Source: an uncultured Desulfatiglans sp.
Lineage (GTDB): Bacteria > Desulfobacterota > DSM-4660 > Desulfatiglandales > Desulfatiglandaceae
DNA length: 64,000 nucleotides
NCBI GenBank assembly: GCA_900498135.1
Contig: LR026961.1
Location: 707,518-771,517, forward strand
Direction of reading: 5' to 3'
The notes under the pieces are model-generated. The model ran no database searches. It had not been told where the DNA came from and was given only the letters and a program-made list of their open reading frames with translations. A program made the translations under genes and the position numbers. Shown piece after piece: positions 1-64,000 of the stretch; the stretch's first letter is position 1; each line of letters opens with the position of its first letter.

Positions 1-30
1 TTCTGAGCCAGGATCAAACTCTCCACTTAA
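1..30 (-). rRNA. 16S ribosomal RNA, 5' end only
   Basis: The reverse complement of the first bases reads GAGAGTTTGATCCTGGCTCAG, the nearly universal 5' end of bacterial 16S rRNA. The gene runs leftward out of the window, so only about 30 bases are present. The exact mature 5' end is estimated from the distance to this conserved block. Confidence 0.95.
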
Positions 31-37
31 ATCATCT

Positions 38-104
38 TTGGGCTCGCGGCCCAATCTTTTCAGAAGGGCCTACAGCGGCATCACTATTTAGTTTTCAAAG
101 AACA
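38..104 (-). promoter_or_regulatory. rRNA leader: boxA-like antitermination site and leader hairpin
   Basis: The minus-strand leader contains TGTTCTTTGAAAACT (90-104), resembling the boxA signal bound by NusB/NusE in rRNA antitermination. Closer to the 16S gene, TTGGGC (38-43) and GCCCAA (49-54) form a six-base stem that may belong to the processing stalk. The boxA match is by eye to the known motif. The hairpin role is inference. Confidence 0.6.
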
Positions 105-130
105 AGGAATCCGTTCGATTTGTATTTCAG

Positions 131-159
131 AGATTAATCTTTTCTTCGGACCGTGTCAA
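131..159 (-). promoter_or_regulatory. rRNA operon promoter P2
   Basis: On the minus strand a perfect -35 box TTGACA (154-159) and a -10 box TAATCT (131-136) are separated by exactly 17 bases. This is the promoter nearer to the 16S gene and is one of a tandem pair, a common arrangement for rRNA operons. Confidence 0.8.
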
Positions 160-190
160 GAACTTTTTTTTGTGCGCCAAAGAAAGCGTG

Positions 191-219
191 TTTATACCTC
201 GAGAGTTTTATCCTGTCAA
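191..219 (-). promoter_or_regulatory. rRNA operon promoter P1
   Basis: On the minus strand TTGACA (214-219) and TATAAA (191-196) are separated by 17 bases, a near-consensus sigma-70 promoter. It lies only about 15 bases beyond the stop codon of the DegT aminotransferase gene, so the rRNA operon starts directly behind that gene. Confidence 0.8.
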
Positions 220-250
220 CAAAAAAATTCGCCTCACGAGGATTTTTTTG
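219..250 (-). terminator. possible weak terminator after the DegT aminotransferase gene
   Basis: The minus strand around the stop codon at 234-236 reads CCTCGTGAGG followed by CGAATTTTTTTG, a short GC stem with a T-run. The stem is only four pairs with a two-base loop and overlaps the stop codon, so it would be a weak terminator at best. A-rich sequence on the other side could also let it act on plus-strand transcripts. Confidence 0.3.
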
Positions 251-1406
251 GGGTTTTTTTGGATGCAAAAAATTCAGCTATCTTATCAGCAACATACATA
301 AGCTGATTTTCCTCCAGTTCCGGGTAAATCGGCAACGCCAACGTCGTTTCGGATGCCTCCAAGGCCACTGGGAAATCTTCAGGCCGATGCCCGAGCATCG
401 AGAAGCAGGGCTGCATATGCATCGGGACTGGGTAATAAATCTCGCATCCAATGCCTTGCTCATTCAGGAAGCTTTTCAATCCGTCCCGGTCGTATGGGAC
501 TCTTATGACAAATTGATTGAAAATATGTCGGGGCGTGTCTTCGAACGGCAAGCCAATCTCCTTCAGGCCTTTCTCCTCGAACAAGCGTCTGTAAATGTCC
601 GCGTTCCGCCGCCTGCCCTCTGTCCATCGATCGAGATACCGAAGCTTGACCCGCAGCACCGCCGCCTGGATCGCATCCAGCCTGAAATTCCCTCCCAACA
701 GATCATGGTAATACTTCGTTCTTGCCCCATGCACACGCAGCAGATTCAGCCTCGAGGCGAGTTCCTCATCATGGGTGGTTACCATCCCCGCGTCCCCGAA
801 AGCCCCCAGATTCTTGGAGGGGAAGAAGGAGAAACACCCCATCTGCCCCATCGCACCGGCCCTCACCGTTTCACCTGATGGAAGCCGATATTCCGCGCCC
901 AATGCCTGCGCAGCGTCCTCGATGACCGCAAGCCCGTATCTTCCTGCGATCTCCAGGATGGGAGACATATCCGCACACTGGCCGAAAAGGTGGACCGGGA
1001 CGATTGCCTTGACCTGTCGACGCTGCTCCTCGGGCAGCCGATCGAGCCTCTCGCCCAGGATCCTTTGATCCATATTATAGGTCTTCTCGTCGATATCGAC
1101 GAACAGGGGCGTAGCCCCCACTCGAACAATGGAACCTACCGTCGCAAAAAAGGTGAAAGGCGTCGTGATCACCAGGTCGCCGTTGCCTATTCCGCATGCC
1201 ATCAGCGAGATGAGGAGAGCATCCGTTCCCGAGGAAACGCCCACAGCATAGGCACTCCCGCAATAGCCGGCAATCTCCTTCTCCAACTGAGCGACCACCG
1301 GCCCCAGGATGAACTGCTGCGATTCGCAGACCTCTTTCACAGCCTGGTCGATTTCATCACGAATCCGAGCGTACTGCATTTTTAGATCAAGTAGTGGAAC
1401 CTTCAA
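234..1406 (-). CDS. DegT/DnrJ/EryC1/StrS-family PLP-dependent sugar aminotransferase
   Basis: The 390-residue protein has the fold-type I aminotransferase layout of the DegT family, which usually transfers an amino group to a nucleotide-linked keto sugar for surface polysaccharides. Visible motifs are the N-terminal [20 protein letters not shown], a [11 protein letters not shown] segment carrying the PLP-contacting Asp, and [16 protein letters not shown] with the Schiff-base lysine. I chose the TTG at 1406 because GGGAGAGG lies just upstream and homology to the family starts there. The longer reading to 1454 adds unrelated residues. It is the last gene of a minus-strand run and is followed at once by the rRNA promoters. 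The exact sugar substrate cannot be told. Confidence 0.85.
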
Positions 1407-1517
1407 AAACCTCTCCCTTCCTCCGCCGCAAGGCGGAAAAACCCTCTCTGCCAAAGTGGCCGCAACGTGCGTCCAGCCCCATCCGGTGTCGCCCCAGGCA
1501 TCCGAGCGGCAGATGAG

Positions 1518-2729
1518 TCAACGGGTTTTCACCAACTCAGAAACAGCCACCACCTCGAATTCACTGCGAATCCGCGAGGCGGATTCCCGCAGGACCTGCA
1601 AGGTGGATTCGTACGGGTGACCGATCCCCACGGCCGAACCGTTATGCCGGGCAAGACTCAGCAATCGCTCCATCTGCGTCTTAACGGCCCGCAGCGAAGG
1701 GTCGTCATCGAGAAAAACATTCCTGCTCACAGCCTCGAGCCCGAGATCACCCGCCAGATCGATGGCGACGCTTCGAGGGCTGGTGCGGCTGTCCAGGTAA
1801 TACAGATCGTGCGACTTCAAAAATGCAAACACGACACGCATCTTCTGCAGGTTCTCGCTGAAGGCGGATCCCATGTGATTGTTGACCCCTTTGACACCGG
1901 GCACCCGCTCAAGGGCCCGATCCAGCGCGTCAACGATCTGGATCTCATCCATCTGCAGCAGCACCGCACCCTCGCCCGGATCCACCTCCGGGTAACCCTT
2001 CGGCTCCATCGGCAGATGCAAGAGCACTTCCAGCCCACGTTCCTCGCACTTCTCGAGGGCATCCCGTGAAAAGGGGCCGTAGGGCAGGATGGAAAGGCTC
2101 AGCGGAAAGTCCAGACACATCAGGGCGTCTGCCATCCGCTGGTCATATCCGATATCGTCGATGACGATTGCAAGCTTGGGATGGCGCGGAGCTTTCCGAT
2201 CCTCTGGAACACCCCACACAAGCGATACGAGATGAGTCCGCAGATTGTCCTTGCTGATCTCGATCACCATCCGCCCGCCCGTCGAGGATAAGATCCTTCC
2301 CCGGATCTTAGGGGCGTCATAGACATCCGCGTTTTGTGCCAGGGCATGTGCCAGCTTCCTCGCAGACTCCTCATTCGAACAGCGGACCGAAAGCTCGGCA
2401 TAATCCCACACGATCCCGTCGCGATGCTGAGGAATAACCCGCTCGAAAGAGACACTCTCCTCGTCGATCCCCGAATCGAAAAGCACGCGATAAACAGATC
2501 TGTCTATCTCCCCTACGGCATCGCGGAAGCCTTCGGGAACGCTGACAACCTCTTCGAAGGGCGGAATGGTCCGGACCGCATCCCCGGTGAACCCTTTCTC
2601 CCGGAAAACCCATAACGAGAAGGCCACCAGGCCAAGAAAGGAGAGGAAAAGCCCAATGGCCAAGGGGCGGAATCCTGACCGCTTTGTCCGCTTGCGAGGT
2701 TTTCTTTTCGTTCTCCTTTTCGCTCCCAA
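1518..2729 (-). CDS. Divergent polysaccharide deacetylase family protein (YibQ type)
   Basis: This 403-residue protein begins with a very basic stretch and one membrane-spanning helix (about residues 22-43), so it is probably anchored in the inner membrane with its domain in the periplasm. The C-terminal half (from about residue 185) carries AIVIDDIGYD, LSILPYGPF, LLHLPMEP, GVNNHMGSAF and DSRTSP, the pattern of the divergent polysaccharide deacetylase family, related to NodB-type deacetylases. The start is an unusual TTG with a poor ribosome site, so the N-terminus is uncertain. It lies downstream of ctpA, an order commonly kept with envC and ctpA. The substrate is unknown; peptidoglycan or another envelope glycan is inference. 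Confidence 0.8.
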   Translation of the reverse strand: MGAKRRTKRKPRKRTKRSGFRPLAIGLFLSFLGLVAFSLWVFREKGFTGDAVRTIPPFEEVVSVPEGFRDAVGEIDRSVYRVLFDSGIDEESVSFERVIPQHRDGIVWDYAELSVRCSNEESARKLAHALAQNADVYDAPKIRGRILSSTGGRMVIEISKDNLRTHLVSLVWGVPEDRKAPRHPKLAIVIDDIGYDQRMADALMCLDFPLSLSILPYGPFSRDALEKCEERGLEVLLHLPMEPKGYPEVDPGEGAVLLQMDEIQIVDALDRALERVPGVKGVNNHMGSAFSENLQKMRVVFAFLKSHDLYYLDSRTSPRSVAIDLAGDLGLEAVSRNVFLDDDPSLRAVKTQMERLLSLARHNGSAVGIGHPYESTLQVLRESASRIRSEFEVVAVSELVKTR

Positions 2730-2823
2730 CCAGACACCAGAACCGCGCGCCGATCCACGCGCCCGCTTTCCAACACCCTGGAGAAACCCTTGGGGCCCTG
2801 TTTTCCTAACGCTTCGGACAATA

Positions 2824-4158
2824 TCAGGATGCCGACTTTATCCTGGAAAAAACCTTCCAGCTTTTCAGCAGATCCAAGGCATACCGAACTTGGTTGTCTT
2901 TTTCGAGGAGGGCCTGTGCGGCCTCCTCTCCCGGATCTTTGGCATCCTTTTCGGCGCCTTCCTCCGCATCGGATTTTTCGGAGGGCAGGTGCCCCTCCAG
3001 GTCCTCTTCCCTCATCATGAGCGAGAGGTCTTCTTTGGCCTTGTCCTTTTCAGCCCTGACAAAGGGCACTTCCACATCCGGCATGATCCCGCTCGACTGA
3101 ATCGAACGTCCGCTGGGAGTGTAATATAAAGAAGTGGTCAGCCTCAACCCGGAGCCGTCCGAAAGAGGCAGGATCGTCTGGACCGACCCCTTGCCAAAGG
3201 TCCTGGTACCCACGACCAGTGCGCGGCCGTTGTCCTGCAACGCCCCGGCCACAATCTCGGCCGCGCTGGCGCTCCCCCCGTTCACCAGCACAGCGATGGG
3301 GTACGGCCTTGCGTGATCATCCCGGTGCGCGCTCGCCTCGATGTTCTGGGAGGAAATCCGTCCCTTGGTCGTCACGATAAATCCGGAATCGAGAAAAAGG
3401 TCCGACACGTCTATGGCCTGGGACAAAAGGCCGCCCGGGTTGTTCCGCAAATCGAGGATGAGCCCTTTCAACTCCCCACTCTGCTCCAGGCCATCCAACG
3501 CCTGAGATAGCTCTTCAGCCGTTTTGCTTTGGAACGTGGATACCCTGGCATAACCGATATCCGGGGTCAGCCTGAAGACCTTGACACTCTTCAGGGGAAT
3601 GACATCCCTTTTGATGGCGAATTCCAGGGGGGCCTCTTCCCCCTCACGGATGATGGTCAAATGGACTTCTGTCCCCCGGGGACCGCGGATCATCTTGACC
3701 GCCTCGGTCAGCGTCATGTCTTTGGTGAACTTGTCTTCGACTTTGATGATCTTGTCCCCCGCCTGCAAGCCCGCATCATAGGCCGGGGTCCCCTCGATAG
3801 GAGAAACGACGGTCAGCACATCGTCTTTCAGCGTGATCTCGATGCCGATCCCCGTAAAACTGCCCTGGGTCTCCTGCATCAACTCCTGATGCTCCTCCCG
3901 CGTCATGAAGGAGGAATGGGGATCGAGGCTCCCAACCATCCCTTTGATAGCGCCGTAGATCAGTGTCTGAGCATCCTTCGGCTCCACATAGTTCTGTTCC
4001 ACCTCGCGCAGGACCTCCGCGAATACCTCGAGGTTCTTGTAGACATCGTCGGTCCCGGCACGCACAGAGTCATGCCGGCCGTTCAAAAGGAAAGACCCCA
4101 GGATGACCAGGCACGCCAGCCCAAAATACCTGCCGAATCTTTTCGCAAACTGATGCAT
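2824..4158 (-). CDS. ctpA: Carboxy-terminal processing protease, S41 family
   Basis: The 444-residue protein is a C-terminal processing peptidase that trims envelope proteins in the periplasm. A signal or anchor helix spans about residues 10-26, a PDZ domain about 100-175 (QGSFTGIGIEI), and the protease domain follows. The catalytic pair is visible: Ser298 in GGSASAAEI and Lys323 in RTFGKGSVQ, 25 residues apart as in characterised CtpA enzymes. The C-terminal tail is rich in Glu, Asp and Lys. The ATG at 4158 has GAGGAG at good spacing. It sits between envC and the deacetylase gene, consistent with a role in cell-wall remodelling. Confidence 0.93.
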   Translation of the reverse strand: MHQFAKRFGRYFGLACLVILGSFLLNGRHDSVRAGTDDVYKNLEVFAEVLREVEQNYVEPKDAQTLIYGAIKGMVGSLDPHSSFMTREEHQELMQETQGSFTGIGIEITLKDDVLTVVSPIEGTPAYDAGLQAGDKIIKVEDKFTKDMTLTEAVKMIRGPRGTEVHLTIIREGEEAPLEFAIKRDVIPLKSVKVFRLTPDIGYARVSTFQSKTAEELSQALDGLEQSGELKGLILDLRNNPGGLLSQAIDVSDLFLDSGFIVTTKGRISSQNIEASAHRDDHARPYPIAVLVNGGSASAAEIVAGALQDNGRALVVGTRTFGKGSVQTILPLSDGSGLRLTTSLYYTPSGRSIQSSGIMPDVEVPFVRAEKDKAKEDLSLMMREEDLEGHLPSEKSDAEEGAEKDAKDPGEEAAQALLEKDNQVRYALDLLKSWKVFSRIKSAS

Positions 4159-4235
4159 TCGTTTCTCCTCGCCCCCGCCGCAAGAGGGGCGCCGCTCAGT
4201 TGATTCCTTTCCACAGTTCCAAACGAAAACAGGAA

Positions 4236-4272
4236 GATCTTTTCACCGGCTTGGCCGGTGCAGGGAAAGATC
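4236..4272. repeat. Nested inverted repeat between envC and ctpA
   Basis: GATCTTT (4236-4242) pairs with AAAGATC (4266-4272). Inside lies a perfect seven-base stem CACCGGC-TTG-GCCGGTG (4244-4260). The structure falls in the envC-ctpA gap. No long T-run follows on either strand, so it is not a canonical terminator; it may be an attenuator or an mRNA-processing stem. Confidence 0.6.
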
Positions 4273-4353
4273 ATTGACCAAAACACCATCGATCACCCTG
4301 CCTGCATCTCACACGCCCGGACCTTCACCCTCAGCTTCAGGCAGAACAGACCG

Positions 4354-5487
4354 TCATGGCAGACCGAACCATTCACGCGGGTCGAGGTTCTCCGTTCCCG
4401 TCCTGATCTCGAAGTAGAGCGGTCCTCCACCTTTTACCGATCCCAACACCTCCCCCGCCTCCACCCACTCTCCCGTCTTTCTGCGCCGCTCGGCCAACTG
4501 GCCCATAACGGTATAAAATCGGCGTCCGTGATTCATGATAATCATATCACCGTATCCTTTCAGCCTTCCAGAAAAATCAATCCGGCCGGGGAACACGGCT
4601 TTCACCGTATCCTCATCCCCACGGATGAAGACGCCCTTGCGCTGATCGAGGTCGTTCTTACTCAAGAAGTCTTTAGCGGAAACAATCTCTCCGGGCAAAG
4701 GAGGCTGCAAACTCCCCTTGGCCCTCTCAAAATCCGAAAAAGCACGTTCTTTCGACGGCGATTCTTCCTCCTTCAGCATCGAAAGCCGATCCCTCATTTC
4801 CTTGGCGGCCACCTCGAGTTCCCTCACGGCCGTCTCGTAAAAATCCTTTTCCTGATGAACCTTTACGAGATCGAGAACCCTGCCCCCCAGCTCTTCCTGC
4901 ATCGCAGCGGCCTGCTGTTCCAGAGCCCGATGCCGCGTCAGGGCATCTTGCAGGCCGGCCTCGAGTTCGGCTATCTTCTGTCTGCCGGCCGAAGACTCTT
5001 CCACGAGCCACTGTAATTCCCTCCCGTCGCGGCTGACGATTACCTTCAGGTATTTGATCAGATGCAGCAGTTCGCGCAGGCCCTGGGACGAGAAAATCGT
5101 CTTCAGATACCCTTCCCGGGCAAACTTGTAAAATACGTTCAGTCTTCGGGCGAGCTGCGCTTCTATGGCAGCGGCCGCATCTTCCATCCCGGCGATGGCT
5201 TCCTTCCGGGATTCAATTTCCTGCTCCAATGCCCGCTGTTCCCTGTTCAGGCGATCCAGGGCCGCCTCACCGGATCGAACCTTCTCCTGCAGCATGGACA
5301 ACTCGGCCAGCAGGTCTTTTTCGCGCAGCTGAGCGGCCTCGAGTTTCTGCGCCTCCTCCGAAAGGTGGGTCTCGATTTGATCGAGCCGACGCACCGCATT
5401 TTCCGCCGCCCGGGACATCCCAGGGGAGCCCCAAATCCACAAGGCACCCATGACGATCACCACCTGGAAAATCCGGCCGGCGCTCAA
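4354..5487 (-). CDS. envC: EnvC-like murein hydrolase activator (coiled coil plus degenerate LytM domain)
   Basis: The 377-residue protein has an N-terminal signal segment, a long coiled coil (about residues 28-245) and a C-terminal M23/LytM domain (about 265-377). The LytM domain lacks zinc ligands: the usual HLHFEIR motif reads PLYFEIR and the YGHL-like segment reads VMGQL. That is the state of EnvC and related activators, which switch on amidases instead of cutting the wall themselves. The gene follows ftsX by only nine bases, matching the known FtsEX-EnvC partnership in daughter-cell separation. The start is TTG with AGAGG upstream. Confidence 0.88.
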   Translation of the reverse strand: MSAGRIFQVVIVMGALWIWGSPGMSRAAENAVRRLDQIETHLSEEAQKLEAAQLREKDLLAELSMLQEKVRSGEAALDRLNREQRALEQEIESRKEAIAGMEDAAAAIEAQLARRLNVFYKFAREGYLKTIFSSQGLRELLHLIKYLKVIVSRDGRELQWLVEESSAGRQKIAELEAGLQDALTRHRALEQQAAAMQEELGGRVLDLVKVHQEKDFYETAVRELEVAAKEMRDRLSMLKEEESPSKERAFSDFERAKGSLQPPLPGEIVSAKDFLSKNDLDQRKGVFIRGDEDTVKAVFPGRIDFSGRLKGYGDMIIMNHGRRFYTVMGQLAERRRKTGEWVEAGEVLGSVKGGGPLYFEIRTGTENLDPREWFGLP

Positions 5488-5496
5488 AAAAACCTC

Positions 5497-6393
5497 TCAT
5501 ACGTCGAAGAAACGGCTCACGGCGATCAGACTGCCAATAACCCCCAACAGCGCGCTGCCGGCGAAAACGGCTAACAGCAGGTGGGGAGGAACAAACACGA
5601 CCTCCAGAACCGGGATATCCATCCACTGGATCTCCCTCGCGGAAAGAAGCAGATAGCTCAGATAGAGAATACCCAAGGACACGGCTCCGCTCAAAACGCC
5701 CTGCACCAGACCCTCGAGGAGGAAGGGCGTCTTGACAAACCAGTCGGTTGCCCCGACCAGTTTCGCAATTTCGATCTCCTCCCGGCGTGCATAAATCGTC
5801 AACTTGATGGTATTGACGACGATAAAAAGCACCCCCACCGCCAGAAGCCCTCCGAGCACGGTGCCTCCAATCCTCAGCACGTCAAGCAAAGCGCGAGCCC
5901 GCCCGCGCCAGTCCTCGCTCAACACGACCTCATCGACACCGGGCAACGCCTCGACACTCCGCTTGAATTCCAGAAGCTCCGCCCCGTCCACCTTCGCCGC
6001 CTCGAACACCACGTCCAGGGCGATGGGCAGCGGGTTGGGATCAGGCAGATCATCCAGGATTTCCTTCTGGTCCCCGAGTGCCCTCCGCAAGATCTGCATC
6101 GCCTCCTCGCTCGACACGGTTCGCACGCATTCCGCGCCCTCGAATGACGCGATGAGCCCCTCGACCTGCCGCTTTACAGGCTCTTCTGCATCACTCCGAA
6201 TATAGACGGAGGCGAAAAGGCTGTCACCCCAACCGCGGACCCAGCTATTCAGGTTGACGAAAAGGAGAAGGAAAAACCCGAAGATCAGCAGAGATACCGT
6301 CATCGTGCCTATCCCGATCAGCTGCACCATTCGGTTGGCGCGCAACCCGGCCATCGCCTGACGAAACAGATAAACGATCAGATAGATTTTCAT
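5497..6393 (-). CDS. ftsX: Cell division protein FtsX
   Basis: The 298-residue protein has the FtsX pattern: a cytoplasmic N-terminus, a first membrane helix (about 25-47), a periplasmic domain (about 50-165), and three further helices in the last 130 residues with the typical NTIKLTIYARREEIEIAKLVGA segment. FtsX is the membrane half of the FtsEX complex, which relays division signals to periplasmic wall hydrolase activators. The ATG overlaps the stop of ftsE (ATGA), so translation is coupled. The EnvC-like activator follows directly. Confidence 0.95.
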   Translation of the reverse strand: MKIYLIVYLFRQAMAGLRANRMVQLIGIGTMTVSLLIFGFFLLLFVNLNSWVRGWGDSLFASVYIRSDAEEPVKRQVEGLIASFEGAECVRTVSSEEAMQILRRALGDQKEILDDLPDPNPLPIALDVVFEAAKVDGAELLEFKRSVEALPGVDEVVLSEDWRGRARALLDVLRIGGTVLGGLLAVGVLFIVVNTIKLTIYARREEIEIAKLVGATDWFVKTPFLLEGLVQGVLSGAVSLGILYLSYLLLSAREIQWMDIPVLEVVFVPPHLLLAVFAGSALLGVIGSLIAVSRFFDV

Positions 6394-7046
6394 GGGTCAT
6401 CCAAAACGGCACCCCGATCGAGTCTGATCCGTCGATGCCCCATCTCCTCCAGCAGCTCCCGGTTGTGCGTCGCAATGATCACAGTGGTCCCTTTCGCGTG
6501 GATCTTGCGTAGGACATGCATGATTTCAAGCGTCAGATCCCAATCCAGATTGCCGGTGGGCTCATCGGCCAACAGGATGAGCGGGTCCTTGACGATCGCC
6601 CGTGCGATCGCCACCCGCTGCTGTTCACCCCCCGACAGTTCCAGCGGGAACATGGACTCCTTGTCCGCCAGGCCCAATGATCGAAGGGTTTGGTGGGTCT
6701 TCTTGCGGATCGTTCCCGGGCGCTCGCCGCATACCTCCAGGGCCAGGGCTACATTTTCGAAAACCGTCTTGCCGGGCAGCAGTTTGAAATCCTGAAACAC
6801 GAAACCGATCTTACGGCGAAGCAAGTCGAGATTCGAGCGGCTGATCCGGCTCAGGTTGATGCCATGGATCAAGATTCCCCCGCTCGTCGGCCTCTCCGAT
6901 CCAAAAATCAGCCGCAGCAGGGTCGTCTTACCGGCCCCGCTCGGCCCGGTCAAAAAGATGAACTCACCGGTATTCAGCGTGAGGTTGACATCTTTCAGTG
7001 CGACACAGGCCCCGAAACTCTTGCTCAACCGGAAAAGCTGTATCAT
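6390..7046 (-). CDS. ftsE: Cell division ATP-binding protein FtsE
   Basis: This 218-residue ABC ATPase has Walker A GPSGAGKTTLL, the signature LSGGEQQRVAIARA, Walker B ILLADEPTGNLD and the switch His in ATHNRELL. It pairs with FtsX at the division site. FtsE length is usually about 220 residues, as here. The ATG at 7046 is followed by the conserved opening IQLFRLSKSFG. It is the first gene of the ftsE-ftsX-envC unit. Confidence 0.95.
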   Translation of the reverse strand: MIQLFRLSKSFGACVALKDVNLTLNTGEFIFLTGPSGAGKTTLLRLIFGSERPTSGGILIHGINLSRISRSNLDLLRRKIGFVFQDFKLLPGKTVFENVALALEVCGERPGTIRKKTHQTLRSLGLADKESMFPLELSGGEQQRVAIARAIVKDPLILLADEPTGNLDWDLTLEIMHVLRKIHAKGTTVIIATHNRELLEEMGHRRIRLDRGAVLDDP

Positions 7047-7084
7047 GGCGGAACCCTCGGCAGTTTCCGGAAAATATCGTCATT

Positions 7085-8416
7085 TCAATCAATTCCCATA
7101 GCGCGCTGCAGCCGGGCCTTGGCGAGGTTGTGGTTGTACAGGGCCCTATAGTAGTTGACGCGCGCTTCCGTCAAAAGGGTCTGGGCATCGAGGACCTCGG
7201 TAATCGTCGTCACCTCCGCCTTGTAACGCTCCTCGTTAACCCGCAGGTTCTCTTCCGCCTGGTCCAGAGCCTTCTCCGTCGTCGGAATATTCTCCGCCGC
7301 GGTGCTGATATCCAGCATGGCGTTTTTCACTTCCAGACCGATGCCTTCTTCCAGTGACTGCCTGGTGTGCATCAACTCCCTCTGCTGGCTTTCCTTCTCA
7401 TGGACGGCGTAGCGCGTTTTACCCCACTCCCAGAAGGTCCAGGTCAGGCCCGCTGTGATCTGCCAGCTGTTTGCGTCATGGTAGGGGCTGCCGGACACAC
7501 CGGGTGAGTCGCCCTCTTTGATGTAGTCATAACTCAGTACGACATCCGGATAATAGTCGCTCGCGGCGATCCGCTTTTGCTGTTCGACTTGAAGAATATT
7601 GGTTTCGAGCAGCTTCATCTCCGGGCGGTTCTTCAGGGCCTTGGACACATAGGCCTCGAAATCACCCTCCTCCGGTGAATAGGCCAAAATGTCCTGGACC
7701 TGCACTGGGAGGGCGACCGGCCTGCCTAAGACATTGTTGAATGCCGCCCGCGCCAGAACGGCTGAATTCCGCGCGCCCACGAGTTTCTGTCTGGCGTTCG
7801 CCAGTTCGACCTCCGCCTTCAGCAAATCGTTGACCGGGATGATACCGACTTTGTAAAAATTATCCGCGACATTACGGTTCGACTCGAGCGACTGGACCGC
7901 CTGTTCGGCTACCAGCACCGCCTTGTCGGCGATCAGCACGTTGAAATACGCTTCCTTGACGCTCAAAATCAGGTCGAGCTTCGCCCTCGCGATGTTCAAC
8001 TCGGCCTGATCGACTCCCAACTTGGCCAGTTCATAGGCGCTCGTCAATGCGAACCCGGTAAAGAGAGGTTGGGTCACCGTTCCTTTCCACTGATAATTAT
8101 CGAGCGTCCCAACATTGATCTCGACTCCCGGAAGAAGATCCGAACGAAACTGAGGCGCCTCGTTCAAGCGGGTATAGCCGTAGGTGGTGCTGGCCTTGGG
8201 CAAAAACTCCGCACCAGCTTGTTTTTTCGCCATTTCGGCCTGATATTTTGTCTCCATCGTCGCCCGAAGATCGGGGTTGTTTTCCACCGCCTCCGCAATG
8301 CTGCGCTCCAAGGTGTACAGGTCCCGGTCCTGCGCCCATGCAACGCAGCTGCCCCACATCATTGCACTCGCCAGCATCAGCGCCGGGATCAAAAAAAACA
8401 ACCGATCAACCCTCAT
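7085..8416 (-). CDS. TolC-family outer membrane efflux protein
   Basis: The 443-residue product has a signal peptide (residues 1-29, ending near VAWAQ) and two repeated outer-membrane efflux units with long helices, for example ERSIAEAVENNPDLRA in the first half and LTEARVNYYRALYNHNLAKARLQRAMG at the C-terminus. TolC-type proteins form trimeric channels for type I secretion or tripartite pumps. No inner-membrane pump or adaptor gene lies next to it, so the partner is unknown. I chose the ATG at 8416 because GGAGG precedes it by six bases. Confidence 0.88.
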   Translation of the reverse strand: MRVDRLFFLIPALMLASAMMWGSCVAWAQDRDLYTLERSIAEAVENNPDLRATMETKYQAEMAKKQAGAEFLPKASTTYGYTRLNEAPQFRSDLLPGVEINVGTLDNYQWKGTVTQPLFTGFALTSAYELAKLGVDQAELNIARAKLDLILSVKEAYFNVLIADKAVLVAEQAVQSLESNRNVADNFYKVGIIPVNDLLKAEVELANARQKLVGARNSAVLARAAFNNVLGRPVALPVQVQDILAYSPEEGDFEAYVSKALKNRPEMKLLETNILQVEQQKRIAASDYYPDVVLSYDYIKEGDSPGVSGSPYHDANSWQITAGLTWTFWEWGKTRYAVHEKESQQRELMHTRQSLEEGIGLEVKNAMLDISTAAENIPTTEKALDQAEENLRVNEERYKAEVTTITEVLDAQTLLTEARVNYYRALYNHNLAKARLQRAMGID

Positions 8417-8587
8417 CTTAAGCCTCCAGGTCCTAGAATCGGCCATCCGCTATCCTCTTCGAACGCCTCATCGGTCGGCCAAAAACGCTTCCCGCCCCAT
8501 CCGGCCCCTTTCTGGCTCCAGCCAAGCCCGTTCCTCCCACAGCACAGTCCAAGGCCAAAGGCTCGGCGCGGGGTTGGGAACCTAGCG

Positions 8588-9466
8588 TCACTTCAGAGTT
8601 TCGAGCTTGGATTTTGCGATCTTGGCCTCCGGGGAGTCAGGGTATTTTTTCATGATTTGACGGAGCAGCAGGTGCGAGCTGGTCTTGTCGTTGATTTCGT
8701 AAAATGCCAAAGCCTGGCGCAACATGGCGCTCGGAACCTTGTTGCCGTTCGGATAATTCTTGATGACTTTCTGATACGCGAGGATAGCCTGTTCGTGCTG
8801 CTTCTGAGCCATGTAGGATTCGCCTATCCAGAACTGCGCATTGTCGGCCAGTGAAGACTTCGGGTATTCGGCCAGAAACGAATTGAACCCCTGGATGGCT
8901 TTTTCATACTGCCCAGCCCGGAACTCCGCCAGGACCTGCTCATACAAGACCTGGTCGGAGGGACGAGGCTTAGCCGCCTCGACAGCGGCCGGCGCCTTTG
9001 CATCCGTATCCGCCGGCGCTGCCTTTTCGGCCGAAACCGCAGCCGGGGGCTCCGAGGCCTCTTCCAGATTCAGGTAGCCCTGAACCTGGCGCAAGCCCCG
9101 CTCGAGCACCGCCACCCGCCGGCTGAGATCTTCGATGCCGGTGGCCGCCCGGTCTTCCCCGGCTCCCGGCTTGAGAGAGCCGTGCTTGAGAAGATATTGA
9201 TTTTCCTCCGTCATGCCGCGCAGTTCCTGCATTTCGGTCTTGACCCGCCCGAGATCGGTCATCATGTCCGCCTGCGTAGCACGTATAGAACCCAATTCAT
9301 CCTTCTCGACCCGCTCCTGCATCTGGGTCATCTGTTGATCCAATGCAGCCACCCGGTCATTCAGATAAAGAACATCCTGGCTGCTGGCGCATCCCAGAAA
9401 GAACGCCGTGATAAGCCCAAATACACAAATCATCTTCCCGCTTTCGATCCAGCCAGATATCACCAT
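8588..9466 (-). CDS. cpoB: Tol-Pal system protein CpoB/YbgF-like lipoprotein
   Basis: The 292-residue protein carries a lipoprotein-type signal with the lipobox AFFLGC, a coiled coil (about residues 30-70 of the mature part), a Pro/Ala-rich linker and C-terminal TPR repeats (YEQVLAEFRAGQYEKAI, FWIGESYMAQKQHEQAI). CpoB links Tol-Pal energy with wall synthesis during division. I placed the start at the ATG at 9466, since upstream residues in the longer frame do not resemble the family and AAGAAGG lies directly before. Compared with E. coli CpoB it is anchored as a lipoprotein. Confidence 0.87.
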   Translation of the reverse strand: MVISGWIESGKMICVFGLITAFFLGCASSQDVLYLNDRVAALDQQMTQMQERVEKDELGSIRATQADMMTDLGRVKTEMQELRGMTEENQYLLKHGSLKPGAGEDRAATGIEDLSRRVAVLERGLRQVQGYLNLEEASEPPAAVSAEKAAPADTDAKAPAAVEAAKPRPSDQVLYEQVLAEFRAGQYEKAIQGFNSFLAEYPKSSLADNAQFWIGESYMAQKQHEQAILAYQKVIKNYPNGNKVPSAMLRQALAFYEINDKTSSHLLLRQIMKKYPDSPEAKIAKSKLETLK

Positions 9467-9815
9467 GCCTTCTTTACCCCCATCCGACAAATGACCTTCA
9501 AACCCACGGATCGAAGCGAAAGACTCCCTCAGATCCGACAAAAACGAGGGGTGGAGCACAAACCACGGTCCGGCGCCACCCCTCGTTCCCAATAAACCAA
9601 CTGCCGTTTCGGGACAACCAACCTGTCGCCCTACCGGGTTTTCGCACAGGAGCAAAGTCGCCCCGAAAACGATCCAAGATCCTTGGAATCGCACACCCGG
9701 CATCGCCCAGGCCTCTTCTGCAAACCTTGTAGGAAGCACCGGATATGGGACTCTGAACCTCCCTGTCTCCGGGCTGCATATTCAACAGCGCCCGAAAACT
9801 CGATGTGGAGAGGCA
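9467..9815. other. Gap between cpoB and pal (349 bp)
   Basis: I see no gene here. It holds the minus-strand intrinsic terminator at 9538-9587 and a small palindrome CCAAG-ATC-CTTGG at 9674-9686. The presence of a terminator implies that cpoB has its own promoter in or just after this gap, but I could not single one out. Confidence 0.6.
9538..9587 (-). terminator. Intrinsic terminator downstream of pal
   Basis: AACGAGGGGTGG (9543-9554) and CCACCCCTCGTT (9576-9587) are a perfect 12-base inverted repeat with a 21-base loop. On the minus strand the second arm runs straight into TTTTTG, giving a Rho-independent terminator for transcripts from pal. Confidence 0.75.
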
Positions 9816-10370
9816 CTATTTGCTCAGGCGAAATTCAGCGCGCCGGTTCTGGCTCCACGCCTCTTCGTTATGCCCCGGATCCAGCGGTTTCTCTTCCCCA
9901 TAGCTGATCGTGGAGATCCGCATATCGTCCACGCCTAGCGCCACGAGGTAGTCCTTCGTCGTATTGGCACGCCGATCACCCAGTGCAAGGTTGTACTCGT
10001 TGGTACCGCGCTCATCGCAATGGCCTTCTACGACCAGACGGTATTCCGTGTTCGACCTCAGCCACTCGGCCTTTTTCTGCAAAATGACTTTGGCTTCAGA
10101 CCGAAGGTCGGAGCGGTCGAAATCGAAATAGATCCGCTCGTTCTGAAAGGCCTCCACCTGCTGTTGGGCCAGCCTCTGTGCCCTTTCGAGTTCCATCATC
10201 CGGGCCCGTTCAGCTTCCCTGGCGCGATCTGCACTGTCATCGGTCACCCCGGACTTCACGCCTGTGGCGTCAGAAACCGCAACCTGCTTCTTCGCGCAAG
10301 AAACGGTAGACAAAAGCGCCACACCCAACATCAAACAAAACAGGACTTCGAACAACCGTTTCGAAAACAT
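9816..10370 (-). CDS. pal: Peptidoglycan-associated lipoprotein Pal
   Basis: The 184-residue protein has a lipoprotein signal (cleavage before Cys25 in STVSC) and a C-terminal OmpA-like domain with IYFDFDRSDLRSEAK, VEGHCDERGTNEYNLALG and YGEEKP. These residues bind the peptidoglycan peptide. Pal sits in the outer membrane and is recruited by TolB and TolA to the division site. The start ATG has GGGAGG upstream. It is separated from tolB by 567 bases, so it may be transcribed separately. Confidence 0.96.
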   Translation of the reverse strand: MFSKRLFEVLFCLMLGVALLSTVSCAKKQVAVSDATGVKSGVTDDSADRAREAERARMMELERAQRLAQQQVEAFQNERIYFDFDRSDLRSEAKVILQKKAEWLRSNTEYRLVVEGHCDERGTNEYNLALGDRRANTTKDYLVALGVDDMRISTISYGEEKPLDPGHNEEAWSQNRRAEFRLSK

Positions 10371-10937
10371 TTCAACTCTACCTCCCTAAAATTTCCATGT
10401 GAGACACTCCCGGCCATCCATTCAGCCGGTCTTCAAATCCGACCCTATTCGCCGGCCCTGAAACGCTTCGCACGATTTCCCAGGGCACAGGCTCATTCAA
10501 ACGGTTCACTTCTAACACGTTGACCCTTGCATTTCAAGGGTCTACACATCCCTCCCTTCATAAGTCGGCCCCTCACATTGCATCGTGCTCCAACACCTCG
10601 AAAAAGTCCGAAAGGTCCTGGATGGGTGCCACGTCAGTACCCAAGCTGAAAGCATCTCTTCACGGTAAGCCACACTCATCCGGAAACGGTTTTTCCACCT
10701 TTGCTCCAATGCCAACGGGTGTTTTCGCCTGTGTGGCCGTCTTCGAGAACATCTTCAACACGCGGATCGATCTCCCGAAAGCCACCAGGAACCCCGTCTA
10801 TATTTGTGGATCAAAGTTCGGCTATGCCGTGAAGCATGCTTTCGAATGGGCACCAACGAAAAGGACCGGCCGCGGTTTCCTCCCGCTTTAAGGATAAACC
10901 AGCCCCCTAAACAACCTGTAAAACAAAAAGACAAGGG
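10371..10937. other. Gap between pal and tolB (567 bp)
   Basis: No convincing gene is visible on either strand. The only clear structure is a perfect hairpin, GACCCTTG (10522-10529) with CAAGGGTC (10535-10542) and a five-base loop, not followed by a T-run. A plus-strand frame here (10520-10891) lacks family features and a good ribosome site. Confidence 0.6.
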
Positions 10938-12272
10938 CTAAGGGGCCCACGACGGCGCTGTCTGTTCACCCGCGCCTGAGGTAAGCCTCTTTTGGTTCTG
11001 ACCGTTTGCAGTCATCATATATATATGATAGCGCCCGGTACGGTTCGAGCTGAATGTCAAATAGCGCCCGTCCGGAGACCAGCAGGGGTCCTCGTTGTTT
11101 CCCTGGCCGTCCGTCAAACGCATCAGCCGCCTTCCGTCCGGGTCGATGGCATAGATATCGAAATTCCCGTCCTGCATGGACACATAAGCAATACGATCGA
11201 GAGCGGACCACGACGGCGACGTATTGTATCTGCCTTCGAACGTAATCCGCTCCTCCGAGCCGGAGCGGAGGTCCTTCACGTAAATTTGCGGTGATCCCGA
11301 CCGATTCGATACGAAAGCGATGCGGCTGCCGTCAGGGGAAAAGGTCGGCGAGACGTCGATGCCCCAGTGGTTCGTAAGCTGCCTGATGTTTTTCCCCGCC
11401 GGGTCGATCAGATAGATATCAGGATTTCCCTTGCCGCTGCGGGTCAGGGCGACGCTCCGGCCATCCGGGGCCCACCCGGCTCCGATGTTCAGGCCTGCAT
11501 CACCCGAGATTCGCCTGACAGCCCCTCCGGGCCACTCTTTGAGATAAAGCTTAGGGCCCCCGCCGTCTTTGTACGAGGTGAAAAGGATATTCCCTCCGTC
11601 GGGAGACCACCGCGGAAGAAGCGCGATGCTCTTGTCACGGGTGATCTGAACCGGGTTATAGCCGTCGAAGTCGCATACGTAGATTTCCTTGTTCCCGGTC
11701 GCCGTTCCGACGAAGGCCAGCTTGCTCTGAAATATCCCTTCGTTCCCGGTAAGGAGTTTGATAATCTCGCCCGCTAAACGGTGAACGAGATACCGGTGGC
11801 CGGCAGCACGGCCCGTCATCCGCTTCCCCAGGATCTGGCGACCGGAGAAGACGTCGTAGAGCTTTACGTCGATCTCGAGTTCATCCCCCTCAAGACGGTA
11901 TCCACCTTTGAGAAGAAGCTCTGCACCGATAACAGACCAGTTTTTGAACTGCGTCACCTCCAGGTTTCCGGCATCCCCCGGCGCCTCGAGAAAGGCGCCT
12001 TTGTCCATCGGCTCGAAGAATCCGCTCAAATCGAGATCATTGGACATGATGCCGTCCAGTGGATCCGTAAAAACACCTTTCGGCGCCTCTCCTCCCAGAT
12101 TGAGGAAATCGGGGATGGCGATCTTGAATCGCGGCGTGGAAGGCGCGTTGATATCGATATAGAAACGGGCAGAGGCATTCGCGGAACAAGGGAACAACAC
12201 CACACCCAGAAAAACCGACACACCGACTGCAGCAACCGCCATCATCCGGCTCAACGGAAAAACAAAAGACAT
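10938..12272 (-). CDS. tolB: Tol-Pal system beta-propeller protein TolB
   Basis: The 444-residue protein has a signal peptide (about residues 1-32), the TolB N-terminal domain (about 35-180) and six WD40-like propeller repeats with the recurring pattern SPDGSRIAFVSNRSG and variants. TolB is periplasmic and shuttles between Pal and TolA. It follows tolA by 26 bases in the order tolQ-tolR-tolA-tolB. Confidence 0.96.
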   Translation of the reverse strand: MSFVFPLSRMMAVAAVGVSVFLGVVLFPCSANASARFYIDINAPSTPRFKIAIPDFLNLGGEAPKGVFTDPLDGIMSNDLDLSGFFEPMDKGAFLEAPGDAGNLEVTQFKNWSVIGAELLLKGGYRLEGDELEIDVKLYDVFSGRQILGKRMTGRAAGHRYLVHRLAGEIIKLLTGNEGIFQSKLAFVGTATGNKEIYVCDFDGYNPVQITRDKSIALLPRWSPDGGNILFTSYKDGGGPKLYLKEWPGGAVRRISGDAGLNIGAGWAPDGRSVALTRSGKGNPDIYLIDPAGKNIRQLTNHWGIDVSPTFSPDGSRIAFVSNRSGSPQIYVKDLRSGSEERITFEGRYNTSPSWSALDRIAYVSMQDGNFDIYAIDPDGRRLMRLTDGQGNNEDPCWSPDGRYLTFSSNRTGRYHIYMMTANGQNQKRLTSGAGEQTAPSWAP

Positions 12273-12298
12273 CCTGCCAACCCCTCACCGAGCAAAAA

Positions 12299-13276
12299 TT
12301 ACATCCCCTCGAATTCACTCAGATTAAATGTGATTTCAAACTCTCCGATGGGCCGATTGAACCCATCCGGAAACGGTGGCAACGGATCGGAGCGCTCGAC
12401 CGCCTTCAGCACCGATTGATCGAACACAGGGTTTTTCGAAGACTCCTTCAACATGACATCCAACACCGTCCCGTCATTCTTGGCCTTCACCAGCACGACC
12501 GCCATCAAGTCTTTCCGCTGATCGGGCTCCGTCAGTGCGACGGGGTAGGACCAGTTGCTCTTGATCCAATTCGTCACCTCCATCTCATAGATACGCAGGG
12601 AAATTCCCTGCACCGGTCCGCCGCCGCCGGGGGCACCCCCCTCCCCGCTTCCGCCCCCGCTGGTCCGCAGGCGCTCCTCCAGACGGGCGACGGCGCTGTC
12701 GATCCGGTTCTCATCCCCGGCGGCGGCCTTTTTCGCATCCCGCCTTGCACGCTCAGCCGCCTCGCGCTTCGCACGCTCCGCCGCCTCCCTCTGCCTTCTC
12801 TCCGCCGCCTGCTTTTCGATCTTGGAAAGCGCCTCGTCGACACGCTTTGCAGGGCTTGCCTCAGGAGGCTTGTCCGCTTTGACCGGTTTTTCGATCGTCC
12901 GCTTGGCGATTGGAACGACCTTTTCCGGTGCCTTCTCCACCGGGGCGATCTTCTTGACTGCCGGCGGCTGGGGGGGCAGAGGTTTAGGCACAACCGACGG
13001 CTTGGGGGCGGCTGGTTTCGGAGCGGAGGCCTTCGGCAACGCAGCCGGCGCTCCCTTGCCCGCCTTCGGCGCCTTGTCCGGAGAACCGAGCCGGTTCGGC
13101 AAATCCACCAAGCTCACCTCGTAAACCGTCCCTTTTATGTCGCGCGTAGGCATCGCATCCGGAACGAGCAGGAGCACAGCAAATGCGCACACATGGAGCA
13201 GGGCGGATATCAGCAGCATCGACGGCCAATTCGGCTGCATCGCCCTCGCAGCCCGCCCGTGCATCACCCAGGACAT
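12299..13276 (-). CDS. tolA: TolA/TonB-type energy transducer
   Basis: The roughly 325-residue protein has one N-terminal membrane helix (LLISALLHVCAFAVLLLV), a long Pro/Ala/Lys and then Glu/Arg/Ala-rich middle region with AERAKREAAERARRDA repeats, and a C-terminal domain of about 90 residues with the TonB-type fold (VLVKAKNDGTVLDVML). It spans the periplasm and couples proton-driven TolQR to TolB and Pal. The GTG at 13288 overlaps the tolR stop, but the ATG at 13276 has TGAGG at proper spacing and is preferred. Confidence 0.9.
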   Translation of the reverse strand: MSWVMHGRAARAMQPNWPSMLLISALLHVCAFAVLLLVPDAMPTRDIKGTVYEVSLVDLPNRLGSPDKAPKAGKGAPAALPKASAPKPAAPKPSVVPKPLPPQPPAVKKIAPVEKAPEKVVPIAKRTIEKPVKADKPPEASPAKRVDEALSKIEKQAAERRQREAAERAKREAAERARRDAKKAAAGDENRIDSAVARLEERLRTSGGGSGEGGAPGGGGPVQGISLRIYEMEVTNWIKSNWSYPVALTEPDQRKDLMAVVLVKAKNDGTVLDVMLKESSKNPVFDQSVLKAVERSDPLPPFPDGFNRPIGEFEITFNLSEFEGM

Positions 13277-13284
13277 TCCGGGCC

Positions 13285-13689
13285 TCACTCAAGTGGTTCG
13301 GTTACCATACCGAGTTTGTCAATCCCCGCCGCCTTGACCCGCGCGATGACCTGCATGACAAAGCCGTAGGACACGTCACGGTCGGCGCGGAGGAGCACCT
13401 CTTTATCCCGTCTGTTTTCGAAGATCTTGCTGATCTTGGTTTCCAGACCTTCCATCGGCATCTCGTGGTCTTCGAAAAGGATCTTCTGGTCTTTCTGGAT
13501 GGTGATGATCAGCGGATCCTCCTTCGTCTTGATGGGGCGGGAATCGGTCTTCGGCAGATTGACATCCACGCCCTGCATGAGCATGGGTGTCGTAACCATG
13601 AAAATGATCAGGAGCACCAGCATGACGTCCACCAGAGGGGTGACGTTAATCTCCGACATGAACTTTTTTTGATCGCCGATGTGTCCCAT
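13285..13689 (-). CDS. tolR: TolR (ExbD/TolR family)
   Basis: This 134-residue protein has the family signature SEINVTPLVDVMLVLLIIFMV, in which the Asp within the single membrane helix carries protons, followed by a periplasmic domain ending in AAGIDKLGMVTEP. With TolQ it forms the proton channel that energises TolA. It starts nine bases after tolQ and overlaps the start region of tolA. Confidence 0.95.
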   Translation of the reverse strand: MGHIGDQKKFMSEINVTPLVDVMLVLLIIFMVTTPMLMQGVDVNLPKTDSRPIKTKEDPLIITIQKDQKILFEDHEMPMEGLETKISKIFENRRDKEVLLRADRDVSYGFVMQVIARVKAAGIDKLGMVTEPLE

Positions 13690-13697
13690 CCCACCCT

Positions 13698-14492
13698 CTA
13701 TCGCACCGGCCGCCCGATGGTCTGGCGTTTGAGCAACTGCCGTTCGACCATGCTTAGAAAATCGGCGGTAAAGATATCCATATCCACCCTCAACGCGGAA
13801 ACCCGCCGGTTGAAAGCATTAAAAGCCACAACTGCGGGAATCGCGGCGGCGAGCCCGGCCGCTGTCGCCACCAGCGCCTCGGAGATCCCGGGCGCAACAA
13901 CGGCGAGATTGGCCGCCCCTTTCAGACCGATGGAATGGAATGACTCCATGATACCCCAAACGGTTCCGAAAAGTCCCACAAAAGGCGCCGCATTTCCAGT
14001 CGTCGCCAGAAAACCCAGGGAATCCTCGAATCGGTTCACCTGATCGATCACCTCTTTTTCGAGAGCCCTGTTCAGGTTGTCCATCATGGTCTGCCTGGAC
14101 CAGACGAGAGATCCGGAATCAGCGATGTGCCCCTCTTCTGCCGCGAGTGAGAGTTCGATCTTTTTCAGCCGGTTGAATTCCGCATATCCGGATCTGAACA
14201 GGCGTGCCACCGGACTGAATCCATAGTTCTCGGCCGCCGCGAATATCTTTTTGAGCTCCAGGCCCTCTTTGAACAGGTCCAGAAAGCTTTCCGTTTCCTT
14301 GCGGGCCTTGCGCAGAAGCCGTGCCTTTATCAGGATGATGGCCCATGAAACAACCGAGAAAACCAGCAAAATCAGCAACACCAGCTTGACCATCAAACCG
14401 GCGCCGAGCACCATATGAAGGATATCTCCCCCAGGGGCACCCGCCGCGAGAACGGCGGCGGGCCCTTGGGCAACGAGCGGAACCTGGATCAT
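13698..14492 (-). CDS. tolQ: TolQ (MotA/TolQ/ExbB proton channel family)
   Basis: The 264-residue protein has three membrane helices: about residues 30-55, then a pair in the C-terminal half (GFLATTGNAAPFVGLFGTVW and an Ala-rich helix ending in AAGLAAAIPAVVAFNAFNR). The segment GNAAPFVGLFGTVWGI is the conserved family motif. It is the first gene of the tolQRAB run. The ATG at 14492 follows GGGGAGAG. A possible promoter lies at 14690-14718. Confidence 0.95.
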   Translation of the reverse strand: MIQVPLVAQGPAAVLAAGAPGGDILHMVLGAGLMVKLVLLILLVFSVVSWAIILIKARLLRKARKETESFLDLFKEGLELKKIFAAAENYGFSPVARLFRSGYAEFNRLKKIELSLAAEEGHIADSGSLVWSRQTMMDNLNRALEKEVIDQVNRFEDSLGFLATTGNAAPFVGLFGTVWGIMESFHSIGLKGAANLAVVAPGISEALVATAAGLAAAIPAVVAFNAFNRRVSALRVDMDIFTADFLSMVERQLLKRQTIGRPVR

Positions 14493-14689
14493 TTTCTCTC
14501 CCCGGCCGAGCTCCGGCCAAACTTTCCCGGCAGGCGGTTCTTTTCAGCCTGCCGACTGAACCTCCTCGAAATACCCTGCAGAGTTGGAGAACCGCTCCCC
14601 AATGCACCCTCTTCAGGATACACGAAAGCCTCCCGTACATGAACGCTTCCATGTTCACACTGGAGGAGGCTCTAAATACATAACCGGTT

Positions 14690-14718
14690 ATTTTAATTTT
14701 CTATATTTAAAGATACAA
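14690..14718 (-). promoter_or_regulatory. Candidate promoter of the tol operon
   Basis: On the minus strand TTGTAT (14713-14718) and TAAAAT (14690-14695) are 17 bases apart in an AT-rich stretch about 200 bases upstream of tolQ. The -35 box matches consensus at four of six positions and the -10 box at five of six. It is assigned by position and sequence only. Confidence 0.45.
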
Positions 14719-14758
14719 GAAAAATCTCCCGCAACGAAAGAGATCCTTATCTAAATCC

Positions 14759-14930
14759 CATCCGGAAATCACTTCCTGTTAGAACCCAGTTTCCCATCCG
14801 GAAATGAGGATTTTTCTTTACACACTGCGCGTGCTCAGTCCCACCGCTTCACGCCGGGTCCCGGTTTGGCCAATATCAAGCAAACGTGCAGATTGACGCC
14901 AAAATGGGCCAAAAAGACCATTTCCGGATG
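14759..14930. repeat. Dispersed inverted-repeat element, copy A
   Basis: The element opens with CATCCGGAAAT (14759-14769, with a second copy at 14795-14805) and closes with the exact reverse complement ATTTCCGGATG (14920-14930). It shares CGTGCTCAGTCCCACC with copy B and AAACGTGCAGATTGACGC (14882-14899) with copies B and C. It lacks the central hairpin block of about 50 bases found in B and C. There is no coding capacity and no transposase nearby. Confidence 0.8.
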
Positions 14931-14936
14931 AAAACT

Positions 14937-15458
14937 CTATTTGTGTGGGGTAACATCGAAAAAGGCCGCCAGGAACTGCGCCACAGCACCCGCATCCTCC
15001 AGGCCGAAACGCGGCACGCCCAGGTCCAGCGGCAGATCGCTCACCAGAGCGATCAGGTGGGGGTCGTTCGCACAAAGCGGCTGGGACTCCGCAGAAAGAG
15101 GCCGAAACACCTCGATCTTCTTCTCAGCCTCGTGCTTGTATCCCTCGGCCAGAACGAGGTCGACATTCCTGAAAAAGGGGAGCAATTCATCCAGGGTGTA
15201 ATCATGGTCCACATCCTGCACCATCCCGATCCGCACAGGGGAGGATACGAGCGTCGCGGCGGCGCCCGCCTGTTTGTGGCGCCAGCTGTCCTTTCCGGCG
15301 CGGTCCATCTCGAATCCCCCCTTGTGGTGTTTGACGGTTCCAACACGCAGACCGGACTTCACCAGGACCGGTATCAGCTTTTCGATGAAGGTCGTCTTTC
15401 CGCTATCCGACCAGCCGACAAATGCAACCACCGGCGGCGCCGCGATCGTTTCGGGCAT
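14937..15458 (-). CDS. mobB: Molybdopterin-guanine dinucleotide biosynthesis protein MobB
   Basis: The 173-residue protein is a small P-loop GTPase with Walker A GWSDSGKTTFIEKL near the N-terminus, the KHHKGGFEMDRAGKDSWRHK segment (the usual HxHxxFxxDxxGKDSxRHxxAGA pattern), and LVLAEGYKHEAEKKIEVFR. MobB assists attachment of a nucleotide to molybdopterin for enzymes that carry the bis-MGD cofactor. It lies downstream of moaA in a molybdenum-cofactor cluster. Confidence 0.93.
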   Translation of the reverse strand: MPETIAAPPVVAFVGWSDSGKTTFIEKLIPVLVKSGLRVGTVKHHKGGFEMDRAGKDSWRHKQAGAAATLVSSPVRIGMVQDVDHDYTLDELLPFFRNVDLVLAEGYKHEAEKKIEVFRPLSAESQPLCANDPHLIALVSDLPLDLGVPRFGLEDAGAVAQFLAAFFDVTPHK

Positions 15459-15541
15459 CGTCGTATCAATACTCCTTTCGAACAGAGCAATGGCCCTCGT
15501 GATGGCTATGCGGATTTCGAGGCAGAATCATGCTGGAGTGA

Positions 15542-16537
15542 TTATCCGCCGATTCGGGACATCTGACGCAGGCAGGCCTCAGGACGCACCCGCTGCAGCC
15601 CGTGACCTTTCGGCTTGTTTTTGATCGCCCGCCTGATGAGATCGAGGAGTTCCTCGTCCGAGCCGCCCTGCCGCAAAGGGGTCTTGAGGGACACCTCGGC
15701 GTCGGAGAAAAGGCAGGTCCTCAGCTGTCCGTCCGCGGTGAGGCGCAGGCGGTTGCAGCGCTCGCAGAAGTGGTCGCTCAGGGCACTGATGAAACCGATT
15801 TGACCGGCCCCTTCGACCAACCGGTAGCAGCGCGCGGGGCCGTCGAGCATCCCGGCATCCAGCGGCTCCAGCCGACCGAACTGCGAAATGGTCTCGTAAA
15901 TCTCCTTCGACGAGATGAACTGGGCCGGATCCCAGCTGTTGGCGGCACCGACCGGCATATACTCGATGAAGCGGATCTGATAGGGACGTTCCTTAGCCAG
16001 CAGGTAGAAGTCCCCGATCTCGTCGTCGTTCACTCCGCGCATGGTCACCACATTGATCTTGATCGGATCGAACCCGAGGCTCTCGGCCAGATGAATCCCG
16101 GCGACGACGTCATCGAACCGGTCCCGCCGCGTAATCCGTGCAAAACGCTCCCTTTTGAGGGAATCCAGACTGATGTTGAGTCGGCTGACGCCGCTCTTTT
16201 TGAGTTGCGCGGCGAATTCCTTCAGGAGCACCCCATTGGTCGTCAGGGTCACCTCTTCCAGTCCAGGCATTTGATGAAGCCTGCCCAGCAGATCCACGGC
16301 ATCCTTCCGGACCAGCGGTTCGCCGCCGGTGATGCGGACTTTCCGGATCCCGGCCTGGACGAAGACCCCGATCAAACGGAGCATTTCTTCATAAGAGAGA
16401 ACCTCCTTGTGCGGCATCACCGGGACACCGTCCTCGGGCATGCAGTAGCAGCAGCGCAGATTGCACCGGTCCGTTATCGAAACACGCAGATAGTTGATCG
16501 TTCGAGCGGTCGGAATAGAGACTAGTTGACTGGACAT
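15542..16537 (-). CDS. moaA: GTP 3',8-cyclase MoaA
   Basis: The 331-residue radical SAM enzyme performs the first step of molybdopterin synthesis from GTP. The N-terminal cluster motif is CNLRCCYC in TDRCNLRCCYCMPEDG, and the second cluster is carried by FCERCNRLRLTADGQLRTCLF-like residues near the C-terminus. The protein ends in the conserved Gly-Gly (SRIGG), which is needed for activity in known MoaA. The ATG at 16537 has GAGGGT upstream. The neighbours are mobB and two moeA genes. Confidence 0.96.
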   Translation of the reverse strand: MSSQLVSIPTARTINYLRVSITDRCNLRCCYCMPEDGVPVMPHKEVLSYEEMLRLIGVFVQAGIRKVRITGGEPLVRKDAVDLLGRLHQMPGLEEVTLTTNGVLLKEFAAQLKKSGVSRLNISLDSLKRERFARITRRDRFDDVVAGIHLAESLGFDPIKINVVTMRGVNDDEIGDFYLLAKERPYQIRFIEYMPVGAANSWDPAQFISSKEIYETISQFGRLEPLDAGMLDGPARCYRLVEGAGQIGFISALSDHFCERCNRLRLTADGQLRTCLFSDAEVSLKTPLRQGGSDEELLDLIRRAIKNKPKGHGLQRVRPEACLRQMSRIGG

Positions 16538-16551
16538 CGCGTACCCTCGGT

Positions 16552-16986
16552 CTATTTCTTCAATTCATCCCATTTATAATCGATCACTTCGAGTAGAACA
16601 TTGTTCATCTTTTTGGGATGAACAAAGGCGAATTCGCAGTCCCGGAAAGGCCTTGCCACCTCCCCGTCCGGGGTGGGGATGAAGGGATAATCCTTCGATT
16701 GGAGCTCCTCGACGGCCTTGCGGGTGTCGTCCACGTTCAGGCTCACGAGCATCACCCCCTCGCCGTGCTTGTCGATCCACTTGGCCACCGGGCCGTCCGG
16801 CGTCGTCGACTCCATCAACTCGAAACCCACCTCGCCGACCCAATACCGCGCCACGCGGATCTTCTCCGGCTCATCGACGTAGGCATCGTCCGGTCCGCTC
16901 TTTCCGAGAACCGGCTCCCAAAACTTTTTAGCCGCCTCCAAATCCCGGACGGCGATACAGATGTGATCCAGCTTGTTGACCTTCAT
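16552..16986 (-). CDS. VOC-superfamily protein related to methylmalonyl-CoA epimerase
   Basis: This 144-residue protein has the two beta-alpha-beta-beta-beta units of the vicinal oxygen chelate fold, with LDHICIAVRDLEAAKKFWE at the start and a C-terminal VLLEVID Glu. It resembles methylmalonyl-CoA epimerase. However, the segment where the epimerase usually has HH (as in GVHHIAF) reads GVMLVSL, so a metal ligand seems to be missing. Epimerase activity is therefore doubtful. The start at 16986 has GGAGG five bases upstream. Its place between moaA and the HTH gene of the molybdenum cluster is unexplained. Confidence 0.7.
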   Translation of the reverse strand: MKVNKLDHICIAVRDLEAAKKFWEPVLGKSGPDDAYVDEPEKIRVARYWVGEVGFELMESTTPDGPVAKWIDKHGEGVMLVSLNVDDTRKAVEELQSKDYPFIPTPDGEVARPFRDCEFAFVHPKKMNNVLLEVIDYKWDELKK

Positions 16987-17053
16987 CATCTCCTCCTGAC
17001 CGGGGGCGTTCATAACCGAGCGCCCAGTCCCCATTGGACGCGAAGCTCCCCCC

Positions 17054-17434
17054 TCAGCTCGGCGCCTGGCCCCTGAACAGCTTCGAAAACATCCGGTTTT
17101 CTTCGGCGATGCACTGCTCTTTCAGGACCCGGTACTTTTCGAGGAGTTCACGTCCGGCATCGGTCAGATGCGTGCCTTCTTTCCGGTCCGTGTGCACAAT
17201 CCGCCGCCCCAGCGTCTTTTCGGTCGCCTTGATCTTGCCCCAGACCGCCTTGTAGGACATCTTCATGAGCTTGGCCGTCTGGTTGATGGACCCGGTCTTG
17301 TCGATCGTTTCGAGGATTTCCCTCCGGCCTTCGCCCATGATGATACGATCGTTTTCATCGACGATCCAAAGCCGCGTCTTCAACCGCAGGGCTTCGGCGC
17401 CCTCGCTGTCCGGCTGTGCTTTTCGCTCCTCCAC
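17054..17434 (-). CDS. Stand-alone ModE-type winged-helix DNA-binding protein
   Basis: The 126-residue protein consists of a single LysR/ModE-like winged helix: GEGRREILETIDKTGSINQ, then the recognition region KLMKMSYKAVWGKIKATEK and a wing with GTHLTDAG. It lacks the molybdate-binding MOP/TOBE domains of full ModE. I chose the GTG at 17434, which follows AGGAGGT and lies three bases beyond the start of the stop codon of the moeA-PBP gene. It likely controls the molybdenum genes around it. A ModE-like operator lies at 20725-20748. Confidence 0.82.
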   Translation of the reverse strand: MEERKAQPDSEGAEALRLKTRLWIVDENDRIIMGEGRREILETIDKTGSINQTAKLMKMSYKAVWGKIKATEKTLGRRIVHTDRKEGTHLTDAGRELLEKYRVLKEQCIAEENRMFSKLFRGQAPS

Positions 17435-17435
17435 C

Positions 17436-19370
17436 TCAACCCACCTCCTGCCAGAGTTCACCGCTTCGAGAGGGATCGTAGCCCCCCATCGCCGTGACGC
17501 GTCGTCGAAAATCATCGGATCGCATCGTTTCGATCGCCATCCGGACCGCCTCGGACTCGAGCGCCTCGCGCAGCACCACGACGTCGTACTGCTCCCGCAC
17601 TACGGGGATAAAATCGAGGTCCAGCGCCTTGGCGGCGGCGAAGATCCCCATCCCGCAATCCGCCACCCCGCTCACGACATCCACCGCGACGGCCGTGTGC
17701 GTGAATTCCTCCTGATCATACCCCCTGACGTCGGCAGAATCAATACCGGCCGATTGGAGGCTGTAATCGAGGAGAACCCGCGTTCCCGAACCGGCCTGCC
17801 GATTGACGAACAGGACGTCCGGCCGCGTCAAATCCTGAAGGCTTTCGATCCCCTTGGGGTTGCCCTTGGCGACCATCAGGCCCTGGTCCCTCAAGGCGAG
17901 GTGAAAGACGGCCACCTGCACTTCCTTCAAGTAGCGCTCGATGTAAGGCAGATTGTACCGGCCGGATTCCACATCCAGGAGATGCGAACCAGCCATGTGG
18001 CACGATCCTTTCTTGAGCGCCAGCAACCCTCCCAGACTTCCCACATTCCCCGAGACGATCCGGGCCGGGAGGCCCAGCCGCCGTAATTCGTCGGCCAGGA
18101 TGTCGATGGTCATGTCGTGGCTTCCGATCATCACCACCGTCCGGCTCAACTCTTCACGGTCCACGAGGAGCGTCGCCTCCACCGTCTCCTTGCGTGAGAT
18201 CCCCTCCGTCAGAAGAGGAACCCTGATCAGGCCTTCTGCCCGGGTCAGACTCGTGATGGACCCGGCCGCCCTCGGCAGCGGCACGGCGACATAACGGCCG
18301 CCTACCTGGCCGATATTGACGCGGAGAAACTCCTCGACCCCCGGTTTCGAAGGGATGTCTCTCACCGGCGTAACCACTACGGTCTGCTCCGTCGGCAAGC
18401 GACGCCCCTGCAGACGGTAGAGGAGCGGTTTGACGAAATGCTCGAAGGAAAGGACCGATGAGACGGCGTAACCTGGGTTTCCAACGACAGGTCTGCCGCC
18501 GACATCGGCCAGGATGGTCGGCTTCCCCGGCATCATCGCCACGCCGTGGACCAGGATCTCGCCCATCGAACCGATGGCGTGCGCGGTGAAGTCCCTGCTG
18601 CCGGCGGATGATCCTGCATTGACTATCACCACATGGGGGCTCAGATCAAGGGCCTCTTGGAGCGCCTGACGGACGCGGTCCTCCTGATCCGGCGCCACCG
18701 GACAGATCACGGCCTCGCCGCCGCACTCCTCGACCAGAGCCGAGAGAAGATGCGCGTTGGACTCCACGATCTGCGTGCCCTCTGGCGCATCGATCCTCCG
18801 GGCATCCTCGAAAGGAACGATCTCGGTACCTGTCGGGATGATCGCGACCAGCGGGCGACGTCGGACCGGCACGTCAAAGACCCCTGCGCTGATGAGCGCA
18901 CCGATGTCGTAGGGCCGGATCCGGTGATCCTGCGTAAAGAGCAACTGGCTGGCGACGACGTCCTCCCCCACCTTGCGCACATTCTGCCAGGGGTAGGCGG
19001 AGGCCCTGATCTCGATCCGATCCGCACCCAGGGGATGGATCTTTTCTATCATGATGACGGCGTTGAATCCCGCCGGCATGGGTTGGCCCGTGTTGATCCA
19101 GACAGCCTCCTTTCCGATCTCGAGCCGGCGCGGCCGGGTCTCGGTCGCCCCATAAGTGTCCGCGGCACGGACCGCCGCCCCGTCCATGGCCGCCGAGTGG
19201 TAAGTCGGCACAGACCAGCGGGCGAAGACCGGCTCGGCGGTGATCCTCCCCAGCGCCTCGCTCACCTCGACACGCTCGGCCTCCGTTCGCCTGCCGCGGC
19301 CGAAACGCTCGAGAAAGAGGCCCTGCGCCTCTTCGATGGTCTTCATATCCAGATAGACGTTTCTCTTCAA
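17436..19370 (-). CDS. MoeA domain fused to a periplasmic-binding-protein-like domain
   Basis: The 644-residue protein has an N-terminal MoeA module (about residues 1-405) with VPTYHSAAMDGAAVRA, VNAGSSAGSRDF and LVHGVAMMPGKPTILA, and a C-terminal substrate-binding-like domain (about 410-640) with GSHDMTIDILADEL, VNRQAGSGTRVLLD and VVSGVADCGMGI. The second part has no signal peptide, so it works in the cytosol and probably senses a molybdenum-related ligand. Fusions of this kind are known in archaea and anaerobic bacteria. The TTG at 19370 with AGGAGAT upstream is the likely start. Next to it lies a ModE-type HTH with no sensor domain, so the two could form a split regulator (inference). Confidence 0.85.
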   Translation of the reverse strand: MKRNVYLDMKTIEEAQGLFLERFGRGRRTEAERVEVSEALGRITAEPVFARWSVPTYHSAAMDGAAVRAADTYGATETRPRRLEIGKEAVWINTGQPMPAGFNAVIMIEKIHPLGADRIEIRASAYPWQNVRKVGEDVVASQLLFTQDHRIRPYDIGALISAGVFDVPVRRRPLVAIIPTGTEIVPFEDARRIDAPEGTQIVESNAHLLSALVEECGGEAVICPVAPDQEDRVRQALQEALDLSPHVVIVNAGSSAGSRDFTAHAIGSMGEILVHGVAMMPGKPTILADVGGRPVVGNPGYAVSSVLSFEHFVKPLLYRLQGRRLPTEQTVVVTPVRDIPSKPGVEEFLRVNIGQVGGRYVAVPLPRAAGSITSLTRAEGLIRVPLLTEGISRKETVEATLLVDREELSRTVVMIGSHDMTIDILADELRRLGLPARIVSGNVGSLGGLLALKKGSCHMAGSHLLDVESGRYNLPYIERYLKEVQVAVFHLALRDQGLMVAKGNPKGIESLQDLTRPDVLFVNRQAGSGTRVLLDYSLQSAGIDSADVRGYDQEEFTHTAVAVDVVSGVADCGMGIFAAAKALDLDFIPVVREQYDVVVLREALESEAVRMAIETMRSDDFRRRVTAMGGYDPSRSGELWQEVG

Positions 19371-19387
19371 ACCCCGATCTCCTTCCC

Positions 19388-20623
19388 TCACTCGAGCAGC
19401 ATGACACGCACGGTCTCCCCCTGATAAAGCCCCTCGGTGTGCAAACCGATCTTCACGAGGCCGTCGGCGCGGATCAGCGTGGATATGAGGCCGGATTTCC
19501 CGAAAACGGGCTCGGCCGCCAGGGTTCCGGCGTCGTCGAAGAGCCTGACGCGGACGTAGTCTTCTCGGCCTGTGACGGATTCGATGTTGCGCGCCAGGCG
19601 GGCCGAGACCTCCTTCGGCCCCTCCTCAGCCTCTGCGGCCACCCCGGAAAGCCTTCCAAGCAGCGGACGCAGAAAAACCTCCGCGACCACCAGGGCCGAA
19701 GCGACATGGCCGGGCAACCCCACAAAAGGCTTGCCGCCGCAACGGCCAAGAATGGTCGGTTTGCCCGGGCTGATGGAGACCCCGTGGACAAGCAGTTCGA
19801 AACCGGGCAAGGCCTCCAGAACGGACAGGGTCAAGTCGCGCATGCCGACCGAACTGCCCCCGGATACCCAGACGGTGTCGCAAAGCCCCAGGGCGTCCGT
19901 CATCTTGGCCTCCAGGGCCTCGAACCGGTCCGGGCAGATCCCGAAATGCTGCGGCTCCGCACCGTGGCGGAGGCAGAACGCCTCCAGCGTATAGCGGTTG
20001 ATGTCTCTCACCTGGCCGGGGGCAGGCAGCGCATCACAGGGCACGATCTCGTCGCCCGTCGAAATGATGCCGACCACCGGACGCCGGTGGACCGAAACCT
20101 CCGCGCAACCGAAACCGGCCAGTGCCCCGATCTCCTGCATGCGCAGGCGCACACCCTTCGGGATCACCGCCGCGCCCTTCCTGAAATCGTCTCCCGGCTG
20201 GATGACATTCTCAAGAGGCGCGATCGGCCGTGAAACCTCCAGGGTCGTTTCGTCGAGCAGCTCCGCATACTCCACCATGACCACCCCGTCGGCACCGTCG
20301 GGCAGCATGCCGCCCGTGGCAATCCGCACGGCCTCCTGCTCCCCGACCTTGACCTTGGGAGCAGCGCCCATTCGAACCTCCCCGGCCAAATTCAGAAGGG
20401 CCGGCAGTCCCTCGGAAGCCCCGAAGGTGTCTCTGGCCCGGACGGCAAACCCATCCATCGCGGACTTGAAAAAGGCCGGCAGATCTTCCGGGGCAAGGAA
20501 ATCCCGCCCCAGTACGCGGCCAAAGGCCTTGTCGACCGGCAGACTTTCCTCGTCCAAAGGATCGAACGCGTTGATCAGGGTCACGACTTCGGCAGTCGTT
20601 TTCAGCTTGAAAAAAGACTCCAT
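19388..20623 (-). CDS. moeA: Molybdopterin molybdotransferase MoeA
   Basis: The 411-residue protein is a single-domain-set MoeA, which inserts molybdate into adenylylated molybdopterin. Visible motifs are LPAFFKSAMDGFAVRA, GGMLPDGADGVVMVE, ISTGDEIVP, VSGGSSVGMRDLT and LVHGVSISPGKPTILG. The ATG at 20623 has CTGGAG upstream. It is the first gene of the minus-strand molybdenum run and precedes the fused MoeA by 17 bases. Two MoeA paralogues side by side suggest division of labour, for example molybdenum against tungsten. Confidence 0.93.
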   Translation of the reverse strand: MESFFKLKTTAEVVTLINAFDPLDEESLPVDKAFGRVLGRDFLAPEDLPAFFKSAMDGFAVRARDTFGASEGLPALLNLAGEVRMGAAPKVKVGEQEAVRIATGGMLPDGADGVVMVEYAELLDETTLEVSRPIAPLENVIQPGDDFRKGAAVIPKGVRLRMQEIGALAGFGCAEVSVHRRPVVGIISTGDEIVPCDALPAPGQVRDINRYTLEAFCLRHGAEPQHFGICPDRFEALEAKMTDALGLCDTVWVSGGSSVGMRDLTLSVLEALPGFELLVHGVSISPGKPTILGRCGGKPFVGLPGHVASALVVAEVFLRPLLGRLSGVAAEAEEGPKEVSARLARNIESVTGREDYVRVRLFDDAGTLAAEPVFGKSGLISTLIRADGLVKIGLHTEGLYQGETVRVMLLE

Positions 20624-20998
20624 GTACAAAGGCTCCAGATCGAATCCGCCCACCGATCGAACCCTACAGTCCAAACGGCTCCACCGCGTACACATCTCAA
20701 AGAGCGGACCAAATTTCGTTGTTTGATTATGTCATAAAAAACATAGCGCTTCAAACAGAAAAACCCCTCGCGATCCTTTCGCAGAATCCGCACGGATAAA
20801 AGCCTCCCTGCAAGGTTGCCATTCGGACTCTGCTGTGGCATGATCGATTCGAGAGCCTCTCGGGCATGTAGACACGGGCGGGGTTGCACAATCCGCCGCT
20901 TGAGACGCCGACTTCTTCGATATCGGCAGGGGTTTTTCATGCCCGGACAAAAAGTTCAGGGTGCTGAATCACCATTTCCGGAGGAACACGAGGAAGAC
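20624..20998. other. Divergent gap between moeA and the unknown-GNAT-AcuA trio (375 bp)
   Basis: The gap holds the ModE-like operator at 20725-20748. No further gene is visible. An alternative start of the next gene lies at 20939. Confidence 0.6.
20725..20748. promoter_or_regulatory. Candidate ModE-type operator
   Basis: TATGT (20728-20732) and ACATA (20741-20745) form an inverted repeat with an eight-base spacer. On the minus strand the site reads CGCTATGT-N8-ACATAATC. The half-site CGCTATGT and the total 18-base core match the layout of the E. coli ModE operator (TATAT-N8-ACATA in front of modA, as I recall it). It lies about 100 bases upstream of moeA, the first gene of a run that encodes a ModE-type HTH. 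Confidence 0.55.
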
Positions 20999-21754
20999 AT
21001 GCAGCCCGCAACGCCGGATCTCAAAGGCAAACGCACTGGCCCCTACAGAAAGTTCATTTACTGGCTTACGCCGGAGGATACAGCCCGCTTGAGGGAGAAC
21101 CTCACCGTGCAAGGCATCAAGGTGAAGGCCGCCAAAGGAGTCGTCTGCACCCCGTTCGACTCCTTCAATCGGATCAGCACCGTCGCGCCCGAGGTCTGGG
21201 ATGACACCTGCAAACGCGCCGGCGCCTGGTACCACACCTCCGACAAGGACGGCCTCCACGCGGTCGTGAGCGCCGCAGCCCTGCCCGGCTATGAAGACCG
21301 TCTCGCTTCGGTCGTCACCGAATCGGACTTCGCTCCGCCCCGCCTGGCCGACAAGGAGGACAAGCGCGCCCTTCTCGAAGACCCCATGCTGAAGGCGCGG
21401 ATGCCCCCGGCCTGGCTCAACGTCCTGCCGCGCGAGGAAGCGATCTATCTCCGCTGGGCGCACCGCATGGGCTCGGAGGAATCCCACTTCAACGCGCTCT
21501 TCCTCACCCACACGGCCAATCACGCCAATTTCATCCATCCACGCTGCTTCGTCGAAGAAGCAGGACGGATCGTTCCTTATTCCATCGACCGTACGGCCCA
21601 CCTGTGCTCCTGTTGCCTCGAGATCTACCAGATCCTCGGGGGTGCCTACCCCGTCAAACAGGTGGCGCCCTGCCCCGGCGCGGCCCTCTTCGCCCGCCTC
21701 CAGCCCGACCGCTACCTCCTGGTACGCTCAGGGGCCGCAGTGGCGGACGACTGA
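20999..21754 (+). CDS. Unknown protein, His/Cys-rich, first gene of an acetyltransferase trio
   Basis: I do not recognise this 251-residue protein. It has no signal peptide or membrane helix. The C-terminal half is rich in His and Cys: HFNALFLTHTANHANFIHPRCF, which I read as a possible metal-binding patch, then HLCSCCLEIYQILGG and APCPGAALF. The N-terminal half has KFIYWLTPEDTARLRENLTV. I placed the start at 20999 where GAGG lies five bases upstream; an ATG at 20939 is also possible. The next gene begins 15 bases after its stop, so it very probably works with the two acetyltransferases. Confidence 0.75.
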   Translation: MQPATPDLKGKRTGPYRKFIYWLTPEDTARLRENLTVQGIKVKAAKGVVCTPFDSFNRISTVAPEVWDDTCKRAGAWYHTSDKDGLHAVVSAAALPGYEDRLASVVTESDFAPPRLADKEDKRALLEDPMLKARMPPAWLNVLPREEAIYLRWAHRMGSEESHFNALFLTHTANHANFIHPRCFVEEAGRIVPYSIDRTAHLCSCCLEIYQILGGAYPVKQVAPCPGAALFARLQPDRYLLVRSGAAVADD

Positions 21755-21769
21755 AAGGACGCCGCGGCC

Positions 21770-22360
21770 ATGACAGCGTCGAGCGGACCCCGCGCATCGA
21801 TCGACAAGAAATACCCCAAGGAGATCCTTTTGCCGGACGGCCGGGAAGTGCTCATCCGCCCTCCCGGCAAGGCGGACGCCGACGGGTTGCTTGGGCTCTT
21901 TCAAAGGCTGCCGCTCATCGAGCGCTGGTGCTTCGGTGAAGATCCCTGCGAGCGGGGCGTCGTCGAAGGCTGGATCGATCGGCATCTGGAGGGTCGGACA
22001 TTCGGCATTCTAGCCCTTTGTGAAGACGAAGTGGTGGGATTCGGCGCCATCTTACGCCCCGGCTACGGCGGCCGCCGCCACACGAGCACCCTGCAGCTCG
22101 CGGTCCTGCCCCCGTTTCGAAAGCTCGGCCTGTGCACATGGATGACCCTGGATCTCATTCGCCGGGCCATGGAGTTCGACATCGAGACCCTCCGCGCGGA
22201 CCTCGTGATGGGGCTCGAAAACGACGTGATCGAGACGCTCGGCCAGTGCGCCTTCGTCGAACGGTGTGTCGTCGAGGACGGCTTCAGGTGCCCGGACGGG
22301 ATGTGCTACGTCACGGTGGTGATGACGAGAACACTCTATCCGACCTGGGGCGATTTTTGA
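21770..22360 (+). CDS. GNAT-family N-acetyltransferase
   Basis: The 196-residue protein follows the GNAT fold: an opening ILLPDGREVLIRPPGKADAD of the kind seen in protein acetyltransferases fused to acyl-CoA synthetases, then VVGFGAILRP, and LQLAVLPPFRKLGLCTWM, where the usual acetyl-CoA loop RxxGxG reads RKLGLC. It is probably a cytosolic acetyltransferase of a protein or small amine. Its stop is separated by four bases from the AcuA-like gene, so the two are co-translated. Confidence 0.8.
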   Translation: MTASSGPRASIDKKYPKEILLPDGREVLIRPPGKADADGLLGLFQRLPLIERWCFGEDPCERGVVEGWIDRHLEGRTFGILALCEDEVVGFGAILRPGYGGRRHTSTLQLAVLPPFRKLGLCTWMTLDLIRRAMEFDIETLRADLVMGLENDVIETLGQCAFVERCVVEDGFRCPDGMCYVTVVMTRTLYPTWGDF

Positions 22361-22364
22361 GCCG

Positions 22365-23030
22365 ATGAGCCGCTTCCCGCCACAGGTCACCCGCCTGCAG
22401 ACCCCTAGAGGCCCCGTCGATATCCAATCGTTCTGCCCCCCCGAGATGATCGGGCCTTTGGATTTCGACCCCTCGCTCAAACGGTACACCGCCTACAAAC
22501 CGCTCCTCTCGGACAAAGAGACCCTGCTTGCAGCCGCCTCGAAAGAGGAGCAGAACGTCACGCTCGCCTGCACGGAAAAAGGCGACATCGTGGGTGTGGC
22601 CCTGCTGGAATATCCCTCGAAGGAGGAGCGCTGGGTCCGGGTAGGCGAGCGGACCATGATGGAGGTCGCCGTGATCGAGGTAGGCGCCGCCTGGCGCTCC
22701 GCCGGCATCGCGCGGGAGATGCTGCGCGCCCTCGTCGATCACCCCCTGAAGGAAAACCGCATCTTCTACATGGTCGGGTACTCCTGGACCTGGGACCTCG
22801 AAGGCACGGGGCTCACCCCCATCCGTTACCGCGAGATGCTGATCGGGCTGTTCTCGGCCTTCGGTTTCAGGACCTTTCAGACCAACGAACCCAACGTCCT
22901 GCTCCGGCCTGAGAACCTCTTCATGGCACGCATCGGCGGACAGATCCCCGAAGGCTTGCAGAAACGCTTCAAATGGGTCCGCTTCGATATGGATCGCTAT
23001 ATGGAGGACACCGGTTGGAAAGGCGCATGA
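22365..23030 (+). CDS. AcuA-like protein acetyltransferase
   Basis: The 221-residue protein resembles Bacillus AcuA, the GNAT that acetylates and silences AMP-forming acetyl-CoA synthetase. Shared blocks, recalled from the family, are the acetyl-CoA loop region IEVGAAWRSAGIAREML, WTWDLEGTGL, and near the C-terminus NLFMARIGGQIPEGLQKRF. Length is close to that of AcuA (about 210). It is the third gene of a tight plus-strand run. Several acyl-CoA synthetases occur elsewhere in the window and could be targets (inference). Confidence 0.75.
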   Translation: MSRFPPQVTRLQTPRGPVDIQSFCPPEMIGPLDFDPSLKRYTAYKPLLSDKETLLAAASKEEQNVTLACTEKGDIVGVALLEYPSKEERWVRVGERTMMEVAVIEVGAAWRSAGIAREMLRALVDHPLKENRIFYMVGYSWTWDLEGTGLTPIRYREMLIGLFSAFGFRTFQTNEPNVLLRPENLFMARIGGQIPEGLQKRFKWVRFDMDRYMEDTGWKGA

Positions 23031-23084
23031 CAGGCGGTTCGAAGGCCCGTTTCCACTCCGCGCCGCAACGGGAAGAACATCCGC

Positions 23085-23522
23085 CTACCGCTTGAAGAGC
23101 AGCAGGGCGCCCAGCATGAGGAGCAGCACCCCCGCCATACGCCGCATGTCGAAAGGGATCCCTTTGAACCCGAACCAGCCGTAGTGGTCCAGAATGAGCC
23201 CCGTAGTCAACTGCGCCGCGATCGTCGCTCCCATGGCGGCGGCTGTCCCGATCCGGGGAACGGCGACGATCGTCAGGGTCACGAACATGGCCCCCAGAAA
23301 CCCGCCTGTCAGTTCCCACCACGCAGCGTCGTAAATCCCCTTCAGGCTGCCGCGCCCCGTCACGAGCACCACCGCCAGGAGGGCCAGAGTCCCTACAGCG
23401 AACGATATGCAGGAGCTTTCAAGAAACCCCACCTTCTGAGCGAGGCGTGCGTTGATGGAGGGCTGGAGGGCGACAGCCATGCCGCCGGCGAACATCAGTG
23501 CGAACAAAACGTAATGGGACAT
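23085..23522 (-). CDS. Small DMT-type transporter, YdcZ/DUF606 family
   Basis: The 145-residue membrane protein has five predicted helices and the family pattern ALQPSINARLAQ in the first loop and GTAAAMGATIAAQLTTGLILDHYGWFG in the middle. Members are half-size relatives of drug/metabolite transporters; the substrate is not known. The ATG at 23522 gives the normal family length; the long frame reaching 23948 adds unrelated residues. It is downstream of dnaE2 but separated by 137 bases. Confidence 0.82.
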   Translation of the reverse strand: MSHYVLFALMFAGGMAVALQPSINARLAQKVGFLESSCISFAVGTLALLAVVLVTGRGSLKGIYDAAWWELTGGFLGAMFVTLTIVAVPRIGTAAAMGATIAAQLTTGLILDHYGWFGFKGIPFDMRRMAGVLLLMLGALLLFKR

Positions 23523-23659
23523 GGGATCGTCTCCTCCCGTCAACTTATCCGTGTTTGTCCACCGGACCCCGCAGGCGGCGGATGGCCGCCCGGGCCGGTG
23601 TCGAAATCCCATGATAGCCATTATCGGATGTTTTTCCAGGAAAAATCCACCTGCAGGCC

Positions 23660-26600
23660 TCAGGCCCCACCGGCCGATCCTTGCGCCGCCCCCGCCTCCT
23701 GCGGACGTCCGCACCCCGTGTACTTGTCCAGAAAGCCGATCCAGCGCACGTTCAGGCTCAATGCCCCGCCGTCGTCCTCCACCCGGCCTTTGAGGACATA
23801 GGGCCGCGCCGCCTCCAGCAGGTGGCAGTACCGGTCGTAGACCCGCGGGAAAAAGACCGCTTCGTAGATCCCGGTGGGGTCCTCGAAACTCACGAACTTC
23901 ATGGCCTCCCCGCCCCGCGTGTGCACGGTCTTGCCGGTCACCCACCACCCGACGGCCGTGACCTCACGCCCCACACAACGCCGCAGGTCCCGGGCCCAGG
24001 CCGGCCGCAGCCGCACGAGGGCATCCCGATAGCACGCGATGGGATGGACCGAGACGTAAAAACCGAGGGTCTCGGACTCCTGCCGCAGCCGGTCGGCGCG
24101 GCAAAGCGGCTCCCCGCGGCCGGGCGGGCGCATCGGAGCCGGATCGGGGCAGTCGAAGAGGCCCGGGCACCTCCGGCTTCGATCGCGGGCGAAAAAGCCC
24201 AAGGCTTGCCAGACGAGGGCCGGGCGGGCGGCCTCCCCCTCCAGGCGGTCGAAGCAGCCCGCCTTGATCAGGATGCGCGCGTCCTGGAGCGTAATCCGCC
24301 CCCGCATGCGCCCCAGGAAGGACTCGAAGGACCCGAAAGGCCCGTTCTTGCCCCGCTCCTCCAGGATAGCCGCGGCGCCCTCCGCGGAAAGGGCCTTCAG
24401 CTGCATCAGCCCCACCCGCACATCCCGCCCGACGCCGGTGTAGGCCGACGCGCTCGCATCGATGTCCGGCGGCAGAACCCGCAGCCCCATGCGTCGCGCC
24501 TCGGAGATGTATCCGAAGGTGTTGTAGTAGCCCCCGCCGTTCGAGATCACCGCGGCCATGAACTCGGCCGGGTAACGGGCCCGCAGCCAGGCCGACTTGT
24601 AGGCTACGAGCGTGTAGCTTGCCGAGTGGGGCTTGCAGAAGCTGTAACCGTCGAAGCCCATCATCATGCGCCAGACATCCTCGACGGTCTCCCGCCCCAC
24701 GCCCCGCCGGGCGGCGCCGGCGCAGAACCGCGCGTAGAAGTCCTTGAGCCTCTTCTCGCGGTGCTTCTTGCTCACGACCTTGCGGAGGGTGTCCGCCTCC
24801 CCGGCCTCGAACCCGGCCAGGTGGACCGCCGCCAGGCTCAGCTGCTCCTGGAAGACCATCACCCCGAGCGTCTCCTCCAGAACGGGGCGCAACAGCGGAT
24901 GGGGCGGCTCCCACGGCGCGCCGTGTAAACGCTCCACCCAGGTGTGAATGCTCTGGTTGGAGGCCGGTCGGATGATGGAGGTGACCACCACGTTCAGATG
25001 GAAATGGTCCATCCGCCGGTACGCCTCGAAATCGACCCCCCGGCTGACCTGGGTCAGGACCCGCCGGGTCGCCGGACTCTCGAAGTAGAAGACCCCGAAG
25101 GTGTCGGCCCGATGGAAGATGCGGACGGCCGCGGGGTCGTCGAGCGGATCGAGTTCGTCATAGGCCGGCACCCGGCCCGGGTGGTTCTCCGACGCCATGG
25201 CGAGAGCGTCCCGGATCACCGCCAGACTCCGGTTGCCGAGGATGTCGATCTTCACCAGCCCCGCATCCTCCACCGCATCCTTTTCCCATTGAAGGACCGG
25301 CACCCCCTTGGCCGATATCTCCACCGGACAGTAGCGGCGGATGTCGTCCGGCACCACCACCATCCCGCCGCAATGGGTGGACAGGTGGTTGAAATGCCCT
25401 TCCAGTTTGACCGCGGCATCCAGGATCGCACCCCAAGGCTCCTTGAAGTCGAGGCCGCGCATCCGGGGGTGCATCCGGAGCTCCGCCCCCATCTTGCCGA
25501 GCCGCCACCCGTAGCCGATCCTGCCGGTCACGCGGGCGATCTCGCCCTCCGTCAGGCCGAACACCTTGGCCACCTCGCGCACCGCCGCCCGCGCCCCGAA
25601 AGTGTTCTGGTTGGCCACCATGGCCGCCCGGCGGTGGCCGTAGCGCGCAAAGGCCTCGTCCATCACCTGCTCCCGCTCGTCCCAGGCGAAATCCACGTCG
25701 ATGTCGGGCGGGTCCAGGCGCCCCGGGTTCAGAAACCGCTCGAAGAGAAGGTTGTGCCGCACGGGGTCCACATGCGTAATCCCCAGGGCATAGGCCACGA
25801 GGGAGGCCGCGGCGCTGCCGCGCCCGCAGGAGTAGCGGACCTTGCGGGTCATCTCCGCCACCACCAGGAAATAATGGGCAAAGTTCTTGGCGCGGATGAT
25901 CTCCATCTCGTGGTCGAGGCGCCTGCGAACGGCCTCGGTGAGCGGACCGCAGCGCCGCCGGCAACCCTCCAGGGCCGCCTGGTAGAGGCGGTCGAAGGCC
26001 TCCCGGTCGCCCATCCCCGCAAAGCGGGGAAAGACGATCCGGTTGAACTCCCACGCCGTCAGACAGCCGTCCGCCACGCGCAGGGTGTTGGCAACGGCCG
26101 CCGGGGCGTGTGGAAACTGGTCGATCATGGCCGGCGGGGGCTGGAGAAAATCCGCCTCCCTGCAGACATCCGCCGGCTCCAGGCGCGAGAGGGTGCTGTT
26201 TTCGGCAATGGCCCGGAGGATCCGGTGCAGGGGGAAATCCCCGCGCTCCACGAGAAAGACCCGGCTCGTCGCTACGGGCGGCAGGCCGCTCCGGCGGGCG
26301 AAGGCATAGGCCCGGGCCATCCCGTACCCGGGCGACATCTCGACGAACAAATCGTCCCGGCTGTCCCTCCGCAGCGCCTTCAGGAGGCGGATGTCGTCCG
26401 AGAGGACCGTCAGGCCGCGCCGCCTGTCCCGCAGGACCCCGATGAGATCGAAGTCCGGATCACAGTGACGGGCCGAGATCACCGCGGAAAGATTGGCGTA
26501 GCCTGCCTCGTCCTTGACCAGCAGCACCGCCCGGCGCCCCCCGTGCACGAGTTCACTCCCGGCGATGGGCGTGATCCCGTGCTCCCGCGCGGCCTGGAGG

Positions 26601-26752
26601 AAAGGGACCAGGCCGTAGAGGCCGTTGGTGTCGGTCAGGGCCAGCCGCCGCATGCCCAGGGCCGCCGCGGCGCTGCAGAGCCGTTCGACCCCGCCGATCC
26701 CCCAGCCCTTGGAGAAGTGGGAGTGGACGTGCAAATGGACGAAATCCTCCAT
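23660..26752 (-). CDS. dnaE2: Error-prone DNA polymerase III alpha subunit (DnaE2/ImuC)
   Basis: The 1030-residue C-family polymerase has an N-terminal PHP domain (HLHVHSHFSKGWG), the palm with DIDVDFAW carrying the two catalytic Asp and KIDILGNRS carrying the third, and a C-terminal OB fold (REVTAVGWWVTGKTVHTRGG). Length is typical for DnaE2 (about 1050) and shorter than replicative DnaE1. It performs translesion synthesis as part of an SOS mutasome. It starts three bases after the ImuB-like gene, with GAGGGGG upstream, and follows a lexA gene, which fits the imuB-dnaE2 cassette. Confidence 0.93.
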   Translation of the reverse strand: MEDFVHLHVHSHFSKGWGIGGVERLCSAAAALGMRRLALTDTNGLYGLVPFLQAAREHGITPIAGSELVHGGRRAVLLVKDEAGYANLSAVISARHCDPDFDLIGVLRDRRRGLTVLSDDIRLLKALRRDSRDDLFVEMSPGYGMARAYAFARRSGLPPVATSRVFLVERGDFPLHRILRAIAENSTLSRLEPADVCREADFLQPPPAMIDQFPHAPAAVANTLRVADGCLTAWEFNRIVFPRFAGMGDREAFDRLYQAALEGCRRRCGPLTEAVRRRLDHEMEIIRAKNFAHYFLVVAEMTRKVRYSCGRGSAAASLVAYALGITHVDPVRHNLLFERFLNPGRLDPPDIDVDFAWDEREQVMDEAFARYGHRRAAMVANQNTFGARAAVREVAKVFGLTEGEIARVTGRIGYGWRLGKMGAELRMHPRMRGLDFKEPWGAILDAAVKLEGHFNHLSTHCGGMVVVPDDIRRYCPVEISAKGVPVLQWEKDAVEDAGLVKIDILGNRSLAVIRDALAMASENHPGRVPAYDELDPLDDPAAVRIFHRADTFGVFYFESPATRRVLTQVSRGVDFEAYRRMDHFHLNVVVTSIIRPASNQSIHTWVERLHGAPWEPPHPLLRPVLEETLGVMVFQEQLSLAAVHLAGFEAGEADTLRKVVSKKHREKRLKDFYARFCAGAARRGVGRETVEDVWRMMMGFDGYSFCKPHSASYTLVAYKSAWLRARYPAEFMAAVISNGGGYYNTFGYISEARRMGLRVLPPDIDASASAYTGVGRDVRVGLMQLKALSAEGAAAILEERGKNGPFGSFESFLGRMRGRITLQDARILIKAGCFDRLEGEAARPALVWQALGFFARDRSRRCPGLFDCPDPAPMRPPGRGEPLCRADRLRQESETLGFYVSVHPIACYRDALVRLRPAWARDLRRCVGREVTAVGWWVTGKTVHTRGGEAMKFVSFEDPTGIYEAVFFPRVYDRYCHLLEAARPYVLKGRVEDDGGALSLNVRWIGFLDKYTGCGRPQEAGAAQGSAGGA

Positions 26753-26755
26753 GGC

Positions 26756-27955
26756 TCATGCCCCCTCCCTCACACCGCCCAGGTCGCCCTGCAGGGGCAG
26801 ACGCGCACGCCGGACCGCATCCGCACCGTAGCGCCCCCGGATCCGCTCGAGCGCCCGGACGAGGTCGCAGGCCTTTTCCTTCTGCGGTGCAGCCTCAGGG
26901 AACAGGCTGAGCTGGCCGCTTTCCGGGGCGAAGTCCCGAAACCAGACCCTCATGGCCCGTATCCCGACCCGCCGGGATGCGGCCTTCCTGAAAAGCTGCG
27001 CCATCCAGGGGTTCAATTCGAACTCCCACCAGCTGTAGACGGGAAGCTTCATCTGGCGGTGGACCTCCTCCAGATCCCCGTAGCGGATCATCAGACCCGC
27101 CCGGCGGGGCCGGAGGGCCTTTTCCCGCAGCCGGGCGGCGCACGCCTCCACCAGCCGGGCAAGCACCCCCAGGAGCCGGTCGTCGTCGTTTTCGTCCCCG
27201 GGCAGACTCACGCCGGCGGACACCACCGGACGGGCGGCCTCGGAACGGACGGGCGTCGGATCGATCCCGAGGACCCGCTGCCGGATGACGTGGGCCCGGC
27301 CGCCGAAGATCAGCCGGAGCGACCCGTCGTCCAGGGAGGCCAACTCGCCCGCCAGCCGGATCCGCAGTTCTTCGAGGAGGATCTTCCGCCGGACGGGCCC
27401 GATGCCGGGGACCATGTCCACCGGCAGCGGGGCCATGAACGCGGCCTCCAGCCCGTGATGGACGTCCAGCAGACCCGGGCGTCCCTGCACCCGCGAGGCG
27501 ATGCTCGAGATCATCTTGTTCCCTGCCAGGCCGACACTGCCTGCCAGCCGGATCCGCGTCCGGACCTCTCGCTCGAGCCGCTGCCCGGCGTCCCTGGCCC
27601 GCCCCCAGAGGCGCCCGGTGCCTGTCATGTCCAGGTAGACATGCCCGGGCCTGAACGGCTCCCAAAGCGGGGTGTACCGGCCGGTGATCCCCGTCAGGGC
27701 CTGCCACGCGCGGTCGACCAGATCGGGGTTGGGGGGCAGGCGCAGCAGGTCCGGGCACCGTTTGCGGGCCGCCATGAAGGGCATGCCCTTGAAGACCCCC
27801 TGTCTCCGGGCCTCCTGCGACACACAGAGCACCGGGGCCCGGTCCGAGCGGGGCACCGCCACCGCCACCGGCCGCCCCTTCAGCCCGGGCCGGCAGACCT
27901 CCTCCACCGCGACGGCGAAGGCCGGAATATGAAGATGGATGATCTGGCGCTCCAT
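26756..27955 (-). CDS. imuB: ImuB-like catalytically dead Y-family polymerase
   Basis: The 399-residue protein has the Y-family polymerase layout with palm, helix-hairpin-helix (MVPGIGPVRRKILLEEL) and little finger. Aligned by eye to DinB, all three catalytic carboxylates are gone: HVDMD reads HLHIP at residues 7-11, and LSLDEAYLD reads FRPGHVYLD. Loss of these residues marks ImuB proteins, which act as scaffolds that bring DnaE2 to the clamp. Near the C-terminus GQLSLFPE fits a beta-clamp-binding motif. The start ATG at 27955 gives the usual N-terminus; a GTG at 27964 is possible. The gene lies between lexA and dnaE2; imuA is not present. Confidence 0.88.
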   Translation of the reverse strand: MERQIIHLHIPAFAVAVEEVCRPGLKGRPVAVAVPRSDRAPVLCVSQEARRQGVFKGMPFMAARKRCPDLLRLPPNPDLVDRAWQALTGITGRYTPLWEPFRPGHVYLDMTGTGRLWGRARDAGQRLEREVRTRIRLAGSVGLAGNKMISSIASRVQGRPGLLDVHHGLEAAFMAPLPVDMVPGIGPVRRKILLEELRIRLAGELASLDDGSLRLIFGGRAHVIRQRVLGIDPTPVRSEAARPVVSAGVSLPGDENDDDRLLGVLARLVEACAARLREKALRPRRAGLMIRYGDLEEVHRQMKLPVYSWWEFELNPWMAQLFRKAASRRVGIRAMRVWFRDFAPESGQLSLFPEAAPQKEKACDLVRALERIRGRYGADAVRRARLPLQGDLGGVREGA

Positions 27956-28030
27956 AGCACGCACCCGCCCTTGCGGCAGTCACCGCACAAACACGTTCAA
28001 TTTTCGAGCCGGAAACGGCGATACGGAGCC

Positions 28031-28636
28031 CTACCTGTAATAGCGGATCACCCCGACCACCTTGCCGTCGATGCGCAGGTCCCCCTCCGCCAACCGGATG
28101 GAGGCCATGCCGGTGTGGGCCGGCCGGAGTTCGACGTGATCCGGCCGCCGGTAGTAGCGCTTCACCGTCGCCTCGTTGTCGATGAGGGCCACCACCGTAT
28201 CGCCGTTTTCAGCCACGGCCTGCTTCCTGACCACAACGAAATCCCCGTCCAGGATGCCGTCCTCGATCATGGAATCCCCCGTGACCTGCAGCACGAAATG
28301 GTCTCCCGAAGCCGCCATGGAGGGAGGCACCTCGATCGCCCGGCGGTCCTCCACCGCTTCGATGGGCTTCCCGGCGGCGACCTTCCCGAGGAGCGGGAAT
28401 TCGAACCGCCGGGCCTCCAGCGGCCGGAGCACCTCGATGGCCCGCTTGCGGTTCTTCTCCCGCGGACGCCGGATATACCCCTTCCGCTCCAGGATATCGA
28501 GATAGGTCGTGACCGCGTTGTACGAACGGAATCCGAAGTGCCGGCGGATTTCGTCGAAGCTCGGCGCCTCCCCCCACTCCGACCGGTACCGGACCAGATA
28601 GTCCAGGAAGGCCTTCTGTTTATCCGTCAACTTCAT
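28031..28636 (-). CDS. lexA: LexA repressor
   Basis: The 201-residue protein has an N-terminal winged helix (SFDEIRRHFGFRSYNAVTTYL) and the S24 peptidase half. The self-cleavage site is Ala88-Gly89 (KVAAGKPIE), the nucleophile is Ser122 (TGDSMIEDGI) and the general base is Lys159 (EATVKRYYR), with the same spacing as in E. coli. It controls the SOS response and here heads the lexA-imuB-dnaE2 run. Its promoter at 28679-28707 has repeats that could be an autoregulatory operator. Confidence 0.95.
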   Translation of the reverse strand: MKLTDKQKAFLDYLVRYRSEWGEAPSFDEIRRHFGFRSYNAVTTYLDILERKGYIRRPREKNRKRAIEVLRPLEARRFEFPLLGKVAAGKPIEAVEDRRAIEVPPSMAASGDHFVLQVTGDSMIEDGILDGDFVVVRKQAVAENGDTVVALIDNEATVKRYYRRPDHVELRPAHTGMASIRLAEGDLRIDGKVVGVIRYYR

Positions 28637-29141
28637 CCTGCGCCCCTTTGTGGTGGTATTGGATGCCTATAGAGGCACACAATACTGTAAATATCACTGT
28701 AAGTCAAGCGCAAAAACCGGCCGGCTCCCACTCACGAAGAGATCCACCCGCAAGAGGGGCACCGCTGGCCGCGCGCCCGAACAGCGCCTCATCAACCACG
28801 TCTCAGAAAACCTGAGGCGCAGCCCCCTGTCCATTCTTCACGATATATCCAGGCACCTCGGACGATTCCTCCGGCCCGCGAAGCGCGCCTGATTCGGCGC
28901 CTCCCTCTGAACCCAAAACACACCGTTTCTCACAATTCCTTCGTGAAAAACCAAAAATCCCGTTGATCAAAAGGGGCAAACATGCCTATAGTGCGTTTTC
29001 CAAGGGAATATGTGCGCTGTGGTATCCCAGAAGGCGCCGCCCTCACCGTTCGTTCAAACGCCCCCCTGCAGCCCCGGTCCTTTCAGCGAAGGTAAACCGT
29101 GCATGCGCCGATGGATCCCGTCCAACGAGGAGATGCAGCCC
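28637..29141. other. Divergent gap between lexA and nicotinate phosphoribosyltransferase (505 bp)
   Basis: The gap holds the lexA promoter and operator candidates (28664-28707) and a possible promoter for the plus-strand gene: TTGATC (28963-28968) and TATAGT (28987-28992) with an 18-base spacer. I see no small gene. Confidence 0.6.
28664..28707 (-). promoter_or_regulatory. lexA promoter with candidate LexA operators
   Basis: On the minus strand TTGACT (28702-28707) and TATTGT (28679-28684) are 17 bases apart. The spacer carries a direct repeat TACAGT-N6-TACAGT. Just downstream of the -10 box lies the inverted repeat TGCCT-N4-AGGCA (28664-28677). Either could be the LexA operator of this lineage; neither is the E. 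coli CTGT-N8-ACAG box. Confidence 0.6.
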
Positions 29142-30617
29142 ATGGAGATCCTGAACAAACTCTACCGCCACTCCCTCACCCTGCTGACCGATCTCTACGA
29201 ACTCACGATGGCTTACGGCTACTGGAAACTCGGGATGGCGGACAAGGAGGTGGCCTTCCACCTGACCTTTCGGCAAAACCCCTTCAAGGGCGGCTACGCG
29301 GTGGCATGCGGCCTCAGCCAGGTCATCGACTACCTGCAGAACTTCCGCTTCGACGACGAAGACATCGCCTACCTCGGCACCATCCCCGGCAACGATGGCC
29401 GCCCCATCTTCGATAACGCCTTTCTCCAATACCTCAAGGGCCTCACCCTGACCTTCAACCTGGACGCCCTGCCCGAGGGGACCGTCGTCTTTCCGCAGGA
29501 ACCCCTGGTGCGCGTCACCGGCCCTTTGCTGCAGTGCCAGATCCTCGAGTCGGCCCTGCTGAACATGATCAACTTCCAGACCCTGGTCGCCACCAAGGCG
29601 GCGCGCATCTGTCTGGCCGCCGAAGGCGACCCCGTCATGGAGTTCGGACTGCGGCGCGCCCAGGGGATCGACGGCGGGGTCTCCGCCAGCCGCGCCGCGT
29701 TCGTTGGCGGCTGCTCCGGGACGTCCAACGTCCTGGCCGGAAAGCTCTACGACATCCCGGTCAAGGGCACGCACGCCCACAGCTGGGTGATGGTCTTCGA
29801 TGACGAACTGCAGGCCTTCCGGGACTACGCCAAAGCCATGCCCAACAACTGCATCTTTCTGGTGGACACCTACGATACGCTCCAGGGGGTCCGCCACGCC
29901 GTCGCGGTGGCGAAGGAGCTGCGCGAGGCCGGACACGAGATGGTGGGGATCCGGATCGATTCGGGGGATCTTGCCTACCTCAGCAGCGAGGCCCAGAAGA
30001 TCCTGGAGGAGGCGGGATTCGGAGACAAGAGCATCGTCGGAAGCAGCGACCTCGATGAACACGTCATCCACAGCATCAAGGTGCAGGACGCCCCCATCAG
30101 CAGCTGGGGGGTCGGGACGCGCCTGGCCACCGCCTACGACGATCCCGCCCTCGGCGGAGTCTACAAGCTCACGGCGGTGCGAAACAAGGACGGCCGCTGG
30201 GATTACAAGGTCAAGCTATCCGAGCAGCTGATCAAGGCCACGACCCCCGGGGTCCTGCAGGTGCGCCGGTACCGGCGCAATAACGATTTCAAGGCGGATG
30301 CCATCTACGATGTCCAGCTGGGCGTCGAAGAGCCCTGCACGATCGTGGACCCGCTCAATCCCACCCGTCTGATGCACATCCCGACCGGCACTCCCCACGA
30401 GGATCTCCTCGTTCCGATCTTCAAGGGAGGCCGCCTGATCTACGACGTTCCCGCCTCCAGCGCGGCCCGGCAGCGGTGCCTGGATCAGCTCGAGCGCCTG
30501 CACCCGGCCATCCGCAGGCTCCTGAACCCCCACGAGTACCCGGCCGGCATCGAGATGCGGCTCCACGACCTGCGGACCGATCTGATCCGCGCCGCACGCG
30601 AAGCCGCCGGGAAGTAG
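29142..30617 (+). CDS. pncB: Nicotinate phosphoribosyltransferase
   Basis: The 491-residue enzyme makes nicotinate mononucleotide from nicotinate and PRPP in NAD salvage. Visible blocks are [36 protein letters not shown]-type residues in the active site, [11 protein letters not shown] with the phosphorylatable His, and [14 protein letters not shown] chose the ATG at 29142 with GAGGAG upstream; an ATG at 29103 is possible. The last 49 codons (30467-30614) are duplicated 2744 bases downstream at 33211-33358, with only synonymous differences, and an AT-richer lipoprotein cassette lies between the copies. Confidence 0.94.
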
Positions 30618-30660
30618 CCGCTCTTATAAACCAGCCAGATAGAACAGGAGAAAAAATCGA

Positions 30661-31638
30661 ATGCGAAAAGAGAACCCTTTGCTCATCATCGCCTCATTTG
30701 CACTGCTGGCTGCAGGATGCGCCACGCTCGACGAAGATACCGTGGTGCAAATGCCCCAACAACCTGTAATCAGCAAAACGCTGCAGCAGTCACAAGAGGA
30801 AACACCAAAAGGCCTCAAGCGCAAAGTGGCGGTCGCCCGTTTCTCCAATGAGACCAGATATGGCCAAAGTTTTTTCATCGATGCAAGCAATGATAGAATC
30901 GGAAAACAGGCATTGGATATTCTTTCTGCCAAATTGATGGCAACAGACAAATTCATCCTCCTTGAAAGGGCGGATTTGGATAAAATCGAAAAGGAGCTTG
31001 CACTCGGAAATGCAGGGAACCTTCGCAACATGGCAGACTATCTGATTGTTGGATCAGTCACTGCTTTCGGAAGAAAGGATCAAAGTGAAGTTGGAATTTT
31101 CAGTAGAGTCAAAAAGCAAATCGCCTATGCTAAAGTCCATATTAGATTGATCGACGTTTATACTGGGCAAATCATATATTCTGAAGAAGGTGAAGGGGAA
31201 GCATTTTCCGAGGCAGGAACTGTTTTCGGTGTCGGGCAGAAAGCAGGATACGATTCCGCACTTAACGATAAGGCACTAGAAACGGCCATTAATAATCTAT
31301 CATCGAATATCATTGAGAACCTACTGGATAAGCCTTGGAAGGCATACATCTTAGGATATGAAGATGGATACTTCATCATTTCAGGAGGTCAATCACAAAA
31401 CATAAAACCTGGATCATTCTTCGAGGTGATCCAGGAAGGGAAAAAAGTTAAGAACCCGCAAACCAATATGTTTCTGACGCTTCCCGGGCATAAAATCGCG
31501 GAACTAGAAGTCGTTCAGTGTGTTGGAGATACCGTCGAAAACGAAGTATCCTTATGCAACCTAGCCCATGGTTCTTTATCTCCATTTATTGAAAAGAATG
31601 ATTTCTCACAATTATACATAAGTGAAAGCGACAGGTGA
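30661..31638 (+). CDS. CsgG-family outer-membrane lipoprotein
   Basis: The 325-residue protein has a lipoprotein signal with lipobox LLAAGC (Cys20) and a CsgG domain: KVAVARFSNETRYGQ, QALDILSAKLMATDKFILLERADLDKIEKE, ADYLIVGSVTAFGRK and VHIRLIDVYTGQIIYSEEG, each typical. In the curli system CsgG forms a nonameric export pore. Homologues in other clusters pair with DUF4810 and DUF799 lipoproteins as here, with no curli subunit. The last 90 residues extend beyond the pore domain (ISGGQSQNIKPGSFFEV). AGGAG lies upstream of the ATG. It is the first gene of the cassette. Confidence 0.9.
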   Translation: MRKENPLLIIASFALLAAGCATLDEDTVVQMPQQPVISKTLQQSQEETPKGLKRKVAVARFSNETRYGQSFFIDASNDRIGKQALDILSAKLMATDKFILLERADLDKIEKELALGNAGNLRNMADYLIVGSVTAFGRKDQSEVGIFSRVKKQIAYAKVHIRLIDVYTGQIIYSEEGEGEAFSEAGTVFGVGQKAGYDSALNDKALETAINNLSSNIIENLLDKPWKAYILGYEDGYFIISGGQSQNIKPGSFFEVIQEGKKVKNPQTNMFLTLPGHKIAELEVVQCVGDTVENEVSLCNLAHGSLSPFIEKNDFSQLYISESDR

Positions 31639-31644
31639 TTCGAT

Positions 31645-31989
31645 ATGAAAATAAGGGCAATATTTGTTATACTTAGCTTTTTATCTTTAGCAATATGCGG
31701 ATGCGGATATCAAGAAGGCGTCATTGAACCAGATCGCCAATCCTATCTGCACTTTACTGGCAACACTGAGAACGCTATTTTTTATATTGATGATGGCAAT
31801 GGAATTTTGATAGAGGGTAATTATTACACAGATTCACAGACTGGCCAGAAAATTCATAGAGAAGGCCGCGTACTATATGAAATTATTCCCGGAAAACACG
31901 AAATCCTAGTAAAAAGGAATGGGACCGTTGTCGTTAAGCGTCTCTTAATGGTCAATAAAGGATCAACCGTGGAGGTACATATTCCATGA
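31645..31989 (+). CDS. Small lipoprotein of unknown function within the CsgG cassette
   Basis: This 114-residue protein has a signal peptide ending in a lipobox-like LAICGC. The mature part is all-beta in character (FYIDDGNGILIEGNYY, VLYEIIPGKHEILVKRNG, then a basic strand VVVKRLLMVNKGSTVEV) and recalls PEGA-like surface domains, although I cannot assign it to a family. It lies six bases after the csgG-like gene and its stop overlaps the start of the DUF4810 gene. It is an addition to the usual three-gene CsgG-DUF4810-DUF799 set. Confidence 0.8.
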   Translation: MKIRAIFVILSFLSLAICGCGYQEGVIEPDRQSYLHFTGNTENAIFYIDDGNGILIEGNYYTDSQTGQKIHREGRVLYEIIPGKHEILVKRNGTVVVKRLLMVNKGSTVEVHIP

Positions 31990-32435
31990 ATTATAAGTTT
32001 TTTCTATTTTTTACCATGCTGGCTTTGAGCGTCGCCATTGTCGGGTGCACTCCGAAAAGCCAAATGTATTATTGGGGAAATTATTCCGGCAACTTATATA
32101 ATGCGAAAAAAAATCCTTGTGCTGAGTCACTATCAGAGCATAAAGCCGGCCTCGAAGCCATCATAGATGAGTCCAAAACTCGAAATTTAAGGGTTCCTCC
32201 AGGCGTTTACGCTGAGCTTGGGTATATATACTCTATGGAGAACAACACTCAAATGGCGATTGAATTGTTTCAACTTGAACAGAATACATATCCTGAATCG
32301 GGCATTCTTATGGCGCGACTGATTCAACAAGCCGAAAAACGTGCTGCAGACGGAAATGAACGGGGAAATACCCCAGCGGAAATTTCAATCCAGAATGAAA
32401 AAGAAATAGGAGATTTGGAAAGTGAAAAAAACTAG
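31986..32435 (+). CDS. DUF4810 lipoprotein
   Basis: The 149-residue protein has a lipobox VAIVGC and the family hallmark MYYWGNYSGNLYNAKK right after the signal. The rest is helical with one TPR-like pair (PPGVYAELGYIYSMENN, QMAIELFQLEQNTYPES), ending in a charged tail. DUF4810 proteins are found next to CsgG-like and DUF799 lipoproteins in many Proteobacteria, including Neisseria. The ATG overlaps the previous stop (ATGA) and the end overlaps the next gene by 14 bases, so the unit is tightly coupled. Confidence 0.88.
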   Translation: MNYKFFLFFTMLALSVAIVGCTPKSQMYYWGNYSGNLYNAKKNPCAESLSEHKAGLEAIIDESKTRNLRVPPGVYAELGYIYSMENNTQMAIELFQLEQNTYPESGILMARLIQQAEKRAADGNERGNTPAEISIQNEKEIGDLESEKN

Positions 32436-33135
32436 CAGGATCTTCTTTTCTCTTTTGTTACCTTTGCTTTTCCTTGGCGCAATGGTGTCTGGATGTGCCA
32501 CGGTTCAAATGACGACTAAAGGCGAAGAGTTTCCAAAGATGTATGAAGAATCGCCAGTTGCCATACTTGTCTTGCCTCCTATAAACGAGTCGACAGCTGC
32601 AGACGCTAAACAATACTACGCTACCACAGTTCAAGAGGCCATTTCTTATTGGGGATTTTATATCTTCCCATATGAAATCACAACTGACATTCTAAAAATG
32701 GAAGGTCTGTATGATACTGAATTGCTATTAAATATGCCCATCAGTAAATTCCGTGAATATTTTGGCGCGGATGCGGTTCTATTTACAACGATAAAAAAAT
32801 GGGATCTTAGTTATATTGTAATCGCTTCCACACTAACAGTTGCTATCGAAGCTGAGTTGAAATCTACAATAACTGAACAAACTTTATGGAGTTATAGAGG
32901 AACAGTTGTAGTCGATCTTTCCGGAGGTCAACAGGTTGGCGGTGGATTGGCAGGGATCATAGCACAGTTAATAATAACGGCTGTCAATTCTGCTGTCGCA
33001 GATTATGTTCCTTATGCTAAACAAGCCAATTATCGAGCACTGTCAACTCTTCCCTTTGGGAAATACCACCCCGACCACATGACTGATCAAAGCATGTCTT
33101 TTCCAGATTTGACGCCTGGAAAAACGGATTTATAA
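32422..33135 (+). CDS. DUF799 (GNA1162-type) lipoprotein
   Basis: The 237-residue protein has a lipobox MVSGC and the DUF799 pattern: SPVAILVLPPINESTAADAK, YYATTVQEAISYWGFYIFP, FREYFGADAVLFTTIKKWD and a C-terminal VADYVPYAKQAN. The Neisseria homologue GNA1162 is an outer-membrane lipoprotein whose fold resembles TolB-like domains. It is the last gene of the cassette; 75 bases later the duplicated pncB fragment begins. Confidence 0.9.
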   Translation: MKKTSRIFFSLLLPLLFLGAMVSGCATVQMTTKGEEFPKMYEESPVAILVLPPINESTAADAKQYYATTVQEAISYWGFYIFPYEITTDILKMEGLYDTELLLNMPISKFREYFGADAVLFTTIKKWDLSYIVIASTLTVAIEAELKSTITEQTLWSYRGTVVVDLSGGQQVGGGLAGIIAQLIITAVNSAVADYVPYAKQANYRALSTLPFGKYHPDHMTDQSMSFPDLTPGKTDL

Positions 33136-33210
33136 GGGCGATGTTTATCGAGCTGGTCCAGACGATGGCAGAAAATGGCTGGTACAGAAAATTTTCACGC
33201 GTTCGATGGG

Positions 33211-33358
33211 CCGGCAGCGGTGCCTGGATCAGCTCGAGCGCCTGCACCCGGCCATCCGGAGGCTCCTGAACCCCCATGAATACCCGGCCGGCATCGAGAT
33301 GCGGCTCCACGACCTGCGGACCGATCTGATCCGCGCCGCCCGCGAAGCCGCTGGGAAG
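33211..33358 (+). pseudogene. Displaced 3' fragment of the nicotinate phosphoribosyltransferase gene
   Basis: This stretch matches 30467-30614 over 148 bases with five mismatches. All five are synonymous when read in the pncB frame (Arg, His, Glu, Ala, Ala codons), so the 49 encoded residues ([17 protein letters not shown] and on) are identical. The copy has no start signal of its own, runs past the original stop and ends eight bases before the kamA stop codon. It is most simply the original end of pncB, cut off by the cassette. Confidence 0.85.
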
Positions 33359-33365
33359 GTGCAAC

Positions 33366-35165
33366 TCAATAATAGTACCAGATTGTCCGATAGTCCGCGG
33401 GGTCTTCTCCCACGGTCTTGAGACGCTTCATATAGTCGTAGATCGACACGTCCGTGTAGACGTAGGTGTCGACCAGTTCCAGCTTCTTTTCCCAGGGATG
33501 GAACTCGAAGACCCGGCATCCGTCGGGCAGGATCGAGATGACGTCGTGATGCTGCCTTGCGCGCAGGTAATTCTTTCCGAGGCGCGGTACATTGAAGACG
33601 ATCTCGTCGGTCCGCACGGTCCCGGGCAGAAGCCGCGCCTCCTCGTGCTGCTCCTGCAGCAGACGGCTGATGGGCACCCGGTATTCGTCGGTCTCTTCCT
33701 TCCCTTTGGTGTTGAAGGTGTAGTAAGGCGTGACCCCGATGAGGCGCAGCTTGTGGCGCAGGAAGGCGGCCTCGAACTTCCGCGAGTTGTAGAAGGTGTA
33801 GACCAGCTGGTTGTAGACCTCCATGCCGTAGCGTCTGAATTTCTGCACCGCCTCGAGGGCCTGGGGCGTGATCTCGTAGGGGTGCTCGAAGTGGGTGATG
33901 ATGATCACCTCCCGCTTGCCGGGGTGATGGAAGTGGTTGATGTCCCGCACCAGCGTGTCCGTGATCCGCTGCGGCAGCGTGACCGGCGTGCGGGTGCCGA
34001 TCCGGATCCTCTCCACGTGGGGGATCTTCGAGAGGCGGTAGAGGAGGTTTTCGATACGGTCGTCCGAGAGCAGCAGCGGATCCCCGCCGGTTACGAGCAC
34101 CTCGTGGATCTCCGGGGTCTCTTCGATCCAGTTCAGGGCCCGGTCGAGCTTCTCCTGCCCGAGGGCGGCATTGGCCGAATAGACGTCTTCGATCTCCCAG
34201 TTCCGCTGGCAGTAGACGCAGATCTGGGGGCAGGTCAGGATCGGCTTCAAGATCACGATGGAGGGGTAGCGCCGCGTGATGCCCTCGATCGGAGAGGTGT
34301 CGCGCTCGAGCATGAAGTCCATCGAATGCTCCGAGCGCTCCCGCAGGGCCATCATCTTGGTGACATAGTGCATACTCGGCAGGACCTGCGCCCGGACGGC
34401 GGTATCCCGTCCCCCGCCGGGCTTTCGATCGAAGAGGGACAGGTAGTACGGCGTGATGCCGAAGGGGATCCGGTTTTCCCTCGCCAGCTTGATCGCCCGG
34501 TACTCGTCCCCGGTCAGCTCGACCATGGCCGCGAGGGTGTCGGCGTTGCGGATGATGTGCTTCGTCTGCCAGCGCCAGTCGTCCCATTCGAGCTCCGTCG
34601 CCTTGAAGTAGTCGAGGATCCGGACCTTGTTGCGGCTGCGGCGCCGGATCACATCCTCGTCGAGGCCGCAGGCGTAAAGCGCCATGAACTTCTCCGCCGC
34701 ATGCATCATGCGCGAGAGGTCCGCGGAGCGGAGCTTCGCCGCCCGGCGGCCTTCATACTTCGGAAACGCCGGCATCTTCTCCTGGTAGATGCCGCTCTTG
34801 CCCATCACCCCGCGCATGAGATGCTCGACCTCGGCCAGGAAACCGGGCGAGGGCCGATCGAGGCCGTGGTAGTCGGGCCGATGGAGCAGGTCGTTCAAGT
34901 ACCCGAGCAGGCTGTATCCCGCAAGGCGCTCGCTGCGCCTGGACAGGATGCTTTCGAAGACCCTGATGGCGTCCCGGACCTGGATGCACTCGAGCGGGGG
35001 CACCGAGGGATCGTCCTCGAGCGTCCTGCGCAGCATGTCCTCCAGAAAATGCCGGATGCTTTGGCGTTTGTCATCGAGCGGGGCCTCCGACAACAGGATC
35101 TCCTTAATCGGAGGCGCCAGATCCAATATCTTGAGCAGCCGTGATCTGATCTTCTCTCGTTCCAT
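33366..35165 (-). CDS. KamA-family radical SAM aminomutase-like protein
   Basis: The 599-residue protein has the lysine 2,3-aminomutase fold, with the radical SAM cluster motif CPQICVYC at residues 312-319 and VLVTGGDPLLLSDDRIENLL after it. Lysine 2,3-aminomutase is about 420 residues; here about 180 extra N-terminal residues precede the core. The PLP lysine and substrate residues cannot be assigned by eye, so lysine, glutamate or another substrate is open. The ATG at 35165 has GAGAGG upstream. It faces pncB, and the displaced pncB fragment abuts its 3' end. Confidence 0.85.
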   Translation of the reverse strand: MEREKIRSRLLKILDLAPPIKEILLSEAPLDDKRQSIRHFLEDMLRRTLEDDPSVPPLECIQVRDAIRVFESILSRRSERLAGYSLLGYLNDLLHRPDYHGLDRPSPGFLAEVEHLMRGVMGKSGIYQEKMPAFPKYEGRRAAKLRSADLSRMMHAAEKFMALYACGLDEDVIRRRSRNKVRILDYFKATELEWDDWRWQTKHIIRNADTLAAMVELTGDEYRAIKLARENRIPFGITPYYLSLFDRKPGGGRDTAVRAQVLPSMHYVTKMMALRERSEHSMDFMLERDTSPIEGITRRYPSIVILKPILTCPQICVYCQRNWEIEDVYSANAALGQEKLDRALNWIEETPEIHEVLVTGGDPLLLSDDRIENLLYRLSKIPHVERIRIGTRTPVTLPQRITDTLVRDINHFHHPGKREVIIITHFEHPYEITPQALEAVQKFRRYGMEVYNQLVYTFYNSRKFEAAFLRHKLRLIGVTPYYTFNTKGKEETDEYRVPISRLLQEQHEEARLLPGTVRTDEIVFNVPRLGKNYLRARQHHDVISILPDGCRVFEFHPWEKKLELVDTYVYTDVSIYDYMKRLKTVGEDPADYRTIWYYY

Positions 35166-35395
35166 CGTATGTCCTCTCTCAGTGAACTGCATGATGTCCG
35201 GCGGGCTTGCGGCGCCCTGAAGCACGGCAGGAAAGCCGCCCCGAACCAGGCTGATGCAGGCCGGGCGTCAGAACCCCTCCTGCAGCCATAGGGAATACCC
35301 TCAGCGCTCAACCGGCTTTGACCGGAAACGGTCGATTGCCTCGAGCCAGGCACACAGGGTGGCATCCTGTCCGATCACGCCTGGACGTCCACCCG

Positions 35396-37549
35396 TCAGG
35401 CGTTCTCTTCATGCCTTTCCTTCAGGATCACCCGGGCATCCACGATACGCACACCCTTTTCATAGGCGATCACAGGGTTCAGGTCCATTTCGGCGATCTC
35501 GGGATAGGATTCGATCATTTCCGAACACTGCAGCAGCACCCGCGCAATCGCGGTCTTGTCGTACGGGGGGTTTCCTCGGACGCCGTTCAGGATGGCGATC
35601 GAGCGAACATCCTCCATCATTTTGCGGGCCGAGCGCGGGGAAATGGGTAAGACGCGGAATGCCACGTCCCGGAGGACCTCCACCATCACGCCGCCGAGGC
35701 CGAACATGATCACCGGACCGAACTGGTCGTCGATCTTGGTCCCGATGATCAGCTCGAGGCCCGGCGGAGCCATCGGCGAGACCATCACGCCGCGGATATC
35801 CGCGTCGGGCCGGTATCTTCGGGCGTTGCCGACGATCTCCTCGAAGGCCTGCCGCACCGCGCCCTCCCCGATGACGTTCAGGCGCACGCCGCCCGCATCC
35901 GTCTTGTGGAGGATGTCCGGGGAGACGATTTTGAGGGCCGCTTCGCCACCGCAATCCGCCGCCATGGCCGCCGCCTCGTCAGCCGTCCGGGCAAGCCGGT
36001 CGTCGCTGACCGGCGCCCCGTGGATCTGAAAGAGCCGCTTGGCCTCCGGCTCGAGCAGGAAGTTCCTGCCTTCCTTTCGGACCGTCTCGATGATGGCCCG
36101 CCCTTCCGGCCGCGCCTTGGCGCCCCAGTTGAAGACGAAGTTGACCTTGGCGTGGTATTCCCTCAGGTAGCGCCCCCGCTCCGCCAAGGCCCCGATGCAT
36201 TCGCAGGCCGTGTCGAGGGAGTCGTAAACCGAGATGTTGTAGTACCGCAGGAGTTCGAGGGAATGCGGCCTGGCGGAGCTGTAGAGGCTGTGGACGACGA
36301 TCGGTTTATCCCGCTTGCGGACGAGCTTTCCCATCTGGTGCGCAGAGTCCTCCTCTTTCCACTTGAGGCTTTCGGCGAACCGGATCCCGTAGCCACCGAA
36401 GAGGCCGACTAGGAGCAGCCCGCCCACATGGGGGTCCTTCAGGATGATCCGGGCGCACTCTGCAAAGATGGACGGGTCCGCATCGGTTCCCCCGGCCACG
36501 TCGACCGGGTTCCTCACCGAGGCGGTGAAGGGCAGGATCTTCTTCAGGCGCTCCTGGGTCTTGTGCTCCATTTCCGGGATCTCCACGCCGAGGTCCGTCA
36601 GGATATCGGCCGCGATGGTGGCGTGGCCGCCGCCGTCAGCCAGGATCGCCACCCGGTTGTTCCGAATGGAGGGGAGGCTCGAGAGGGTCTCGGCAATCGG
36701 GAAGAGCGCATCGGATTTTTCGACGACAATGATCCCGGCCCGCTTGAACGCGCTGCGGGCCACCTCGGAGATGCCCGCGAGCGCACCGGTGTGGGAGCCG
36801 GCCGACCGCCGGCCGGTCTTGGACCGCCCGCTCTTCAGAAGGATGATGGGCTTGTGGAGCGTGGTCTTGTAGGCCTCCTGGAGGAAACGCCGGCCGTCGC
36901 GCATCCCTTCGACATACATCAGGACGGCCCGGGTGTCGGGCTCCTCCTTGAAGAAACTCAGATATTCATGGAAACGGATGTCGGATTCATTTCCCACGCC
37001 TACATAATAGGAAAATCCTTTGTGGCTCTTGAGGCGGGCCTCGGTCATAAGCGTAAGGGCCATGTTTCCGCTCTGCGAGACGAGCGCGATGTCGCCCTTG
37101 GGCGCATCCGGCAGCCCGACCAGGTTCATACCGGTCTTCAGGTTCATCATGCCGGAGGTGTTGGGGCCGATGATACGCACGTTGTTCCGGTTCGCGGCCT
37201 CGACCACCTCCTCCTCGAGCCTCCGGCCCTCCGCGCCGGACTCGCGGAACCCGCCGGCGATGATGACGGCCCCCGAAACTCCCTTCTTTCCACAGTCATC
37301 CAGAACCGCCGGGATCGTCCCGGCCGGTGTGGTGATGAGCGCCAGGTCGACCGGTTCCTCGATATCCGAGACCTTTTCGTAGCACCGGAAACCCAGGACG
37401 CTTTTCTCCTTCGGGTTGACCGGAAAGATTTTTCCTTCATACTTCCCGTCGATCAGGGTCCGCACGGCCTGAAAGCCGCGCTTCGTTTCACTCTTCGAAG
37501 CCCCTACAACGGCAACCGACTGTGCATTCAATATCCTCTTCAGTGGCAT
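35396..37549 (-). CDS. NDP-forming acyl-CoA synthetase, fused alpha-beta type
   Basis: The 717-residue protein contains, in order, a CoA-binding Rossmann domain (SVAVVGASKSETKRG), a succinyl-CoA-ligase-like domain (LVSQSGNMALTLM, and SHTGALAG with the phosphohistidine region), and an ATP-grasp domain from about residue 490 (GGEAALKIVSPDILHKTDAGGV, MFGLGGVMVEVLRDVAFR, DLNPVIAYEKG). It links acyl-CoA to acid plus ADP/ATP and can work in either direction. The ATG at 37549 follows AGGAGG. An enoyl-CoA hydratase gene lies just upstream on the same strand, so both may serve one acyl-CoA pathway. Confidence 0.9.
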   Translation of the reverse strand: MPLKRILNAQSVAVVGASKSETKRGFQAVRTLIDGKYEGKIFPVNPKEKSVLGFRCYEKVSDIEEPVDLALITTPAGTIPAVLDDCGKKGVSGAVIIAGGFRESGAEGRRLEEEVVEAANRNNVRIIGPNTSGMMNLKTGMNLVGLPDAPKGDIALVSQSGNMALTLMTEARLKSHKGFSYYVGVGNESDIRFHEYLSFFKEEPDTRAVLMYVEGMRDGRRFLQEAYKTTLHKPIILLKSGRSKTGRRSAGSHTGALAGISEVARSAFKRAGIIVVEKSDALFPIAETLSSLPSIRNNRVAILADGGGHATIAADILTDLGVEIPEMEHKTQERLKKILPFTASVRNPVDVAGGTDADPSIFAECARIILKDPHVGGLLLVGLFGGYGIRFAESLKWKEEDSAHQMGKLVRKRDKPIVVHSLYSSARPHSLELLRYYNISVYDSLDTACECIGALAERGRYLREYHAKVNFVFNWGAKARPEGRAIIETVRKEGRNFLLEPEAKRLFQIHGAPVSDDRLARTADEAAAMAADCGGEAALKIVSPDILHKTDAGGVRLNVIGEGAVRQAFEEIVGNARRYRPDADIRGVMVSPMAPPGLELIIGTKIDDQFGPVIMFGLGGVMVEVLRDVAFRVLPISPRSARKMMEDVRSIAILNGVRGNPPYDKTAIARVLLQCSEMIESYPEIAEMDLNPVIAYEKGVRIVDARVILKERHEENA

Positions 37550-37680
37550 CAACCCTCCTTCGCATCTGAAATCTCCAGGGGCGCTCCGGCTGCAACCCGC
37601 GCATCCCTTCGCTCACTTTCGCCTGTCCTTTTCCTTTTATCCCCTGGGCGGGAGCGCCCACGCCGCTCGAAAAGGCCGTC

Positions 37681-38448
37681 TCATGAAGACCGCTTGCGGC
37701 CCTCGAACCGGACGAGCGACTCCTGCCGCTCCTTGGTGGACACGCAGGCCAGACAGGCCTCGATCTCGTAGTCCATCAGCGCCTCGAGGCTCACCTCGGA
37801 GGCCATGTGAAGGCCCCGCTTGATCATCCGCATGGAGAACGAGGAGTTCTCCGCGATCGCCTCCGCCATCGCATAGGCAGTCTCCATCAACTGCTCCGCC
37901 GGGACGGCCCGGTTGACGAGGCCGATCCGCTCGGCCTCCCGGCCGTCGATGTTGCGGGCCGTAAAGAGCAGTTCCTTCGCCCGCCCCGGGCCGATCAGTT
38001 CCTGGATGAGGCGCATCGCACCTCCGGTCACCGAGGAGGTCACCCGCGCCTCCGGGGAGCCGATCTGGGCATCCTCCGCCGCTATGCGGATGTCGCAGGC
38101 GAGCGCCAGTTCGTATCCCGACCCGAGCGCGTAGCCGTTGACGGCCGCGATGGTGGGCTTCGCGAAGCGCATGATCCTGCGGGAGGCCTCCTGAAGTTCC
38201 TCCAGATAGGCGCGGTACTCCTCGAGGCTACGGTCCTTCGACTCCTTGAGATCCGCCCCGGTCGAAAAGGCCCGGCCGCTGCCGGTGATGACGAGGACCT
38301 TGACGCCGCCGTCGCTCTCCGCGTCCCGGAGCGCCTCCTGTACATCCAGCCAGAGCCGCCGGTTCATCGCATTGAGAACCCGTGGGCGGTTCAAGGTGAT
38401 GGTTGCCGTCCTGCCGCGCTTCTCGTACAAGATACACTCGAACTCCAT
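37681..38448 (-). CDS. Enoyl-CoA hydratase/isomerase family protein
   Basis: The 255-residue crotonase-fold protein has ATITLNRPRVLNAMNRRL, GRAFSTGADLKE (first oxyanion-hole strand), AVNGYALGSGYELALACDIRIA, and IGSPEARVTSSVTGGAMRL, where the second catalytic Glu region reads PEARV. It probably hydrates a trans-2-enoyl-CoA in beta-oxidation, but crotonase relatives have varied reactions. The ATG at 38448 has GGGGAG upstream; a GTG lies six bases before. A gap of 131 bases separates it from the NDP-forming synthetase. Confidence 0.88.
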   Translation of the reverse strand: MEFECILYEKRGRTATITLNRPRVLNAMNRRLWLDVQEALRDAESDGGVKVLVITGSGRAFSTGADLKESKDRSLEEYRAYLEELQEASRRIMRFAKPTIAAVNGYALGSGYELALACDIRIAAEDAQIGSPEARVTSSVTGGAMRLIQELIGPGRAKELLFTARNIDGREAERIGLVNRAVPAEQLMETAYAMAEAIAENSSFSMRMIKRGLHMASEVSLEALMDYEIEACLACVSTKERQESLVRFEGRKRSS

Positions 38449-39366
38449 GCTCACTCCCCTGTCCGGTCAGTCGTTGCATGCTCTCTTCCAGGCCGGTTTC
38501 CCCAAAAAGCATCCTTGCCCCGAAGGCCGCCGGGCGCGCCGCACCCCGAAACAAGCCGGTCTCTTGATCATCATTCTTCATGAATAACAGGACCTTTTCC
38601 CCGTATCCGGCAGCGGTCTCCCGGATGATAGACGGTCAACACGGGCACCCCTGCCACGCCCAGAACGGTCGATGTCACCAGCGGTCGCACCATCGTCTCA
38701 TCCTGGGCGGCGGAGTACATCGACAGGGCGTAGGGGGAACTCCCTGAAAGGCCCTGCCTGTGCGTCCCTTCGGATTCTCCTGCCGGACGGGCCTCGGAAG
38801 TCCCTCTGGGCTGCCGGACCCATTCATTGCCGGGACCAAGGGATTCCCGCTGTGCTGATTCAGTGATCGGTTTGCGGAGGGACAGCCCGCAGGTCATCGG
38901 GTCAACGCACAGGTCGATACCCGGATCGGTCGAAAAGACCTTTTCCGTATGGAAACGCTTCAACGAAATCGGCAGGACAGACAGAAAAACTGCGAAGAAG
39001 AGATCTTCGCCGGATAAATCGAAGAACAAGCATCCGAGGATATCTGCGATCACGAGAGATCACAGCTCAGAACACATGAGCACAAATATTTTTGCATAGA
39101 ACGGGTTTCTTGTCAACCCATCTGCCGAACACGGGCGGCGGGATCCCGCCCGCTCTCGAGTTCGACCCGATGCACGGGACCATTTTTTGAAGATTCAAAG
39201 GAGAATGAGGATTTTTAGACAATATAAAGGAAATCAAACGTTTGCGAAGATGCGACCTGTAGGTCGCCGGACAAGCAAACGTGCAGATTGACGCAGAGAT
39301 TGGCCAAAAAGACCATTTCCGGATGCAAACGAGGTAGTTTCCAAGATCTCTACCGGCATGCCGCCT
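38449..39366. other. Gap of 918 bp between the enoyl-CoA hydratase and the helicase
   Basis: I see no supported gene. A minus-strand frame at 38571-39053 lacks family features. The gap contains a perfect palindrome GGCGGGATCCCGCC (39137-39150) and copy C of the dispersed element (39202-39325). Confidence 0.6.
39202..39325. repeat. Dispersed inverted-repeat element, copy C
   Basis: The element shares AATGAGGATTTT on the left, AAACGTGCAGATTGACGC (39277-39294), and the closing ATTTCCGGATG (39315-39325) with copies A and B. The opening CATCCGGAAAT is missing. Its centre is a nested hairpin: ACGTTTGC (39238-39245) with GCAAACGT (39275-39282), enclosing the perfect GCGACCT-GT-AGGTCGC (39252-39267). 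Confidence 0.8.
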
Positions 39367-41133
39367 TCACCCTTTCTTGAGCGCCCATGCCTTTTCCCAG
39401 AGCCGTACTCCCCGATCCTCGAGGCGAACGAGATAGGCATCCCCATCCACCTCGACGACGGTTCCTTCGCCGTGGATGGTCCGAACGGCGTCGCCGACCT
39501 TGAAGGGTTTTTTTCGCGGCGTCTTCGGCGGCGGAACCACGGTCTTTAAAAAGCGCAATGCAGGCTTTGAAAACGGCCGGAATCCCCTCACCGCGCCGCC
39601 ATCCTGAGAAGCGGCGGCGGCCTCGGGTATTCGAGGCTCTTCATAACGCTTCACCGCCGACTGCCATTCAGGGGTGAGGACATTCTTGAACTCCTGGGGG
39701 AGGCTCAGCTCCCGGATCGCCCGGGTGAAGCCCACGTAAGCGACGTTGGCCTCGTCGCCGAGTTCCTTGACCGGAGGCCCGCCGCTCTTTGACAGCGAGG
39801 CTGAAAGATCCGCATCGATGGTCACCCGCTCGAATTCCCGCCCCTTGGCCCCGTGGACCGTCGAGAGGATGATTCGCGGACCCTCGCCGCCCTGCCCCGA
39901 CCGCTTGGAGATCCTCATCATGTCATAGAGGGCGTCCGGGAAAATGGGGCTCTTTTCCCTGACCAGCCTGGCCATGCCGGCCAACTGGAAGTCATCCAGA
40001 TTCCTGGCGTACTCTTCCAGGGCATCGAGGCCCTTGAAAGACCGGATGAACGGGTCGCGGATCTGGCCGTGCTCATCTTCCGAAAGTCGATAGACATCGA
40101 GGATCCTCCCCAGCACGGCGCCGACGCTCCCCTCCAGGGAAAAGGAGACCCTCCGGGATCGGAGTTCCAGGGCCTTTTCAAAGAGGGCCAGATTGGTCCG
40201 GCTCAGAATGGCGCACCGCTCCCCGTCCCTGGGACGCGGGAGACCGCTGGAGAAGCGCACCCGGGACGCCTTTCGGGGGCTTCCCTCGATCCTGAAACCC
40301 GCCTCTCCTTTCGCCTCCCGGATGAACACCGAGGCGAGGTCCGCAATCTCCCGCCCGAACCGGAAGCTCAGGGTGAGATCCCGCTGATCGTCGAAGGGAA
40401 GCCGTTTCATAGCATCGATGGCATATCGAAAGCTGTAGATCTGCTGGTGGGAATCCCCGACGATGACGACCCGTTTGCGGCAGTGCGCCAGGGCGTCGAG
40501 CATGACCGGCGAAAGATCCTGCCCCTCGTCCACCAGGACCATGTCATAGCGGTCGAGGCTCCTGGAGAAACCTCCTTCCCTGTGAAAAAGCTTCAAATAG
40601 AAGTCATGCGGGCAGGGTTTTTCCTGGCGGTACCATTGGCCCAGAATCTCCCTGCTGGTCTGAACGATGAGGTCCTGAGCCCCTTCGACGGCCTCTCTCA
40701 CCTCGCCCGCGACATGGCCCAGGTGCCCCTCCCGAAAGGCCTCCATCGCCGCTTCGACCTTTGGAAAGGGCGAGTTCAAAAAGAACTCCATGAAATCATA
40801 TCCCACTGCAGCGAGCTGCTGGGCGTTTCCCCCTCCCCTGAACGCGGGGAGCAGATCGGCCGCGGTGAAGGCTCCCAGCTGGCCTATCCATCGGCCGGCA
40901 TCCCCCGAGAAGGCCAGAGAGTGGACCGTTCTGATCTCCACATTCGCCGGGAACCGCCCCAGGGCCTCTTCTCTGGCCTTCCGGTTGTAGACGAGGTAGA
41001 GGACCTTCAGATCAGGATGCGCAGAAGCGATCATCCGAAGCGTGGTGGTCTTTCCCGTCCCCGCCCGGGCATTGATCAGAAGAACCCTTCCCGTTGAATC
41101 CAATATGGCCTGCTGTTCTTCAGTCGGTGTCAC
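39367..41133 (-). CDS. Superfamily I (UvrD/Rep-like) DNA helicase
   Basis: The 588-residue protein has Walker A NARAGTGKTTTLRM, motif Ia-like LVYNRKAREEALGRF, motif II VLVDEGQDLSP (DEGQ rather than DEAQ or DEFQ), motif III VVIVGDSHQQIYSFR, and motifs V-VI STVHGAKGREFERV and VAYVGFTRA. Residues from about 540 (FKVGDAVRTIHGEGTVVEVD) form a small beta domain such as occurs at the end of PcrA/UvrD. It is a 3'-5' helicase by family, maybe in recombination control as in FBH1-like proteins. The start is GTG. No nuclease or partner gene adjoins it. Confidence 0.88.
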   Translation of the reverse strand: MTPTEEQQAILDSTGRVLLINARAGTGKTTTLRMIASAHPDLKVLYLVYNRKAREEALGRFPANVEIRTVHSLAFSGDAGRWIGQLGAFTAADLLPAFRGGGNAQQLAAVGYDFMEFFLNSPFPKVEAAMEAFREGHLGHVAGEVREAVEGAQDLIVQTSREILGQWYRQEKPCPHDFYLKLFHREGGFSRSLDRYDMVLVDEGQDLSPVMLDALAHCRKRVVIVGDSHQQIYSFRYAIDAMKRLPFDDQRDLTLSFRFGREIADLASVFIREAKGEAGFRIEGSPRKASRVRFSSGLPRPRDGERCAILSRTNLALFEKALELRSRRVSFSLEGSVGAVLGRILDVYRLSEDEHGQIRDPFIRSFKGLDALEEYARNLDDFQLAGMARLVREKSPIFPDALYDMMRISKRSGQGGEGPRIILSTVHGAKGREFERVTIDADLSASLSKSGGPPVKELGDEANVAYVGFTRAIRELSLPQEFKNVLTPEWQSAVKRYEEPRIPEAAAASQDGGAVRGFRPFSKPALRFLKTVVPPPKTPRKKPFKVGDAVRTIHGEGTVVEVDGDAYLVRLEDRGVRLWEKAWALKKG

Positions 41134-41508
41134 GACCCGTTCGCATCCTCCCGTCCTGTTCGATCAGGCGAGAGGCTATAGCGCCTCGTCCTGTCCGTCA
41201 ATCCCAAAGCGGCACACATCCCTTCGGGCCCTCTTCTCTATGACCTTTACCATCCGTGGCTGCGCTCCCCATATCGACAAGGGCCGCCCGGCGCATCCCT
41301 GCGTCCCATCGAACCGGACCGGCGGCGCTGAACCTGCCCATGTCCGCGCCCATCCACCCATCGCAGCTCGGCCGGGAAACAGCGCCGGATTTCAGGGCTC
41401 CCCGGTTCCCATGTGGAGTGCTCGGCCCGCGAAGCACCCGCAGCCGCCATCCTGAGAACGATTTTTTAAGACCGGCAGGAAAAGAAGGGTTTCTGCCAAA
41501 TCGGCCCA
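41134..41508. other. Gap of 375 bp between the MFS gene and the helicase gene
   Basis: I see no gene, repeat or clear promoter in this stretch. Several overlapping short frames exist on both strands because the sequence is GC-rich, but none has a family pattern. Confidence 0.5.
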
Positions 41509-42873
41509 TCAACCCGGGAGTTTGTGGATGTCTATCCCCCGGAGGCGCCGGCGGCTGACGAGCAGGAACACGGCCACCGCCGCCAGGAAATACCAGGGAA
41601 ACCAACCTATGGAACGGGGGAAAAGGGCATCTTCACCGGTGCCCAGGCGGCGCGCCGCGGCCAGGCCGGCCGAGTAGACAAGACCGAGCATCCCGTAGGC
41701 CAGGTTGAACGACAGCCCCTTGAAACTGAGGACCGTGGCCCGCTGCTCCGATGCAGTGATGCGGTTGAGATAATGGCTCAAAAAGAAGTTGAAGACGTAC
41801 ATGACCGCAATGAGCAGCAGCATGGGGGCCATGCCGTAGACCGGCACGAAGAGGGGCATGCCCGCCAGCCCGAGGATAGTCGCTCCAGCCAGAAGCGCGA
41901 AGATGCACCGCGGAGAGCACCGCAGCGCCAGGCGCGCCGCCGCACGAGGCGCAAACAGGCCCACCGCCGCCATAGCCGCCCCGATCAGGCCGAAAGCGGC
42001 CTCGGGCAGCCCGATGAGACGATAATACTGGCTGTTGAGGGTCAAAATCATCCGGATGACATGGTCGAAGAGCAAACCGCCCAGTATCACCACCAGGGCG
42101 AAAGGGGTCTTCACAATCCAGACGCCGGCCCGAAGGGTCAGCCTGACGGCGTCCGCCACGGGCCGCCCGCAGCCTCTCATTCCGTCGACGGCCTTGGAAC
42201 CGGCACAGTCCGGTTCGCTCATGCGCCAGGCTGCCGTCAGGGCCCCAACAGCCATCGCAAGGGTCAGGTAGACAGGGAAGCGCATCGTAACCGCCTGCCC
42301 CATGGGTTGATCGAATCCCACAACGGCAGCAACCCGCTGCATCAGGCCCGGATCGTAGACCGCCGCCCCCACCAGCGAGGCCGCCATGAAGGCCCCCGCC
42401 TGCCAACGGATCTGACACTCGAGCACCCGGCCCCACTCCCGGGCGAGACCTGCCGCTTTGAGGGAGTCGTAGGCCAGGGCTTCGTCGGCACCACTGGCCG
42501 AGGCCTCGGCCGTACCGCTCAGGACGCGGTTGACCAGAAAGAAGGGAAAGAGCCACCCTGAAGGACCCCGCGGCGCAAAGGCCATCAAAACCATCTCCAG
42601 CACCATCGAGCCCCCGGAAAACAGCAGCAGCCGGCGGCGGCCCAAGGTGTCGGCCAAGGCCCCGGAGGGGACCTCCACCAGCACGATGGTCGCAGCCCAG
42701 ACGGCGTTGAGGATGGCGAATTGCTCGAGGGTCAGACCATAATCCAGAAAAAGGATGGTGAATACAGGGTAGTAGAACCGGGCGTTGAAAAAAACCCTGA
42801 AGGCGATGAAAAGCCTTACGTTGGGCAGGCTGAAAGGCAAAGCGGATTCATCCTCACGCTGCCGGCAGCGCAT
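41509..42873 (-). CDS. Major facilitator superfamily transporter
   Basis: The 454-residue membrane protein has about twelve hydrophobic helices and the MFS motif A in the first cytoplasmic loop, VEVPSGALADTLGRRRLLLF, preceded by LTLEQFAILNAVWAATIVL. The helices of the second half start near residue 250 (FALVVILGGLLFDHVI). It is likely a drug or metabolite antiporter; substrate unknown. The ATG at 42873 has AGAGG upstream. It is a single gene next to a long gap with copy B of the dispersed element. Confidence 0.88.
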   Translation of the reverse strand: MRCRQREDESALPFSLPNVRLFIAFRVFFNARFYYPVFTILFLDYGLTLEQFAILNAVWAATIVLVEVPSGALADTLGRRRLLLFSGGSMVLEMVLMAFAPRGPSGWLFPFFLVNRVLSGTAEASASGADEALAYDSLKAAGLAREWGRVLECQIRWQAGAFMAASLVGAAVYDPGLMQRVAAVVGFDQPMGQAVTMRFPVYLTLAMAVGALTAAWRMSEPDCAGSKAVDGMRGCGRPVADAVRLTLRAGVWIVKTPFALVVILGGLLFDHVIRMILTLNSQYYRLIGLPEAAFGLIGAAMAAVGLFAPRAAARLALRCSPRCIFALLAGATILGLAGMPLFVPVYGMAPMLLLIAVMYVFNFFLSHYLNRITASEQRATVLSFKGLSFNLAYGMLGLVYSAGLAAARRLGTGEDALFPRSIGWFPWYFLAAVAVFLLVSRRRLRGIDIHKLPG

Positions 42874-43014
42874 TGAAAAAGCCTCTGCTCACAAAATCCC
42901 CTTCTTCGGATAAAACAGGAGGCCCTTCCGTCCACCCTTCGGAAGAACGAGGCCGGGAATGATTTCCCCTTGCACGAATCGGGTTGGTCATCATGGGTTA
43001 TGATAATTGGTCTC

Positions 43015-43232
43015 CATCCGGAAATAAAGCTTTGAAAACGAAATAGTTTCCAGACCCGAAATGCGGATTTTCCCTACAGGCTGAACGTGCTCAGTCCCAC
43101 CCCTGCGGGGCGGGCCCCGGTTTGGTTAATATTAATGAAATCAAGCGTTTGCGCGGAGGAGACCTACAGGTCGCCGCACAGCCAAACGTGCAGATTGACG
43201 CCGTGATGGGCCAAAAAGACTATTTCCGGATG
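43015..43232. repeat. Dispersed inverted-repeat element, copy B (full length)
   Basis: This 218-base copy has both ends: CATCCGGAAAT (43015-43025) and ATTTCCGGATG (43222-43232), exact reverse complements. It includes the CGTGCTCAGTCCCACC block shared with copy A, the central GACCT-AC-AGGTC hairpin shared with copy C, and AAACGTGCAGATTGACGC (43184-43201) shared by all three. It codes for nothing. Confidence 0.85.
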
Positions 43233-43575
43233 GAAACGAATTCGGATGGCGAAGCTTTTCAATGGGGTTCAAAGCGGCATCTTCCAGCGCGGACCTTCGT
43301 TTGAAAATCGTTTCAAAATCGCCTTGGGTATGGCAGAGTGTTGTCGAAGAGTACCCTCCCCAAATTGTTTTTTGTTGTTTTTACAGCATATTACGAAACG
43401 CTTTCTCTTTTTGAAGCCCTTTGAATGAAGCTTGCCCGGTGCGCAGGAAACGGGCCTTTCGCGCGTTCGCGACGGGGGCGGGGACGGGCAAGCAGGCGGG
43501 CCGAAGCCGTGGAAGTAAAACGGCGGCGGATGACGGGAATGGATCGTCTGGAAACACCTTCCTTTTCAAGGCTTC

Positions 43576-43586
43576 ATTTCCGGATG
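43576..43586. repeat. Solitary right end of the dispersed element
   Basis: ATTTCCGGATG followed by GAAACGAA matches the right end and flank of copy B exactly (compare 43222-43240). No other part of the element is next to it. It lies just before the ribosome site of the phosphatase gene. Confidence 0.6.
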
Positions 43587-43622
43587 GAAACGAATGAAGG
43601 TTTCTCCTATGGAGTTCGATTG

Positions 43623-45470
43623 ATGCAATCCATCAAAGCGAAGATGCTGCTGTGGTTCGGCCTGACGTTGACCGTGCTGCTGTCGCTGCTCGCGGCCACG
43701 ACCTATTGGCAAGCCAAGGACACCGTGATTGCTCTGACGCGGGAACTGAGCCAGGAGGTGCTCGCCGCGCGATCGGCCGAGCTGAGCCGGCTCATGCAGG
43801 GCTACCTGAGCGATGTCAAGACGTTCGCGAGCCGCAACCTGATCCGGAGGGGAGATTTCGTAGAGATCGGCATGGATCTGCAGAGGAGGGCCAAGGGCAT
43901 CAACCCCGACTATGAAATGCTCTTTTTCGCCGACGCCCAGGGGCGTTTCATCACCACGACGGGCGCCATGGGGGACGTGTCGGACCGGCGTTACGTGAAG
44001 GCCATCATGGAGGAGGGCCGGACCGAGTTCATCAGCGAGCCGGTCATCTCGCGCGCTTCGGGCGAGTACGTCTTCGTGGTGGCCGCCGCCGTGAAAGATG
44101 ATGACGGGAAGCCGATCGGCCTGATCGGCGCAACGGTCCTCCTCAATACCCTGTCGGAGATCGCGGGCTCGATCACCATCGGAGGGAACGGCTTCGGCTG
44201 GGTGGCGGACCACAACGCGCTTGTCATTGCGCACCCGGATCCCAAGATGCGCATGCACTTGAATCTGCTCCGAGCCTCGGAACGCGGGTTCAAAGGGGTG
44301 GAAGAGATCGGGCGGATGGTGACGGAGGGCCGCTCAGGGCTGCGCGCCTTCGAGCGGCCCGACGGGTCGCAGGTGGTGACGATCTTCAACCCGATCCCCA
44401 ACACCCCCGGCTGGGCGATCGGGGTTTCTCTCTACGAGACGGAGCTGATGGGGAGGGCCTACCACCTGATGCGGAACATCATCCTGCTGATGGTGGGAAT
44501 TCTTCTGGCCGTTCTGCTGATGGTCGGTTTCATCTCCGGCCGGATCGCAAAACCCGTGCTCGATCTGAAGAAAGGCGTCGAGGTCGTGGCCTCGGGAAAC
44601 CTCGACCATGTCCTCGACATCCGCACCGGAGACGAAATCGAGGCCCTGTCCGGCGCCTTCAATCAAATGACCGGCGACCTGAAGGAGTATATCCGGAACC
44701 TGCAGCAGGTCACGGCGGACAAGGAGCGCGTGGAAGGGGAGCTTCGGGTGGCCAACAAGATCCAGGCCAGCATGCTGCCGCGCGTCTTCCCTCCTTTCCC
44801 GGATGTCGAACGGCTCGATCTGTACGCCGTCATGGAGCCGGCCAGGGAGGTCGGCGGCGACTTCTACGACTTCTTCCTGCTGGACGATCAGAGGCTGTAC
44901 TTCAGCATCGGGGATGTTTCCGGCAAGGGAGTCCCGGCGGCCCTCTTCATGGTCATCACCATGACCATCCTCAGAAACCAGATGGTCCAAGGCGGTTCCC
45001 TCGAACAGGTGTTCCACCAGACCAACAACATGCTCTGCTCCGAAAACGTGGAGAACATGTTCGTGACGGTCTTCACCGGCCTGCTGGACATCCGGACCGG
45101 TGAGATGGAGTTTGTCAGCGCCGGCCACAACCCGCCGGTCGTCTCCCGCCAGAGCGGAGACTTTTCCACCCTGGATGCGCCAGTCAACCTGGTGCTCGGC
45201 GGCATGGAGGATTATGTGTTCCGGTCCTCGAGAACGATCCTCGAGCCAGGCGATCTGCTGTTCCTCTATACCGACGGCGTCACGGAGGCCATGAACGAGA
45301 AGGGGGAACTCTTCTCCGATGCCCGGATGATCGAGGCGGTCAACGGGCTGAAGGGTGTGGGCGTGCGATCGCTCATCAAAGGCATGCGGGAAGCGGTCGG
45401 GCGGTTCGTCCAGGACGAGCCCGCATCGGACGATGTAACCATGATGGCCCTGACCATCAAGGCAGGGTAA
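43623..45470 (+). CDS. Membrane sensor phosphatase: dCache, HAMP and SpoIIE/PP2C domain
   Basis: The 615-residue protein has a first membrane helix (about residues 8-28), an extracytoplasmic Cache sensor (about 35-275, with DRRYVKAIMEEGRTEFISEP), a second helix (about 285-308), a HAMP linker (GRIAKPVLDLKKGVEVVASG), a short coiled coil and a C-terminal PP2C-type phosphatase. The metal-binding Asp residues are visible in GGDFYDFFLLDD, IGDVSGKGVPAALFM and ASDDVTMM. Such proteins dephosphorylate anti-sigma antagonists in partner-switching systems. No anti-sigma factor or STAS protein adjoins it. GGAG precedes the ATG at 43623. Confidence 0.92.
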   Translation: MQSIKAKMLLWFGLTLTVLLSLLAATTYWQAKDTVIALTRELSQEVLAARSAELSRLMQGYLSDVKTFASRNLIRRGDFVEIGMDLQRRAKGINPDYEMLFFADAQGRFITTTGAMGDVSDRRYVKAIMEEGRTEFISEPVISRASGEYVFVVAAAVKDDDGKPIGLIGATVLLNTLSEIAGSITIGGNGFGWVADHNALVIAHPDPKMRMHLNLLRASERGFKGVEEIGRMVTEGRSGLRAFERPDGSQVVTIFNPIPNTPGWAIGVSLYETELMGRAYHLMRNIILLMVGILLAVLLMVGFISGRIAKPVLDLKKGVEVVASGNLDHVLDIRTGDEIEALSGAFNQMTGDLKEYIRNLQQVTADKERVEGELRVANKIQASMLPRVFPPFPDVERLDLYAVMEPAREVGGDFYDFFLLDDQRLYFSIGDVSGKGVPAALFMVITMTILRNQMVQGGSLEQVFHQTNNMLCSENVENMFVTVFTGLLDIRTGEMEFVSAGHNPPVVSRQSGDFSTLDAPVNLVLGGMEDYVFRSSRTILEPGDLLFLYTDGVTEAMNEKGELFSDARMIEAVNGLKGVGVRSLIKGMREAVGRFVQDEPASDDVTMMALTIKAG

Positions 45471-45540
45471 AGGCATCAAACGCAGCATCACCCAGCTCAA
45501 GCCAGGCATTTTACTGGATCAAAAAAACTGTGAAATTTTC

Positions 45541-45572
45541 TTGACAAGATCCATACTAAACATTTAGTTTGG
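45541..45572 (+). promoter_or_regulatory. Promoter with TetR-type operator upstream of the acid-degradation cluster
   Basis: TTGACA (45541-45546) is followed by a palindrome at 45551-45572, CCAtACTAAA-CA-TTTAGTtTGG, which covers the place of the -10 box (best match TAGTTT at 45565-45570). One pair in 22 bases is imperfect. The site is 66 bases before the acyl-CoA dehydrogenase start. A TetR protein in the same cluster (52851-53537) is the obvious candidate to bind it. Confidence 0.65.
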
Positions 45573-45637
45573 TAACCCTCACCGTTTGCTGTGGATAAAA
45601 GCGCCATCCATAAAATCAGGGTTTTGGGGGTCGAGGG

Positions 45638-46771
45638 ATGGATCCGAGGCTGAATCCCGAAAAGCTGGGGTTGATGGTCAAGGCAAGGGAGTTTGCACGT
45701 GAGCGTTTTACCGACGGATACCGGCTCGACAAGGAAGAGACCTTTCCTGCAGCGATTCACCAGGCTGCGGGCTCAGCCGGGCTGCTCGGGGCTTATATCC
45801 CGAAGGAGTTCGGCGGTCTCGGGGTCGGCTTCCTGGGACACACCCTGATCATGGAAGAGTTCTGGCGGGTGGACCCGGGTATCGGAAACATTCTCCTTGG
45901 CGTCTTCGGGTCGGAGCTGCTGATGTTTTACGGCAGCGACGAACTGAAACGCCGGTGGCTGCCACCCCTCGCCGAAGGCCGCGCGATCAGCTGCTGCGCC
46001 ATCACCGAACCAAACGCGGGGAGCGACATCTTTTCCGTCGCAACCTCCGCCATCCCCTCCAAGGACGGATGGCGGCTCGATGGAACCAAACAGTTCATCA
46101 CCGGCGGAACCCTCGCTGACGTTATTCTCATCCTGGCTGTAAGCGATCCCGGGCAGACGTCCGGGCGTTTTTCCTTCTTCGTAGCCGAAAAGGACTCCGC
46201 AGGGATCTCCAGAGAAAAGATGAAGGGCAAACTCGGCATCCGGGCTTCGGACACGGCGGAGCTCGTTTTCAGGGACCTTTTCGTCCCGGAATCGCACCTT
46301 CTGGGTGAAACCACGGGCGAGGGCTTTTCCCAAGTGATGCATCTGTTCAATATCAACCGCGTCTTCGCCTGCGGCCAGGGGGTCGGGGTGGCTCAGGGGG
46401 CCGTCGACCTTGCAATCGACCACCTGAGGGAGAATCCGCTTCAAGCCGGGAAGCAGACGACCCAATTCAGGCTTGCCGAGATGCTGGCATCGGTTCTGGC
46501 GGCCCGGTCGGCGTATTATTCGGCCGGATGGAAGATCGATCAGGGGGACATCGACCCGGCCGAGGTCGCCATGGCCAAGCTCCTCGCAGGCGAGACCGGA
46601 GTGAGAGTTGCCAGGGATGCCCTCGGCATCGTGGGCATCTATGCGGGGGAGATGACGAAGCGCCTTTCCCGGTTCTACAGGGACGCAAAGATCGTGGAGA
46701 TCTACGAGGGCGCCAAGGATCTCGAAAAGCTGACCATCGCGAGGCAGGTCCTCAAAAGGACGAGGGGATAG
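45638..46771 (+). CDS. Acyl-CoA dehydrogenase
   Basis: The 377-residue flavoprotein has the usual three domains: a helical N-terminus (EFARERFTDGYRLDKEETFP), the mid beta domain (CCAITEPNAGSDIFSVATSA and FITGGTLADV), and the C-terminal helices ending in RFYRDAKIVEIYEGAKDLEKL, in which the Glu of IYEG is the catalytic base. It would oxidise an acyl-CoA to the 2-enoyl-CoA and pass electrons to ETF. It is the first gene behind the palindromic promoter; thiolase follows 61 bases later. Confidence 0.93.
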   Translation: MDPRLNPEKLGLMVKAREFARERFTDGYRLDKEETFPAAIHQAAGSAGLLGAYIPKEFGGLGVGFLGHTLIMEEFWRVDPGIGNILLGVFGSELLMFYGSDELKRRWLPPLAEGRAISCCAITEPNAGSDIFSVATSAIPSKDGWRLDGTKQFITGGTLADVILILAVSDPGQTSGRFSFFVAEKDSAGISREKMKGKLGIRASDTAELVFRDLFVPESHLLGETTGEGFSQVMHLFNINRVFACGQGVGVAQGAVDLAIDHLRENPLQAGKQTTQFRLAEMLASVLAARSAYYSAGWKIDQGDIDPAEVAMAKLLAGETGVRVARDALGIVGIYAGEMTKRLSRFYRDAKIVEIYEGAKDLEKLTIARQVLKRTRG

Positions 46772-46832
46772 GGTTCGCTTTCGCCGTAAACCCTCTCGAT
46801 GCGCTGGTTTTCCATTCAGGAGGCTTTCATCG

Positions 46833-48014
46833 ATGAACACAGACGTCTACCTGGTCTCAGCGGCCCGGTCCGCCATCGGGGATTTCGGAGGAGGGTTCAG
46901 GCCCATCCCCGCCATCGAACTGGTTGCACCCGTGATCGAAGCCGCCGTGGCCCGTGCGGGAGTGCCCAAGGAAGCCATTGAGAAGGTCATCCTGGGAAAC
47001 ACCCTTTCACCGCTCACCCCCAATATCGCCCGCGGGGCAGCCGTCACCTGCGGAATCCCCCCGCAGACACCGGCCTTCTCGATTCATTGCGCCTGCGCCA
47101 GTGCGATGCAGGCGCTGATCAGCGGGGTTTCCGCGCTCATGCTGGGGGAAGCCCGAATCGCCCTGGTGGGGGGAGTGGAATCCATGAGCAATGCACCCTA
47201 CCTCCTGCCGAGCACCCGCTGGGGGCAGCGCCTCAGGCACGCACGGGCGGTGGACCTCCTGTGGTGGGGCATGCAGGAGGATCCCATCATGGGCGGCATG
47301 GGGGCGGCGGCCGACTTCCTGGCTGAGCGGTACCGCATCAGCCGGGAAGAGCAGGACGAACTGGCCTTGTCCTCCCACCGGAGGGCGGCCTCGGCCAGGG
47401 TGAACGGGTATTTCGCGCGGGAGATCGTCCCGATCGAGGTCAAAGACGGAAGGCGGTCCAGGACGATCGATGCGGACGAGCACCCGAGGGCCGAGCTCGG
47501 CATCGAAGACCTGGCAAGGCTCCAGCCGGCCTTTTCAGCCCAGGGCACCGTGACGGCCGGCAACGCCAGCGCCTTGAACGACGGGGCCTCGGCCGTTGTG
47601 CTTGCCACAGGGGACGTCTGCAAGGCATACGGGCTCGAACGCCTTGCAAAGATCGGCCCCTGGTCCATCAAGGCGACGGAGCCACGGCTCACCGGGATCG
47701 CACCCGTGCCGGCCATCCGCGAGGTTGCGGAGTCGGCCGGGCTGGGGCTTTCGGACATCGACCTGGTGGAGATCAACGAAGCCTTCGCCTCCTATTATAT
47801 CGCCTGCGAAAGGGACCTCGGGCTGGACCGGGAAAAGGTGAACGTCAATGGCAGCGGGATCTCCCTCGGGCACCCGGTGGGCGCCACAGGGACCCGGCTG
47901 GTGGTGACGCTTCTTCACGAGATGATGCGCAGGGACACCCCTCTCGGGCTGGCAAGCCTTTGCGCCGGAGGTGGGATGGGGTACGCCATCCTTCTTCGAA
48001 GGGATTTTGGCTGA
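46833..48014 (+). CDS. Acetyl-CoA C-acyltransferase (thiolase)
   Basis: The 393-residue thiolase has the nucleophilic Cys in [14 protein letters not shown], the [10 protein letters not shown] segment, [19 protein letters not shown] with the active-site His, and a C-terminal [13 protein letters not shown] with the second Cys. It cleaves 3-ketoacyl-CoA with CoA, the last step of beta-oxidation, or runs in reverse. The surroundings (dehydrogenases, synthetases, uptake system) favour degradation. Confidence 0.93.
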
Positions 48015-48088
48015 GCATCGAACGGAAGCAAGCGTTTTGGCAAGGGGTTGATGGGTCGGATCGCCAATCATGCAAGGAGGTTGGAAAG

Positions 48089-49234
48089 ATGAAGAGAGGA
48101 AGATGTATCGTGGCCGTCCTGTTGTTTGGCATATTTGCGCTTCACACGGGCCTCGGCCTTGCCGCCGAGAAGGTGAAGATCGGTACGCTGCTCTCGACAA
48201 GCGGGCGTTTCGCCTTCCTTGGAGACCCTGAGCAAAAGGGGGTCGAGCTGGCCTTCGAGGAGATCAATGCCGCCGGGGGGGTCCTCGGGAAGCAGATCGA
48301 GCTTGTCTCCTACGATGACGAAGGAAACCCCGGCAAGGCGGCCAACCTCATCGACCGCCTCATCAGCAATGACCTGGCGGTGGGAATTGTCGGGGCCTCC
48401 ACGTCCGGGACCATCAATGTCGCGGCTACCGCGGTGGAAAAAGCCGGCATCCCGATGTTTTACATCTCGGGGAACTCCGCCCTGTGCAAAGGGAAAAAAT
48501 GGGTGTTCAACGCCGCTCCCGCCGATGAACTGGATGCCGAAGGCATGATCGACTTTATCAAGGACAACCTCAAGCTGAACGTGATCGGGATCATCCACGA
48601 CGCCAACGAATATGGGACCCGTTCGACGGAGTCGTTTCTGGAACTGATCGGCAAGCGCGCCCCCGGCATCAAGATCGCGGGCGTCGAGAAATACCAGTCC
48701 TCCGACCGTGACATGAGCGCGCAGCTCATCAACCTCAAGAACGCCGGGTCGCAGTGCATCGTCATCTGGGGCGTGGGTTTTGCGCCGGCGGTCATTGTCA
48801 AAAACTGGCACCAGCTCGGGATGAAGGACATCCGGCTGATGGGCGGAGCCGGCATGGGGTCCCACAAGATGATCGAATCGCTGGGAGAAGCCGGGGAAGG
48901 CCTTCTCTTCAACACGGTCCTGAACTACGGAGCGCCCAATGAGCGGGAACAGGCCTTCATCGACCACTACAAAAAGAAATTCGGGGCCATCCCGCCGACC
49001 TTCGCCGCCGTGGGGTATGACGCGGCCTACCTCTTGGCAGAGGCCCTGAAAACCGCCGCCGGGGACGCCGACCGGCTGGCCGACGCCGTCTCCGGCATCC
49101 GGGGCTTCCAGGGGGTGCAGGGGACCTTCGATTTCTCGGAGAACCGCTGCAACGGCCTCCTGCCGGGATGCTACGTGATGGCGGTGGTCAAGAACCAGGA
49201 CTACTACCCCGCGGAAAAGGTCTACCCCAGATAG
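48089..49234 (+). CDS. Branched-chain amino-acid-type ABC transporter substrate-binding protein
   Basis: The 381-residue protein has a signal peptide (about 1-26, ending GLGLAA) and the LivK/type I periplasmic-binding fold: VKIGTLLSTSGRFAFLGDPEQKG, VELAFEEINAAGGVLGKQIEL, and VGIVGASTSGTINVAATAVEKAGIP. The ATG at 48089 follows AAGGAGG. It stands at the head of a complete five-gene transporter. Given the beta-oxidation genes around it, an organic or aromatic acid is a likelier ligand than leucine (inference). Confidence 0.93.
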   Translation: MKRGRCIVAVLLFGIFALHTGLGLAAEKVKIGTLLSTSGRFAFLGDPEQKGVELAFEEINAAGGVLGKQIELVSYDDEGNPGKAANLIDRLISNDLAVGIVGASTSGTINVAATAVEKAGIPMFYISGNSALCKGKKWVFNAAPADELDAEGMIDFIKDNLKLNVIGIIHDANEYGTRSTESFLELIGKRAPGIKIAGVEKYQSSDRDMSAQLINLKNAGSQCIVIWGVGFAPAVIVKNWHQLGMKDIRLMGGAGMGSHKMIESLGEAGEGLLFNTVLNYGAPNEREQAFIDHYKKKFGAIPPTFAAVGYDAAYLLAEALKTAAGDADRLADAVSGIRGFQGVQGTFDFSENRCNGLLPGCYVMAVVKNQDYYPAEKVYPR

Positions 49235-49372
49235 CGGGCCACCATGCACCGCAGGACTGCCGACTGCGCCTCGACAGGGGCTCGGGCGGGGATTCATTCC
49301 GGTCCTGCGGGAGGTGGAATATCCGCCGGACGAAACAGGGAATCCCGGGCGAAACCGGACAGGTGACGTGAC

Positions 49373-50248
49373 ATGATCGATTTCTGCCAGTTCATGGTCA
49401 GCGGGCTCACCATTGGGAGCGTCTACGCCCTCATCGCCATGGGCTACTACCTGATCTTCGTCTCGACCCACGTGATTAATTTCGCCCAGGGGGCCCTGGC
49501 CCAACTGGGGGGGATCATGGCGTTGAGCCTGCTCCTCACCTGGCGGATCCCCTACCTCTTCGTGTTCTTTCTGACCTTCTTCGCAACAGCCGTGATCGGC
49601 ATGCTGTTCAAAGTGCTGCTGGTCTCTCCAGCCGGGCGCACCGGGGTGCTCTCCAGCATCCTCATGACGGTGGGGGGCTTCATCTTCTTCGAACAGATCA
49701 TCTACGTCTTCTGGACCAAGGACGAACTGCTGTTCCCGCCGATCTCCGGGGAAACTCCGCTCAACATCGGCGGCGTGATGATTCTGCCGCAGGCCGTCTG
49801 GATCATGGCGATCGCCGTGGGACTCTTCCTGCTGCTCTGGCTGTTCTTCACCCGAACTATCTACGGCTCCGCCATCATGGCCGCGGCGGAAAAGCCGGAA
49901 GCCGCAAGGATCGTCGGGATCAACGTCAAGAGCATGACGTCGATGGCCTGGGCCCTCGCCACCGGGCTTTCCGGGCTCGCCGGCATCCTCATCGCGCCGA
50001 TCACCTTTGCGGGAGGAAGCCTGGCGACCGAAATGGGCATCAAGGGATTTGTGGCGGTCATCCTCGGGGGCATCACCCATTCGATGGGCGCCATCGTCGG
50101 TGGGCTGCTGCTCGGCGTCATAGAAAGCCTCACCACCGGGTACCTCTCCAGCGCCTTCAAGGACGCCATCAGTTTCGGCCTCCTCATCGCGATTCTTGCC
50201 TTCCGCCCGGAAGGCCTCCTGGGCGGCAGGAAGCGGGAAAAAGTCTGA
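49373..50248 (+). CDS. ABC transporter permease, LivH type
   Basis: The 291-residue protein has about eight membrane helices and LivH motifs: SGLTIGSVYALIAMGYYLIF, HVINFAQGALAQLGG, and MAAAEKPEAARIVGINVKSM, the coupling loop that contacts the ATPases. It forms half of the inner-membrane channel with the LivM-type protein that starts six bases later. Confidence 0.93.
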   Translation: MIDFCQFMVSGLTIGSVYALIAMGYYLIFVSTHVINFAQGALAQLGGIMALSLLLTWRIPYLFVFFLTFFATAVIGMLFKVLLVSPAGRTGVLSSILMTVGGFIFFEQIIYVFWTKDELLFPPISGETPLNIGGVMILPQAVWIMAIAVGLFLLLWLFFTRTIYGSAIMAAAEKPEAARIVGINVKSMTSMAWALATGLSGLAGILIAPITFAGGSLATEMGIKGFVAVILGGITHSMGAIVGGLLLGVIESLTTGYLSSAFKDAISFGLLIAILAFRPEGLLGGRKREKV

Positions 50249-50253
50249 GCGAT

Positions 50254-51243
50254 ATGAAAAGAACCGCAGGAATCCAACCGTTTTGGCTGCTGGCCGTGAT
50301 CGCCGTGAGCGTTCTGCCCTTTTGCGGCCTGGGCACCTACACCCTCCAGATCCTGACGCTGGCGGGCATCAACGCCGCCGTAGCGATCGGGTTGAATCTC
50401 GTGCTGGGCACCGCCGGACAGATCTCCCTGGGACAGGCTGCCTTCGTCGGCATCGGCGCCTACACCACGGCGCGTCTGATGACGGGAGCGGGGGTCTCTT
50501 TCTGGCTCGCCATGCCGGCGGGCGGCGCGCTGGCCGGGCTGATCGGCGCGGCGCTGGGCTACCTGGCCCTGCGCTTTCAGGGGCATTATCTCGCCATGAT
50601 CACGCTGTGCTTCGGCTTGATCATGCACATCTTCTTTCTGGAATTCCCGTTCCTCACGGGTGGAGCGGCAGGCATCGCCAACATCCCTTATGCCGGCATC
50701 CTGGAGCACGCGATCGACAACGGCAGGGACGCCCTTTTCAAAACGTTCCACCTCTCCTGGTTCCTCGTGCTGCTCGTATACTGGCTGCTCAACAACCTGA
50801 CCCACCTGGGCTCGGGCAGGGCCCTGGCCGCGCTGCGCGACGACCCGATCGCCGCGGAGTCCGTGGGGGTCCCCACCGCTGTCTACAAGGTGCAGGCCTT
50901 TACCGTCTCGGCCGTGGCCGCCGGGCTTGCCGGCGGCGTCTACGCGGTGCACACCCACTATGTCGGGCCCGAGTTGTTCGGGGTCGGGGCCTCCCTGGAG
51001 TTTCTGATCATCGTGGTCATCGGCGGGTTGGGGAGCCCGGTCGGGGCCATCCTCGGCGCTCTCCTCATGGCCGTTCTCCCGGAATTGATGCGAAGCTACG
51101 AGGAGTACCGGCTTCTTTTTTTCGCAATGATCCTGATGGTGATCGTCGTGGCGGCCCCGGGCGGATTATGGGGAGGCCTATCCACCGGTGTCGTGAGAAT
51201 AGGTTCGGCGCTGCGAAGAAGGTTCGGGACCGGAGGGGCCTGA
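50254..51243 (+). CDS. ABC transporter permease, LivM type
   Basis: The 329-residue permease has about nine helices and the LivM pattern: AAVAIGLNLVLGTAGQISLG, QAAFVGIGAYTTA, LALRFQGHYLAMITLCFGL and the coupling helix ALAALRDDPIAAESVGV. It pairs with the LivH-type permease. The next gene starts 84 bases after its stop. Confidence 0.93.
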   Translation: MKRTAGIQPFWLLAVIAVSVLPFCGLGTYTLQILTLAGINAAVAIGLNLVLGTAGQISLGQAAFVGIGAYTTARLMTGAGVSFWLAMPAGGALAGLIGAALGYLALRFQGHYLAMITLCFGLIMHIFFLEFPFLTGGAAGIANIPYAGILEHAIDNGRDALFKTFHLSWFLVLLVYWLLNNLTHLGSGRALAALRDDPIAAESVGVPTAVYKVQAFTVSAVAAGLAGGVYAVHTHYVGPELFGVGASLEFLIIVVIGGLGSPVGAILGALLMAVLPELMRSYEEYRLLFFAMILMVIVVAAPGGLWGGLSTGVVRIGSALRRRFGTGGA

Positions 51244-51327
51244 ACATGACTCCGATCTTCAGGCATTCGGAGCCATCCGGGCGGAACGACAGACCGGGGA
51301 AAACCGTCGCGGTCTAACGGGGGGCAA

Positions 51328-52095
51328 GTGGATCTTCTGTCTGCGAAACGGCTGAGCAGGAAATTCGGGGGGCTGTGGGCGCTCTACGGCGTGTCCTTCG
51401 CTGTGAGGGAGGGGGAGATCGCCGGCGTGATCGGGCCCAACGGAGCGGGTAAAACCACGCTTTTCAACTGTCTGAGCGGCCTCGACTACGCCACGGAGGG
51501 CGGCATCCTTCACCGCGGGCATGACATCACCCGGCTGACGCCGCACCAGGTGGTCAAACGGGGGATCGTCCGGACCTTCCAGACGACCCGGGTGTTCAAA
51601 CGACTGACGGTCAGGGAAAACGTCATGGTGGGGCTGCATCTCCATTCCCGGAGCAACCTGCTGGTCGATATGATCCGCCTGCCCGGCGCGGTCCGGGAAG
51701 ACCGGCGGGAGGCGGAGGAGGCAATGACGCTGCTGGAGGCCGTGCGGCTTGCCGATCAGGCCGACAAGCCAGCCGACGAGCTCACCCTCTCCCAGGCGCG
51801 AAGGATGGAGCTGGCCCGCGCCCTGGCCACCGACCCTGAGCTTCTCCTGCTGGATGAACCCGGCGCCGGCCTCGACGAGCAGGAGCGGGACGAACTGGGA
51901 GCCCTTCTGAGGGACGTCCACAACAGGGGCGTCACCCTGATGGTCATCGAGCACGACATCGGTTTCATGGTGAACCTGTGCACCCGGATCATCGTGCTGA
52001 ACTACGGCAAGGTCATTGCGAGCGGCACCCCTTTGGAGATCCAGCAGGACAAGCAGGTCCTGGAGGCCTATCTTGGTGAAGAAGACGCCGACTGA
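51328..52095 (+). CDS. ABC transporter ATP-binding protein, LivG type
   Basis: The 255-residue ATPase has Walker A GPNGAGKTTLFN, the LivG insertion region (GIVRTFQTTRVFKRLTVRENV), Walker B ELLLLDEPGAGL and the switch His in VIEHDIGFM. The signature reads LTLSQARRMELARAL, without the usual Gly-Gln run of LSYGQQR, a modest departure. It starts with GTG after GGGGG. Its end overlaps the LivF-type gene. Confidence 0.92.
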   Translation: MDLLSAKRLSRKFGGLWALYGVSFAVREGEIAGVIGPNGAGKTTLFNCLSGLDYATEGGILHRGHDITRLTPHQVVKRGIVRTFQTTRVFKRLTVRENVMVGLHLHSRSNLLVDMIRLPGAVREDRREAEEAMTLLEAVRLADQADKPADELTLSQARRMELARALATDPELLLLDEPGAGLDEQERDELGALLRDVHNRGVTLMVIEHDIGFMVNLCTRIIVLNYGKVIASGTPLEIQQDKQVLEAYLGEEDAD

Positions 52096-52828
52096 CATCC
52101 CGGTCCTGGAAGTGAAGACGCTCAACGCCGGCTACGGAAAGATGAACATCCTCGCCGGGCTGGATCTCTTGGTCAGGGAAGGCGAATCGGTCGCCCTCGT
52201 GGGAACGAACGGGAGCGGGAAGACGACCTTCCTCAAAGTCGTCTCGGGCTTCCTCCGCCCGACGGCGGGGTCGATCCGGTTCCTGGGCGCAGATATCTCG
52301 AAGGTCCCTCCGGAAAAAAGGGTGGGCCTCGGCATCGCCCATGTCCCGGAATCGCGGGAAATATTCGCCAGACAGAGCGTGCTGGCCAACCTCAGACTCG
52401 GCGCCTACCTGAGGATCAGAAAAGGCGGAGATCCGGACGTCCAGAAGGATCTGCAAAGGATGACGGAAATCTTCCCCGTCTTCTCGAGGCGCCTGCGCCA
52501 GGCGGCAGGCACCCTGTCCGGGGGGGAGCAGCAGATGCTGGCCATAGGGCGCGCCCTCATGAGCCAGCCGAGACTGCTTCTGCTGGACGAGCCCTCGACG
52601 GGGCTAGCGCCGCTCGTTGTGAAGGAAATCTTCAGGATCCTCAGGGCCCTCATCCTGGACATGAACCTGAACCTCCTGCTGGTGGAACAGAACACCCGGC
52701 TGGCATTGAAAACCGTGAATCGCGGATATCTTCTCGAAAGGGGGCGGCTCGTCAGAGAAGACGGATCCCTGGAACTCCTGGAGTATCTCAATGCGGCAGG
52801 GTTCACTCACGCCGGAGTCAACGGATAG
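52076..52828 (+). CDS. ABC transporter ATP-binding protein, LivF type
   Basis: The 250-residue ATPase has Walker A GTNGSGKTTFLK, signature LSGGEQQMLAIGRAL, Walker B LLLLDEPSTGLAPL and the switch region LLVEQNTRLAL. The start is a GTG (or the TTG just before) inside the end of the LivG-type gene, after GGAGG. It completes a LivKHMGF-type set. The TetR gene begins 22 bases later. Confidence 0.92.
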   Translation: MKKTPTDIPVLEVKTLNAGYGKMNILAGLDLLVREGESVALVGTNGSGKTTFLKVVSGFLRPTAGSIRFLGADISKVPPEKRVGLGIAHVPESREIFARQSVLANLRLGAYLRIRKGGDPDVQKDLQRMTEIFPVFSRRLRQAAGTLSGGEQQMLAIGRALMSQPRLLLLDEPSTGLAPLVVKEIFRILRALILDMNLNLLLVEQNTRLALKTVNRGYLLERGRLVREDGSLELLEYLNAAGFTHAGVNG

Positions 52829-52850
52829 GCTGCAAAAAAGGAAAGATTCC

Positions 52851-53537
52851 ATGATCAAACAGAAACAGACTGCCCGGGGAAAACCGCAGGGCCGTGAAAA
52901 ACTGATCCAGGCCGCCAAAGAACTCTTCGGAATGAGGGGATACCACGGCACCACGGTCGATGATATCACCAAGGCCGCAGGCGTTACACGGGGAGCCCTT
53001 TATTGGCATTTCGACAGCAAGGCCGATCTGCTGGGGGCGATCATCCAGGAACTGCAGGAATCCTACCTGAACCGGTTCATCGAGGAGACCAGGGGCGCAG
53101 GCGATTCGCCCATGGACAAACTCTGGCATATGTTCAAGTTCAACTCCCGCTTCGCGGTCGAACACCCCACCCTGATCCACTGCCTGAGAACCCTTTCCCT
53201 GGAGATGCAGTCCCTCGAAGGCGGCAACGCGAAGGCGCTCTTCGATGTGTTCGAACAGCAGCGCAGCTTCATCACCGAAATCATCCGGGAGGCCCAGGCA
53301 AAACATTTCGTTCGCGAGGATCTCAAGGCGGAGATCATCACCTCCATCATCCTTGCCGTGCACGATGGGATCGTCCTTCAGCTGCTGGCATTCGACAGGC
53401 ATCTGGACGGGCATCAGGTAGCCTGGGCGCTGAGGCAGATCACGCTGGGCGGTATTTCCGCAGGGGCCCGGATCATCCATCCGAAAAAGGGGGCATCCGA
53501 CCCACGCACCGCAACGGGGGAGGTCAAGGAAAAATGA
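52851..53537 (+). CDS. TetR/AcrR-family transcriptional regulator
   Basis: The 228-residue protein has the N-terminal TetR helix-turn-helix (KLIQAAKELFGMRGYHGTTV, DDITKAAGVTRGALYWHFDSKADLL) and an all-helical ligand domain. Its stop overlaps the start of the 3-hydroxyacyl-CoA dehydrogenase gene (ATGA), so it is co-translated with catabolic genes. It likely responds to an acyl-CoA and binds the palindrome at 45551-45572, but this is inference from position. Confidence 0.9.
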   Translation: MIKQKQTARGKPQGREKLIQAAKELFGMRGYHGTTVDDITKAAGVTRGALYWHFDSKADLLGAIIQELQESYLNRFIEETRGAGDSPMDKLWHMFKFNSRFAVEHPTLIHCLRTLSLEMQSLEGGNAKALFDVFEQQRSFITEIIREAQAKHFVREDLKAEIITSIILAVHDGIVLQLLAFDRHLDGHQVAWALRQITLGGISAGARIIHPKKGASDPRTATGEVKEK

Positions 53538-54814
53538 CCGGCACGATCGATAAGATAGGCATCATTGGCGGAGGGATCATGGGTACGGGCCTGGTCCAAT
53601 GGCTTCTTCCCCGTGGCTTTCACGTCGTGGTAGCGGAGGCCCGCGAGGCGCTCGCCGAAGAATGCACCCGGAAGATCCATGCCCACCTGCGCAGGGATTT
53701 GGACAAAGGCAGGTTGCCTCCGGAGGATTTCCGGCTCTGCATCGAGCGGTTCGAGGCGGCTGCCGGCCTTTCCTGCCTGAAAGGGGCGGATTTTGTGATT
53801 GAAGCCGCACCGGAGCACTTCGATCTGAAAAGGCGGATACTCCGCAAAGCCGAAGATGCGGTCGCACCCGGAACGATCCTCGCCAGCAACACCAGCGCCC
53901 TGCCCATCACGGCCCTGGGGGCCAGTCTCAAGCGGCCGGAGCGTTTTCTGGGCACCCACTTCTTCAATCCCGCGCAGATCATGCCCCTTGTCGAGATCGT
54001 CAAGGGTGTGGATACAGCCGGAGAAAGCGTCGAGAGGACCTTGGCCTTTCTGACTGCAGAGGGAAAGAAACCCATCCGCATCAAGGATTGCCCGGGGTTT
54101 CTGGTGAACCGGATCCTGGGGGCCTACATGAACGAAGTCATGTGGCTTCTCGGAGAACGCATCGGCATCACCGATGCGGAGGGAATGGCGAAGGATCTGC
54201 GGCTGCCCATGGGGCCGGTCACGCTGGGGGAAATGGTCGGCTGGGACATCATCCGGGCATCCAACGAGACCCTCAGGACCTATTACGGCTCCCGCTTCGA
54301 GATCCCGCCCCTTCTCGACCGGCTGACCCGCGAGAACAGACTGGGCCTGAAGACCGGGCGCGGCCTGCTCGATCACCGCTCCCGGCCGCCGGCAGCGACT
54401 GAAGACATCGTGCCCGCTTCCCGGAACCTGGACGGCCGGGCCGCGGACAGAGCGAAGCGGCAGCTGCTCGCCGCGATCTGGGCCGAGAGCATCCGCTGCC
54501 TGGATGAGGGGGTGGCCGGCGCCCGCGAAATCGACGACGCCCTGGTGCTTGGCGCAGGGCTCCCAATGGGCCCCCTCGCGTGGGCGGACGAGACGGGCCT
54601 CCAGGAAGTGTCGGATCTGCTGCTGGAGCTGACCGGAGAATTCGGCGAACGGTTCCTGCCCTCCCCTGTTCTCAGAATCTACGCCATGTCCGGGTACAAC
54701 GGCGTGAAAGCCGGTCGAGGGCTGGCAGGGGCTTACCCTCGAGAATCGGCTGAAGGGAACGGCGGCGGCGGCGCGGACGATGCCTCCGCCAGAGATCCGG
54801 GGGAAGCCCGATGA
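53534..54814 (+). CDS. 3-hydroxyacyl-CoA dehydrogenase
   Basis: The 426-residue protein starts with the NAD-binding motif IGIIGGGIMGTGLVQWLLP and has FVIEAAPEHFDLKRRIL, ASNTSALPI and GTHFFNPAQIMPLVEIVKG, where His and Glu form the catalytic pair, then DCPGFLVNRILGAYMNE. A second C-terminal domain unit follows (DDALVLGAGLPMGPLAWAD). Two tandem C-terminal units without a hydratase domain give a length above the 280-residue short type. The reaction is oxidation of 3-hydroxyacyl-CoA. It ends in a Gly/Asp/Ala-rich tail that overlaps the next start. Confidence 0.92.
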   Translation: MTGTIDKIGIIGGGIMGTGLVQWLLPRGFHVVVAEAREALAEECTRKIHAHLRRDLDKGRLPPEDFRLCIERFEAAAGLSCLKGADFVIEAAPEHFDLKRRILRKAEDAVAPGTILASNTSALPITALGASLKRPERFLGTHFFNPAQIMPLVEIVKGVDTAGESVERTLAFLTAEGKKPIRIKDCPGFLVNRILGAYMNEVMWLLGERIGITDAEGMAKDLRLPMGPVTLGEMVGWDIIRASNETLRTYYGSRFEIPPLLDRLTRENRLGLKTGRGLLDHRSRPPAATEDIVPASRNLDGRAADRAKRQLLAAIWAESIRCLDEGVAGAREIDDALVLGAGLPMGPLAWADETGLQEVSDLLLELTGEFGERFLPSPVLRIYAMSGYNGVKAGRGLAGAYPRESAEGNGGGGADDASARDPGEAR

Positions 54815-55221
54815 ATGAAACTCTCTGCGCCTTACTGGATGCAAACCTCCCGCTGCGGGAGAACAAGACGGCGATGATCTGGCGGGGCGGATCGGATACC
54901 TTTGCGGGAATCGAAACAAAATCGCTCTCCGTAGCCCAAGGCCTGCATAAGAGGGGGCTCAGGCCCGGAAACAGGGTTGGGCTGCCGGATGAGGAGAAGG
55001 GGGAGCTCTCCGTCGCCTTCCTGGTTGCAAGAGGAGGGCCCGCGGTGAGCGAAGGAGAGATCCTCCGCTTCTGCCGCGAAAGGTTGGCGGCCTACAAGGT
55101 CCCGAAAAAGGTGGAATTCGTCAATGAACTTCCCAGGAATTCGGCGGGCAAGGTCCTCAAAAGACTCTTGAGGGACGGAGCGCCTGGCCAGGAGAAGCGT
55201 CATCATGTTTCTGAGCCTTGA
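54811..55221 (+). pseudogene. Collapsed AMP-forming acyl-CoA synthetase (N- and C-terminal ends joined)
   Basis: The 136-residue frame starts like an acyl-CoA synthetase (ENKTAMIWRGG, then SLSVAQGLHKRGLRPGNRVGL) and, after about 70 residues, jumps to the far C-terminus (EGEILRFCRERLAAYKVPKK, then ELPRNSAGKVLKRLLRD, with the catalytic Lys of that motif). Some 350 residues with the AMP-binding core are missing, and the frame is intact across the join. It cannot be a functional ligase. Its ends overlap both neighbours, so translation coupling may have kept the frame open. Confidence 0.8.
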
Positions 55222-56281
55222 CAAGGAACAGGTCCAGATAAAGAAGGCCGCGGCCGACTTCGCATCCGGTGAAATGGCAGACCATGCACAGGAATGGGAT
55301 GCTGCCGGCCGGATGTCTTCAGAGATCATGGAAGAGGCCGTTGAACTCGGCTTCGTTGGAATGACCCTTCCGGAAGCGCAAGGCGGGGCCGGGCTGGGGC
55401 TCCTCGAAGACTGCCTGGTGGCGGAGGAGTTCGCCGTCGTCAGCCCCGGAGGCGCCAGGGCGATCCTCGAAGCCGGCTGGGGATGCGAACTTCTTTCGCA
55501 CACCGGCGGTTTGCCTCCCCCGTTGGTGGATAAGGCCAGCGATCGGCCGATGCTCGGACTGGCCTATCCGGCGGACGGAAATCCTTTCAGGGCGGAGGCG
55601 TGCGCCGGTGTCTCCTCGACCTTCTCGCCCGTTCATGGAGACGCCGAGATATTCCTGATCCCGGGTTTTCTCGATGGAGAAGAAGGTCTGTTCTTTCTGG
55701 GGCGCGATTCCCCCGGTCTCGATATCCTGCCTCTCGAAGACAAGGTCGGGCTGCGGTGCTGGCCGGGTGCCCGGTTGGAGCTGCGGGGCGCCGCCCTTTC
55801 GGAGGAGTGCTTTTATAAACGTCCGCGGGTCGTCGAACGATCGAGGCAGGCGAAGGCCATCCGGTCGGCCGCGCTCGGCGTCGGGCTGTCCAGGGGCGCC
55901 GCGCTCCTGGCGCTGGCCTATGCGCGGGGCAGACAGATCTTCGAGCGAAACCTCTCCGATTTCGAGGCGACCAGGGCCAAATTCTTCAAGACGTGGCAGC
56001 GGCTTCAGGCCCTTCGTCTTCTGGTTTACAAGGCTGCAGCCGACTGGGACAAAGGTCTGGATGTTTCTCTGGCCTCCCGCTCGGCAGAGGCCATGGCCGT
56101 GGAACTCGGCAACGAAACAGCCGACGAGGCCCTTCAACTCCACGGGGGATACGGATACTTCGAGGAGATGAAGATAGCGATGTTCTACAGGGATGCCGTG
56201 ATGCTGGACCTGCTCTCCGAGCCCGCATCCTCCAGCATAGAGGCCGTTTGGACCTCCCTGTCAAAAACCGTTTGGTGGTAA
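55205..56281 (+). CDS. Divergent acyl-CoA dehydrogenase-like protein
   Basis: The 358-residue protein has the ends of an acyl-CoA dehydrogenase: ADHAQEWDAAGRM, LGFVGMTLPEAQGGAGLGLLE, and C-terminal ADEALQLHGGYGYFEEMKIAMFYRDAV. The middle beta domain is strongly divergent, without the usual TEPxAGSD motif, and the C-terminal IYEG motif is replaced by LDLLSEP, so the normal catalytic Glu is not in place. It may be a partner subunit, as in heteromeric dehydrogenases, or a decaying paralogue. GGAG precedes the ATG, which lies inside the end of the collapsed synthetase gene. Confidence 0.78.
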   Translation: MFLSLDKEQVQIKKAAADFASGEMADHAQEWDAAGRMSSEIMEEAVELGFVGMTLPEAQGGAGLGLLEDCLVAEEFAVVSPGGARAILEAGWGCELLSHTGGLPPPLVDKASDRPMLGLAYPADGNPFRAEACAGVSSTFSPVHGDAEIFLIPGFLDGEEGLFFLGRDSPGLDILPLEDKVGLRCWPGARLELRGAALSEECFYKRPRVVERSRQAKAIRSAALGVGLSRGAALLALAYARGRQIFERNLSDFEATRAKFFKTWQRLQALRLLVYKAAADWDKGLDVSLASRSAEAMAVELGNETADEALQLHGGYGYFEEMKIAMFYRDAVMLDLLSEPASSSIEAVWTSLSKTVWW

Positions 56282-56326
56282 ACCACGGCAGTGATTCACC
56301 CGAAAAACAGGAGGAAATAGAGGGAA

Positions 56327-57856
56327 ATGGACTTGTATCGCATTCTCGAGCATTCAGTCCGCCTGAATGGGGATAAGACGGCGGTCACCTCGGCCAAAGG
56401 GTCCCTGACATACAAGGAATTTCTGGACACGGCGGAGCGGCTGGGCTCAGCCCTTTACAAGCTCGGGCTCAGCCCCGGTGACAGGGTGGCCGTTTTGGAC
56501 CACAACAGCATCGAGCTGGCTGTCGCCCACTTCGGGCTCCCGGCATGTTCGCTGGTCACGCTTCCTTTGAACACGAGGCTTTCCAAAGACGAACTGCTGG
56601 GGATCATCCACAATGCGCAGGCCTCTGCCCTGATCTATTCACCCCCCTTCGAGCAGACCGTAGCCGCCCTGGCCCCTGATCTGCCCTTCCTGAAAGCCCG
56701 TATCTGTACGGAACAAGCGCCCGGGAGCCTCGATCTGAGGCAACTCATGGCCCATGCCGGGCCGGCCGCACTCCAGAGGCCCATGCCCGGAGATCTCGCC
56801 ACGCTCCTCTACACGAGCGGCACAACCGGGGTTCCCAAAGGCGTGAAACTGACCCACGCCAATACCGCCTCGACGCTGGTTTCGCTTCTCGTGGAACTCG
56901 GTCTCACCCCCGCAGACTCGGGCCTCATGGTTGCCCCGTTCTTTCACGTCGCAGGCTGCCACACCTACATGGCCCACATCGCAAGAGGGTGTACGGTGAA
57001 CATCCTTCCGGCCTTCGAACCCCGATCGACCCTCGAGGCCCTCGAGAGGACCCGGGCGAGCGTCACCCTGCTGGTCCCGGCCATGATCGCCGCCCTCCTG
57101 AACCTCCCGGGCCAGGAAAAGGCCGACCTCAGCGCTCTGCGTCTGGTCGTCTACGCCGGGGCCCCCATGCCCGAGGAGTTGCTCAGGAAGTCCCTCGAGC
57201 GCCTGGGAAACGTCTTCTTTCAGATCTACGGTCTTACCGAGACCAGCGTCCTCACCTGTCTGACCCGGGAAGACCACCAGAAACCGGAACTGCTGACCTC
57301 CGGTGGCAGGGAGATGTACGGGTGCCGAGTGCGAATCGTGGATGAGGAAGGCCGTGAAACGAAGCCGGGCGAGATCGGCCAGATCGTCGCCGGCGGGGAC
57401 AACGTAACCTCCGGCTACTGGGAGGCGCCGGAGGAGACGGCGGCCGTGATGAAAGGTGAATTCTTCGAGACGGGCGACATCGCGGTCAGGGACGAACAGG
57501 GCTACGTCTTCCTGAGGGACCGCAAGAAGGACATGATCGTCAGCGGAGGGGAGAACGTATATCCCGTCGAAGTGGAGAATGTCCTGACCGAGATCCCTGG
57601 GGTGCTGGAAGCTGCGGTGATCGGCATCCCGGATGAAAAGTGGGGGGAAAGGGTGATGGCCCTCGTGCATCTGAAGCAGGGTGCAACCGCCGCCGAAGAA
57701 GACATCGTCTCTTACTGCCAGAAGCGGTTGGCAAAATACAAGTGCCCCAAGACCGTCGCATTCGTGGATCCACTGCCTCGGACCCCCTCCGGAAAGATCC
57801 GGAAGAACGTATTGAGAGAACCCTATTGGGAAGGGTTCAGCCGGAGGATCCATTAG
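56327..57856 (+). CDS. AMP-forming acyl-CoA synthetase (ligase)
   Basis: The 509-residue enzyme has the P-loop-like LLYTSGTTGVPKGVKLTH, the YGLTETSVLT motif, ETGDIAVRDEQGYVFLRDR with the hinge Asp, DMIVSGGENVYPVEVE and the C-terminal catalytic Lys in LPRTPSGKIRKNVL. It activates a carboxylic acid with ATP and CoA; chain length or ring preference cannot be told. AGGAGG is near the ATG. A full-length ligase right behind a collapsed one suggests replacement of function after a duplication. Confidence 0.92.
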   Translation: MDLYRILEHSVRLNGDKTAVTSAKGSLTYKEFLDTAERLGSALYKLGLSPGDRVAVLDHNSIELAVAHFGLPACSLVTLPLNTRLSKDELLGIIHNAQASALIYSPPFEQTVAALAPDLPFLKARICTEQAPGSLDLRQLMAHAGPAALQRPMPGDLATLLYTSGTTGVPKGVKLTHANTASTLVSLLVELGLTPADSGLMVAPFFHVAGCHTYMAHIARGCTVNILPAFEPRSTLEALERTRASVTLLVPAMIAALLNLPGQEKADLSALRLVVYAGAPMPEELLRKSLERLGNVFFQIYGLTETSVLTCLTREDHQKPELLTSGGREMYGCRVRIVDEEGRETKPGEIGQIVAGGDNVTSGYWEAPEETAAVMKGEFFETGDIAVRDEQGYVFLRDRKKDMIVSGGENVYPVEVENVLTEIPGVLEAAVIGIPDEKWGERVMALVHLKQGATAAEEDIVSYCQKRLAKYKCPKTVAFVDPLPRTPSGKIRKNVLREPYWEGFSRRIH

Positions 57857-58088
57857 ATGCTGCAGGAAAGGGCCTTTTCTGTTCAAATCAGGCTTGATCC
57901 GCCTGGTTTGCATGCGCGGCGATCGGATGGTCGCCCTCATCCTCATTTTTTCACATGGATCGGTGAGACCGGGACCCGCCCCCCCAAAATACCTGGAGTT
58001 TGGATCTTTATGGGCCATCATGTCCAACCGAATCCCCGGGTCGTCACCGCAAGGCAACGCCTTCCGTCGAAAGGGGTCGGAGGCTGCT

Positions 58089-59576
58089 ATGGATTACGAT
58101 GAAGGACGAACGCGGTTCGAGGATGAACGCGCCTGGGTGCAGCGGGGCAATCCGCCGCGGCTGGAACGGCACCTGGCCAAAGGAAAGCTGCATGTCTCCC
58201 AGAGGGTCAGCATGCTCCTGGATGAGGGAAGCTGGCTGGAGTACGGGGAATTCGCCCGTTCGGTGGAGCCAGGCTTCGAAGAGCGGTCGCCCAGGGACGG
58301 TGTCATGACGGGCCTCGGCAGGATCCATGGGAGGACGGTGGCCGTTCTCGGGGACGATGTCACCGTCTTGGGCGGGACCCAGTCTTTTGTCAGTGTAAGG
58401 AAGGTGGATCGAATCATCGATATCGCCACGCGCAACGGCTTTCCCATCCTGTCCCTTTCGGAGGGAGGCGGCGTCAGGATCCCGGATGGAATCGGATCCG
58501 GCTTCACGCGGCTGAGCGGATTGGAAACCGTCAAGTCCCTCAGCTGGCTCGCCAATCATGACAGGCGGCCCTTGATGCTGTGCGGGGTCTTCGGCTACAC
58601 CTACGGAGACCCGGCCTTCAGGGCCGGCATGGCGGATATCACGCTGATGGTGGAGGACTCCTCCGTGGCGGTATCCAGCCCTCCCCTGCTGCAGGTTGCG
58701 ATCAACGAAACCATCACGGACCGTGATCTGGGCGGCCCGCATATCCACGAGACATCGACGGGGACCGTCGACCTCGTTGTCAAGACAGAGCAAGACTGCA
58801 TCAGGACACTGAGGAAGATCCTTCATCTCCTCCGGCCTCCCGAATCCCCGTCGGACCCCCCCGACAGGCTCCTCCCCGACCTCGAAACGATCGTTCCGCA
58901 CAACAACCGGCAGGTGTACGACATGAAAAAGGTCATCGACCGCGTTTGTGACCATGGGGAATGGATCGAACTCAAACCGAAATTCGGCAAAGGACTCATC
59001 ATCGGACTTGGCAGGATCGGGGGGCGGGCGGTTGGCATCATGGCCAGTCAGCCCATGAGCGGGGGGGGATCCGTGGACGCGAAGAGCCTCAGAAAATCAG
59101 CCTCGTTCATGGAATTTGCTTCGAGAAGAAAAATCCCCCTCCTCGTGATTCAGGACATCCCTGGGTTTCTGATCGGCTCCGAAGTCGAGAAGGACGGCAT
59201 GGTGAACGCTATTGCGGCCCACTCCGGCACCATGGACAGGGTGGATGTGCCCATGGTGACGCTCATCATCCGCAAGTCTTACGGGGCAGCCTATTATTTC
59301 CTCGGAATGGCGGCCACCGGGGCCCAGTTCGTGGCGGCATGGCCCAATGCCGAAATCAGTTTCATCGCCCCGGAGATGGGGGCGGCCATCCTGACCAAAC
59401 ATGCCGATCCGGCGCGCAAAGCCCAGGCCCTGCAGCAAGCGAGAGCCGACCTGACGAAAAGCGCCTCCGTGTGGGACTCGGCCTATGAATACTGGATCGA
59501 TGCGATCATTCGACCCGAGGAAACCAGGAGAGTCGTCTGCCAGGCCCTGGATTTTTTTGCAAAGGACTGTGCGTAA
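58089..59576 (+). CDS. Acyl-CoA carboxylase carboxyltransferase subunit
   Basis: The 495-residue protein has the two crotonase-like domains of biotin-dependent carboxyltransferases: FPILSLSEGGGVRIPDG, a VFGYTYGDPAFRAGM segment, the GGPHIHETSTGTVDLVV block, then VGIMASQPMSGGGSVD, LLVIQDIPGFLIGSEVEKDG, and KSYGAAYYFLGM. It would carboxylate propionyl- or a related acyl-CoA, or decarboxylate in a sodium-pump complex. Biotin carboxylase and biotin carrier genes are not in the window. The ATG at 58089 follows GGAGG. It is 232 bases behind the synthetase. Confidence 0.88.
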   Translation: MDYDEGRTRFEDERAWVQRGNPPRLERHLAKGKLHVSQRVSMLLDEGSWLEYGEFARSVEPGFEERSPRDGVMTGLGRIHGRTVAVLGDDVTVLGGTQSFVSVRKVDRIIDIATRNGFPILSLSEGGGVRIPDGIGSGFTRLSGLETVKSLSWLANHDRRPLMLCGVFGYTYGDPAFRAGMADITLMVEDSSVAVSSPPLLQVAINETITDRDLGGPHIHETSTGTVDLVVKTEQDCIRTLRKILHLLRPPESPSDPPDRLLPDLETIVPHNNRQVYDMKKVIDRVCDHGEWIELKPKFGKGLIIGLGRIGGRAVGIMASQPMSGGGSVDAKSLRKSASFMEFASRRKIPLLVIQDIPGFLIGSEVEKDGMVNAIAAHSGTMDRVDVPMVTLIIRKSYGAAYYFLGMAATGAQFVAAWPNAEISFIAPEMGAAILTKHADPARKAQALQQARADLTKSASVWDSAYEYWIDAIIRPEETRRVVCQALDFFAKDCA

Positions 59577-59608
59577 GCAAAGAAACGGTCTCCCCGGCCG
59601 CCGGCAAT

Positions 59609-59997
59609 CTATTCCCCGCGAATGGCTATTTTCTTGACCCGCTCACGCGCGGCGGGCGACTTGGGGAGCTTCAATGTAAGCACGCCGTTCCTGAAGGTCG
59701 CCTCTGCCCTGTCCGGCTCCACTTCAGAGGGAAGGAAAAATCTTCGTTCAAAGAACCCCTGGTAACACTCCAGGACATAGGCACCCTTGCCTTTTTTCTC
59801 TTCCTCTTCCTTCTTCTCTCCGCGGATCGTGACGCTGTCTTCGTTCACAATGACATCGACATCCTCCTTCCGGAAATGAGGACATCTCCCCACAGCATCC
59901 GAATGTGCCATGGGTTGACTGGGGAACTCAGCGTCATTTTGTCGTCCATGAGCCTTTCGGAGTCAGCGGAGAAACCTTCTGGGATAGGATCCACCAT
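59609..59997 (-). pseudogene. Hsp20/alpha-crystallin small heat-shock protein with probable frameshift
   Basis: The C-terminal frame (59609-59911) shows a typical Hsp20 core: FRKEDVDVIVNEDSVTIRGE, CYQGFFERRFFLPSEV, FRNGVLTLKLPKS. The residues in front of FRKED (VGRCPH) do not fit, while the neighbouring frame upstream gives a plausible N-terminus from an ATG at 59997 to WHIRMLWGD. Adding one base near 59876-59890 would join them as GDVPHFRKED, like the usual DVPGFRKED. So the gene seems broken by a one-base deletion, or the base is a sequence error. The chaperone would hold unfolded proteins. It converges with the carboxyltransferase gene. Confidence 0.65.
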
Positions 59998-60229
59998 GAT
60001 CTTCCCGGTATGATGGAACTCCTCGAACGAATTCTCCAACAGGATCGAGGATCGAATCGCCGCAGTTGAAGGAAAAGCCCCCGAATCCGGTTGCGGAGCG
60101 GTGCGGGAGGTGGCACAATGCCGATTGACGGATGACCCGATTCGATCAAACCCTTTCAGGCAAGGATGCCGGCATGCGACGCTGAGCGAGCCGGATTGCA
60201 GGCAGTGTTTCGCTCCGGGGAGGAGCCCT

Positions 60230-61597
60230 ATGAACTTCAAGAGGCTGTTCGAACCAAAGACGCTGGCCGTGATCGGGGTCTCCCTCGACAACGACCGCCA
60301 CCCGGCCAACGTGGTCTATTACAAAAACCACCTGCGCTACCCTGTGGAGGTCTTCGCCGTCAACCCCAAGGGGGGGCGCCTGCAGGGTGAGATCGTCTAT
60401 TCGCGGGTGGCCGAGATTTCGAAGGCCGTCGATATCGCGGTCATCGCCGTCAGGGCGGAGTTCGTCCCGGACATCCTCGCCGACTGCATCAACAGCGGCG
60501 TTGGCGGCGCGGCCGTCATCTCCGGCGGGTTCGCCGAAAGCGGAAGGCGCGACCTGCAGGACCAGGTGACCGCGATCGCGCGGGAGGCCAATTTTCCCTT
60601 CATCGGTCCGAACTGCCTCGGTCTGTACGCACCCGGGCGCATCGACAGTTTTTTCCTGCCGAGCGAGCGCTTCGTGCGCCCCGAACCGGGGCCCGTCGCC
60701 GTGATCAGCCAGAGCGGGGGCATCCTGGTGGATCAGATGGTCAAGTTCGCGCAGGAGGGCGTCGGGCTCTCGATGGGCATCAGCATCGGAAACAAGGCCC
60801 TTGTCGGCGAAATCGAGCTCCTGGAGGAGTTCGGCAGGGACGACCGGACGAAAGTGATCGCCTTTTACGTGGAAGGGTTCGGGAAACGCGAGGGCCGCGC
60901 CTTTGTCGAGGCAGCCGCACGGTGCCCCAAGCCTGTGATCGTCCTCAAGGCCGGAAAGTCCGCCCTGGGTGAACGGGCTGTCTCCAGCCACACCGCCTCC
61001 CTGGCGGGCGACTACGCCGTCTTTTCTGCCGCCCTGGCTCAGCATGGCATCGTCGAGGCCCGAAGCGAATTCGAGCTGCTCTCCTTTTGCGAATCGCTCA
61101 GCCGCTACCAGAGAAGCATTACGGGAAAGATCGCCATCATCACCGGAAGCGGTGGCCACGGGGCCCTGGCGGTCGACGCCTGCGCCTCCCACAAGCTCGC
61201 GGTGCCGACCCTTTCGGAGACCGACCAGGCGCAGCTCCGGGAGCGGCTATCCCGCTCGATCCGGTCGATTGCCGCGCTCGGGAACCCGATCGACCTGACC
61301 GGGAGCGCGCTGGACGACGACTTCTATCAGACCGCCGAATTCCTCAGCCGGACCTCGGACGTCGACTGTCTGATCGTCCTTCTCCTGCCCTATCTGCCCG
61401 GCATCACCTCGGACCTCGGCGCCCGTCTGAGCCAGCTCTATCTGAAGGAAGGCAAACCTCTGGTCGCCTATGTACCGCGCGTCGAAAAATACCGGATGCT
61501 GATCGAGGGCTTCGAGCTCAACGGGGTGCCCGTATCCCCTTCCATTGAAGGAGCGGTCCTGATGGCCGAGGCCATGCGGAGGTGCAAGCCATGCTGA
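60230..61597 (+). CDS. NDP-forming acyl-CoA synthetase, alpha subunit
   Basis: The 455-residue subunit has a CoA-binding domain (KTLAVIGVSLDNDRHPANV, FAVNPKGGRLQGE) and two succinyl-CoA-ligase-like domains with ANFPFIGPNCLGLYAP, VAVISQSGGILVDQMV and SHTASLAGDYAVF, where the His is the expected phosphorylated residue. It makes acyl-CoA from acid, or ATP from acyl-CoA, together with the ATP-grasp subunit whose gene overlaps its end by seven bases. The ATG at 60230 follows GGGGAGGAG. Confidence 0.9.
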   Translation: MNFKRLFEPKTLAVIGVSLDNDRHPANVVYYKNHLRYPVEVFAVNPKGGRLQGEIVYSRVAEISKAVDIAVIAVRAEFVPDILADCINSGVGGAAVISGGFAESGRRDLQDQVTAIAREANFPFIGPNCLGLYAPGRIDSFFLPSERFVRPEPGPVAVISQSGGILVDQMVKFAQEGVGLSMGISIGNKALVGEIELLEEFGRDDRTKVIAFYVEGFGKREGRAFVEAAARCPKPVIVLKAGKSALGERAVSSHTASLAGDYAVFSAALAQHGIVEARSEFELLSFCESLSRYQRSITGKIAIITGSGGHGALAVDACASHKLAVPTLSETDQAQLRERLSRSIRSIAALGNPIDLTGSALDDDFYQTAEFLSRTSDVDCLIVLLLPYLPGITSDLGARLSQLYLKEGKPLVAYVPRVEKYRMLIEGFELNGVPVSPSIEGAVLMAEAMRRCKPC

Positions 61598-62280
61598 CAC
61601 AAGCGATGCGTGCGATTTTGGCGGACGCCAGGCAGTGGGGCTGGGTCCTCGAACCTGAAGCCAAGCGCCTCTTTGCCCTCTGGGGGCTGCCGGTCCCGAA
61701 GTTCACCTGGGCGCGCGACATCGGCGAAGCCCTCCGCTTCGCCGAAGAGATCGGCTACCCCGTCGCCGCGAAGGTAGTCTCGCCCGAGGTCGTCCACAAA
61801 TCGGAAGTCAAAGGCGTCGTGGCAGGGATCGGCGGCCGCGAAAAACTGGAAGAGGTCTTCACACGATTCCGGGCGCTGCCGGGTTTTGAAGGCGTGCTCG
61901 TGGAGGAGATGGCGGAAGGGCTCGAGCTGATTGTCGGCGCAAAGATCGACCACCAGTTCGGCCCCGTGATCCTTTTCGGGATCGGCGGCACCGGCGTCGA
62001 GATATACAAGGATTCGGTCCTGCGGATGGCGCCCCTCAAAGAAAAAGATGTCGACGCGATGCTGACCGGCCTCCAGGCGCGGCCCCTCCTGGAAGGATAC
62101 CGCGGCCGGGACCCGGTCGACCGGCAAGGCCTGACCCGTTTCCTGCTGGACTTCTCCCGGCTGGTCATGACGCTCGAAGAGCGGATCACCTCGATCGACA
62201 TCAACCCGCTCTTCTGCTCGAGCAAGGGGTGCATCGCCGCGGATGCCCGCATCATGCTCCCGTCCTTCGAGAGCGCATGA
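61591..62280 (+). CDS. NDP-forming acyl-CoA synthetase, beta (ATP-grasp) subunit
   Basis: The 229-residue subunit is the ATP-grasp part: LEPEAKRLFALWGLPVPKF, IGYPVAAKVVSPEVVHKSE, FGPVILFGIGGTGVEIYKD and SIDINPLFCSSKGC. It completes the alpha subunit before it. Elsewhere in the window (35396-37549) the same functions sit in one fused polypeptide, so two different architectures of the enzyme coexist. The ATG at 61591 has GGAGGT upstream. Confidence 0.9.
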   Translation: MLTQAMRAILADARQWGWVLEPEAKRLFALWGLPVPKFTWARDIGEALRFAEEIGYPVAAKVVSPEVVHKSEVKGVVAGIGGREKLEEVFTRFRALPGFEGVLVEEMAEGLELIVGAKIDHQFGPVILFGIGGTGVEIYKDSVLRMAPLKEKDVDAMLTGLQARPLLEGYRGRDPVDRQGLTRFLLDFSRLVMTLEERITSIDINPLFCSSKGCIAADARIMLPSFESA

Positions 62281-62313
62281 AAGAGGCCAGGGGCCCGCGG
62301 CGGCATCCCGGTT

Positions 62314-63189
62314 TCAGCGGGACACCCAGAGCGTCAAGCCTTCCAGCTCCCGGAAGAGGCCCCAGCTCACCGACCCCATGAAAATCTTCTGGAGGAACCC
62401 CTGGCCCGCACCGGTACGGCCCACGGCGACGACGGCATAGCGGCCCTCCTCCGCCTCCTTCTTGATCGTCTTGATGACATTACTCCCTTTGAGGACCAGA
62501 TTCCTCACCCGCTCCTCCGGCACACCGTTTGCGAGGAGGGTGTCACGGGATTTGGCCAGCACCGCCTCCGGCTCCCTTCCTTCCGCGCTTTTTCCCGTAT
62601 CCACCATCAGGAGGGTCACATCGTGGCCCGGCTCATCCCGCAGCATGAAGCCCACGTGGTCCACGATCCTCAAGGACTCGTCAGAACCGTCGACGCAGAC
62701 CAGGACGTTGCGCCGCTCCAGATCGTGCTGCCGGCACATCCAGATGGGAAAGGTGAACTCCTGCTCCAGGATCCCCTTCGTCACACTCTCCTCGAAGGCC
62801 TCTTCGATCCAGGACAAGCCCCTGCGGCCGAGGACCACAGCGTCATAGAGTCCCATGTGGGCCTCCTGGACGATGTCCATCACCTTGGAGTAGCGGCGGG
62901 CCAGGAGCTTGGATTCCAACTGCTCGTCCTTGAAACCGTGGGCGCGCAGCTCGGCGCGGCCCGATTCCAGTGCGCGGCGCCCCTTTTTCTCATACTGCCG
63001 GGCCTGTTCCTGCTGCTGGGCGACGGTTTCGTGCGAACGCTCGTTTTCCCAGAGCTGCGGGGGCTTCGGCGTCGTATAGAAGAGAGTGATCTTCATCCCC
63101 TCCTTGTTGCTGAAGAAGTGCCCTACGAAGCGCGCCCCGTACAACGCCCTCTTGTCCTCACTGACCGCTACGAGCAGATGCTTTTCCAC
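62314..63189 (-). CDS. Universal stress protein, tandem UspA domains
   Basis: The 291-residue protein has two UspA-like halves. The second ends in AVVAVGRTGAGQGFLQKIFM-GSVS, the Gly-rich ATP-binding pattern G-x2-G-x9-GS, preceded by VLVCVDGSDESLRIVDHV. The first half (LLVAVSEDKRALYGARFVG, DAVVLGRRGLSWIEEAFEES) retains the fold but a weaker nucleotide motif. Such proteins bind ATP and support survival under stress. It converges with the synthetase beta gene at a distance of 33 bases. Confidence 0.9.
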   Translation of the reverse strand: MEKHLLVAVSEDKRALYGARFVGHFFSNKEGMKITLFYTTPKPPQLWENERSHETVAQQQEQARQYEKKGRRALESGRAELRAHGFKDEQLESKLLARRYSKVMDIVQEAHMGLYDAVVLGRRGLSWIEEAFEESVTKGILEQEFTFPIWMCRQHDLERRNVLVCVDGSDESLRIVDHVGFMLRDEPGHDVTLLMVDTGKSAEGREPEAVLAKSRDTLLANGVPEERVRNLVLKGSNVIKTIKKEAEEGRYAVVAVGRTGAGQGFLQKIFMGSVSWGLFRELEGLTLWVSR

Positions 63190-63662
63190 CAGACCCTCCT
63201 TTTCTCATTGGAATTGAACAGCATGCCAATCCTGCCACAGGTAAACGATTGCCCGTGAAGTGCGTCTTTCGATACGAAAATGCATCGTAACCGGCCCGGG
63301 CATCGGGAAACCGGGCTTTGCGGGCAGGCGGCCCTTGGGAACCCGCCAGGGCGAATGGATAAAACAGCGCCGGTGTCGGGCAGAGCGGGAACCGTTCCAG
63401 AGCACCAGCTCCAAGGAGATAACCCGTTTGAAGAAAAAAGCATTTTTGGATTATCGTTTTTTATATTAACCCAAGGCTGCTCTCAGCACAAAGCTTTCCT
63501 GAACAGGCCTCGAAGAGCGTTCATCAGAAACGTCGATTTCAGGCCGGGGCTTCCCTCGCCTGATCTTTTTTTCTGGATTTATTGACGGACTTCGGCATAA
63601 TGGATCGCTTACGATGAAAGGATCCACCCTGTGAACTGGGACCCCTGCAGCGAGGTCGTCTC

Positions 63663-63699
63663 CATCCGGAAATGATTTTCCGGTAGAACTCAGTTTCCA
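63663..63699. repeat. Dispersed element, left end only (copy D)
   Basis: CATCCGGAAAT (63663-63673) is followed by TAGAACTCAGTTTCC, close to TAGAACCCAGTTTCC in copy A (14780-14794). No right end follows within the window. Confidence 0.65.
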
Positions 63700-63820
63700 C
63701 CAAGCCGCAGCGCACGGGTCGAATGACATGGCGATCCTTTTTCATCTCCATTCAGCAGAGACGCAACACAGAGGAGCGCCTTCGAATTCCCATCGAAGAC
63801 GCCGACTCTCGCCGCAAGCG

Positions 63821-63858
63821 GCGGACATCCGCGCTGCGGCTGCAGGGGGGATGTCCGC
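63821..63858. repeat. Perfect 10-bp inverted repeat
   Basis: GCGGACATCC (63821-63830) and GGATGTCCGC (63849-63858) form a perfect stem with an 18-base GC-rich loop. No T-run follows on either strand, so it is not an obvious terminator. Confidence 0.6.
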
Positions 63859-64000
63859 ATCGAGCCTGTTGCATCAGGCGGCAGCGGCCGGCCCCCGCAA
63901 GGAGCGCGGCGCCCCCGGAGAAAGGGAGCGAGCCTGGACACGCGCAGCCCTGGTCGGCTGGTGCGAGATCCTACTCTCTGGATGGAACGGCTTCAGTTGA

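Follow-up and report, generated by a model that had tools for sequence, protein, structure and literature searches.

One-sided homologous uptake as the probable origin of a lipoprotein operon behind pncB in an uncultured Desulfatiglans

Described systems resembling the pncB locus

In the prophages e14 and phage 21, the 3' end of icd is replaced by an incoming copy, and the old end is found at the far side; this integration depends on an integrase and a fixed site. The locus described here is in the window (the whole 64-kb stretch of DNA that was analyzed), where the 3' end of pncB is duplicated around a four-gene lipoprotein operon. It differs from the icd prophages in that it has no integrase, and the second case that we describe (locus L070) uses another gene. 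As for the cargo, the CsgG, DUF4810, and DUF799 set of Neisseria, which we take to form one operon at NMB1124-1126 and NMB1162-1164, differs from the window operon, which has an extra fourth protein (114 aa) between CsgG and DUF4810. The Neisseria GNA1162 protein, solved as 4hrv, belongs to the same family as the product of window gene 4, with only ~30% identity.

In homology-facilitated illegitimate recombination (HFIR), horizontally transferred DNA recombines homologously at one end and is joined illegitimately at the other; it has been described in naturally competent bacteria (Acinetobacter, Streptococcus pneumoniae, and Pseudomonas stutzeri), as well as in E. coli conjugation (PMC3240628). 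The pncB case resembles it in what would be a homologous crossover at one end and an illegitimate joint at the other, with non-homologous DNA gained beside the anchor (PMC3240628). HFIR is rare in experiments and has a low frequency in E. coli, in which most such products are instead duplications formed by single crossing-over; in E. coli conjugation, a duplication was present in 56 of 60 clones, and the 14 that were sequenced were 109-950 bp long (PMC3240628). Unlike these experiments, the pncB case is known only as an evolutionary scar, and its illegitimate joint would lie inside the anchor gene, so that the tail of the gene is kept twice. For the type VI effector-immunity arrays of Vibrio cholerae, an HFIR-like mechanism was proposed by the authors; the arrays share with the pncB case a conserved upstream anchor, a new module, and an old 3' piece displaced downstream, but they keep whole immunity genes, whereas the window has a decaying tail behind a housekeeping gene, with a lipoprotein operon as the cargo (PMC5361080).

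The pncB locus and the empty site of a sister species

The 3' end of pncB is present twice in the window as a direct repeat with 94% identity over 160 bp (Table 1). The original prediction had stated that the last 49 codons recur with five mismatches in 148 bases, and exactly five were counted in the core repeat (30467-30614 and 33211-33358), the two copies of which differ by 3.4%. This repeat is by a wide margin the strongest self-match within the window (151 bp, E = 2e-65), and the other self-matches are short intergenic repeats. The distal copy lacks the 5' part of the gene, has lost the stop codon (TAG to GTG), and directly abuts the 3' end of kamA. The right joint lies inside pncB, and the sequence upstream of the joint is unrelated. 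Through this joint, the stranded pncB tail gains an in-frame ATG, which results in a predicted open frame of 71 codons (33206-33421).

The insert (30618-33207, ~2.6 kb) has a GC content of 41.7%, compared with a mean of 61.3% (sd 3.2%, minimum 55.3%) in equal-sized segments elsewhere, and the GC3 values of the cassette genes (0.33-0.43) are far from those of the neighboring genes (0.83-0.89). The comparison of composition and codon use thus bears out the earlier description of AT-richer lipoprotein genes between the copies, and all four encoded proteins have lipobox-like N-termini. As originally noted, no integrase or transposase is present: judging from the open reading frames and Pfam, the insert contains the four lipoprotein genes only, with no other recombinase, and no tRNA or Rfam target was found at the site. 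Because the window sits within a single-contig genome of 4.8 Mb, a misjoined short contig is unlikely.

Table 1. Features of the pncB locus (positions are those of the window).
Feature	Position	Strand	Basis
pncB (nicotinate phosphoribosyltransferase), anchor host gene	29145..30617	+	Pfam NAPRTase_N and NAPRTase_C; 97% aa identity to G001
Foreign-looking pncB tract (110 bp), taken as donor sequence	30354..30463	+	Change-point against G001
Proximal copy of pncB 3' end; completes working gene	30464..30623	+	Repeat comparison
Cassette gene 1, CsgG-family lipoprotein	30661..31638	+	PF03783, E 1e-29
Cassette gene 2, 114-aa lipoprotein-like protein	31645..31989	+	No significant Pfam family; position conserved in 13 related cassettes
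Cassette gene 3, DUF4810 lipoprotein	31986..32435	+	PF16068, E 2e-24
Cassette gene 4, GNA1162-like (DUF799) lipoprotein	32422..33135	+	PF05643, E 7e-30; solved relative 4hrv
Insert tail, 72 bp, reaching right joint	33136..33207		No significant relative among 85 genomes of the class
Distal copy, remnant of original host pncB 3' end	33208..33367	+	G001 variants and G001-type post-stop sequence
KamA-like radical SAM gene (putative; name from the original prediction), convergent right flank	33366..35225	-	Open reading frame; syntenic in G001, ~95%

The genome of a sister species (G001) has ~95% DNA identity over the window; in this one sister genome compared, pncB is joined straight to the kamA end, and the operon is absent. 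The distal copy runs into the post-stop sequence of G001 (CTCAATAATAGTACCAGAT) and agrees with G001 at four of the five positions where the two copies differ; it is therefore the old pncB end of the host. Relative to this empty site, the window has gained non-homologous DNA, as in HFIR, and the uninterrupted pncB-kamA junction, which the distal copy matches, supports the proposal, made from the window alone, that the cassette was inserted at the pncB 3' end. The proximal copy is thus the one that either entered with the insertion or was rebuilt afterward. Elsewhere in the window, a dispersed intergenic repeat family (14754-14935, 39221-39332, and 43045-43239; about 60-200 bp, 77-92% identical) is common to the window and G001 and is located where synteny blocks break, and a 694-bp stretch of G001 (contig C21, 56117-56811) is absent from the window at ~59869.

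Just upstream of the proximal copy, pncB contains a divergent tract. The proportion of codons differing from G001 rises from 9% to 30% at 30354 (maximum chi2 = 27.4, permutation p < 5e-4); the change-point obtained from synonymous differences alone is weak (p = 0.09). Of the 33 residues encoded by 30366-30463, 10 differ between the window genome and G001, compared with 4 of 407 upstream and none of the 50 in the duplicated part, so that the tract differs from the upstream part with a Fisher p of 1e-9 and from the duplicated part with a p of 4e-5. No comparable excess is seen in the other family pairs that were compared: the variability of this stretch is only 0 to 2.6 times that of the upstream part, with the last 50 residues at about the same level. 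The end of the tract, at 30463, is no more than 4 bp away from the first base of the core repeat. Outgroup polarization of the tract resulted in a tie between the window genome and G001 as the changed lineage. The tract fits a donor sequence in which gene conversion would later have brought the last 148 bp into line with the distal copy; with a divergent donor end, such conversion is needed, since the proximal and distal 148 bp are now so similar.

The operon and a second scarred locus

The four cassette genes form one tight operon, in which the genes of the CsgG, DUF4810, and GNA1162 families are adjacent and co-oriented. To judge from the family names, the products may form an outer-membrane lipoprotein complex; a sequence search with the window CsgG protein gave no PDB match, and no literature treating the function of the operon directly was found. 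The GNA1162 protein occurs in 2 of the 85 genomes of the class, the other being G074 (66% identical), and in 24 of the 395 genomes of the phylum sample, mostly with <40% identity. The close four-gene relatives are in records named Desulfobulbaceae, Desulfosarcina, Ignavibacteriaceae, and Thermodesulfovibrionia and have unrelated gene contexts. A tree built from three concatenated proteins places the window operon with an Ignavibacteriaceae contig and Desulfosarcina, apart from the member of its own family. This grouping points to horizontal movement of the operon as a unit. Among plasmids and phages, only distant GNA1162 relatives (~30% identity) were found, and there were none among viral contigs; no donor with pncB beside the operon was present among the cassette loci searched. 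IS110-family transposase genes are located near the operon in L039 (4400-5413 and 6410-7492) and L066 (1-599, partial). In L107 (G519), the GNA1162 gene has two in-frame TAA codons (~1817-2470), and the operon there thus seems to be decaying.

The original prediction had suggested a search for the four-gene set beside other gene 3' ends with similar duplications, and one such locus was found. L070 (JAHJQU010000389.1), from a second genome, carries these four genes downstream of a DUF4410 lipoprotein gene, whose final 157 bp recur on the far side of the operon with 76% identity. Two relatives of this locus (L093 and L094) have the order EamA-DUF4410-MalY with no cassette. The distal DUF4410 piece has 94% aa identity to these relatives, compared with 72-76% for the proximal C-terminus. 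The proximal gene is a mosaic: 63 of 69 informative sites are host-like before ~3187, and 10 of 40 are host-like after it (chi2 = 50.3, p < 5e-4). The distal remnant, which begins at codon 145, is host-like along its full length, and the crossover is placed at ~3140-3199. From this pattern, the left junction is a homologous crossover early in the DUF4410 gene, with the remainder of the gene being donor-type, and the right joint is non-homologous, inside the host DUF4410 gene. The operon of L071 is 88% similar to that of L070, and the shared sequence extends only over 3964-6684; therefore, the DUF4410 ends are not part of the cargo. A long target-site duplication was considered for the outer L070 scar and was rejected, the proximal copy being donor-type and the distal copy host-type. 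An inner direct repeat (3814-3948 and 6792-6924, 135 bp, 90%) also brackets the L070 operon; it has no other copy in that genome, no family was found for it, and it may mark an earlier event of this kind.

On the other hand, ~30 further cassette loci, several with short flanks, gave no clear scar, and the scar is therefore rare or soon lost. Candidate scars in L099, L112, L116, and L122 were based on distant, short, or repetitive matches, and for L064, taken as a possible third locus, the nearest relatives are only 74% identical. The anchor gene is pncB in the window and DUF4410 in L070, and the contexts elsewhere are different again, with no shared attachment site.

Route of acquisition

The best explanation of the pncB locus, and in our judgment the probable one, is HFIR, which would make this case a newly found natural instance of an established process. 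The ancestor of the window species would have acquired the operon horizontally after the split from the sister species, the incoming DNA consisting of the operon preceded by the 3' part of a related pncB. A homologous crossover at the left end would have taken place near 30354, within the host pncB. The right end, which had no sequence in common with the host, would have been joined illegitimately within the host's own pncB 3' end, so that the final 148 bp of the original gene remained on the far side of the operon as a stranded piece. The working gene would thereby have retained a full C-terminus, and the remnant would have decayed, losing its stop codon. Gene conversion would probably have evened out the shared 148 bp later, leaving the unconverted donor tract just upstream. 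As for the entry of the DNA into the cell, which in HFIR is by uptake of linear DNA, ComEC is present in the window genome and weakly suggests natural competence; ComEC is widespread.

The main rival to the HFIR route is single crossing-over of a recircularized fragment. A linear fragment would have circularized, losing part of its pncB homology, and would then have been integrated whole by one crossover that duplicated the homologous stretch. The length of the duplication in the window falls within the range reported for the E. coli duplications (PMC3240628), but after a Campbell-type event the distal copy should begin with donor sequence and extend at least as far 5' as the crossover, and donor sequence is not seen there. 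In addition, the foreign tract of pncB begins 110 bp before the distal copy does, and in L070 the position of the crossover relative to the host-like remnant would require a later deletion of the remnant start, which leaves this route rather unlikely. Template switching during repair or replication, in which the operon DNA was captured and the pncB end was copied twice with no donor pncB, would suit both the near identity of the copies, the difference being about that expected to build up since the split from G001, and a possible microhomology at the right joint. We nevertheless consider it decidedly unlikely: it leaves unexplained why the divergent tract stops so close to the repeat start, and the proximal gene of L070 is clearly donor-type.

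The original prediction also described an element that brought its own copy of the gene end and thereby repaired the gene. This proposal is only partly right; a self-moving element is disfavored by the lack of a recombinase, by searches that found no close phage, viral-contig, or plasmid relative, and by the foreign-looking sequence that begins ~110 bp before the repeat. A site-specific integrative element that, like the icd prophages, has its attachment site in a gene 3' end (here that of pncB) and that has since lost its integrase would have the observed architecture (an intact proximal gene, cargo, and a truncated distal copy). However, no recombinase is present in the insert, L070 uses another gene with the crossover deep inside it, no close relative of the operon was found in phages, viral contigs, or plasmids, and the flanking repeats are absent at other cassette loci. 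Since there is no recombinase and different genes are used, we regard such an element as highly improbable. The three bracketing duplications are of similar length (pncB, ~150 bp; DUF4410, ~160 bp; inner repeat of L070, 135 bp), and an unusual mobility of the operon itself, with ~135-160 bp copied at the target, is a very doubtful reading; the two cases do not show the operon to be the driver, because both were found by searching for the operon. One-sided homologous uptake of the operon is a better reading than a self-moving element because of the crossover and the non-homologous joint of L070.

The window and L070 would thus represent two natural cases in which a whole operon was gained beside a resident gene, with no mobile element involved and the gene left unbroken, and for one of them host-type, donor-type, and empty-site sequences are all available. 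The scar, i.e., an intact gene, an operon, and a stranded old tail, is easily scanned for, and such scanning would give the frequency of one-sided homologous uptake as a route of gene gain in uncultured bacteria.
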